Source: Anaerolineae bacterium CG2_30_57_67
GTDB taxonomy: Bacteria > Chloroflexota > Anaerolineae > Anaerolineales > Villigracilaceae
Direction: 5' to 3'
DNA: 38,882 nucleotides
NCBI GenBank assembly: GCA_001872455.1
Contig: MNXJ01000004.1
Coordinates: 1-38,882, forward strand
Shown here: one piece after another, positions 1-38,882 of the stretch
Layout: every line of letters begins with the position of its first letter
Position numbering within the stretch: the stretch's first letter is position 1
The notes under the pieces: generated by a model
Told to the model about the DNA's origin: nothing
What the model saw: only the letters and a program-made list of their open reading frames with translations
Database searches by the model: none
Translations under genes and position numbers: made by a program

Positions 1-605
1 GATCGAGGACGCTGGTCAGGCAGGCCTACCAGGTAACGCCAAATCGAATTTCTACCAGGCGCAGGGGAGGTTGGCAGTCCCCGTTCGCGCTACCCAGAAG
101 AATCAGGCGGTCGCAAATATCATGCGAAACAGGGCTTCCAGTGTCGAACCGTCTACCGCATAATGTGCCCAAAATGGCTCAGGGCGTTGCTTACCGATTC
201 GGGCAGGGGCCGCTGGCGGACTTTCCAGCGTTCACGCAATTTTGGCAGCAGGCTGTGGAGAACTTGTTGGAACAACTCCGCTGGAAACGTCAGCAAGCGC
301 TTGCTCAATGCCGGTTGCGAAATCTTGGCCGGACGCATCCACAGCGCGCCTTCCCGGTTGAGCGTTTTGGTCAATTCACAGACTGACGGAATCTGACGCC
401 ATAACATTGCCAACACTGCGGCAATCATCAAAGGTAAGTTCAAAATGCGGTCGCGCAGGTTCAAACTACGATAAAATGTGGATTGGGCGTAGATGGCCGG
501 GCTAAGAAGTTCTTCAAATTGTTTCTGAATGGCTTCATCTTGTGGGTCGGGCACGTTCACTCGTCGTACGTGATCGGGGTTACGTGGTTTCTTCTCTTGG
601 GTCAT
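1..605 (-). pseudogene. Degraded IS4-type transposase (remnant)
   Basis: The 150-residue open frame at 153-605 begins MTQEKKPRNPDHVRR and matches the N-terminal region of IS4-like DDE transposases. It stops at 153. In a shifted frame just beyond it the sequence reads VDGSTLEALFR, which looks like the conserved first-aspartate region. In a third frame follow DRLILLGS and RLVEIRFGVTW, then an in-frame TAG and ACLTSVLD, which resembles the late part of the same transposase where the family usually has YLTSVLD. The middle of the gene, including the other catalytic residues, is missing. I therefore read it as an insertion-sequence relic with at least two frame changes, an internal deletion and a nonsense codon. 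It runs off the left window edge and no terminal inverted repeat could be identified. Confidence 0.75.
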
Positions 606-699
606 CCCCCAAGCAGACCCGATTGTCCCAAAAACTGTATAGATGAAGCAACCTTAATCTATGACGGATGATTTTTGATTTAAAATGCACGCACGAAAA

Positions 700-727
700 A
701 TTCATCATTCTGCATTCATCATTTTCT
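700..727. repeat. Heptamer tandem repeat ATTCNNC
   Basis: Four consecutive 7-bp units (ATTCATC, ATTCTGC, ATTCATC, ATTTTCT) lie directly before the start codon at 729. The same unit recurs in phase at 17209-17243. No Shine-Dalgarno sequence is visible between the repeat and the gene. Confidence 0.6.
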
Positions 728-728
728 C

Positions 729-1244
729 ATGTCTCTTTTCCTTCAACTCTTCTGGGTCTTCGTCAAAGTCAACCTGCTCAGCACGTCCGGGCCGGCTTCG
801 GTGGGATTGTTGTATCAGGAAGCGGTTGGCAGATTTGTGAGCGACGCGCAGTTTGTGCAGGCGGTCGGCTTTTCGTCTGTGCTGCCGGGCAGCGACGCTT
901 TGCAGCTGGCAATGTACATCGGCTACGCGGCGGGCGGAATTGTGGGCGGGCTGGTGGCGCTGGCGGGTTCCATTTTGCCGCCAACGGTCATCATGATGGG
1001 GGTCGTCTTTCTGCTGCAGCGTGTGCGGCGCGAGGCCTGGGTCAGCAGTTTTGTGGAAGGGCTGGCGCCCGCCATTTCGGTGGTGATTCTCTTCAGCGCC
1101 TGGAAAATTTTTGAGCGCGGCGGCGAAACCGGCTGGCTGGGCTGGGTTTTCGGCGCACTCAGCCTGACGGCGATGATTTTCAAAGCCCCGGCGCGGGTGG
1201 TGGTGATTGTGGCGGGCGTGGCGGGAATCCTGTTTTTGCGATGA
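729..1244 (+). CDS. chrA: Short chromate transporter (CHR) family protein, first subunit
   Basis: The 171-residue hydrophobic protein corresponds to one CHR domain, so it is a half-size chromate-transporter-type protein; full-length ChrA carries two such domains. Family-like features are the N-terminal FVKVNLLSTSGPAS segment, LPGSDALQLAMYIGYAAGG and the following helix with LPPTV. The usual FGGP motif is here TSGP and the usual LPGP is LPGS, so the substrate may not be chromate. About five membrane helices are visible. Its stop overlaps the next gene's start by four bases (ATGA), and both halves probably form a heterodimer, as known for short-chain CHR pairs. A universal stress protein gene follows. 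Membrane location is confident, substrate is not. Confidence 0.8.
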   Translation: MSLFLQLFWVFVKVNLLSTSGPASVGLLYQEAVGRFVSDAQFVQAVGFSSVLPGSDALQLAMYIGYAAGGIVGGLVALAGSILPPTVIMMGVVFLLQRVRREAWVSSFVEGLAPAISVVILFSAWKIFERGGETGWLGWVFGALSLTAMIFKAPARVVVIVAGVAGILFLR

Positions 1245-1777
1245 ACACACCCAAACTGACCGTCTGGTCGCGCCTGCTGTGGATGTTCCTGAAGGTGAAT
1301 TTGCTTTCGCCCTCCGGCCCGGCCTCGATTGGCCTGCTGTACGAGGAAGCCGTCGGCAAGATTATGACCGAGGCGCAATTTGTGGAGGCGGTGGGGGTTT
1401 CCAACGTGCTGCCGGGCAGCGAGGCGCTCAAGTTGGCGATGTTTGTCGGCTTTGCGGCGGGCGGCGTGCCGGGCGTGGCCGCCGCCATTTTGGGCGCAGC
1501 CCTGCCGCCAACCGTGATGATGTTTCTGCTGGCGCTGGCTTTACAATATTTTCAACACGAAGACTGGCTGCAAAAATTTGTCTCTGGCATGAGCCCGGCG
1601 GTTGCCGCGCTGATGGTGATGGTGGCCTGGGAACTCTTCCGCGCGGGCAGTTCCAAAAAAATTAACCGCCGCGCCGCGTTGATTGCCGCGCTGAGCGCGC
1701 TGGCGCTGTTTTTCAACCTTCCCTCGCCGCTGGTACTGCTCGGCGCGGGCATTTTGGGCGTCATCCTGTTTCGGTAG
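1241..1777 (+). CDS. chrA: Short chromate transporter (CHR) family protein, second subunit
   Basis: This 178-residue paralogue of the preceding protein has the same layout: MFLKVNLLSPSGPASIGLL near the N-terminus, then LPGSEALKLAMFVGFAAGG and ALPPTVMM, followed by two or three further hydrophobic helices. As in its partner, the canonical FGGP and PGP motifs are replaced by PSGP and PGS. Translation is probably coupled to the first gene through the ATGA overlap at 1241-1244. Both subunits share the deviations, which suggests a distinct CHR subfamily rather than random decay. Anion transport across the inner membrane is the family expectation; the actual ion cannot be read from the sequence. 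Confidence 0.8.
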   Translation: MNTPKLTVWSRLLWMFLKVNLLSPSGPASIGLLYEEAVGKIMTEAQFVEAVGVSNVLPGSEALKLAMFVGFAAGGVPGVAAAILGAALPPTVMMFLLALALQYFQHEDWLQKFVSGMSPAVAALMVMVAWELFRAGSSKKINRRAALIAALSALALFFNLPSPLVLLGAGILGVILFR

Positions 1778-1783
1778 GAAAAA

Positions 1784-2677
1784 ATGAAACCAAAACTATG
1801 CGTTTTCACCAACGGCTTTGAAGGCAACTGGCCTTCCATCGAATACGCCGCCTGGATGGCTGAAGCCATGCAGGCCAAAATCACCCTGACCGGAACGCAA
1901 GAAAAAGACGCCGAAAATTTTTCAGTGGAGGCAATTTTCAGCCGGGCGGTCAGTTTGTTCCAGCAAAAAAACATTGACTACGCGCTAAACCTGGGCGACG
2001 ACTCAATCGAAAATCTGATGGCGCGCACCGCGCAAAGCGACTCTGACGCCCTGTTCGTTTTCAGCCCGCTGGGGCGTTCCCGCCTGCGGCGCATGGCGCA
2101 GGGTCGCTCCTTCCGGCAAATCATGGTGCAAGTGGACGCGCCGCTTTTATATGTCCCCATCGTCAAATTGCCGCTCAAAAAAGTGCTGATTTGCCTGGGC
2201 GGGCTAAAATATGTTGTCACCGTGGAACATTTGGGGCTGAAAATTGCCAAAATGACCGGCGCCGCTGTCACCCTGCTGATGGTCGTTCCGCCCGTCGACC
2301 TGGACTACCCCGAAGCGCGCATCATCCGCGAAAGCTGGCAAACCCTCGCTGAAACTAACACCCTGCCCGGCAAAAGTCTACGCGAGGGGCTGACAAGCGC
2401 CGCCAGCCTGGGCGTGGCGGCCTCCGTCAAAATGCGCAACGGCATCATCGTCGAAGAGATTTTGGACGAAATCAAAAACGGCGGCTACGATCTGGTCTGC
2501 ATGGGGTCGCCCTTCAGCGCGCACGGCATCCGTCAGCTTTTTACGCCCAACGTCACCGCCGAGGTGGCCGAGACGGCGCAAACCCCCATTTTAACGATGC
2601 GCTTTCAGGAAAATTTCCAACCGCCTCACCCGGGTGAAAACGCAGATCATCCCAAAACGTCGCCCAATCTCGTGTAG
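1784..2677 (+). CDS. Tandem universal stress protein (UspA-like)
   Basis: The 297-residue soluble protein appears to hold two UspA-like alpha/beta domains. The first (about 1-125) starts with KLCVFTNGFEGNWPSIEYAAWMA and ends with DAPLLYVPI. The second (about 130-277) starts KKVLICLGGLKYVVTVEHLGLKIAKMTGA (shown to indicate the strand-helix pattern) and ends YDLVCMGSPFSAHGIR...TPILTMRF. The first domain lacks an obvious ATP-binding glycine signature, and the second has only a weak one. It begins 6 bp after the second CHR gene behind an AGGAAA ribosome site, so it is probably cotranscribed. A stress or regulatory role for the CHR pair is inferred from position only. Confidence 0.75.
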   Translation: MKPKLCVFTNGFEGNWPSIEYAAWMAEAMQAKITLTGTQEKDAENFSVEAIFSRAVSLFQQKNIDYALNLGDDSIENLMARTAQSDSDALFVFSPLGRSRLRRMAQGRSFRQIMVQVDAPLLYVPIVKLPLKKVLICLGGLKYVVTVEHLGLKIAKMTGAAVTLLMVVPPVDLDYPEARIIRESWQTLAETNTLPGKSLREGLTSAASLGVAASVKMRNGIIVEEILDEIKNGGYDLVCMGSPFSAHGIRQLFTPNVTAEVAETAQTPILTMRFQENFQPPHPGENADHPKTSPNLV

Positions 2678-2716
2678 AATAGACGTTCCATCCTGAAAAT
2701 TTACGAGGTACATTGT

Positions 2717-3682
2717 ATGGCATCCACCCCCACCAGAGAACGGGTCAACCCCGAAAAAGTCAACACCACGCCCCTGCGCCGCCCGGAATGGATTAAAGTC
2801 CGCGCGCCCTCCGGCGAAACCTACGAGCGCCTGCACACGCTGATGCGCTCCAAAGCCCTGCACACCGTCTGCGAAGAAGCCATGTGCCCCAACATGGGCG
2901 AATGCTGGGGCAGCGGCACCGCCACCTTCCTCATGCTGGGCGATGTTTGCACGCGCTCCTGCGTTTTCTGCGACATCAAACATGGCCGCCCCAACCCGAT
3001 GGACTGGCTGGAACCAGAGCGCGTGGCACAAGCCGTCAAATCCATGAACCTGAAACACGCTGTCATCACCTCCGTCAACCGCGACGAGCGCAAAGACGGC
3101 GGCGCGCCCATCTTCGCCATGGTCATCCGCCGCATCCGCGAAATTCATCCCGGCTGTTCCATCGAAGTGCTGATTCCCGATTTCAAAGGCTCGCTCGAAG
3201 CGCTGAAAATTGTGATGGACGCCCGCCCCGAAATTTTGAATCACAACGTGGAGACGGTGCCGCGCCTGTTCAAAACCATTCAACCGCAGGATAACTACGC
3301 CTGGGCCGCCGCCACGCTGACGAATGCCAAAAAACTCGACCCGGACGTGCTCACCAAAAGCGGAATCATGGTCGGCCTGGGCGAGGAGCTCGAAGAAGTC
3401 AAAGCCGTCATGCGCGACCAGCGCAGTTGGGGCGTGGATATTCTGACCATCGGCCAATATCTTCAGCCGAGCAAAAAACATTACCCGATTACGCGCTATT
3501 ACACGCTGGATGAATTCAGCGAACTGCGCGAGTATGGCTACAGCCTCGGATTCAAATGGGTGGAGGCCAGCCCGCTGACGCGCTCGTCGTACCACGCCTA
3601 TGAGCAGGTGCGCGCGCTGAGCGTGGTACATCGCAAACTGTATGGCGAGGCTGCCATGCAAGCCTGGCAGCCGGTGAAGTAA
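2717..3682 (+). CDS. lipA: Lipoyl synthase
   Basis: LipA inserts two sulfur atoms at C6 and C8 of protein-bound octanoyl groups, using radical S-adenosylmethionine chemistry and two [4Fe-4S] clusters. The 321-residue protein has both cysteine triplets: the LipA-specific auxiliary-cluster set C52-x4-C57-x5-C63 ([12 protein letters not shown]) and the radical-SAM set C78-x3-C82-x2-C85 (CTRSCVFC). The C-terminal [10 protein letters not shown] supplies the conserved arginine-serine motif. Length is typical. The ATG follows GAGG about ten bases upstream, and a TAGAAT element at 2675-2680 may be its -10 box. No lipB or glycine-cleavage gene is adjacent. The transcript ends at the hairpin at 3731-3769. 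Confidence 0.96.
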
Positions 3683-3697
3683 ACCCATCAAATAAAA

Positions 3698-3717
3698 GCG
3701 CGACATAAATGTCGCGC
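3698..3717. repeat. Dispersed palindrome GCGCGACAT-AA-ATGTCGCGC
   Basis: A perfect 9-bp inverted repeat around AA lies in the lipA 3' region. Relatives occur at 23448-23467, 24568-24583, 29491-29506, 29519-29537, 38447-38468, 38667-38684 and 38742-38763, always between genes. Confidence 0.75.
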
Positions 3718-3730
3718 CACAACAAGCAAA

Positions 3731-3764
3731 AATAAAACCGGTCACACTGCGGGCGTGACCGGTT

Positions 3765-3769
<5 letters not shown>
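3731..3769. terminator. Bidirectional intrinsic terminator
   Basis: A perfect 15-bp stem (AATAAAACCGGTCAC paired with GTGACCGGTTTTATT) encloses a 9-nt loop. A/T runs on both outer sides let it serve lipA on the plus strand and the converging sensor gene on the minus strand, whose stop codon lies inside the stem at 3765-3767. Confidence 0.85.
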
Positions 3770-9578
<5,809 letters not shown>

Positions 9579-9911
9579 TTTTTTTGCGATTGTCCATTCA
9601 TCTCATTGTACAGTAATTGGTAATATTCAGCCATGTGCTTGTGAGAGTTGCCATTCTCCCTGGCATCGCAACGGTTATAACGTATCATCCCATGGCAGCA
9701 ACCCAACAAAAACGCCATCCCTAAGGACAGCGTTTTTGTTATTATCCAAAGCAACCTGACTCATGTGTAGACTCTGTGCAATAAGCCAAACCCTTTCAAC
9801 GCGATTTTTTTTGCGTTATTCGCTTCATTCGGAAAATTCGCGTTAAGATTTTTGCTCTTTAAACGGCCAAGTCTTGTAGCCTGCACACTCTTTGCATATG
9901 AGCCAGCAATT
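9579..9911. other. Intergenic spacer between sensor gene and SCP2 gene
   Basis: This 333-bp gap should hold the sensor gene's promoter; a TACAAT on the minus strand (complement of 9605-9610) is a weak -10 candidate without a good -35. The hairpin at 9705-9740 is the likely end of the beta-oxidation operon. The A/T-rich part at 9780-9860 shows nothing else recognisable. Confidence 0.5.
9705..9740 (-). terminator. Probable terminator of the beta-oxidation operon
   Basis: An 11-bp perfect stem (AACAAAAACGC with GCGTTTTTGTT) has a 14-nt loop that can itself pair TCC with GGA. Read leftwards it follows the SCP2 gene by about 170 bp and ends in a T-rich arm. It could also work on the plus strand. 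Confidence 0.6.
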
Positions 9912-10238
9912 TTAGCGAATTTTGAACATCTGGGTCAGTTTCATCGCCAGGTTCAGGTCACCAGTCAGCTTGAGCTTGCCTTCCATGAAGGCTTTCATAC
10001 CGTCCAACTCGCCGGTAAAAATCTTCAGGTAGTCGCTCGAATCAGCCGTCAGCGTCATTTTTGGGGTGGGGTGAACGCCTTTGGTGATGCTGACTTTGCC
10101 GTCTTTGATGTCGGCGTACCAATCCCCGGCTTCGGCGCCGGTGAATTTGAACTGGATGACCGCCGTCAGGCCGGGGGCCTTTTCTGGCACAAACGCGCCG
10201 GGCATTTTGGACATGAGGGTTTCAATCGTAAGAGCCAT
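9912..10238 (-). CDS. SCP2 sterol-binding domain protein
   Basis: A 108-residue single-domain protein of the SCP2 sterol-carrier fold, which binds lipids or acyl-CoA in a hydrophobic tunnel. Visible features are the strand-rich core IQFKFTGAEAGDWYADIKDG, the turn VHPTPKMTLTADSSDYLKIFTGE and the C-terminal helix containing GKLKLTGDLNLAMKLTQMF, all typical of short bacterial SCP2 proteins. It is the last gene of the beta-oxidation operon, 18 bp after the thiolase, behind a strong AAGGAGA ribosome site. A role as acyl-CoA or fatty-acid carrier for the upstream enzymes is inferred from the operon. No signal peptide is present. Confidence 0.85.
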   Translation of the reverse strand: MALTIETLMSKMPGAFVPEKAPGLTAVIQFKFTGAEAGDWYADIKDGKVSITKGVHPTPKMTLTADSSDYLKIFTGELDGMKAFMEGKLKLTGDLNLAMKLTQMFKIR

Positions 10239-10256
10239 GCTTTTCTCCTTGTTGGG

Positions 10257-11441
10257 TTATTGCAAATTTTCAAAAATGGTGGCAGCGCCCATGCCGCCGC
10301 CAATGCACATGCTGACCATGCCATAGCGCGATTTGCGGCGCGCCATTTCATAAATCAGCTGGGTGGTTAGCTTGCCGCCGGTGCAGCCGAGCGGATGCCC
10401 GAGGGCAATCGCGCCGCCGTTGACGTTGACCTTGTTTTCGTCCAGGCCCAATTCACGGATGACAGCCAGGCTTTGGACTGCGAAGGCTTCGTTGAGTTCA
10501 ATCAGGTCAATGTCGGCCAGGCTCAGCCCGGCGATTTTGAGCGCCTTGGGGATGGCGACAATCGGGCCGATGCCCATCAAATGGGCGGGGACGCCGCCGA
10601 CAGCAAACGCGACGAAGCGGGCCAGTGGCTTCAGGCCGAGAGCGGCGGCCCTTTCTTCAGACATGATGATGACCGCGGCGGCGGCGTCCGAAGTCTGCGA
10701 GGAGTTGCCAGCGGTGACGCTGCCGCCTTCCTTGAAGGCCGGTTTCAGTTTGGCGAGCGCCTCGAGGGTCGTATCGCCACGTGGGCCTTCGTCGCGCCGA
10801 ACGGTGAATTTTTTGCTGACGGAAACACCATCCAGCACTTCGAGCGTTTCGACATCAATCGGCACAATTTCCGGGTCGAACAGGCCGCTGGTCACGGCGG
10901 CGTTAGCTTTTTGGTGCGAGCGCAGGGCGAAGGCGTCCTGGTCGGCGCGGCTGATGTGGTATTGTTCGGCCACGTTTTCGGCGGTCAGGCCCATGTTGCT
11001 GAAGGCTTTGGGGTCTTCAGCGGCGAAATGGGCGTTGGGCGCGAATTTGTTGCCGGTCATCGGCACCATGCTCATCGACTCGGCGCCACCGGCAATGGCA
11101 ATTTCCATCTGTCCGGCCATGATGGCGTAGGCGGCGTGGGCGATGGATTGGGAGCCGGAGGAGCAGTAGCGATTGACAGTTTCTCCGCAGACGCTTTCTG
11201 GCAGACCGGCGCGCAGGGCGACGGTACGCGCCATGTTCATGCCCTGCTCGCCTTCGGGGAAGGCGCAGCCGAGGATGACATCTTCGATTTGGGCCGGATC
11301 CAGGCCGGGGGTGCGGCGCAGCAGTTCCTGCACAACAGCCGCGGCCATTTCGTCCGGGCGGACGGTTGCCAGCCCGCCGCGTTTGGCTTTGCCAACAGCG
11401 GTTCGGGCCGCTGCAACAATGACTGCATTTTTTAGATTCAT
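10257..11441 (-). CDS. fadA: Acetyl-CoA acyltransferase (3-ketoacyl-CoA thiolase)
   Basis: The 394-residue thiolase carries out the last step of beta-oxidation, cleaving 3-ketoacyl-CoA with CoA to give acetyl-CoA. The nucleophilic Cys93 lies in [10 protein letters not shown], His349 in [10 protein letters not shown] and the second catalytic Cys379 in CIGGGMGAA, so all active-site elements are intact. The [11 protein letters not shown] segment is also typical. Length is standard. The protein resembles FadA/YusK-type thiolases that pair with FadN. It lies downstream of fadN, but with a four-helix-bundle gene inserted between them. Biosynthetic acetoacetyl-CoA thiolase is the main alternative; the operon favours degradation. 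Confidence 0.92.
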
Positions 11442-11466
11442 AGTTAATCCCTTTCACGAAAGTGAA

Positions 11467-11901
11467 CTAGAAATTAGGTTGGGTACGAAGAGATTTTTTT
11501 GTATTCTCAATCGCCACAACCAGCAAGGAAATAACTTGCTGTAAGACGTGATAACGCCGTTCCAACAGTTCAGCAGGCAGAACATGCCGGGAACGAAAGT
11601 ACCAACCTTGTGTTTCACGCGCTTCACCAAGCGCAATCCGCATGATGCGAACATAATCAGCCGTACCAATTCCGCGTCCGTAAGACTCTTCCATGTTTGC
11701 ACAGACGCTGCCCGCAGAACGAATAATCTGTGACACAATTTCGCGCGTGCGGTAGTCTTTATGTAACACATCGACATCAAGCCAAACTAAATCATACAGG
11801 TACATTGCCAGACGATAGTAGGCGGATTGCCACAACGGGTCAGATTTCAGGGCTTTGGGCAGAACCTCCACCCATTGCTCCATCGTCAATTCCGTCTCCA
11901 T
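11467..11901 (-). CDS. Four-helix bundle (S23/IVP family) protein
   Basis: The 144-residue, almost entirely helical protein matches the four-helix-bundle family first seen in 23S rRNA intervening sequences and now known as free-standing chromosomal genes. Recognisable are YRLAMYLYDLVWLD, the SQIIRSAGSVCANMEESYGRG turn and ARETQGWYFRSR. Function in the family is unknown; pentamer formation and RNA-related roles have been proposed. It sits between fadN and the thiolase gene. A heptamer repeat separates it from fadN, and nothing about beta-oxidation explains its presence. Insertion as a small mobile or repeat-associated unit is my inference. A GGAGA ribosome site lies a few bases upstream of the ATG. 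Confidence 0.8.
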   Translation of the reverse strand: METELTMEQWVEVLPKALKSDPLWQSAYYRLAMYLYDLVWLDVDVLHKDYRTREIVSQIIRSAGSVCANMEESYGRGIGTADYVRIMRIALGEARETQGWYFRSRHVLPAELLERRYHVLQQVISLLVVAIENTKKSLRTQPNF

Positions 11902-11912
11902 CCAGTCTCCTC

Positions 11913-11961
11913 TTCCTAATTCCTAATTCACAATTCCTAATTTGCGATTTCTAATTCCGCA
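11913..11961. repeat. Heptamer tandem repeat TTCCTAA
   Basis: Seven phased 7-bp units run without gaps: TTCCTAA, TTCCTAA, TTCACAA, TTCCTAA, TTTGCGA, TTTCTAA, TTCCGCA. The fadN stop codon (11951-11953) lies inside the sixth unit. The run ends 12 bp from the start of the four-helix-bundle gene. Confidence 0.7.
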
Positions 11962-14335
11962 GCGGCTTACCCGTTTGCAGCAGATTCCACATGCGGGCCT
12001 GGGTTTTTTCTTCACCGCACAGGCTGAGGAAAGCCTCGCGCTCCAGGTCGAGAATGTACTGCTCGGTCACCCACTGCGGCTTGCTCAACTCGCCGCCGGT
12101 CATCACATAAGCCAGTTTTCCGGCAATCACTTGCTCATATTCGGTGATGTATTTGCCCTCGGCCATGGTGAAAATGCCTACGCGCAAAGCAGCCAGCGCA
12201 TCGCGGCCAGCGGCGTAAACCATCTCCGGCGCGGGCGGGCGATAATTGCTGGCGACAAGATGCAGCGCCTCGCGCTTGGCCTCCGTCAGCAAGTGGTCAC
12301 GATTCAGAATCACGCGGTCGGCACCGGTCAAAAATCCGGCCTGGCGGGCCTCCTCGGCGCTGGTCGCCACTTTCGCCAGCCCGATTTGCTCAAACACTTT
12401 TTGCAGGGCGGGCAAGGCGTCGGCATTTTGGACGCGCATGGACGGGTTGACAATACGGCGCACCAGTTCTTTTGTGCCGCCGCCCGCCGGGATGACTCCC
12501 GCGCCGAGTTCGACCAGACCAATGTACAGTTCCGCCGCGGCGACCACACGCGAGGCGTGCATGGTCACTTCTGCGCCGCCGCCCAACGCCAGCCCGGCGG
12601 GAGCGACAATCACCGGCTTGGGGAAGTAGCGCATGCGCTGATTCATGGATTGCAGGCGGCGAATGGAGGCATCCAGCGAATCCCACATGCCCTGCTGAGA
12701 GGCCATCACCACCATAAACAGGTTGGCTCCGGCGCTGAAGTTTTCGGCTTCCGAACCAATCACCAGCGCGTCGAACTCTGTTTCGGCCTTGTCGAGCGCC
12801 AGCGAGGTGATTTCAAAAATATCCTCGTCGAGCGCGTTCATTTTGGTGTGAAATTCCACCAGCCCAACGCCGTCGCCGATGTCGTGCAGGGTTGCGCCCG
12901 CGTTTTCGGCCACTTTTTTCGCGCCGCCAATCGTCACAAACCCGGCAGGCCGCGCAAATGGGATGTATTTTTTCTGCTTCACGTCGTACACGCCAACTTT
13001 GGCTTTGCCTTCGTACTGATAAAAAGTGGAAATTCCGCTGGCGAGCATTTCCCCAACCCAGGCCGGGGCGGGGAAACCGGCTTCGGCCATTTTTTGGGCG
13101 TATTTTTCCACCCCGAGCATGTCCCAGATTTCGAAATGCCCGGCCTCGTGACCAAAGCCCCAGCGCACGGCGTCATCAATCGGCTTGGGCGAATCGGCCA
13201 CTTCGGGGATGATGGCGGCAGCGTACTGGAAGGCCTGCAGGCTGAGGACGCGCACCAGGCGGGCGGCTTTGTCGTCGGACGAGAAGAAAACTTCCAGCCG
13301 GTCGGCCAGCCCCTCGGTAGATTTCGCCTGTTTGACGGAGTCAAATTTCGGCTTGGCGGGTGCTTCATGTTCCAGCGTGGATAAATTCAGCGACCAGAAT
13401 TCTTTCTTCCCATCCGCGCCGCGCACTTCCTTGTAAAAGCCGACCTTGCTTTTGTTGCCGAGCCAGCCGCGCTCCAGCATGGTTTTAATCAGCGCGTTGG
13501 GTTTTTCGGCGACGAGGTAGGGTTGGGCGTAGGTGTCGTGCGGAATGGCGGGGGCCAGGTTGCGGCCAACGTGGTCCCAAACGTCAATGCCCACCAAATC
13601 AATCAGGCGGAAGGTGGCGGTGCGCGGACGGCCCATCAGCGGGCCGGTGATGGCGTCCACTTCGTCCACGCTGTAGCCGTTTTCGAGGATGTAGTTCAGC
13701 GCGAAAGCGCCAGTGCCAAAGGCGATGCGGTTGCCGATGAAGTTGGGCGTGTCTTTGCACAGCACAACGCCCTTGCCGAGGCGATATTCGCCAAAGTGGC
13801 TGAGGAAGTTGACGACTTCCGGCAGGGTGTCGGCGGTGGCGATGACTTCCAGCAATTTGAGATAGCGCGGCGGGTTGAAGAAGTGCATGCCGAGAAAGTG
13901 CTTTTTGAAGTCGTCCGAGCGCCCGGCGGCGATGTCTTTGAGCGGGATGCCGGAGGTGTTGGAGGCGATGATGCTGCCGGGTTTGCGGGCGGCGTCAATG
14001 CGCTCCATCAGCGACTGTTTGATTTTGAGATTTTCGACGATGACTTCCAGCACCAAATCAGCACTGGCGATGACGCCGAAGTCGTCTTCCAGGTTGCCGG
14101 TCTTGACGAGCGTGTGCCCGTCGGACGAGAAAAAGGCGGCAGGTTTGGCTTTTTTGGCGTTTTCAAAACCGGCGCTGACAATTTTGTTGCGGGCGGTTTT
14201 GTCCTCGCCCGCGTCTTTGGGGACGATGTCGAGCAGGGTGACGGGCACTCCGGCGTTGGCAAAGTGCGCCGCAATCGCCGCGCCCATCACGCCAGAACCG
14301 ATGACGACTGCGTTGTGAATGTGATAGTTATGCAT
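11951..14335 (-). CDS. fadN: 3-hydroxyacyl-CoA dehydrogenase / enoyl-CoA hydratase fusion (FadN type)
   Basis: The 794-residue bifunctional beta-oxidation enzyme has the dehydrogenase first and the hydratase last, the order of Bacillus FadN and the reverse of E. coli FadB. The NAD-binding GSGVMG is at 13-18, and HFFNPPRYLKLLEVI marks the 3-hydroxyacyl-CoA dehydrogenase signature. The dehydrogenase C-terminal domains follow to about 460. The crotonase-like domain covers about 490-760, with an oxyanion-hole segment ENFSAGAN and GLALGGGAEVTMHASRVVAA plus VELGAGVIPAGGG. Length is as expected. Start ATG follows AAGGAGA. It probably works with the two acyl-CoA dehydrogenases upstream and the thiolase downstream. 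A long octamer-repeat block precedes it. Confidence 0.93.
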   Translation of the reverse strand: MHNYHIHNAVVIGSGVMGAAIAAHFANAGVPVTLLDIVPKDAGEDKTARNKIVSAGFENAKKAKPAAFFSSDGHTLVKTGNLEDDFGVIASADLVLEVIVENLKIKQSLMERIDAARKPGSIIASNTSGIPLKDIAAGRSDDFKKHFLGMHFFNPPRYLKLLEVIATADTLPEVVNFLSHFGEYRLGKGVVLCKDTPNFIGNRIAFGTGAFALNYILENGYSVDEVDAITGPLMGRPRTATFRLIDLVGIDVWDHVGRNLAPAIPHDTYAQPYLVAEKPNALIKTMLERGWLGNKSKVGFYKEVRGADGKKEFWSLNLSTLEHEAPAKPKFDSVKQAKSTEGLADRLEVFFSSDDKAARLVRVLSLQAFQYAAAIIPEVADSPKPIDDAVRWGFGHEAGHFEIWDMLGVEKYAQKMAEAGFPAPAWVGEMLASGISTFYQYEGKAKVGVYDVKQKKYIPFARPAGFVTIGGAKKVAENAGATLHDIGDGVGLVEFHTKMNALDEDIFEITSLALDKAETEFDALVIGSEAENFSAGANLFMVVMASQQGMWDSLDASIRRLQSMNQRMRYFPKPVIVAPAGLALGGGAEVTMHASRVVAAAELYIGLVELGAGVIPAGGGTKELVRRIVNPSMRVQNADALPALQKVFEQIGLAKVATSAEEARQAGFLTGADRVILNRDHLLTEAKREALHLVASNYRPPAPEMVYAAGRDALAALRVGIFTMAEGKYITEYEQVIAGKLAYVMTGGELSKPQWVTEQYILDLEREAFLSLCGEEKTQARMWNLLQTGKPLRN

Positions 14336-14353
14336 GGTTTCTCCTTAGGTCGG

Positions 14354-14481
14354 TTTTCCAGTTCGGCGGTTATTCGGTGTTCCGGTTCGGCGGTTATCCA
14401 GCGTTCCGGTTCGGCGGTTATTCGGTGTTCCGGTTCAGCGGTTATCCAGCGTTCCGGTTTAGCGGTTATCCAGTGCTCCGG
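14354..14481. repeat. Octamer repeats in forward orientation, 24-bp higher-order unit
   Basis: Sixteen phased 8-bp units of the form TTNNNCRG. Five copies of a 24-bp triple (such as TTCGGCGG-TTATTCGG-TGTTCCGG) form a higher-order repeat between 14362 and 14481. A mirror-oriented block follows at 14493-14580. Confidence 0.8.
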
Positions 14482-14492
14482 TTGAGATAAAA

Positions 14493-14580
14493 CTGGTCAA
14501 CCGGATAACCGAATAACTGAATAACTGGATAACCGAATAACTGAATAACCGAATAACTGGTCAACCGAATAACTGGTCAA
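14493..14580. repeat. Octamer repeats in inverted orientation
   Basis: Eleven phased 8-bp units of the form CYGNNNAA (for example CCGAATAA, CTGGATAA, CTGGTCAA) are the reverse complement of the neighbouring TTNNNCRG series. The block ends 5 bp from the stop codon of the acyl-CoA dehydrogenase gene. Confidence 0.8.
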
Positions 14581-14584
14581 CTAC

Positions 14585-15847
14585 TTACCGCAACTCCGCG
14601 CCGGAATAGCCCAAAATTTGGCGGGCGACGACCAGGCGGTTGATTTGGCCGGTGCCTTCGTAGATGTCGGTAATCTTGGCGTCGCGGAACCATTTTTCCA
14701 GCAGATATTCGCGGCTGTAGCCCAGCGGCCCCATGATTTCGACCACTTTTTGCGTGATTTTGGTGACAATATCGCCCGCGCGGACTTTGCTCATGGAGGA
14801 CTCGAGCGCGTTGGATTTTTGGTTATCCGCCATCCAGACGGCTTTCAAAACCATCAGCCAGGCGCTTTTGAGCATGATTTCCATGTCAATCACATCGCGC
14901 TCGATGGCGCTCAGTTTTTGGCGCGGCAGTCCGTAGCGCACGGTGACGCCTTGTTCGGCCAATAATTTTTTAAGTTCTTCCAGCGCGGCGCGCGCCACGC
15001 CAACGCCCGTCGCCGCAACCAGCGGGCGGGTGGCGTCAAAGGTCGCCATGGCGCCTTTGAATCCGGTGGTGGTTTTTTCGACGGTGGGCGAGCCGAGCAC
15101 ATGGTCATACGGCACGCGCGCGTCCACCAGCGCAATGGCGGCGGTGTCGCTGACACGAATACCGAGTTTGTGTTCGAGTTTGGTGACGGTGACGCCCGGC
15201 GTACCGGCCTCGACGACGAAAGCGCGCATTCCGGCGCGTCCAGCGGTCGGGTCAATCGTCGCCCAGACGACGATGAATCCGGCACCAAATTTTTCATCGG
15301 GTACGAAGGATTTGTGCCCGGCGGTGACGAAAATCTTCTCGCCGTTGAGAATCCACTCGTTGGTGGCCTTGTCCAGTACGGCGGTGGCGCGAATGGCCGA
15401 GGTGTCAGAACCAGCCTGCGGCTCGGTCATGCACATGGCAGCGAAGGTCGGTTTTTCGCCGTTGAAACGCGCCAGAAATTTGGCTTTCTGTTCGGGTGAG
15501 CCAGCCGCCTGAACGGCAGCCGCGCCCAATCCGCCGCCGGGGGTAATCAGGTACATGCCAACGTCGCCCCAGGCCAGCATTTCCAGCATGGAGGCCAGCG
15601 ATTGGTAGGCAATCGGCGCGTGCTTGGGCTTAGCGGGGTCTTCTTCTTTTTTCGATTCGCGCGGGGCGAGCGAACCGGCGCCAGTGGATTTCATGGCGGT
15701 GTGCATGAATTCGATGTAGTCGTAGGGAATCTGGTGTTCGTTCTCGTCCATTTCACGCGAAACCGGGCGCATCATGTTATCGGCGACGGTTTGCAGCATG
15801 AAGCGGAAATTTACAATCGGTTTGGGGGTTTCAAATTCGATGGTCAT
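14585..15847 (-). CDS. Acyl-CoA dehydrogenase
   Basis: The 420-residue FAD enzyme oxidises acyl-CoA to trans-2-enoyl-CoA. It shows AAMCMTEPQAGSDTSA (FAD/substrate contact region), the middle beta domain with WILNGEKIFVTAGH, and a C-terminal helical domain ending in KITDIYEGTGQINRLVVAR. There Glu397 (YEGT) occupies the usual catalytic-base position, so activity is expected. Length is slightly above average because of the N-terminal part and an acidic linker (ESKKEEDPAKPKHAP). It lies in the tetR-led operon upstream of fadN and downstream of a second, unusual dehydrogenase. The AAGGAA ribosome site is followed upstream by a long octamer-repeat tract. Chain-length specificity cannot be told. Confidence 0.92.
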   Translation of the reverse strand: MTIEFETPKPIVNFRFMLQTVADNMMRPVSREMDENEHQIPYDYIEFMHTAMKSTGAGSLAPRESKKEEDPAKPKHAPIAYQSLASMLEMLAWGDVGMYLITPGGGLGAAAVQAAGSPEQKAKFLARFNGEKPTFAAMCMTEPQAGSDTSAIRATAVLDKATNEWILNGEKIFVTAGHKSFVPDEKFGAGFIVVWATIDPTAGRAGMRAFVVEAGTPGVTVTKLEHKLGIRVSDTAAIALVDARVPYDHVLGSPTVEKTTTGFKGAMATFDATRPLVAATGVGVARAALEELKKLLAEQGVTVRYGLPRQKLSAIERDVIDMEIMLKSAWLMVLKAVWMADNQKSNALESSMSKVRAGDIVTKITQKVVEIMGPLGYSREYLLEKWFRDAKITDIYEGTGQINRLVVARQILGYSGAELR

Positions 15848-15856
15848 GGAAGTTCC

Positions 15857-16024
15857 TTTTTCGGTTTTTCGGTTTTCCGGTTTTTCGGTTTTCCGGTTTT
15901 CCGGTTTTCCGGTTTTCCGGTTTTTCGGTTGGGCGGTTGGGCGGTTATTCGGTTTTTCGGTTGTCCGGTTATTCGGTTATTCGGTTGGGCGGTTGGGCGG
16001 TTGGGCGGTTGGGCGGTTGGGCGG
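15857..16024. repeat. 21-copy octamer tandem repeat TTNNNCGG
   Basis: Twenty-one consecutive 8-bp units without any phase break: nine units of TTTTYCGG type, then TTGGGCGG, TTATTCGG, TTTTTCGG and TTGTCCGG types, then five TTGGGCGG copies. It fills nearly all the space between the two acyl-CoA dehydrogenase genes and stops about 8 bp short of the ribosome-binding region of the 14585-15847 gene. Confidence 0.9.
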
Positions 16025-16038
16025 TTGAATGATTTTCG

Positions 16039-17121
16039 CTAGACGATTGCGAGGCCGGTAAAGGTGGTGAAGCCGCGCCCGTTGCGCATCCACATTTCGA
16101 CGGGATATTCGCGAATGTAGCCGTGACCGCCCAAAATTTGCACGGCGCGGTCGGTGACCATCATCACCATGTCGGCGGCGCCGGTGGAGGCCAGGTAGGC
16201 CTGCATAAAAGCATCTTCCTTACCCGCGTCCAGCATCCAGGCGGCTTCCCAAGTCAGCAGGCGCATGGCTTCGATTTCGGTCGCCATTTCGGCCAGCATG
16301 AAGGCGATGGCTTGTTTTTGAGCAATTTTGACGCCAAACGCCTGACGTTCTTTGGCGTAATCGCGGGCGTATTCGAGCGCGCCCTGCGCCACGCCCAGCG
16401 CCAAAGCGGCATTGGCGACGCGCATCGCAGCCAGCACGGGGGCAAAATCGCCAGCCAGCAAATTGGATTGGGGAATTTTCACGTCTGCGAGCGTGACGCG
16501 GTAAAGCGGCAGGGCGTTGAGGCTCATCAGTTTTTCGCGCGCCGAAACGGCCAGGCCGGGCGTATTTTTCGGGACGATGAAGCCTTTGGTGGCGCCATTC
16601 AGGTTGGCGTAAACAATCAGCGCCTCGGCAGTTTCGGCGAAAGGCACCATCGTCTTGACGCCGTTCAGCACAAAACCATCCCCTTCAGCGGCGGCGGTGG
16701 TTTTGAGGTCGTTGGGGTCGAAGTCGAAGGCGGGTTCAATCAGCGCAGCGCTGAAGGCCTGCCAGTCGGCGGCGACAATGGGTTCAATCCATTGTTTTTT
16801 CTGCTCTTCGCTGCCCGCCAGCAAAATGGGCAGCGTGAACAGGCCGGGCGTCATCACCGCCAGCGTACCGGCGAGGTCGCCCCAAGCCATGGCGTCGGCG
16901 GCGAGAACGCCGGTGACGGCAGAGCGATCTCCAAAACCGCCATAGGGCTCGGGGGTGGAAGCCTGCAAAACACCCAATTCCCAGCCTTTGCGGATGAGTT
17001 TTTGGGGCAGGCTTTTGCTCTCTTCGGCCTCGCGCCCCGCCGGGCGCAGGTCGCCTTTGGCGTAGCGGGTGACGGCGTCAATGAGCATTTGCTGTTCTTC
17101 GTTTGGTTCAAAAGAATACAT
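16039..17121 (-). CDS. Acyl-CoA dehydrogenase-like protein, catalytic glutamate replaced
   Basis: The 360-residue protein has the acyl-CoA dehydrogenase fold: N-terminal helices with YGGFG, a middle domain with FVLNGVKTMVPFAE, and a C-terminal helical domain with LGVAQGALEYARDYAKERQAFG and VQILGGHGYIREYPVEMWMRNGR. It ends FTTFTGLAIV. In active relatives the equivalent stretch is IYEGT followed by another 20 residues or more. Here the glutamate position is Thr355 and the C-terminus is short. It may use another base, act on another substrate, or form a non-equivalent subunit with the neighbouring dehydrogenase. It is the first enzyme gene after tetR. The GGAGACCCC upstream of ATG is the ribosome site. 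Confidence 0.85.
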   Translation of the reverse strand: MYSFEPNEEQQMLIDAVTRYAKGDLRPAGREAEESKSLPQKLIRKGWELGVLQASTPEPYGGFGDRSAVTGVLAADAMAWGDLAGTLAVMTPGLFTLPILLAGSEEQKKQWIEPIVAADWQAFSAALIEPAFDFDPNDLKTTAAAEGDGFVLNGVKTMVPFAETAEALIVYANLNGATKGFIVPKNTPGLAVSAREKLMSLNALPLYRVTLADVKIPQSNLLAGDFAPVLAAMRVANAALALGVAQGALEYARDYAKERQAFGVKIAQKQAIAFMLAEMATEIEAMRLLTWEAAWMLDAGKEDAFMQAYLASTGAADMVMMVTDRAVQILGGHGYIREYPVEMWMRNGRGFTTFTGLAIV

Positions 17122-17146
17122 GGGGTCTCCTTTGGGGAAAAATTGG

Positions 17147-17202
17147 TTGTCCGGTTATTCGGTTATTCGGTTGTTCGGTTGTTCGGTTGTCCAGTTGTCC
17201 GG
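17147..17202. repeat. Octamer tandem repeat between tetR and acyl-CoA dehydrogenase
   Basis: Seven phased 8-bp units (TTGTCCGG, TTATTCGG twice, TTGTTCGG twice, TTGTCCAG, TTGTCCGG) belong to the family seen at 14354-14580, 15857-16024 and 31757-31820. A heptamer block adjoins it at 17209. Confidence 0.8.
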
Positions 17203-17208
17203 TTTGCC

Positions 17209-17243
17209 ATTCATCATTCTTCATTCATCATTCTGCATTCTGC
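17209..17243. repeat. Heptamer tandem repeat ATTCNNC inside the tetR 3' end
   Basis: Five phased 7-bp units (ATTCATC, ATTCTTC, ATTCATC, ATTCTGC, ATTCTGC). The stop codon and last nine codons of tetR (residues AECRMMNEE) are encoded by the repeat, so the natural end of the regulator seems to have been replaced or extended. Confidence 0.7.
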
Positions 17244-17804
17244 CTTCGCCTTGATTCCATTCAAAAACATACTGGCAAACTGGTCGGCGATTTGTTCGGG
17301 GGAGAGCGAGCCGTTCGGACGGTACCAGGTAATCGTCCAGTTGAGTACGCCCAGCAAGCCGCGCACCGCCATGGGGATGTCGGCACAGGCGAAAACGCCG
17401 GAGGTGACTCCTTCTTGAATCAAATCGCGCCACATTTGCTCCAGGTTGTCGCGGAGCGGAATGTGACGCGCGTGTAGCTCAGGCGGCAGCGAGCGATGTT
17501 CCATCAGCAAAACAGCGGTCACGTCCAGGTTGGAGGTCATCACCTGCAGGTAGGAGCGCATCGCCAGACGCAGTTTTTCATCCGCGGGGACGGTTTGCTC
17601 CATCACCAGGCGCATGCCATCGGTGAGCAAAAACAGGGCGCGGTCGAGCAGTTCCACCAGCAATTCCTGCTTGCTGGAGACATGGTGATAGAGACTGGCT
17701 TTTTGCAGGTTGACGGCTTCGGCAATGTCGGCCATCGAAGCGCCATGAAACCCCTTTTGGCGAAAAACTAACGCGGCGGCTTCCAAAATATCATCACGAG
17801 TCAT
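17214..17804 (-). CDS. TetR-family transcriptional regulator of the beta-oxidation operon
   Basis: The 196-residue protein has the TetR N-terminal DNA-binding domain: ILEAAALVFRQKGFHGASM, DIAEAVNLQKASLYHHVSSK and the following helix 4 leader (about residues 5-50). The all-helical ligand domain follows and ends GVLNWTITWYRPNGSLSPEQIADQF. It is the first gene of the operon and directly follows a perfect palindrome at 17811-17834 overlapping the expected transcription start, so autorepression is likely. Acyl-CoA or a fatty acid is a reasonable inducer, by analogy with TetR-type FadR/FabR-like regulators; this is inference. The final nine residues come from a heptamer repeat and are probably not functional. 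Confidence 0.9.
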   Translation of the reverse strand: MTRDDILEAAALVFRQKGFHGASMADIAEAVNLQKASLYHHVSSKQELLVELLDRALFLLTDGMRLVMEQTVPADEKLRLAMRSYLQVMTSNLDVTAVLLMEHRSLPPELHARHIPLRDNLEQMWRDLIQEGVTSGVFACADIPMAVRGLLGVLNWTITWYRPNGSLSPEQIADQFASMFLNGIKAKAECRMMNEE

Positions 17805-17810
17805 ACGTTC

Positions 17811-17834
17811 TCCCTACCGAACGGTCGGTAGGGA
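17811..17834. promoter_or_regulatory. TetR-type operator palindrome
   Basis: A perfect 10-bp inverted repeat (TCCCTACCGA and TCGGTAGGGA) has a 4-bp centre ACGG. The core ACCGAACGGTCGGT is of the kind bound by many TetR-family repressors. It lies between the -10 box and the tetR start codon. Confidence 0.85.
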
Positions 17835-17835
17835 T

Positions 17836-17864
17836 AGTGTATCAAAAACATGTGGGAGAGTCAA
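17836..17864 (-). promoter_or_regulatory. Sigma-70-type promoter of tetR/beta-oxidation operon
   Basis: On the minus strand TTGACT (complement of 17859-17864) and TACACT (complement of 17836-17841) are separated by exactly 17 bp. The predicted start point falls within the adjoining operator. Confidence 0.75.
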
Positions 17865-17873
17865 GAGGAAGTT

Positions 17874-19208
17874 TTATTTTTTGTGGGAAAATTTTGCCCG
17901 TAAAAACGTGGCGGTTCTGCTGACCATATCGGCGAAACCCAGGCGCGATTGTGTCAGTGGGTCTTGAACACGCCACTGTCCCGGCTCAGCTACGGCATAG
18001 AGAAATCCGCTGACGCGAAACCAGAAAACAATCATGCGATAGGCCGGCATAAACGGCAAAATCCAAAAATCGGCGCGCAGGCGAACGCGCGCCGAGGCGT
18101 CCACCCCATTCCATGAGACGAAAAACCAGAGCGCATCCACCAACAGATAAAAGATGTAGATGATGAAAAGAGCGGTAAAAATGAAAGCAACCGGATAGCC
18201 AAATAAAATCAAAATAGGCATAAAAAACGTCCAGACCAGGCGGGTAAATGCCAACGTGTGGTCAATCAACAAAACGCGCGAGGGTGTAAATCCATACGGT
18301 TTCCAGACAGATGCCTGCATCAGGCCAACATGCCGGGCGCTGACTTCAACCTGTCCGCGCTGCCAGCGCACGCGCTGCGCGTACAGCGCCGCCAGCGACT
18401 CAATCGGATGAACGTAGGCAATTGCCTCGGTGACGCAGATAATGCGGTATTTGCTAAATTTTTCGTACAGGTGAAAGGTCATGTCGGTATCTTCGGTGAC
18501 GGTTTCCTGCCCGTACAGGTTGGTTTGCACCAAAATATCGCGCCGAAAAACCGAAAACGCGCCCGAAAGGGTGTAAAGGTTTTTAAGAATGGATTGATGC
18601 GCCCGGCCAATGTGATAAGCCGTCAGGTATTCAAAATACTCACAGCGGGTGAGCACCTGATTGAGCCACGGAGCGTCAGCGGCGACCGGGAGAACATGAA
18701 TCGCGCCGGTAGCGGCGGCGACATCCGGATGAGACTCAAACGCCTCCACCACACGGCGAATCGCCTCGGGGCTGACGACTACGTCGCTGTCAATGTTGAA
18801 AACATAATTTCCACGCACCATGTGAATGCCCGCGTTGAGCGCCCAAGCTTTGCCCTGATTGACAACCGACATCCAGCGCACATTCAGACCATATTTCCCT
18901 TGAATTTCGTTGAAAACGCCAAAAGAATGGTCTGTGCTGCCGTTGTTGACAACGAACACTTCCATCTTCTCCAACGGATACTCTTGCCTGGCAATCGACT
19001 CAAGGCAAGCGCGCAGCGTTTCCTGGCTGTTGTAAACGGGGATGATGATACTGATGATGGGAAAGTAGACAAGGGAAGCAGGTTTGCGGGCACGCAATCG
19101 CAACCAAAAAACCGTCACCAGGCTGACGAGGGTATCGGTTCCATCCACCGCCAGCGGAATCAACAGCCAGACACCCCAAAAAACGACAAAAGCCCAAAAA
19201 GCGCTCAT
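17874..19208 (-). CDS. Membrane GT2 glycosyltransferase, exosortase-G-associated type
   Basis: The 444-residue family-2 glycosyltransferase is of the processive (cellulose-synthase-like) kind. A membrane helix lies at about 5-36, and the GT-A domain begins at IISIIIPVYN (51-60). The DxD is D140-S141-D142 in FNIDSDVV, the acceptor/base region is VTEDTD (E239-D242) and QRVRW is at 278-282. Two or more C-terminal helices lie around 320-375. I chose the ATG at 19208 because it overlaps the exosortase stop by four bases; an upstream frame extension is shadow. Similar enzymes accompany XrtG in Gram-positive bacteria (family TIGR03111, recalled from memory). It may make the glycan or lipid-linked anchor used by the module. 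Confidence 0.85.
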   Translation of the reverse strand: MSAFWAFVVFWGVWLLIPLAVDGTDTLVSLVTVFWLRLRARKPASLVYFPIISIIIPVYNSQETLRACLESIARQEYPLEKMEVFVVNNGSTDHSFGVFNEIQGKYGLNVRWMSVVNQGKAWALNAGIHMVRGNYVFNIDSDVVVSPEAIRRVVEAFESHPDVAAATGAIHVLPVAADAPWLNQVLTRCEYFEYLTAYHIGRAHQSILKNLYTLSGAFSVFRRDILVQTNLYGQETVTEDTDMTFHLYEKFSKYRIICVTEAIAYVHPIESLAALYAQRVRWQRGQVEVSARHVGLMQASVWKPYGFTPSRVLLIDHTLAFTRLVWTFFMPILILFGYPVAFIFTALFIIYIFYLLVDALWFFVSWNGVDASARVRLRADFWILPFMPAYRMIVFWFRVSGFLYAVAEPGQWRVQDPLTQSRLGFADMVSRTATFLRAKFSHKK

Positions 19209-19816
19209 CGTTTTTCTAAACTCTGGCGGCGCAACAACCCGGCCACCTGATAAATGGTGGGACGCGTGATGAGAAACCAATAAATGGCAACCGTCATCCC
19301 AAAGAAAGCCGCTTTTGCCAGAAAAGTGTGCGCTATGACCAGCACCGGCTTTCCCAGCCAGTGCAAGAGAACCACGATAATCATCAGCCGCAGAATGTTG
19401 GCGCCCCAGGTCATAAACAGCCCGGCCAGCACGCTGAAAATGCGCCGCCCCCAACTCCAGCCGGGGTAAAACATCACCAGGCTGACCACAACAATGCTTT
19501 CCAACATGCCGGAAGATTCCACCCCGATTTGCAGAACCGTCCAGCCCACATTTTGGGTGATGACCAATACCATCAACAAGCCGGGGGCATTTTTAAAAAT
19601 TTGGGTGGCGATGCCCAAAAAACCGGCAAATTGACTGACCGAAAACGCTACCAACTGCGCCAGTAAATCTTGAAATAGAAAAGTATTGGCGAACGCCACC
19701 AGCCAATAGGCCGAGCCAATCGCCGCCAGCGCGTAATAAGGCAACCAGATGCGATAGACGCGGAAGAAAATCACCGCCGCCAGCCATAAGATAAAGAGCA
19801 ACAGAATCCAAATCAT
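19205..19816 (-). CDS. xrtG: XrtG-like exosortase family protein with Ser in place of the catalytic Cys
   Basis: The 203-residue, multi-helix inner-membrane protein resembles the exosortase/archaeosortase family, the transpeptidase-like enzymes thought to cleave and anchor proteins by a C-terminal signal. The downstream pair of active-site residues is present: Arg143 in ANILRLMIIVVLLHW and His163 in IAHTFLAKAAFFG. The motif that normally carries the catalytic Cys reads VESSGMLES, so Ser101 lies where ECSG would put Cys (DNA TCT). Gene order and overlaps link it to a GT2 enzyme and PTPS-related proteins, as in known XrtG loci. It could be active with Ser, or have lost cleavage and retain only binding. 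The assignment rests on my motif reading and neighbours. Confidence 0.75.
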   Translation of the reverse strand: MIWILLLFILWLAAVIFFRVYRIWLPYYALAAIGSAYWLVAFANTFLFQDLLAQLVAFSVSQFAGFLGIATQIFKNAPGLLMVLVITQNVGWTVLQIGVESSGMLESIVVVSLVMFYPGWSWGRRIFSVLAGLFMTWGANILRLMIIVVLLHWLGKPVLVIAHTFLAKAAFFGMTVAIYWFLITRPTIYQVAGLLRRQSLEKR

Positions 19817-20502
19817 GCTCTCATTTTATCTTGCCTTTGGCGCAAACGCGCCATCCAAATTACCGCGGCCAGCAGAATTGCGCCCAGCAAGCCCCAGCCC
19901 AACGCGCTGGCCGGACTCCACTGCACGGGCGTATCCAATACATCCGAAATAGCGCCGTTTTCATTTTCTTCCGGGTCAACCGTCAGACCAATGTTGATGG
20001 TTTGGCCGGGGGTCATGCCCAGCAGGCCCATCGGCACGCCCCATTCCACCTTTTCGCCGCCTTCGCGCTCACTCTCGCCATAATCAACATTGTTGGCGAT
20101 TTGAGCGATAAATTGATTGGTGCCGGTGTAAACAGTCACGTCCACTTTGGAATTGTTGTTTTTGGGGTCGTAGGTGACTTTTACCAGCCGGTCGGTCGGC
20201 TCGTTGAAGATACCGTTGTTGTTCATGTCAAAACTTTGCCAGATGATGATTTGCTGGTCAGACGGCAGGCGCTCCAGCATAAAAAACAAAGTGCTGACGC
20301 CGGGGTTGGTGGCAAAATAAAACTTGGTAAAGTCAGTTCCCTGGCTGCCGTCGCCGGTCGGGTCGGTGACGTACGCCTGACCAGCCCAGTCATTAAACAG
20401 GCTGTCCAGCACAATCAACCCGGCGGCGCGCACCGGCAGAATCGTCAGGGTGGACAGCGCCAAGGCCAGCGCCAACGACCAGCGCCATCGGTTTTTTTTC
20501 AT
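19813..20502 (-). CDS. Secreted CBM9-like protein with C-terminal membrane anchor; candidate exosortase substrate
   Basis: The 229-residue protein starts with a signal peptide (MKKNRWRWSLALALALSTL, cleavage near VRAAG at about 26). The exported part begins DSLFNDWAGQAYVTDPTGDG and contains YFATNPGVSTLFFMLER, a pattern seen in CBM9/DOMON-like beta-sandwich domains, plus DMNNNGIFNEPTD, which looks like a calcium-binding loop. The C-terminus has WSPASALGW, a hydrophobic helix (about 198-218) and the basic tail RLRQRQDKMR, the tripartite plan of exosortase sorting signals. It overlaps both neighbours by four bases. No PEP motif is present. It might simply be a bitopic membrane protein; anchoring by the adjacent XrtG-like protein is inferred. 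Confidence 0.7.
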   Translation of the reverse strand: MKKNRWRWSLALALALSTLTILPVRAAGLIVLDSLFNDWAGQAYVTDPTGDGSQGTDFTKFYFATNPGVSTLFFMLERLPSDQQIIIWQSFDMNNNGIFNEPTDRLVKVTYDPKNNNSKVDVTVYTGTNQFIAQIANNVDYGESEREGGEKVEWGVPMGLLGMTPGQTINIGLTVDPEENENGAISDVLDTPVQWSPASALGWGLLGAILLAAVIWMARLRQRQDKMRA

Positions 20503-22913
20503 TTTTGAATTCTCCTCTGCGGGCGGCGAAAGACCAGTGCCATCAGAACCAACCAGGCCAGCAAGCTGACCAACGCGCCGGCGTAGTAAATGCCAGTCGG
20601 CGCAAAGCCAATTTGCAGGGCATGATTTCCGGCGGGCAGGCGCAGCGCCACCAGGTTTTCCAGCGCAAACGCCGCCAGAGGCTGACCATTTTCGGTGACG
20701 AAAAAACCGTCGTGCGCCGCCACAGGAATAAGGATAAGCGCATCGTCTTCGAGAAACACATCAAAGGCATAACCGTTTGCCTCGGCGCGGTAATTTTTCA
20801 ACGGGGCAAAGCGGGGCGGGGAAAATTCCGTCAGCGCGGACGGGAAAATTTCGCACAAAAAAGCCAGCGTTTGCGCGTTGCGGGTTTGCGCGGCAAAGTA
20901 GACCAGATTAAAGCCAATAAACCAGATTTTTCCCGCGCCGACCGGCTGATAGCCCCACAAAGCGGCGGTCTGCCCCAGGTAGGGCGCGGTAATTTGCTCC
21001 ACCGGCAAGCCCTGCGGGACGATGGCGTGCCATAACTGGCCGGAACTGCCCGGCCCGGGCAGGGTTTCGCCGCTGGAGAGCGTCAGCGGGGCGGCATCCA
21101 AAAAAATCGGCTCGCCCCAAACATCCAGAAAATGCGGAATTTGCGCCAGCGGATCGGGCGGGGTGCCGGTCAAATCCACGATGACCTGCACTCCGGCGCT
21201 GGCGGCCTGCCGCAGCAAGGATTCTGCCGCCGATTGGTTGTTCCAGCTGAAGCCAGAAAGGAAAATCGCCTGGTAGCGGGTCAACTCGTCGAGGGCGTAG
21301 TCGTCCACGACGGCGGAACCGCCCAGCGTCAGCCCGGGGAAAATATAGGCCAGGTTTTGCGCGCCGCGCCCAATGCCGAGGGCGCGTTCTGACAAAATGG
21401 CCGCGCGCGGCGCGCCGGGGCGGGTGTAAAGCGTCAGCCGGGGGAAATCCTGACGGGTGAAGCCCGCCGCTTCCAGCGGGAGCGGGGTTTCCGGCAGGGT
21501 GAGTGCCGCGTCCACGCCGTATAAATCCAGGCGGCTGAGGAGATATTCGGTGTGTCCCTGCGTCAGCGCGTCGTTGAGGGCGGCCACGTTGCGGGCAGTG
21601 TGCGCGCCCTGATAGGCCCAGCCAAAAACCTGTTCGCGCCCGGCCTGCGCGCTGAGCAGGTAGGTCGGCGCCGAGCCAAGGCGGCTTTCGTCGAGGGTGG
21701 CGATGCGCCAGCCGGGGGTCTGCGCCAGATGCGCCGCCGCCTGTTCGAGCGAGGCGTCGAGCGGGCGCAGAAAAATCAGGCGCAGCGAGGGGAAAAAATC
21801 GAGCGCAATCAGGGCAAATGTGAGCAGCAGCGGCCAGCGCCAGAAACCGGGCAGGCGGGCAGCCAGCCACAGCGCGGAAATAATCAGCAGGGTGCTGGCC
21901 GCGCCCAGAAAACGCAGCGGCCAGAGCAAATTGCTGAGCGGCAGGGAATTAAAAACTGCGTTGACGCCCGGCAGGCTGATGGCGGTCACCAGCAGGGCGG
22001 TGATGACCAGCGCCGGGGCAAAAGTTTTGCGCGGACGGGTGAGCGTCAGCAGCAGCGGGGCGGCGAGCAGCAGGGCTGCGCCCAAATAAATTCCTTCCAT
22101 GTTTTCGCGCAGGTTGGGGGTGAGCAGCTGCGCCAGCGGAATCACCGCCAGGGCTTCGGTCATGGCGCGCGCGTCCAGGCCAGTGATGCCGCCCTGCAGG
22201 CTGGGCAGCAACCAGAATCCGGCCAGTGCCATGCCCAGGGCCATCCCCAAAATGGCGGTGAAGGCATTTTTGATGGAAGCCGCGCCAAATATCCAGGCGA
22301 GGACGGCCACCAGCCCCAGCGTCACGGCGGCGATGGCGGCCAGCATGGCGTGAGTGAGCACCGTCAGCGTGAAGGCCAGGGCCAGCAGAATTTGCCAGCG
22401 GCGCGCCGGAGATTCCAGCAGGCGCAGCAGAAAGTAGAGCGTCAGCGGGAAAAAAGCCGTCGCCAGCGCGCGCGGCAGGTTGCCTTCGGCCAACGCGACG
22501 CGCAAATGGTCGGGGGCAATCAGAAAAAGCGCCGCCGCCAAAAAAGCGGCGGGGCGTCCCAGCCAGCGGGAAAAAAGTAAAACAGCCAGACTGCCCAGCC
22601 AGGCGCAGGCGGCGGTAAATTGACTGGCAGCGGCCAACCCGCTGAGCCAGTAAAGCGGAAGAAGGAGATAGTAGGGCAGCGGCGGGTAATAACGAAAAAG
22701 TTGAATCCCCAGATACCAGCCGGGAAAGATATTCGGGTAGAAATTTCCGGCGCGGACTTGCTGGTCGAGGTAGGTGACCTTCATCAGATGGCCGAGCGTG
22801 TCGGAGCCCCAGGGCAAGCCGCTGGAAAAAAGAATCGGGGCGTAGACGGGGATGGTCAATGCCAGCAAAATCAGCGGGGAAAAAAACCACAGGCGCTCAT
22901 ACCATTTTTTCAT
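20499..22913 (-). CDS. Large PTPS-related polytopic membrane protein
   Basis: The 804-residue protein has about ten or more hydrophobic helices in residues 1-370, opening LILLALTIPVYAPILFSSG with an acidic loop GSDTLGHLMKVTYLDQ. Its layout recalls the membrane proteins grouped as PTPS_related (PF10131, recalled) and GT-C glycosyltransferases that use lipid-linked donors. A periplasmic region (about 380-760) includes a Rossmann/amidotransferase-like stretch with YQAIFLSGFSWNN and AGVQVIVDLTGTPPDP. A final helix near 775-795 precedes RRPQRRIQK. It overlaps the secreted-protein gene by 4 bp and the PTPS gene by 17 bp. Transfer of a sugar or anchor to the exported substrate is an attractive but untested role. 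Confidence 0.65.
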   Translation of the reverse strand: MKKWYERLWFFSPLILLALTIPVYAPILFSSGLPWGSDTLGHLMKVTYLDQQVRAGNFYPNIFPGWYLGIQLFRYYPPLPYYLLLPLYWLSGLAAASQFTAACAWLGSLAVLLFSRWLGRPAAFLAAALFLIAPDHLRVALAEGNLPRALATAFFPLTLYFLLRLLESPARRWQILLALAFTLTVLTHAMLAAIAAVTLGLVAVLAWIFGAASIKNAFTAILGMALGMALAGFWLLPSLQGGITGLDARAMTEALAVIPLAQLLTPNLRENMEGIYLGAALLLAAPLLLTLTRPRKTFAPALVITALLVTAISLPGVNAVFNSLPLSNLLWPLRFLGAASTLLIISALWLAARLPGFWRWPLLLTFALIALDFFPSLRLIFLRPLDASLEQAAAHLAQTPGWRIATLDESRLGSAPTYLLSAQAGREQVFGWAYQGAHTARNVAALNDALTQGHTEYLLSRLDLYGVDAALTLPETPLPLEAAGFTRQDFPRLTLYTRPGAPRAAILSERALGIGRGAQNLAYIFPGLTLGGSAVVDDYALDELTRYQAIFLSGFSWNNQSAAESLLRQAASAGVQVIVDLTGTPPDPLAQIPHFLDVWGEPIFLDAAPLTLSSGETLPGPGSSGQLWHAIVPQGLPVEQITAPYLGQTAALWGYQPVGAGKIWFIGFNLVYFAAQTRNAQTLAFLCEIFPSALTEFSPPRFAPLKNYRAEANGYAFDVFLEDDALILIPVAAHDGFFVTENGQPLAAFALENLVALRLPAGNHALQIGFAPTGIYYAGALVSLLAWLVLMALVFRRPQRRIQK

Positions 22914-23334
22914 AGGTAATGCCTTCGTCCGGCGATTCCCAGAGCGTTACCCCCATTAATTCAATTTCATTGGAAGCCAGAATGCGTTCCAGTTGATGGA
23001 ACAACACGCCAGAAAGCACTTCGGTCGTCGGCTCTAAATTGCGGAAAGGCGGCAGTTCGTTGAGCAAACGGTTGTTGTATCTGGAAAGAACTTCGTGAGC
23101 AATTTCGCGCAGATGGGTAAAACCAACCACCATCTGATTGGTCGAATCGAGGTTGGTGCTGCGGCAGCGAATTTGAATGCGGTACGAGTGAACGTGCTCA
23201 TCCCCGCGCCGGCCATTCATCGTCACCGAATGGCGGGAAATGAAGAAAGTATCGAACACCACTTCAAAGGCGTGTTCGCGCGGGTGAAGAATTTCTTCGC
23301 TGTCAATATTCCAAAAATCGTCCACTGCGAGCAT
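22897..23334 (-). CDS. 6-pyruvoyl-tetrahydropterin synthase-like protein
   Basis: The 145-residue protein is of the PTPS/QueD fold. The zinc-ligand histidines are present (His35 in ISRHSV; His47 and His49 in DEHVHSYR), and EPTTEVLSGVLFHQLE corresponds to the PTxE helix of the family. No cysteine lies between the zinc histidines, so the usual catalytic Cys of true PTPS/QueD enzymes is absent. Small PTPS-related proteins of this sort are known as third partners of XrtG and its GT2 (TIGR03112, recalled). I chose ATG 23334; the frame is open to 23421, and no Shine-Dalgarno clearly decides the start. It is first of five overlapping genes and its stop lies inside the next. Confidence 0.7.
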   Translation of the reverse strand: MLAVDDFWNIDSEEILHPREHAFEVVFDTFFISRHSVTMNGRRGDEHVHSYRIQIRCRSTNLDSTNQMVVGFTHLREIAHEVLSRYNNRLLNELPPFRNLEPTTEVLSGVLFHQLERILASNEIELMGVTLWESPDEGITYEKMV

Positions 23335-23447
23335 AAAAAACAATCCAGATTTGATAAGGAAACCAGGGTGACCAAACTTTGGCTCCAATGTCAAGAGACG
23401 TTGGACTGGCGATACCCACAAGTCGCCAATTTTTGTCCTGCGGAAAA

Positions 23448-23467
23448 GAGCAACATAAATGTCGCGC
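23448..23467. repeat. Degenerate palindromic repeat
   Basis: The sequence ending ATGTCGCGC keeps the right arm and AA centre of the 20-bp palindrome, but the left arm has two mismatches. It lies upstream of the exosortase operon. Confidence 0.55.
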
Positions 23468-23625
23468 TACGTTGTGCAATATTTATATCGCTTATATCGC
23501 TTTGCAGGGTGGAGCAAAAATGTGGGTAATTACCAGACATTGGAGATTGTAATAGCATAACCAATTGTAAAAGACTGCGGATAGATGGAAATTACAAATG
23601 CCTGACAATCTTTTGCCCATCAATA

Positions 23626-23634
23626 TGCTATAAT
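23626..23634 (+). promoter_or_regulatory. Extended -10 promoter giving a leaderless transcript
   Basis: TGCTATAAT is an extended -10 (TGnTATAAT). The expected start point, six to seven bases downstream, coincides with the ATG at 23641, so the message is probably leaderless. Confidence 0.65.
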
Positions 23635-23640
23635 TTGCGC

Positions 23641-24084
23641 ATGACGCTTCCAGAAACTCCCCCCGCAGCCTCTCCGACAGAAAAAGACCCGCAGACCGCC
23701 GCCGAACAACGCAAAATGATGATTGGGCTGGCAACTGCCCTGATTTTGATTGTACTCTTCATCGGCATCTCTGCCTTCTTTTTGTTCACCACGCAAGAAG
23801 GCACCACCACCCGCATCCGCGATATTTTCATCATTTTCATGGCGCTGGAATCGCTGGTGATTGGTGTGGCACTGATTATTTTAATTGCCCAGGTCGCCAC
23901 GCTGATTAATTTGCTGCAAAACGAAGTGCGCCCCATTTTGGAAGCCACCAACGAAACCGTCAAAACCCTGCGCGGCACGACTGCCTTTTTGGGCGAACAC
24001 CTGGCAGAACCCGTTATTCAACTCAACGCTTACCTGGCTGGTCTCCAGCGTCTGCTGGAAATGGTCGGTCTGAAAAAGAAGTGA
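23641..24084 (+). CDS. Small two-helix membrane protein, function unknown
   Basis: The 147-residue protein has a short Pro/Thr-rich start and two transmembrane segments: MMIGLATALILIVLFIGISA (about 26-45) and MALESLVIGVALIILIAQVA (about 66-85). A helical cytoplasmic tail of some 60 residues follows (LLQNEVRPILEATNETVKTLRG...). The layout resembles small DUF948-like or accessory membrane proteins, but I do not recognise a family. ATG 23641 was chosen over an in-frame TTG six bases earlier because of the promoter spacing. It is followed 26 bp later by a YtxH-like gene, a frequent partner of such tails; both probably share a transcript ending at 24524-24560. Confidence 0.7.
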   Translation: MTLPETPPAASPTEKDPQTAAEQRKMMIGLATALILIVLFIGISAFFLFTTQEGTTTRIRDIFIIFMALESLVIGVALIILIAQVATLINLLQNEVRPILEATNETVKTLRGTTAFLGEHLAEPVIQLNAYLAGLQRLLEMVGLKKK

Positions 24085-24110
24085 CCTATCTCACAAAAGG
24101 AGAAAATACA

Positions 24111-24515
24111 ATGTCTGACAATGATGAATTTGGAGCTTTTTTAGTTGGTTTTATTGTTGGTGGCCTGGCCGGAGCAGTCGCCGCCCTGTTGCTCGCCCCG
24201 CAGTCTGGCGAGGAAACCCGCGCCATCATCAAAGAACGCTCGATTGAATTGCGCGACCAGGCCTCTGCCGACGCCGAAGAAGCCTGGAAACGGGCCGAAG
24301 AAGCTGCCAAACAAGCTCGCACTCGCGCCGAAGAAGCCACCAAACAAGCCCGCGCCCGCGCCGAAGAACTTGCCCAGCAGGCCCGCAGCCAGGGCGAGGA
24401 AATTACGCTGAAGGCGCGCGCCAAAGGCAAGGAACTGGTGGAAAGCGCCAGAAAAGTCACCAGCCGCAAAAAAGCCGAAATCGAAGCCCCCGCTGACGCG
24501 GCTGACGCCGAGTAA
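24111..24515 (+). CDS. YtxH-domain protein with alanine-rich coiled coil
   Basis: The 134-residue protein begins with a glycine-rich membrane segment (FLVGFIVGGLAGAVAALLLA, about 8-27) followed directly by PQSGEETRAIIKER, the YtxH (gas-vesicle-GvpP-like) signature. The rest is a long amphipathic helix built from repeats such as EEAxKQARxRAEE, likely an apolipoprotein-like or coiled-coil rod, ending in an acidic Ala-rich tail. ATG 24111 is set by AAAGGAG seven bases upstream; the frame is open further 5' but has no ribosome site. YtxH proteins are associated with stress responses. The partner gene is the two-helix membrane protein just upstream. Confidence 0.8.
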   Translation: MSDNDEFGAFLVGFIVGGLAGAVAALLLAPQSGEETRAIIKERSIELRDQASADAEEAWKRAEEAAKQARTRAEEATKQARARAEELAQQARSQGEEITLKARAKGKELVESARKVTSRKKAEIEAPADAADAE

Positions 24516-24523
24516 ACCAAATG

Positions 24524-24560
24524 AAAAACAGGGCAGGAGAAATTCTCCTGCCCTGTTTTT
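24524..24560 (+). terminator. Intrinsic terminator
   Basis: An 18-bp near-perfect stem (AAAAACAGGGCAGGAGAA with TTCTCCTGCCCTGTTTTT) is followed by two more T residues. It ends the YtxH operon. Confidence 0.9.
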
Positions 24561-24567
24561 TTGTGCC

Positions 24568-24583
24568 GCGACATGCATGTCGC
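24568..24583. repeat. Palindromic repeat GCGACAT-GC-ATGTCGC
   Basis: This is a 7-bp-arm member of the dispersed palindrome family with GC instead of AA at the centre, directly after the terminator. Confidence 0.65.
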
Positions 24584-24601
24584 AGGGTTTTGGGACACGG
24601 C

Positions 24602-24656
24602 GTGAACGGAATCTCACGGAGTTTTTCAATTCTCCACGCAATCCGTCTACTGCGCG
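24602..24656. repeat. 55-bp direct repeat, left copy
   Basis: GTGAACGGAATCTCACGG... is identical to 24825-24879 over 55 bp. The two copies flank the hairpin-rich element at 24693-24797. Confidence 0.9.
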
Positions 24657-24692
24657 TCCCATGTAGTGCCGGATGTGCAAAGAAAATTTCAC

Positions 24693-24797
24693 CGGCGGGA
24701 TAAATCCCTGCCTCAGTTCATGGAAGTCGGCTGAAGCCGACTCGGTCTTATAGCCCGAAGGGCTTTTTTGTACTGAGGCAGGGCTTCCAGCCCGCCG
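24693..24797. repeat. Multi-stem structured intergenic element
   Basis: Nested complementarity is visible: outer CGGCGGG/CCCGCCG (24693-24699 and 24791-24797), a 12-bp stem CCCTGCCTCAGT/ACTGAGGCAGGG (24706-24717 and 24772-24783) and two internal hairpins (GTCGGCT/AGCCGAC at 24726-24741; AGCCC/GGGCT at 24752-24764, followed by six T). The layout is a closed stem with a two-hairpin junction. It could be a structured RNA, a terminator cluster or a miniature mobile element. Confidence 0.65.
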
Positions 24798-24824
24798 AAA
24801 GGTGGCGGAAGAATATAGGGCGGA

Positions 24825-24879
24825 GTGAACGGAATCTCACGGAGTTTTTCAATTCTCCACGCAATCCGTCTACTGCGCG
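24825..24879. repeat. 55-bp direct repeat, right copy
   Basis: Identical to 24602-24656, 223 bp away. It ends about 60 bp before the phosphatase gene. Confidence 0.9.
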
Positions 24880-24938
24880 CAGGCAATCAGGACAAGCAGT
24901 TATTCTCATTCAACCGCTTCAGATGATAAAATGGAGGC

Positions 24939-25649
24939 ATGGAAGTTCAAATTGCGGTAGCCAAAACCAACAAATACGCCGTCTCGCAAAGCGGCGACAC
25001 GCTCGAAGTGGTGGAACGCCCCAATGGCGGGCTGTCCGTCGTCCTGGCCGACGGACAAACCTCTGGGCGCGGCGCCAAAGCCATCTCCATGCTGGTCGTG
25101 CGCAAAGTCATCAGCCTGCTGGCCGAAGGCGTGCGCGATGGCGCGGCGGCGCGGGCCGCCTCTGACAGCCTGTACACCGAAAAAATGGGCAAAGTCTCCA
25201 GCACGCTCAACATCGTCTCGGTGGATATGCAAACCAAAACGGTGGTGCTGGCGCGCAACAACGAATGCCCGATGTACATCGCGCGCGGCGATCAGATTGA
25301 ACGGCTGGAAGAAACCAGCCAATCCATCGGCGTTAAACGCAACACCCGCCCGGTGATTACCGAAATCCCCATCGAAGCCGGGCTGACAGTGGTTGTCTAC
25401 ACCGATGGCCTGGTCCACGCTGGCAAGCGGCGCGGCGAACCGATGGATGTCGGCCTGACGCTGCGCGGCCTGCTCGAAGACGGCGACCCCGCCCCCCGGC
25501 AGCTGGCCGACGCCCTGCTGATGCAGGCGCTGCGCCTCGACGACAATCGCCCGGCAGACGACATCAGCGTCGTTGTGTTGCGCGTCACCCACCGCGACGA
25601 CGACAACAGCATCCGCCGCATGAGCGTGCAGCTGCCCATCTCCCTATGA
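24939..25649 (+). CDS. PP2C/SpoIIE-type serine phosphatase
   Basis: The 236-residue single-domain PPM phosphatase shows metal-binding aspartates in VVLADGQTSGRG (D38), VVYTDGLVHAGKRRG and the C-terminal PADDISVVVLRV, the usual SpoIIE/RsbU set. There is no N-terminal sensor or membrane segment, so the input must come from a partner. The ATG follows a GGAGG site. The stop overlaps the channel-like gene start by four bases (ATGA), implying coupled translation and joint function. It may dephosphorylate an anti-sigma-antagonist, as in Gram-positive stress cascades, or act on its neighbour; neither is shown. Confidence 0.85.
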   Translation: MEVQIAVAKTNKYAVSQSGDTLEVVERPNGGLSVVLADGQTSGRGAKAISMLVVRKVISLLAEGVRDGAAARAASDSLYTEKMGKVSSTLNIVSVDMQTKTVVLARNNECPMYIARGDQIERLEETSQSIGVKRNTRPVITEIPIEAGLTVVVYTDGLVHAGKRRGEPMDVGLTLRGLLEDGDPAPRQLADALLMQALRLDDNRPADDISVVVLRVTHRDDDNSIRRMSVQLPISL

Positions 25650-26683
25650 AGAATTATTGGAACACCTGGCGGGTTTCATGGCGCGATACGCGGCTTTTAC
25701 TGCGCGAATTTCGCGGCCCGGTTCTCATCTTCAGCCTGGCGATTTTCGGCTGCGCGGCCATTTACTACAGCATGGCGCAACAATACACAGAACCCATCGA
25801 AAGTTTCGCCGAAGCGCTCTATCTGATGCTGACGCTGACATTTTTACAGCCCAGTCAGGATTTTCCCAATCACGCCAGTTTACAAATTTTCTACTTCGTC
25901 ATGCCGGTGCTGGGTGTTCTAACCCTGGCGCGAGGCCTGGCTGATTTTGGCTTTCTACTTTTCAACCGCCGCGCGCGGAGCAAGGAATGGGAAATGGCGC
26001 TCGCGTCCACCATCAGCCAACATCACATTCTGGTCGGTATGGGCCACCTCGGCTACCGCGTCGCCGACCAGCTGCACGACATGGGCGAAAAAATCGCCAT
26101 CATTGATTTAAACCCTTCCGCCGACATGACCGGAACTGTTCAAAAAATGGGCATCCCCATCATCCACGACGACGCTTCACGCCAACTGGTGCTGGAAGCG
26201 GCCAACGTTCAAAAAGCCAAATCCATCATCCTGTGCATGCAAAATGACGCGCTCAACCTGAAAATTGCGCTGATGGCGCGCCACCTGAACCCCAACATCG
26301 AAGTCATCATCCGCATATTCGACGAAGATTTCGCCCAGTCGCTGCACGACCAGTTCGGCTTCAACGCCCTCAGCGGCACCGGCATCGCCGCGCCGGTTTT
26401 TGCCGCCTCCGCCGCCGGGGTGGACATCACCAACCCCATCAGCATCGAAGGCGAAGCCCTCAGCCTGGCGCGGCTGACCATTTCACCCGCTTCCGGGCTG
26501 GCGGGAAAAACGGTCGGCTACATCGAAGACAACTTCAGCGTTTCCATTTTACTGGTACGCTATGACCACCGCTCCGAATTTCACCCAACCGACAGCCACA
26601 AAGTGGAAAGCGGCAACCAACTGGCGGTGATGGGCAGGCCGCAAAAGCTGCACGCCCTGCTGCATTTATGCAAAGTGGCTTAA
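25646..26683 (+). CDS. Two-helix channel-like protein with RCK/TrkA-N domain, atypical filter
   Basis: The 345-residue protein has the plan of a prokaryotic potassium channel with cytosolic RCK domain. A first helix lies at about 24-46 and a re-entrant region at 52-72 (FAEALYLMLTLTFLQPSQDF). A second helix follows at 77-100, then RCK-N from about 125 with the nucleotide motif GMGHLGYRVADQL, and RCK-C from about 265. Canonical channels have TVGYGD in the filter; here the equivalent stretch reads LTFLQPSQ, so selective potassium conduction is doubtful. It may conduct another ion or be a nucleotide-controlled membrane sensor. Translation is coupled to the phosphatase before it, and it overlaps the small ATPase gene after it. 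Confidence 0.8.
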   Translation: MKNYWNTWRVSWRDTRLLLREFRGPVLIFSLAIFGCAAIYYSMAQQYTEPIESFAEALYLMLTLTFLQPSQDFPNHASLQIFYFVMPVLGVLTLARGLADFGFLLFNRRARSKEWEMALASTISQHHILVGMGHLGYRVADQLHDMGEKIAIIDLNPSADMTGTVQKMGIPIIHDDASRQLVLEAANVQKAKSIILCMQNDALNLKIALMARHLNPNIEVIIRIFDEDFAQSLHDQFGFNALSGTGIAAPVFAASAAGVDITNPISIEGEALSLARLTISPASGLAGKTVGYIEDNFSVSILLVRYDHRSEFHPTDSHKVESGNQLAVMGRPQKLHALLHLCKVA

Positions 26684-27027
26684 GCGGGATTCTCGTCGGA
26701 CTGGTGGGCCCATGCGCTTCGGGAAAATCAACCCTGAAGGCGTTGCTTATCACGCACGGCGTGCGCATCAAACACATTGCGCAGGAACATTCTTTTGTGC
26801 CAGATATGTGGCAGCGCATCACCAACCCCGATGTATTGATTTTTCTGGACGCATCCTACCCAATCACGATTCAGCGCCGGCGCCTGAACTGGAGCGAAGC
26901 CGATTACCAGGAGCAGCAACGCCGCCTGGCGCACGCCCGCCAACACGCCGATTTATACATCGAGACCGACACACTCACGCCCGAACAAGTGGCACAAGCA
27001 GTGCTTGATTTTCTAAAAGCCGAATAA
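26668..27027 (+). CDS. Small P-loop NTPase/kinase-like protein
   Basis: The 119-residue protein carries a Walker A motif GPCASGKST at about 14-22. It then has VLIFLDASYPITIQRRR, which fits a hydrophobic strand with an aspartate (Walker B-like) and an arginine-rich lid, as in small nucleotide or shikimate-type kinases. The LAHARQHADLYIETD part resembles the C-terminal helix and strand of such kinases. At this length it is shorter than most kinases. It overlaps the channel-like gene by 16 bp, so the three genes form one unit. The substrate is not recognisable. Confidence 0.75.
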   Translation: MQSGLSGILVGLVGPCASGKSTLKALLITHGVRIKHIAQEHSFVPDMWQRITNPDVLIFLDASYPITIQRRRLNWSEADYQEQQRRLAHARQHADLYIETDTLTPEQVAQAVLDFLKAE

Positions 27028-27030
27028 GTC

Positions 27031-27059
27031 TTCTGAAATCGCCCTCATGGGAGTATAAT
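27031..27059 (+). promoter_or_regulatory. Probable secDF promoter
   Basis: A perfect TATAAT (27054-27059) lies 17 bp after TTCTGA (27031-27036), which is a weak -35. The predicted start is near 27066, about 48 bases before secD. Confidence 0.5.
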
Positions 27060-27070
27060 TTCGTCTCGCG

Positions 27071-27095
27071 CCAGCCCTTGGCTGGTATTTTTTTT
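27071..27095 (+). terminator. Hairpin plus U-tract in the secD leader (possible attenuator)
   Basis: The CCAGCC-CTT-GGCTGG hairpin is followed by TA and eight T residues, the form of an intrinsic terminator. It lies downstream of the putative secD promoter and upstream of the GGAG ribosome site, so it would act in the leader. Confidence 0.55.
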
Positions 27096-27113
27096 GAACG
27101 GAGTAGGAAACAA

Positions 27114-28502
27114 ATGATTCGAAACCGAACCCCAAAACTGGTTCTTATCGTGGTGGTACTGGCATTATCCATCTGGATTTCGCTAGTGGATAAAATTACC
27201 ATCCTGAACCCCTTCAACCAATCTATCTTGATTGACCGCAACGTGGCCCCACATCTGGGGCTGGATTTGCGCGGCGGCTTACAAGTTCTTATGGAAGCCG
27301 ACTTACCCGCCACAACCAAGGTGGATGCTGGCTCCATGGAAACCGCCCGCACCATTCTAGAGAATCGCACCAATGCCCTCGGCGTGGCAGAAACCACCCT
27401 TCAAGTAGCGGGCGACCGCCGCATCGTGGGAGAATTTCCCAACGCAGAAGACCCAGAAGCCGTCATCGCCAGCCTGAAACAAACCGGCTTGCTCGAATTC
27501 GTGAATACTGGCGACCAGCAGATGGCGCCGGGAACCACCATCCAAACCGACTTCGGCCTGGAACCGGGCTTTGTTCCGACCCCCGACCCATCAGCCACGC
27601 CCGGGCCCGATGGAACCATCCCCGCGCCGGTCGTCTATCACACCGTCATGACCGGCAAAGAACTGCAAACCGTCGGCGTCACCACCACACAGAGCGGCGG
27701 CTATCAGATTGCTTTCACCCTGAAAAGTGATGGCAGTAAAATTTTCGCCGACTACACCACCCAAAACACGCAAAAATATCTTACCATCGTGCTGGACCAC
27801 AAGGTGATTTCTTCGCCCCAAATCCAAACCCCGATTACGGATGGTTCCGGTGTCATCACCGGTTCATACACGCGCGATGAAGCCAATGCTTTCGTGGTGC
27901 AATTGCGCTACGGCTCTCTGCCCATTCCGATTAAGGTCGTGGAAAGCCGCGCCATTGGCCCCACCCTTGGGGCCGAGTCCGTCAAAAAGAGTGTTACTGC
28001 AGGCGCCATCGGCCTGATTGTTGTCATGCTTTTCATGGCCTTGTACTACCGCCTGCCGGGCATCGTCGCTGACCTGGCGCTGATTACCTACGCGCTCATT
28101 TCATACGCGCTCTTCAAATCCATTCCCGTCACGCTCACCCTGCCAGGTATCGCCGGTTTCATTTTGAGTATCGGCATGGCTGTGGACGCCAACGTGTTGA
28201 TTTTTGAGCGTCTCAAAGAAGAATTGCGCAGCGGAAAAACCCTACTCCAAGCCATTGACCTGGGCTGGTCGCGCGCCTGGACCTCCATCCGCGACTCGAA
28301 CATTTCCACGCTCATCACCTGCTTCATTCTATACTTTTTTGGCAACGCATTTGGCGCAAGCATCGTCAAGGGTTTCTCAGTCACTCTGGCGTTGGGCGTC
28401 ATCGTCAGCCTGTTTACCGCCATCACTGTCACCAGCACTTATTTGCATCTGATACTGGATAACGTCAAAGCGGCTGAACACCCAAAATGGTTTGGGATGT
28501 AG
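27114..28502 (+). CDS. secD: Protein translocase subunit SecD
   Basis: SecD, with SecF, uses the proton gradient to help complete Sec-dependent export. The 462-residue protein has an N-terminal helix (about 8-27), the conserved GLDLRGG (49-55) and a large periplasmic P1 domain with TNALGVAE. Helices 2-6 include AIGPTLGAESVKKSV and the proton-path motif VDANVLIFERLKEE (V357-N360 onward). Length fits. A proline/threonine-rich insertion around 150-180 (PTPDPSATPGPDGT) is unusual. The ATG at 27114 has a GGAG site (27100-27103); an open in-frame extension to 27078 has none and overlaps the hairpin. secF follows after 8 bp. Confidence 0.95.
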   Translation: MIRNRTPKLVLIVVVLALSIWISLVDKITILNPFNQSILIDRNVAPHLGLDLRGGLQVLMEADLPATTKVDAGSMETARTILENRTNALGVAETTLQVAGDRRIVGEFPNAEDPEAVIASLKQTGLLEFVNTGDQQMAPGTTIQTDFGLEPGFVPTPDPSATPGPDGTIPAPVVYHTVMTGKELQTVGVTTTQSGGYQIAFTLKSDGSKIFADYTTQNTQKYLTIVLDHKVISSPQIQTPITDGSGVITGSYTRDEANAFVVQLRYGSLPIPIKVVESRAIGPTLGAESVKKSVTAGAIGLIVVMLFMALYYRLPGIVADLALITYALISYALFKSIPVTLTLPGIAGFILSIGMAVDANVLIFERLKEELRSGKTLLQAIDLGWSRAWTSIRDSNISTLITCFILYFFGNAFGASIVKGFSVTLALGVIVSLFTAITVTSTYLHLILDNVKAAEHPKWFGM

Positions 28503-28510
28503 GAGAAGAC

Positions 28511-29467
28511 ATGAATATCATCAAAAATCGTTACTTGTACTTTGGCATTTCCCTGCTGGTCATCATCCCCGGTCTCATTTTCATGGGGTTACACTGGGCA
28601 GCCAATCCGCAGGAAGGGCCTCTGCCTTTGGGGATTGACTTCACCGGCGGCGTACTGCTCGAACTCCAATTCGACGGCGGTACCCTGCCTGTCATGCAAG
28701 ACATCAAAAATATTTTCGCCGGATTTTCCACCGACGCCGAACCCATTGCCGACCCGGTTGTTCAACCTTTGGGTGATAACGGCTATTCCATTCGCTCCAA
28801 ACCGATGAGCGACACGACTCACACGCAGATCATCGCCAAAATAGAAGAACTTTCTGGCGGCAAAGTCACTGTGCTGAATGCCACATCGATCAGCGCCTCC
28901 ATGGGCAACGAAGTCGCGCGCAGCGCAGGGTTGGCTGTGCTGGTAGCGGCCATGGCAATCTTGGCTTACATCTGGTTTGCATTCCGCAAGGTGAAGCACG
29001 CCTTCCGCTACGGTACCGCCGCCATCATCGCCATGTTACATGACATTCTGGTCGTGGTCGGCGTTGAAGCCATGCTTGGTTACTTTTTAGGCTGGCAGGC
29101 CGATGCGCTCTTCCTGACCGCCCTGCTGACGGTCATCGGCTTTTCGGTTCACGACACCATCGTGGTCTTTGACCGCGTGCGCGAAAATTCTCTGCGCCTG
29201 AGCCGCATTCCATTTGAGACGATGGTCAATCACTCCGTGGTGCAGACGCTCGACCGCTCGATCAACACCCAGCTGACCGTCATGTTCACCCTGCTGGCGC
29301 TGGTGCTCTTCGGCGGCGCCAGCATTCGTCACTTCACAGTTATTTTGTTGGTCGGTATTCTCAGCGGAACATACTCCTCCATTTTCAACGCCTCGCCCAT
29401 CCTCGTGGTGTGGGAAAATCAGGAATGGAAAAACTGGTTCCGCCGTAAAGAAGAATTCGCCGCCTGA
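28511..29467 (+). CDS. secF: Protein translocase subunit SecF
   Basis: The 318-residue partner of SecD in the inner membrane has an N-terminal helix, then GIDFTGGVLLEL (41 onward) and a short periplasmic domain. Five further helices carry GFSVHDTIVVFDRVREN (V213-D215 and following), the conserved motif lining the proton pathway together with SecD. The C-terminus ends in basic and acidic residues (WENQEWKNWFRRKEEFAA). The ATG at 28511 follows AGGAG. An in-frame upstream ATG at 28487 would overlap secD and has no such site. The pair is separate here, unlike fused SecDF proteins. The transcript ends at 29542-29571. Confidence 0.95.
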   Translation: MNIIKNRYLYFGISLLVIIPGLIFMGLHWAANPQEGPLPLGIDFTGGVLLELQFDGGTLPVMQDIKNIFAGFSTDAEPIADPVVQPLGDNGYSIRSKPMSDTTHTQIIAKIEELSGGKVTVLNATSISASMGNEVARSAGLAVLVAAMAILAYIWFAFRKVKHAFRYGTAAIIAMLHDILVVVGVEAMLGYFLGWQADALFLTALLTVIGFSVHDTIVVFDRVRENSLRLSRIPFETMVNHSVVQTLDRSINTQLTVMFTLLALVLFGGASIRHFTVILLVGILSGTYSSIFNASPILVVWENQEWKNWFRRKEEFAA

Positions 29468-29490
29468 TTTTTTCACAACCAAACTGTGGC

Positions 29491-29537
29491 GCGACATTTA
29501 TGTCGCCTTGCCTGTTGAGCGCGACATAAATGTCGCG
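29491..29537. repeat. Pair of dispersed palindromes
   Basis: Two members of the GCGACATAAATGTCGC family lie here in opposite orientation: GCGACATTTATGTCGC at 29491-29506 and GCGCGACATAAATGTCGCG at 29519-29537. They sit between secF and its terminator. Confidence 0.75.
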
Positions 29538-29541
29538 TTAC

Positions 29542-29571
29542 AAAAACGCCGGTCTTTTGACCGGCGTTTTT
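29542..29571. terminator. Bidirectional intrinsic terminator
   Basis: A perfect 13-bp stem (AAAAACGCCGGTC with GACCGGCGTTTTT) has a four-T loop. It serves secF on the plus strand and the end of the suf operon on the minus strand. Confidence 0.88.
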
Positions 29572-29576
29572 GATTT

Positions 29577-30134
29577 TCAAGCCAGCGGTTTCCACTCCGC
29601 CGATTGAACGGCCTGCTCCGGCCAGTTTTCCTTGCCACTCCACGAGTCAATCATCAGCGCGTAGACGCTGGTGCGTGCCAATTCCTGCTCCGTGATCGGG
29701 CGGTAGTCCACACTCGCTTCCAACTGCGGAAAATACTTCGTCAGCAGGCCATCCAGGGCACGGCGTTTTTCTTCCTGCGCGCGCACAATCTCTACCCGGC
29801 CAAAAACCATCACCGAGCGGTACTGCGTGCTAAATTCCAGCGCCACATTAGACGGCAAAAATCGGCCCATTTCGCTCACTTCCAGGCAAACGCGCGGCGC
29901 ATTTTCCAAATTGTCGCGCAGACGCCCGGCAAGATTGGAGTGAAAATAAATCACGCGGCGCGCCTCGTCGAACCAAAAATTGGTCGGCGTGACAAAAGGC
30001 TGTTCGTCACGCGTCTGCCCCAAGTGGCCGATTTCAGCGCGGCGCAAAAAAGCCCGAATCCAGGCGTCGTCGCGGGCATATTCCGGCAGGCGCTGAAACT
30101 GAGTCGGCGCAGCGTTGGCATAGTTACGCGCCAT
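29577..30134 (-). CDS. Pyridoxamine-5'-phosphate-oxidase-like flavoprotein
   Basis: The 185-residue protein of the PNPOx-like split-barrel fold has AEIGHLGQTRDEQPFVTPTNFWF near the N-terminus, then YFHSNLAGRLRDNLENAPRVCLEV, the pattern of the NimA/PNPOx-like FMN-binding families. No membrane helix. It may bind FMN, haem or F420. It is the last gene in the suf operon and overlaps the flavin reductase gene by 11 bp. In this context it may be part of an electron-transfer set with the flavin reductase and Rieske protein. The substrate cannot be inferred. Confidence 0.8.
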   Translation of the reverse strand: MARNYANAAPTQFQRLPEYARDDAWIRAFLRRAEIGHLGQTRDEQPFVTPTNFWFDEARRVIYFHSNLAGRLRDNLENAPRVCLEVSEMGRFLPSNVALEFSTQYRSVMVFGRVEIVRAQEEKRRALDGLLTKYFPQLEASVDYRPITEQELARTSVYALMIDSWSGKENWPEQAVQSAEWKPLA

Positions 30135-31014
30135 GAATGTTGCTCCACAATTGTTTTTCGGGGTCGGGAATTTCGCGCGCCGATTGGCTCAAAATTTCAA
30201 AACTGCGCTCAATCAACCCGTCGAGCGCCTCGTCGGCGGGCGGGTTTCCGGCTTCGGCGGCGGTCAACGCCCGCAGCAGCGAGCCGCGCAAGCCGCTGGC
30301 GCGCCGCGCCCAAATCGAATCGACCGAGAGCCGCTCCAGGCGAAAAGTCAGGCGGCGCAGAAGAACCAGGCGGGGCGATTCGGCTGATGCGGGCGGATTC
30401 CAGGCTGGGGGGCGTTCCATCTCAAACGGCGCATCTACCCGGCTGAAGAGATTCCCCGCCAGCCGCCCGATGGGCTGAAGCGCGCTCAAATCAATTTTAT
30501 CGCCGCCGATTAAAAGTTCATCGGCAACATGAAAGTGAATCACCTCGCCGATGACGATGCTGCCGCCGCCGGGCTGGCCGCTGATTTCGATGATTTGCAT
30601 TACGCGGCATTCCAGGTGAATGGGGCTTTGCGCCACGCGCGGCGGACGCACAGCAACGGCGGGCGCGGCGCTGACCCCGGCAAATGCAAATTCGTCAATT
30701 TCGGGCGAGGCCTCCACCGAAGAGCGGTTGACCGCTGCCGCCAGCGCCTCGGTGACGATGTTGACGACAAATTCGCCAGTGGCGCGGACGTTGTTGAGGG
30801 TGTCTTTGGCGCCACCAGTGGCGGAACGAATCATCGGGCAGAATAAAACCGTCGGCGGGTTGGCGCAGACGATGTTAAAAAAAGAAAACGGCGCCAGGTT
30901 GGGCTGCCCGGCGGCGTTGACGGTGGAGATCCAGCCAATCGGACGCGGCAAAATTGCTCCACTGAGCAATTTGTAGGCGGCGTTCCAACTCAGGCTGGCG
31001 GCAGGTTGTTCCAT
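30124..31014 (-). CDS. Flavin reductase-like / flavoredoxin protein with C-terminal extension
   Basis: The 296-residue protein has a flavin-reductase-like FMN-binding domain in about 1-205: SGAILPRPIGWISTVNAAGQ, NLAPFSFFNIVCANPPTVLF, the KDTLNNVRATGEFVVNIV motif and HFHVADELLIGGDKIDL, all typical of the FMN-binding split-barrel reductases (flavoredoxin type). Residues 210-296 add a helical extension (RLERLSVDSIWARR) that the basic family does not have. Its start shares one base with the Rieske stop (TAATG), so translation is coupled. It probably provides reduced flavin or electrons, possibly to cluster assembly; this is inference. Confidence 0.82.
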   Translation of the reverse strand: MEQPAASLSWNAAYKLLSGAILPRPIGWISTVNAAGQPNLAPFSFFNIVCANPPTVLFCPMIRSATGGAKDTLNNVRATGEFVVNIVTEALAAAVNRSSVEASPEIDEFAFAGVSAAPAVAVRPPRVAQSPIHLECRVMQIIEISGQPGGGSIVIGEVIHFHVADELLIGGDKIDLSALQPIGRLAGNLFSRVDAPFEMERPPAWNPPASAESPRLVLLRRLTFRLERLSVDSIWARRASGLRGSLLRALTAAEAGNPPADEALDGLIERSFEILSQSAREIPDPEKQLWSNIHGA

Positions 31015-31361
31015 TAATCGGAGGGGATTCCCACCTCGATGACGTTGTCCACAATCCGCACCGGGTAGGCGGGGATGTCTTGCACGGCGGGCATCATCTT
31101 CACCTGGCCGGTGCGCACATCAAATTCCGCGCCGTGCCGCGGGCAGACGATGTTATGGTCTTCAATGTCGCCATCGCCAAGCGGGCCGTCGTCGTGCGTG
31201 CAAAGGTCGCCGATGGCAAAAATTTGCCCGGCAATATTAAAAATAACAATCGGCTTGTCTTCAATTTCAAAAAACAGGCGCTCACCGTTTGGCAAATCTG
31301 CCAACGGGGCGATGCCGTAGAAAGTGACTTTTTGCGGGTCAAGCTGGGTGTAGTTGAACAT
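31014..31361 (-). CDS. Rieske [2Fe-2S] ferredoxin-like protein
   Basis: The 115-residue single-domain Rieske protein has ligands Cys54 and His56 in CTHDDGPLGDG and Cys73 and His76 in CPRHGAEF, all present. This soluble type serves as dioxygenase ferredoxin or nitrite-reductase small-subunit homologue. No signal peptide. It overlaps sufU by one base and the flavin reductase by one base. Rieske proteins are known next to suf genes in several Gram-positive and Actinobacterial genomes. It could deliver electrons for persulfide reduction or itself be a client; the sequence does not say. Confidence 0.92.
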   Translation of the reverse strand: MFNYTQLDPQKVTFYGIAPLADLPNGERLFFEIEDKPIVIFNIAGQIFAIGDLCTHDDGPLGDGDIEDHNIVCPRHGAEFDVRTGQVKMMPAVQDIPAYPVRIVDNVIEVGIPSD

Positions 31362-31750
31362 CAGGCCTCCTCCAGCGTGTCACCCAACCCGTACAGCCCG
31401 CCCTTGAGAACTTTGAGCGAGAGCAGGGCGCATTTCAGGCGCACCGGGCCAAGCTCAATGCCCAACAAATCAAGAACATGCTGTCTGTTGAATGACTTAA
31501 TATCTTCCACCGGCTTGCCAATAATCGACTCAATCAACAAATCAGCCGAGGCTTGCGAGATGGCGCAGCCGTGACCATCGAAGGCGGCTTCGGCCACGTT
31601 ACCATTCCCATCCACGCGCAGGGTGATTTCGATGTGGTCGCCGCACAGCGGGTTGCTGTCTTCAAAAGCGTAGTCGTGCGGGTCGAGGTGTCCCTTGTAG
31701 GCGGGGTTTTTGTAGTGTTCGATGATTACTTCGCGGTAAAGGTCGTCCAT
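31361..31750 (-). CDS. sufU: SufU sulfur-transfer protein
   Basis: The 129-residue protein of the SufU subgroup of IscU-like proteins accepts persulfide from SufS and passes it to SufBCD. The three conserved cysteines are Cys36 (NPLCGD), Cys62 (GHGCAISQAS) and Cys107 (RLKCALL), with Asp38 as the usual zinc-ligand partner. The insertion between the first and second cysteine segments and the GPVRLKC tail are characteristic of SufU rather than IscU. Length is slightly short of the family's usual 140 or so. It is separated from sufS by an octamer-repeat block. The stop shares one base with the Rieske start (TGATG). Confidence 0.92.
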   Translation of the reverse strand: MDDLYREVIIEHYKNPAYKGHLDPHDYAFEDSNPLCGDHIEITLRVDGNGNVAEAAFDGHGCAISQASADLLIESIIGKPVEDIKSFNRQHVLDLLGIELGPVRLKCALLSLKVLKGGLYGLGDTLEEA

Positions 31751-31756
31751 AGTCAG

Positions 31757-31820
31757 TTATCCGGTTAGGCGGTTATCCAGTTGTCCAGTTATCCAATTGT
31801 GCAGTTAGGCAGTTATCCGA
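31757..31820. repeat. Octamer tandem repeat between sufU and sufS
   Basis: Eight phased 8-bp units (TTATCCGG, TTAGGCGG, TTATCCAG, TTGTCCAG, TTATCCAA, TTGTGCAG, TTAGGCAG, TTATCCGA) fill the gap. The last unit contains the sufS stop codon (31813-31815) and the final glycine codon. Confidence 0.8.
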
Positions 31821-33039
31821 AATATTGCTTGACTTTGTAAATGCCATCCACCAATTTATCAACTTCATCTTTGGTGGAGTACAGATAAAAACTGGCGCGG
31901 GTGGTGGCGGGGATATTGAATTTCTCATGCAAAGGCTGGGCACAGTGATGACCGGCGCGGACGGCGACGCCGTCCTGGTCGAGAATTTGCGCCACGTCGT
32001 GCGGGTGAGCGCAGTCGAGCGTGAAAGCGGCCACGCCGCCTTTGTGGCTGGCCTCGGGGCCGAAAACCTTGACGCCGGGAATTTCTTCCAGCCGCTCCAG
32101 CGCGTATTCGGTGATTGCGTGTTCGTGCGCGGCGATGGCCTCCATGCCGATGCCGGTCAGATAATCAACCGCCGCGCCAAAACCGACGGCCTCGGCAATC
32201 GCCGGAGTTCCGGCTTCAAACTTGTAGGGCAGGGCATTCGGTTTGAACGAGCGCAGATGCACTTCACGAATCATGTCGCCGCCGCCGAGGAAGGGCGGCA
32301 TGGCTTCGAGCAGTTCCCGTTTACCATACAATACGCCGATACCGGTCGGCCCGACCATTTTGTGGGCGGAGAAGGCCAGGAAATCCACGTCCAGCGCCTG
32401 AACGTCCACCGCAAAATGGGGGACGGATTGCGCGCCGTCGAGCAGAGTCACCGCTCCGGCCTGGTGCGCCAGCCGAATCATTTCCGCCGCCGGGTTGATG
32501 GTGCCGAGGACGTTGGACATGTGCGTAAACGCCACCAGTTTGGGCGATTGCGCCAGCAGCTGGCGATAAACTTCCAGGTCAAGCAGGCCGTTCTCAGTGA
32601 CGGGAACGAACTCCAGCCGGATGCCGCGTTCAGCCTGCAGTATCTGCCAGGGGACGAGGTTGCTGTGATGCTCCATTTCGGTCAGAATGACCAAATCACC
32701 CGCTTTGAGAGTCGCCCGCGCCCAGCTGTATGCCACCAGATTAATTGATTCGGTGGTGTTGCGCGTGTAAATCACCTGACGCGGCGAAGCGGCGTGAAGA
32801 AAGCCCGCAATTTTGGCGCGGGCATCTTCGTACAGAGCGGTGGATTCTTCGGCCAGGGTATGCACGCCGCGGTGGATGTTGGCGTTGGAGCGGCGGTAAA
32901 AATCATCCATGGCCGCAATAACTGCCAGCGGCTTTTGGGCGGTGGCAGTCGAATCAAGATAGACCAACGGCACGCCAGGGCGTACTTCACGTTGGAGAAT
33001 GGGAAACTGAGCACGGATTTCAGAAACGTTGATGGTCAT
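31813..33039 (-). CDS. sufS: Cysteine desulfurase SufS
   Basis: The PLP enzyme takes sulfur from L-cysteine for cluster assembly. The 408-residue protein has the PLP-binding lysine Lys227 in FSAHKMVGPTG and the catalytic cysteine Cys366 in RAGHHCAQPLH. THMSNVLGTINP and TLLDGAQSVPH are typical of the class V aminotransferase fold and group II (SufS/CsdA) type. I chose ATG 33039 because the family N-terminus (SEIRAQFPIL) begins there; the frame is open to 33081, and no convincing ribosome site precedes either start. The enzyme and SufU form a sulfur-transfer pair in this operon. Confidence 0.95.
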   Translation of the reverse strand: MTINVSEIRAQFPILQREVRPGVPLVYLDSTATAQKPLAVIAAMDDFYRRSNANIHRGVHTLAEESTALYEDARAKIAGFLHAASPRQVIYTRNTTESINLVAYSWARATLKAGDLVILTEMEHHSNLVPWQILQAERGIRLEFVPVTENGLLDLEVYRQLLAQSPKLVAFTHMSNVLGTINPAAEMIRLAHQAGAVTLLDGAQSVPHFAVDVQALDVDFLAFSAHKMVGPTGIGVLYGKRELLEAMPPFLGGGDMIREVHLRSFKPNALPYKFEAGTPAIAEAVGFGAAVDYLTGIGMEAIAAHEHAITEYALERLEEIPGVKVFGPEASHKGGVAAFTLDCAHPHDVAQILDQDGVAVRAGHHCAQPLHEKFNIPATTRASFYLYSTKDEVDKLVDGIYKVKQYFG

Positions 33040-33112
33040 GAGGTTGGTAAACAGGAGACAAGAAAACCGGTAGACAGGCAATCAACATGCGTACCCGCCT
33101 GCCAGTTCTTGC

Positions 33113-33484
33113 CTAATAATCTGGGATGTCTTTTTTAACAACCGGCGGGATTTTTTTGCCGCTGCCTGCTGGGCGAATTTGGTCGGAATGGGTGGTGTAC
33201 CATAAGATTCGGTCGGGAACCATCCAGCCATCGGTCAGAAAAACATTGGTCCGAAACTGCACCGCCACCATTTTGTTATCCACCTGCACCACAATGCCTT
33301 TCAGCCAGCCATGCACGCGATCGCTGCCTTTTTCATGGTCACATAAGGCTTCAACAACATCACCGGGATTGAAGGTATATTCAACCGTAGGAGAACGCAT
33401 ATAAGAAACACCCACCGGAACACGACGAGAAGAAGGCCGTTTGACTCCGTGCGCAGGAGATGTGGCTGGACGAACAGTTTTCAT
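33113..33484 (-). CDS. Conserved-looking small protein within the suf operon, function unknown
   Basis: The 123-residue protein (start MKTVRPATSPAHG chosen at 33484 because of a GAGG site; the frame is open to 33580) has a basic, low-complexity N-terminal part. A compact C-terminal domain follows with VEYTFNPGDVVEALCDHEKGSDRVHGWLKG, VVQVDNKMVAVQFRTNVF and WMVPDRILWYTTHSDQIRP. The strand-rich pattern with regularly spaced glycine, valine and tryptophan suggests a small beta-barrel (SH3/KOW-like), but no family is recognised. It lies between sufD and sufS in the same direction. A role in cluster assembly is possible, but a chance insertion cannot be excluded. Confidence 0.65.
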   Translation of the reverse strand: MKTVRPATSPAHGVKRPSSRRVPVGVSYMRSPTVEYTFNPGDVVEALCDHEKGSDRVHGWLKGIVVQVDNKMVAVQFRTNVFLTDGWMVPDRILWYTTHSDQIRPAGSGKKIPPVVKKDIPDY

Positions 33485-33576
33485 AAGCGCCTCAATTGCT
33501 GATGGGAGGGCGATGTAAACAATCACCCCACATGGACGATACGCCACAAAGTTTCTGTGGCACGATGACAACAAAA

Positions 33577-34908
33577 TCACGACATTTTATCAGAAATATA
33601 CTGCTGGAAACGGGCGCGCACGCCCTCAAACGGAATGCGCTGAAAAATGGGGTCAAAAAAGCCTTCAACGACCAGCTTTTCGGCCTCTGCTTGAGGAATG
33701 CCGCGGCTTTTCAGGTAGAAAAGCGGTTCGGCTTCCATTCTTCCAACCGTTGCACCATGCGTGCAGCGCACGTCGTCAGCCAGGATTTCGAGGCCGGGGA
33801 GGCTGTCGGCGCGGGAATGTTCATCCAGAATCAGATTGCGATTGGCCTGGTAGCCGTCGGTTTTCTGCGCGCCGGGGGCGACGTAAATCATGCCTTGCCA
33901 GACGGAGCGGCTCTTGCCTTTCAGCGCGCCCTTGAAGAGCAAATCGCTGGTGGTGTGCGGGGCAAGGTGATTTTGCTGGGTATCGTGGTCGAGGTGCTGA
34001 TTGCCATCGGTGAAGTAGAAGCCCGACATGCGCCCGGTTGCGCCCTCACCCGCCAAATCCAGCTCGGAAAAGTTTTTGGTGAGGCGCGAGCCAATCGCGC
34101 CGAAAATCCAATCCAGGCTGCCGCCGCGCTCAACGCGCACGCGCTCGTGGCTGAAATTCCAGACGTGTTTGCCCCACGATTGCAGTTCGACAAATTTCAG
34201 GCTGGCATTTTGCATCACCTGAATTTCAACCAGGCCGGCGTGCAGGGTGTCGAGGCCGCTTTCATCGGGCGAGGCGGCTTCGTGAACGTAGGTGACGCTG
34301 GCGCCTTCATCCACCAAAACCAGCAGGTGCGAAAGGTGGGCAAAAGCGCCCGGCCCCCACAAAATGCTGTGCAGCGGCGCTTCGACCTGCAATCCTTTGG
34401 GGACGTACAGCACGACGCCGTTCTGCGCCAGCGCCCCAGCCAGGGCGGCGAATTTGCCTTCTTCGGGGTTGACGGTTTGACCCATCAGCCGCGCCAGCAG
34501 GTCGGGATATTTTTGTTCGGCGGTGAGCAGGTCGGTGAAAATGACGCCCTGCGCGGCGAGTTTTTCATCCAGCTCGACGGTTGCGCCGCCGGGGAGTAGG
34601 ACGATTTGCCCGCCGTGCTGACCATCGGCCAGCGGTTCGAGCAAATCGGTGCGGACGGGCGGCAGGTCGAGAAAAGCGCCCGCAGGCGGCAGGCTGAATT
34701 TGTCGGCGGGCAGGTGGCGGATGTCGGTGCGCCGCCAGGCTTCCAGTGTGGTATCGGGGAGACTCTGCCGCTGAAACGCTTCCCATGCGCGGGCGCGGTA
34801 CGAGTCCACGCCGCCCGCGCGGAGTTGGTCGCGGCGGAAGGAAAATTCGCGCGTGGCCGAGTCGCCGCGGCGGGTGCGAGTCACGGTAATTTTGGGTTTT
34901 TCTTCCAT
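33577..34908 (-). CDS. sufD: Fe-S cluster assembly protein SufD
   Basis: The 443-residue protein is a SufB/SufD-family beta-helix component of the SufBC2D scaffold. It has the N-terminal helical region with DTTLEAWRRTDIRHLP, VLYVPKGLQVEAPLH in the middle, and the C-terminal conserved block CTHGATVGRMEAEPLFYLKSRGIPQAEAEKLVVEGF, shared with SufB. It lies 1 bp after sufB (34910). SufD and SufB presumably form the heterodimer that binds two SufC ATPases. No intein is visible here, in contrast to SufB. Length is typical. Confidence 0.93.
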   Translation of the reverse strand: MEEKPKITVTRTRRGDSATREFSFRRDQLRAGGVDSYRARAWEAFQRQSLPDTTLEAWRRTDIRHLPADKFSLPPAGAFLDLPPVRTDLLEPLADGQHGGQIVLLPGGATVELDEKLAAQGVIFTDLLTAEQKYPDLLARLMGQTVNPEEGKFAALAGALAQNGVVLYVPKGLQVEAPLHSILWGPGAFAHLSHLLVLVDEGASVTYVHEAASPDESGLDTLHAGLVEIQVMQNASLKFVELQSWGKHVWNFSHERVRVERGGSLDWIFGAIGSRLTKNFSELDLAGEGATGRMSGFYFTDGNQHLDHDTQQNHLAPHTTSDLLFKGALKGKSRSVWQGMIYVAPGAQKTDGYQANRNLILDEHSRADSLPGLEILADDVRCTHGATVGRMEAEPLFYLKSRGIPQAEAEKLVVEGFFDPIFQRIPFEGVRARFQQYISDKMS

Positions 34909-34909
34909 G

Positions 34910-37423
34910 TCAGCCGATGCTCCCTTCCATTTGCAGTTGGATGAGACGGTTCATTTCAACGGCGTATTCCATGGGTAATTCCTTGACGAGCGGTTCTATG
35001 AAGCCGGAAACCACCATGCCGGTGGCTTCTTCCTGGCTGAGACCGCGCGACATCAGGTAGAAGAGCTGCTCTTCGCCAACTTTACTGACGGAGGCCTCAT
35101 GGCCGATGGAGACATCGTCTTCGTCAATTTCGATGGTGGGATAGGTGTCGGAACGGGATTGCGGGTCGAGCAGCAGCGCGTCGCAGACGACGTTGGACTT
35201 GACGCCCTTTGCGCCTTTGTAGACTTTGACGAGCCCACGATAGGAGGCGCGTCCGCCGCCCTTGCTGATGGATTTGGAGGTGATTTTGCTGGTGGTGTTC
35301 GGGGCAAAATGCACCATTTTGGAACCCGCATCCTGAGTCTGGCCAGGGCCAGCGAAGGCCATCGAGAGCATTTCGCCGCGCGCGCCGGGTTCCATCAGGT
35401 AGCAGGAGGGGTATTTCATGGTCAATTTGGAGCCGAGGTTGGCGTCCACCCATTCGTGCGAGGCGTTGGCAAAAACTTTGGCGCGCTGGGTGACAAGGTT
35501 GAAAACGTTGGTAGACCAGTTTTGGATGGTGGAGTAGCGCGAGCGCGCGCCTTTTTTGACGATAATTTCGATGACGCCGCTGTGAAAGGAGTTGGTGGTG
35601 TACTGCGGGGCGGTGCAGTTGTGCGAGACTACGCCTTCCGCAACATAGGATTCATCTTCTTCGACGGAGAAGTTGTAGACTTCAGTTTCCTGTTCATCAA
35701 CGGTTATTTCTTTTATCGGAACATAGAGGAAGTTTTCGTCGAGCGAGAAGGGAGAACCACTCAAGTCGCCAGCGGGCGCATTTACGCCAACAATTTCACC
35801 AAACTTCGGATTGAACGGCGAAGCAATCACCACCGCATAAATATCCTTGCGCGGAGATTCGCGGTGTTGCATATTCACAGATGCGGCAATGCCGAGACGC
35901 AGGCACGCGTCGCGGAAACTGTAAGCAAGTCCAGCGAAAACTGTGTTATAGCGGAACATGTTCTTCTTTACATCATAACTTCCATCGCCACGCCACATGC
36001 CATTAACCAATTCAGCCAACAGTTCGGGCTCGGCGCTGGAAACCCATTCAGGAATACCCTTTTCATACACATTCGAGCCAAATTCGTGAGCAAAGGTTCG
36101 CGCGGCTTCGGTGGAAGAAAGAACGAGCGTTTGTCCATTCTGACGCGGCGCATTTTCAATTGGCGGTTTGCCAAAGTAATTTTCGATGAGAAATTTTGCG
36201 TCAGCAAGATATTCGATCTCGTTTACATTGAAGGAAAGAGACAGATAATGCTCATTATCCACATGGCCTTCGGCAAAGTAATATCCAAGTAGTCGGAAGA
36301 AATCTGGCTCGTAGGGAAGATTAACTTCACGCTCAACAGGAGCATGACGTCCACGCCCCAAAGGTACAGTGACGCTGTGAGCGAGGGCAGGTTCGATCAC
36401 TGGCTGAGGCACAGGAATGACAAGATAGTCGCCTTCTTTGAGGCTGTCTGCGCGCTCCCAGGTTGGCTGGAATTCTTTGTTGCGCTCACTTTGTTTCTGG
36501 CGCCGAACCACCAATAAAGGATGTTCCGCTGTGACGCGCAACTCTCGTCCGCTATCGCCATAGAAACGAATGCTGTAAACATCTCCATGATAGGGACGCG
36601 CTTGTGTATGGTAAACGCGGCGGTAACGACCTTGATGCGTCAAGACTTCATCACCAACTTCAATTTTCTCAATCGGTTTTTCGCCGCTGCGAGTGCGGAC
36701 ACGCGCGCCTTCGAGGAAGCACCCTTCCACATAATGCACCGAGGCGCCTTCGTCCACAATAATCAGCGTGCGCTCAAACTGGCCGACGTTGGCCGTGTTT
36801 AGACGGAAGTAGGCCTGCAGGGGCAAATCCACTTTGACGCCCTTCGGCACATAGACAAAGGAACCGCCCGACCAAACCGCCGAGTTGAGCGCGGCGAATT
36901 TGTTATCTTCGGGCGGAATGACCGTGCCAAAGTATTCGCGAAACAAATCCGGGTGCTGGCGCAAGCCGTCTTCGATGGACAGGAAAATGACGCCCTGTTT
37001 TTCGAGATGCTCCAAAATGGAGTGATAAACCATTTCGCTTTCGTACTGCGCGCCCACGCCTGCCAAAAATTTCTGCTCGGCTTCGGGGATGCCCAATTTG
37101 TCGAAAGTATTTTTGATGTCATCCGGGACGTTGTCCCAGGACTTTTCGCTTTTTTCGGTCGGCTTGACGTAGTAAAAAATATTATCCAGGTCCAGGTCAC
37201 CCAGTTCCGGCCCCCAGGCTGGCATCGGACGCGCCAGGTAATGCTCCAGCGCCTTCAGGCGGAAGTCCAACATCCACTGCGGTTCGCCCTTCATGCGCGA
37301 GATATTTTCAACCACCTCGCGGGTCAGGCCGCGCTGAGATTTGAAAACGTAATTATCATCACGGTCGTGAAATCCGTATTTATATTCGCCAATTTCTTCG
37401 AGGGTCTTCGCGTCTTCGCTCAT
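34910..37423 (-). CDS. sufB: Fe-S cluster assembly protein SufB with intein
   Basis: The 837-residue precursor gives a 469-residue SufB after removal of a 368-residue intein (residues 235-602). Extein parts are typical: EPQWMLDFRLKALEHY near the N-terminus and EDDVSIGHEASVSKVGEEQLFYLMSRGLSQEEA at the C-terminus. The intein interrupts YVEG-CTAPQY, the conserved cysteine region of the SufB scaffold (+1 residue Cys603), a known SufB intein site. ATG 37423 follows GGAG; an in-frame extension to 37438 has no such site. It follows sufC after 35 bp. Splicing must occur for a functional SufBCD complex, and the operon has no second sufB copy in this window. Confidence 0.95.
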   Translation of the reverse strand: MSEDAKTLEEIGEYKYGFHDRDDNYVFKSQRGLTREVVENISRMKGEPQWMLDFRLKALEHYLARPMPAWGPELGDLDLDNIFYYVKPTEKSEKSWDNVPDDIKNTFDKLGIPEAEQKFLAGVGAQYESEMVYHSILEHLEKQGVIFLSIEDGLRQHPDLFREYFGTVIPPEDNKFAALNSAVWSGGSFVYVPKGVKVDLPLQAYFRLNTANVGQFERTLIIVDEGASVHYVEGCFLEGARVRTRSGEKPIEKIEVGDEVLTHQGRYRRVYHTQARPYHGDVYSIRFYGDSGRELRVTAEHPLLVVRRQKQSERNKEFQPTWERADSLKEGDYLVIPVPQPVIEPALAHSVTVPLGRGRHAPVEREVNLPYEPDFFRLLGYYFAEGHVDNEHYLSLSFNVNEIEYLADAKFLIENYFGKPPIENAPRQNGQTLVLSSTEAARTFAHEFGSNVYEKGIPEWVSSAEPELLAELVNGMWRGDGSYDVKKNMFRYNTVFAGLAYSFRDACLRLGIAASVNMQHRESPRKDIYAVVIASPFNPKFGEIVGVNAPAGDLSGSPFSLDENFLYVPIKEITVDEQETEVYNFSVEEDESYVAEGVVSHNCTAPQYTTNSFHSGVIEIIVKKGARSRYSTIQNWSTNVFNLVTQRAKVFANASHEWVDANLGSKLTMKYPSCYLMEPGARGEMLSMAFAGPGQTQDAGSKMVHFAPNTTSKITSKSISKGGGRASYRGLVKVYKGAKGVKSNVVCDALLLDPQSRSDTYPTIEIDEDDVSIGHEASVSKVGEEQLFYLMSRGLSQEEATGMVVSGFIEPLVKELPMEYAVEMNRLIQLQMEGSIG
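35618..36721 (-). other. SufB intein with LAGLIDADG-type homing endonuclease domain
   Basis: The 368-residue intein begins with Cys1 (CFLEGARVRTRSGEKPIE, block A). The block B histidine is intein residue 67 in VTAEHPLLVV, and it ends VVSHN followed by extein Cys (blocks F and G). Between these lie two motifs resembling DOD/LAGLIDADG endonuclease motifs: LLGYYFAEGH (AEG around intein residue 151) and LVNGMWRGDGSYD (Asp near 246). Both acidic residues are present, so the endonuclease may be intact. Confidence 0.92.
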
Positions 37424-37458
37424 AGAAACTCCAATCATCAGTTACCAATAAAAACACA

Positions 37459-38250
37459 CTACGAGGCAAGTTCCTGTCCTGCGGGCACATCGTCGTATTT
37501 TTCGCGCACCCAGTCGTAGCCCTGTTCTTCCAGATGCAGCGCCAGGTCGGGGCCGCCACTTTCCACGATGCGACCATTCATCATGATGTGAACAAACTGC
37601 GGCTTGATATAGTTCAGCAGCCGCTGATAGTGGGTAATCACCAAGACGCCCAAATCTGGCCCGCTGAGGGTATTGACGCCCTCGGAAACGATGCGCAGCG
37701 CGTCAATATCCAGGCCAGAGTCGGTTTCGTCGAGGATGGCAATCGCCGGTTTCAGCGCGGCCATTTGCAGAATTTCGGCGCGTTTCTTCTCGCCGCCGGA
37801 AAAGCCATCGTTGAGATAACGCCCGGCGAAAGAGGCATCCATCTTAAGCAGTTCCATCTTCTCTTTCAGCATTTTGCGGAAATCGGGGATGGAAATGCCC
37901 TTGTCCTCGGGATTTTTGGCGCGGCGGCGGGCGTTAATCGCCGAGCGCAGGAAATTCGCCACCGTCACGCCGGGAATGGCGACCGGGTACTGGAAGGCGA
38001 GAAAAAGCCCCAGCCGCGAGCGTTCATCCGCTTCCATTTCGAGAATGTTTTCTCCGTTAAAAGTAACTTCGCCTGCGGTGACGATGTAATTGGGATGCCC
38101 CATCAGCGTGTACGCCAGGGTGGATTTGCCCGTGCCGTTCGGCCCCATGATGGCGTGAATTTCGCCGGAGCGGATGGTGAGATTTAGCCCTTTGAGGATT
38201 TCCTTCTCGCCGATACTAACGTGTAAATTTTTGATAATCAGTTCAGACAT
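37459..38250 (-). CDS. sufC: Fe-S cluster assembly ATPase SufC
   Basis: The 263-residue ABC-type ATPase powers the SufBCD scaffold. Walker A is GPNGTGKST (36-44), the Q-loop is [10 protein letters not shown] (near 85-94), the signature SGGEKKR is at 151-157 and Walker [12 protein letters not shown] at 171-181, followed by the H-loop VITHYQR. Length fits. The ATG at 38250 has a strong AAGGAG site; the frame is open to 38283 but lacks one. This is the first gene of the operon and lies below a near-consensus promoter (38311-38339). Confidence 0.95.
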
Positions 38251-38310
38251 GGAATCTCCTTGACCGCGAAAATAAATTTCCACTGCCTTTTTTTGCTTGG
38301 AATGGCGCGG

Positions 38311-38339
38311 ATTATAGCAAAACGGGCTAAATTTGTCAA
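38311..38339 (-). promoter_or_regulatory. Consensus sigma-70 promoter of the suf operon
   Basis: On the minus strand TTGACA (complement of 38334-38339) and TATAAT (complement of 38311-38316) are both perfect, with a 17-bp spacer. The leader to sufC is about 50 bp. The A/T-rich sequence upstream (38340-38370) could be an UP-like element. No clear regulator site was found. Confidence 0.9.
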
Positions 38340-38417
38340 TATTTATGATATTTTTCTAGTATATTCAAACAAGATTCTTACCCGCCAAAGAAAACTTCTT
38401 TAAGCACCGGGATGAAA

Positions 38418-38597
38418 TTAATCACTGATGTTACGCGATACACCGTAGCACGACATTTATGTCGTGCTGAAATTTGGCTGACGCCAATTTTTAGAGTCTA
38501 TCCGAAAAACGGGGCAGGCAGGGCAAGTTTTCGACTTGTCCGCGCAAATCACAGATTTGCGCCACCGTTGGCTGCCCATTTTGCCAATCTTTTGGAC
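38418..38597. repeat. Hairpin-rich repeat element, copy 1
   Basis: A 180-bp copy shares its sequence with 38713-38882, apart from an approximately 10-bp length difference after GGGCA and a few substitutions. It contains the palindrome AGCACGACAT-TT-ATGTCGTGCT (38447-38468), a small hairpin CAAGT-TTTCG-ACTTG (38524-38538, missing in copy 2) and GCGCAAATC-ACA-GATTTGCGC (38542-38562). Confidence 0.85.
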
Positions 38598-38666
38598 GGG
38601 TTCTTATCTGTTCAGTGCCTATCAAACGGCTCTAAAATTTCAATTTTCCGGTTTCTGTGATGCAAC

Positions 38667-38684
38667 CGCGACACAAATGTCGCG
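38667..38684. repeat. Palindromic repeat between the two element copies
   Basis: CGCGACACAAATGTCGCG is a one-mismatch member of the dispersed palindrome family, between the two copies of the hairpin-rich element. Confidence 0.6.
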
Positions 38685-38700
38685 CCACAAGGTTCCTGCT

Positions 38701-38731
38701 GCGTAACATCAGTTAATCACTGATGTTACGC
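38701..38731. repeat. 13-bp inverted repeat at the start of element copy 2
   Basis: GCGTAACATCAGT and ACTGATGTTACGC are perfect complements with a 5-nt centre (TAATC). The right arm is the beginning of the repeat copy, the left arm is outside it. Confidence 0.8.
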
Positions 38732-38882
38732 GATACACCGTAGCACGACATTTATGTCGTGCTGAAATTTGGCTGACGCCAATTTTTAGAGTCTATCCAA
38801 AAAACGGGGCAGGTGGGGCAAGGCCCGCGCAAATCGCAGATTTGCGCCACCGTTGGCTGCCCATTTTGCCAATCTTTTGGAC
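38713..38882. repeat. Hairpin-rich repeat element, copy 2 (cut by window end)
   Basis: This repeats 38418-38597 with the same internal palindromes (38742-38763) and lacks the CAAGT hairpin. It is still matching at the last base of the window, so the element is longer than seen. Confidence 0.85.

Follow-up and report, generated by a model that had tools for sequence, protein, structure and literature searches.

The most unusual feature of a five-gene module found in a Chloroflexota genome is, judged from aligned sequences, a serine at the position of the exosortase catalytic cysteine that covaries with the sorting motif of the candidate substrate. The module lies in a stretch of 38,882 nucleotides (contig MNXJ01000004.1 of Anaerolineae bacterium CG2_30_57_67), hereafter the window, and encodes an exosortase-family membrane protein (Xrt), a candidate secreted substrate (SUB), a processive family-2 glycosyltransferase (GT2), a PTPS-like protein and a large membrane protein (BIG). 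It is an XrtG-type module that would assemble a glycan at the surface and tether a single dedicated protein there, with Ser101 of Xrt acting as the nucleophile on a matched substrate motif, a reading to which a probability of roughly 0.5 is given.

Organization and conservation of the locus

The five genes are located on the minus strand between 17874 and 23334, and in the ORF list of the window they follow one another with consecutive overlaps of 17, 4, 4 and 4 bases, as described in the original prediction (Table 1). The ORF of the PTPS-like protein was taken from the ATG at 23334, its longest form beginning at a TTG at 23421. In the same way, GT2 was taken from the ATG at the Xrt stop, where the two genes overlap by 4 bases, and its longest form begins at a TTG at 19454.

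Table 1. Features of the exosortase module in the window.
Feature	Position	Strand	Basis
PTPS-like protein, 145 aa	22897..23334	-	PF01242 and TIGR03112 matches; conserved residues
BIG, large membrane protein, 804 aa, predicted GT-C glycosyltransferase	20499..22913	-	PF10131, AlphaFold2, VIA-align
SUB, candidate dedicated secreted substrate, 229 aa	19813..20502	-	AlphaFold2, VIA-align, family conserved in other loci
SUB sorting tail, residues 193-229	19816..19926	-	VQWSPASALG, one transmembrane helix, basic end
SUB Ser199 codon, motif position varying with enzyme type	19906..19908	-	
Xrt, XrtG-like exosortase-family membrane protein, 203 aa	19205..19816	-	TIGR03110, TIGR04178
Xrt Ser101 codon TCT, exosortase catalytic Cys position, E-[C/S/N]-S-G	19514..19516	-	
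GT2, processive family-2 glycosyltransferase, 444 aa, XrtG-associated type	17874..19208	-	TIGR03111, motifs

Recurrence of this arrangement in relatives had been proposed as a check of the unit, and all five genes were indeed found in the same order in 22 of the 29 Chloroflexota loci whose flanks were sufficiently covered, the other seven being without one or two of them. A chance operon was rejected since gene order is kept over many genomes. No PTPS was seen in locus L056 nor in L049, whose contig begins just upstream, and the loci of the f63 family (L018, L023, L077, L079, L082) have a different substrate and no detected BIG. All five genes, with a Ser-type Xrt, are present in Oscillochloris sp. 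ZM17-4 and Anaerolinea thermolimosa, while Tepidiforma flava has a Cys-type Xrt with another substrate. A search for related loci using a single window protein as query confirmed none.

The exosortase-like protein and its active site

Xrt was matched by the XrtG model TIGR03110 with 72.8 bits (E 3.3e-20), under the curated cut-off of 102.75, and by the superfamily signature TIGR04178 with 40.1 bits, above its cut-off of 23. The exosortase match of this 203-residue protein is thus significant and, together with a GT2 that passes its own XrtG-associated model, upholds the claim of an exosortase-G-type unit outside Gram-positive bacteria. The TIGR03110 cut-off was passed in none of 400 genomes of the phylum; relatives in a Bacillota-type sample, several of them with the same domain set, score between 94 and 112. 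Profile and sequence searches of solved structures returned no exosortase relative for Xrt and no credible relative for BIG.

The catalytic residues of exosortases are named as Cys, Arg and His in the available part of PMC4343526. In the window Xrt, Arg143 and His163 are present and Ser101 replaces the Cys. Relocation of the catalytic Cys elsewhere in the protein was rejected, as its translation contains no Cys at all. Among 59 distinct Xrt proteins, a set obtained after removal of near-identical duplicates, 30 carry Ser at position 101, 25 carry Cys (that of L076 being assigned by alignment) and four carry Asn. The neighbouring E100, S102 and G103 are invariant in this set, and so are N140, R143 and H163 in the 58 proteins whose sequence is not truncated there. 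In 22 of the 30 Ser-type proteins the matched stretch is devoid of Cys. Sixteen weak-hit proteins, either other exosortases or off-target, served as controls: the site was readable in 12, all of which have the Cys, and unreadable in L012, L013, L014 and L099.

Covariation of enzyme and substrate

In the sorting motif SPxPxLG, the position corresponding to SUB Ser199 has Pro with Cys-type Xrt and N, S, D or T with Ser-type Xrt. All of the 49 countable unfused pairs agree on the class of Xrt residue 101 and of the motif, the position having been assigned as P by eye in L080 and L105. Ten of the 59 proteins were left out of this count, namely the Ser-type L059 and L072 with no substrate on their contig and eight others (the Cys-type classical loci L027, L028, L029 and L104 with unalignable tails, and four fused Asn-type proteins). 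In the three unfused Ser lineages no residue other than N, S, D or T takes the place of this Pro (28/28), and the same holds for L133. Among unfused pairs found after the rule had been noted (L117, L123, L133, L134, L135, L137, L138, L139), the eight distinct proteins all agree, two of them also belonging to the 49. As a separate observation, the motif Gly is itself Pro (SPIPIMP) in L134, L135, L137 and L139.

A tree of Xrt and GT2 with 59 rows, from which column 101 had been removed, contains three C/S changes and three P/non-P changes, and a single Ser clade was rejected (p-AU 3.5e-49). Two of the three independent changes are on strongly supported branches; three changes are too few for a significant sign test. 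Only Xrt 101 separates the motif classes among 614 Xrt and GT2 columns, the next column reaching a normalised mutual information of 0.546, and conversely only the motif position separates C-type from S-type among 46 tail columns. The same pattern is seen in the f63 family, whose ectodomain is unrelated: CSGAPTMG goes with C, and CSGATAMG, CSGASALG and CSGANALG go with S. These sequence comparisons suggest that enzyme nucleophile and substrate motif may have co-evolved about three times, a proposal covered by the same even odds as the whole explanation.

The candidate substrate

The AlphaFold2 model of SUB has a pLDDT of 91.9. Its residues 28-200 form a beta-sandwich resembling CBM9/DOMON domains, with Z of 11-12 over about 150 residues in VIA-align (2ivf_C, Z 11.9; CBM9 7nwn, Z 11.6; CBM9 1i82, Z 11.5), the matched dehydrogenase subunit being of DOMON type. 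Foldseek alone gave no match under 0.001 for SUB, and folds of this type stood out only by VIA-align. A candidate substrate inside the module had been anticipated, and the protein has the corresponding tripartite tail: besides a signal helix (5-19) the model has a helix at 203-228 predicted to cross the membrane, preceded by the motif (193-202) and followed by a basic end.

SUB is over the cut-off of no family and has no match at E 1 to TIGR04145, the Firmicu-CTERM model, which does match the Lactococcus and Lachnospira substrates. A profile comparison of the SUB family with Firmicu-CTERM gave a probability of 81.6 over 66 C-terminal columns. A tail profile of 13 rows, the window tail among them, had one strong match in the genome of the window, SUB itself (E 4.7e-17), the next being at 0.083.

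Glycosyltransferases and the PTPS-like protein

GT2, scanned with four additional codons in front, was matched by TIGR03111 with 390.3 bits, over the cut-off of 363.95, and contains the motifs DSDV, TEDTDM and QRVRWQRG. The PTPS-like protein is above the cut-off of PF01242 (77.8 bits) and does not reach that of TIGR03112 (60.2 bits, E 2.2e-16; cut-off 69.35). In aligned-stretch numbering, its putative metal-binding residues H25, H37 and H39 are each conserved in 41/42 loci, and E95 and E123 in 42/42. No Cys is found in columns conserved at 90%, nor between the first His and the HxH in the window protein, 6-pyruvoyl tetrahydropterin synthase and QueD having three zinc-binding His and a catalytic Cys. 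The PTPS-like protein is predicted to be a cytosolic partner with a putative metal site.

BIG was matched by PF10131 with 336 bits, a family listed within the GT-C clan in the accessible part of PMC7801869. Its AlphaFold2 model (pLDDT 90.5) was aligned by VIA-align with yeast STT3 (8age_A, Z 25.7, rmsd 3.6, 451 residues) as well as with AglB (3waj, Z 22.9) and AftD (6w98, Z 22.6), the latter being also found by Foldseek (E 3.3e-10). D38 and H42, between the first helices, are invariant in 33/33 aligned rows; GT-C glycosyltransferases have an acidic residue in the first outer loop, and by analogy these two residues would lie there and have a similar role. BIG is predicted to be a GT-C glycosyltransferase with an oligosaccharyltransferase-like core.

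Gene fusions in relatives

Joined ORFs were observed in other genomes as PTPS-BIG, in several of them, and as PTPS-BIG-SUB, BIG-SUB and SUB-Xrt. Xrt-GT2 joining was seen in the single case of L110, whose GT2 has an internal gap. The five module proteins probably form one physical complex. The SUB-Xrt fusions amount to ten loci in nine genomes, with no tail helix between the two parts. Their site is Asn in nine and Ser in one (L142), never Cys, and all ten retain the motif Pro (QW-x-PFP). As N140, R143 and H163 are kept in the fused Asn-type proteins too, conservation of these residues is no proof of catalysis. L112 was rejected as a Cys-type SUB-Xrt fusion because the second half of SUB and the tail are in another frame; this locus is taken to have a frameshift, either in SUB itself or introduced when that gene was assembled.

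Proposed function and alternative explanations

In the proposed mechanism, GT2 would make or extend a glycan at the inner face of the membrane. At the outer face, BIG with the attached PTPS-like protein would transfer a sugar or glycan linked to polyprenyl. SUB would be secreted and held by its tail helix, its predicted CBM9-like domain touching the glycan, until Xrt, acting at SPASALG, attaches it to an acceptor that would be either a glycan or a lipid. In the window Xrt the role of the Cys would be taken by Ser101, Arg143 and His163 being retained, and a small polar residue instead of the motif Pro may fit a Ser-type site.

The main rival is that Xrt of the Ser and Asn types no longer cuts and is a scaffold that binds SUB by its uncut tail and links it with GT2 and the GT-C protein, the module being a glycan synthase complex of which SUB is a permanent subunit. 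This has a substantial though smaller chance of being right. The SUB-Xrt fusions without Cys imply that the module can do without cutting, one of them is of the Ser type, and the engineered C173S form of the archaeosortase ArtA is said to have been inactive in work by Abdul Halim in 2018. However, the motif Pro is lost in unfused Ser-type lineages and kept in the fused proteins, which is the reverse of a simple relaxation, and Ser-type loci keep a conserved motif, helix and basic end in their tails. The preferred reading, ahead of the non-cutting scaffold, is an exosortase that uses Ser as nucleophile on a matched substrate of its own.

It seems improbable that Ser102 is the nucleophile family-wide, with residue 101 only shaping the pocket for the substrate motif. 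Ser102 is invariant whatever the residue at 101, and in the 12 other exosortases that could be read the Cys is followed by S, A or V; most of these have Ser there as well, however, and the fused, presumably uncut forms lose Cys101 yet keep Ser102, an indication that catalysis depends on residue 101. Still less credible is a covariation that would be a by-product of shared ancestry, the Ser-type lineages merely happening to have different tails. The small number of changes on the tree leaves room for it, but ancestry is common to all 614 columns, of which one alone tracks the motif perfectly, and the f63 family repeats the pattern on another ectodomain. Under the Ser-nucleophile reading, a broader proposal, held tentatively and at slightly less than even odds, is that XrtG enzymes in nature exchanged Cys for Ser on about three occasions, each with a compensating change from Pro to a polar residue in the motif of the one substrate dedicated to the enzyme, that another branch lost the nucleophile (Asn in most cases) and had the substrate fused to the enzyme, and that the two covarying residues show where enzyme and substrate meet at the scissile site.

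If true, one family spans cysteine-type, serine-type and dead-fused exosortases. Natural Ser and Asn forms bear on whether the exosortase Cys is essential, and a residue pair that changes jointly in enzyme and substrate would be a direct handle on the contact between enzyme and signal. For comparison, the exact processing site and the attached lipid are called unclear for ArtA in PMC11980579. The module also links exosortase action with a predicted oligosaccharyltransferase-like GT-C protein that is masked by its label 'PTPS-related', and the role of XrtG becomes testable in the three named organisms, Oscillochloris sp. ZM17-4, Anaerolinea thermolimosa and Tepidiforma flava.

Comparison with known systems

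The literature, covered by titles and passages, contained no Ser- or Asn-type exosortase and no XrtG in Chloroflexota, its sole XrtG paper being on L. plantarum, whose locus is counted there among XrtG systems. The Lactobacillus gts operon was rejected as an XrtG locus, GtsA having no known domains according to the part of PMC6123363 available.

The XrtG/Firmicu-CTERM systems of Bacillota (Lactococcus, Lachnospira), to which the NCBIfam models TIGR03110, TIGR03111, TIGR03112 and TIGR04145 belong, share with the window an exosortase-family protein, an XrtG-associated GT2, a PTPS-like protein and a substrate directly before Xrt with a DGxxxDW stretch and a C-terminal tail. In Lachnospira (E. eligens), the XrtG locus comprises a Firmicu-CTERM protein, XrtG, a TIGR03111 glycosyltransferase, PTPS and a homologue of BIG. 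The original prediction stands for the XrtG-type unit, its conserved order and its candidate substrate. It does not stand for BIG and SUB as additions to the known loci, since the Lachnospira locus has counterparts of all five proteins, and it did not notice the Ser at the catalytic Cys position or its covariation with the sorting motif. The window differs from these systems in that Xrt and PTPS are below the curated cut-offs, SUB is without TIGR04145 and has another tail motif, and Cys is replaced by Ser.

With XrtA/PEP-CTERM and ArtA/PGF-CTERM, the window shares the TIGR04178 signature, the Arg and His residues and a tripartite C-terminal signal in the partner. Hosts of PEP- and PGF-CTERM proteins often carry many substrates, whereas one strong tail is found in the genome of the window; likewise, a Cys defines the active site of those enzymes and the window has Ser. 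STT3/AglB/PglB and AftD share their GT-C fold with residues 1-500 of BIG, at Z values of about 17 to 26, but with a low identity of 10-14%, and BIG sits in an exosortase operon. Finally, CBM9/DOMON domains have the fold of SUB residues 28-200, to which SUB adds an exosortase tail.

Gene identity and predicted folds

The original prediction described five ORFs joined by short overlaps, and both the ORFs and their overlaps were borne out as described. PTPS matches PF01242, the large membrane protein BIG matches PF10131 and GT2 is an XrtG-associated glycosyltransferase with a TIGR03111 score exceeding the cut-off. The exosortase-family protein Xrt passes the exosortase/archaeosortase signature and strongly matches the XrtG model, yet below its curated cut-off. 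SUB, the secreted candidate substrate, gave no match above cut-off in the family model scan.

The structure of BIG was predicted with confidence (pLDDT 90.5), and D38 and H42 are among its invariant residues. The best alignments of its core were to the oligosaccharyltransferases STT3 (Z 25.7 over 451 residues), AglB (Z 22.9) and PglB (Z 19.9) and to AftD (Z 22.6), which Foldseek also matched (E 3.3e-10). PMC7801869 places PTPS_related (PF10131) in the GT-C clan. In the PTPS-like protein, three His are kept in 41 of 42 loci, and all 42 have two conserved Glu. No conserved Cys was found in it across these loci, which makes a canonical PTPS unlikely.

SUB (pLDDT 91.9) aligns with CBM9 domains and with a dehydrogenase subunit, presumably of the DOMON type (Z 11-12). 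In its tail the sorting motif precedes a helix, and the end is basic. The tail profile found one strong protein in the genome of the window, at an E-value of 4.7e-17 that is expected by construction since the window tail belongs to the profile; the next match was at 0.083. With one strong match, the module looks single-substrate.

Gene content and distribution

All five genes are present, in the order PTPS-BIG-SUB-Xrt-GT2, in 22 of the 29 Chloroflexota loci covered by at least 4.3 kb upstream and at least 1.3 kb downstream of Xrt. One gene is split across two frames in the relatives' loci L078 and L112, and PTPS was not seen in L056 or in L049, whose contig begins just upstream. Five loci of the f63 family, from Tepidiforma and kin (L018, L023, L077, L079, L082), contain PTPS, Xrt and GT2. 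There, BIG was not detected, and Xrt is partnered by a protein whose ectodomain is unrelated but whose sorting tail is similar, reading CSGAPTMG or CSGATAMG.

Several neighbouring genes are fused into one ORF in relatives: PTPS-BIG (L076, L081, L101-L103), PTPS-BIG-SUB (L105, L107, L108), BIG-SUB (L073, L109) and SUB-Xrt (L100-L103). This suggests that the module proteins may work in one complex. The joined ORF of L110 looks degenerate; the locus is either decaying or misassembled.

Positions of features in the window and in individual relatives' loci (L numbers)
Locus	Positions	Feature
Window	14350-14483	Intergenic tandem array
Window	14491-14576	Intergenic tandem array
Window	15857-16027	Intergenic tandem array
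Window	17145-17204	Intergenic tandem array
L049 (contig shared with L021)	369-5325	Two adjacent BIG (PF10131) genes
L110	8028-9533	Xrt joined with GT2 in a single ORF; GT2 without its middle part; substrate tail odd
L112	7625-8369	Frameshift breaking the SUB gene ahead of the tail; decay or assembly error
L027 (Lactococcus plasmid)	3956-6392	Diguanylate cyclase and EAL protein directly upstream of Firmicu-CTERM/XrtG genes

The tandem arrays of the window have periods of 8, 16, 24 or 32 bases, with units including CGGTTGGG, AACCGAAT and GGTTGTTC, and sit between acyl-CoA metabolism genes adjoining the module. The cyclase and EAL genes adjoining the Lactococcus XrtG genes suggest that some XrtG modules are under c-di-GMP control; neither kind of gene was observed in the ORFs around the module of the window.

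TIGR03110 matched 15 of 400 phylum genomes, 8 of them (window included) at 72 bits or more, and a homologue of the window GT2 adjoins Xrt in all seven others at that level. Profile A1 matched 14 of 298 class genomes, 10 at 144 bits or more. Among the matches listed in both surveys, none from other genomes of the window's family was strong and two, in the phylum survey, were weak; presence of the module is thus patchy. A scan of named genomes found 34 loci, including those of Oscillochloris sp. ZM17-4, Anaerolinea thermolimosa, Candidatus Lucifugimonas marina, Tepidiforma flava and three genomes labelled, respectively, Symbiobacterium, Bacillota and Eubacteriales.

Matched changes in active site and sorting motif

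Exosortases and archaeosortases share the conserved Cys, Arg and His of sortase active sites (PMC4343526). At the Cys position the window Xrt has Ser101 (E-S-S-G), and no Cys occurs anywhere in this protein. Over 59 distinct proteins, window included, residue 101 is Ser in 30, Cys in 25 and Asn in 4 (29, 24 and 4 in a tally over 57). E100, S102 and G103 are kept in all 59, and N140, R143 and H163 in all 58 proteins not cut there. The Ser codons examined were TCN (6/6). The same searches also gave 16 weak-hit proteins; the exosortase site was readable in 12 of these, all with Cys.

The residue at 101 goes with one position of the substrate's motif, Ser199 in SUB. Tails beside Cys-type Xrt read, for instance, SPIPVLG, SPAPALG or CSGAPTMG, and those beside Ser-type Xrt SPANALG, SPASALG (window), SPADALG, SPASILG, SPASIFG or CSGATAMG. 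All 49 countable unfused pairs agree, 21 joining Cys with Pro and 28 joining Ser with Asn, Ser, Asp or Thr. The rule also holds in all eight distinct unfused loci that came up once it had been noted (L117, L123, L133, L134, L135, L137, L138, L139; L117 and L123 are inside the 49). These eight are not mutually independent: L117, L123 and L133 are kin of the f63 family, and the sequences of L134, L135, L137 and L139 are close to L106.

As a control for shared ancestry, each of 614 Xrt and GT2 columns was scored for separating the motif classes. Xrt 101 alone did so perfectly (next normalised mutual information 0.546); likewise, the motif position was the sole one of 46 tail columns fully separating Cys from Ser types. 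On a midpoint-rooted tree from the Xrt and GT2 alignment without column 101, Cys is basal and each trait changes three times. Constraining the Ser rows to one clade was rejected (p-AU 3.5e-49, a test chosen after the tree was seen). Independent pairs number three on the best tree and two on strongly supported branches; those tested share one direction and are too few for significance.

Ser101 as a possible nucleophile, or a possible non-cutting module

That Ser101 acts as the nucleophile is given about even odds. The replacement of Pro by Asn, Ser, Asp or Thr is specific, and tail and partners are retained, which favours this reading. On the other side, the C173S mutant of ArtA is reportedly inactive, and the fused Asn forms described below also keep Arg and His. 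The main rival is that Ser- and Asn-type Xrt do not cut and serve as a scaffold, the substrate staying uncut. Its main support comes from ten loci, in a sample of probable Bacillota genomes, in which SUB is fused to Xrt and its own tail helix is absent. Residue 101 is Asn in L100-L103, L136, L140, L141, L143 and L144 and Ser in L142, none of the ten retaining Cys; L140 and L144 are from the same genome and L143 ends at a contig edge. As this fused branch shows, the module can persist with a substrate that stays uncut. In the same ten loci a linker QW-x-P-F-P is kept, so that Cys was lost there without loss of Pro. L142 is the exception to the pairing of Ser with a residue other than Pro, and its motif no longer stands before a tail helix. 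The Cys-type Chloroflexota locus L112 was also flagged as a SUB-Xrt fusion and was rejected as a frameshift.

Comparison with known systems

A literature search covering few subscription papers found neither a Chloroflexota XrtG branch nor Ser or Asn active sites, the covariation or the fused forms. XrtG is an already known kind of system, and the one paper found on it is PMC12854382. The Bacillota locus of Lachnospira comprises a Firmicu-CTERM protein, XrtG, a glycosyltransferase, a hypothetical protein, PTPS and BIG.
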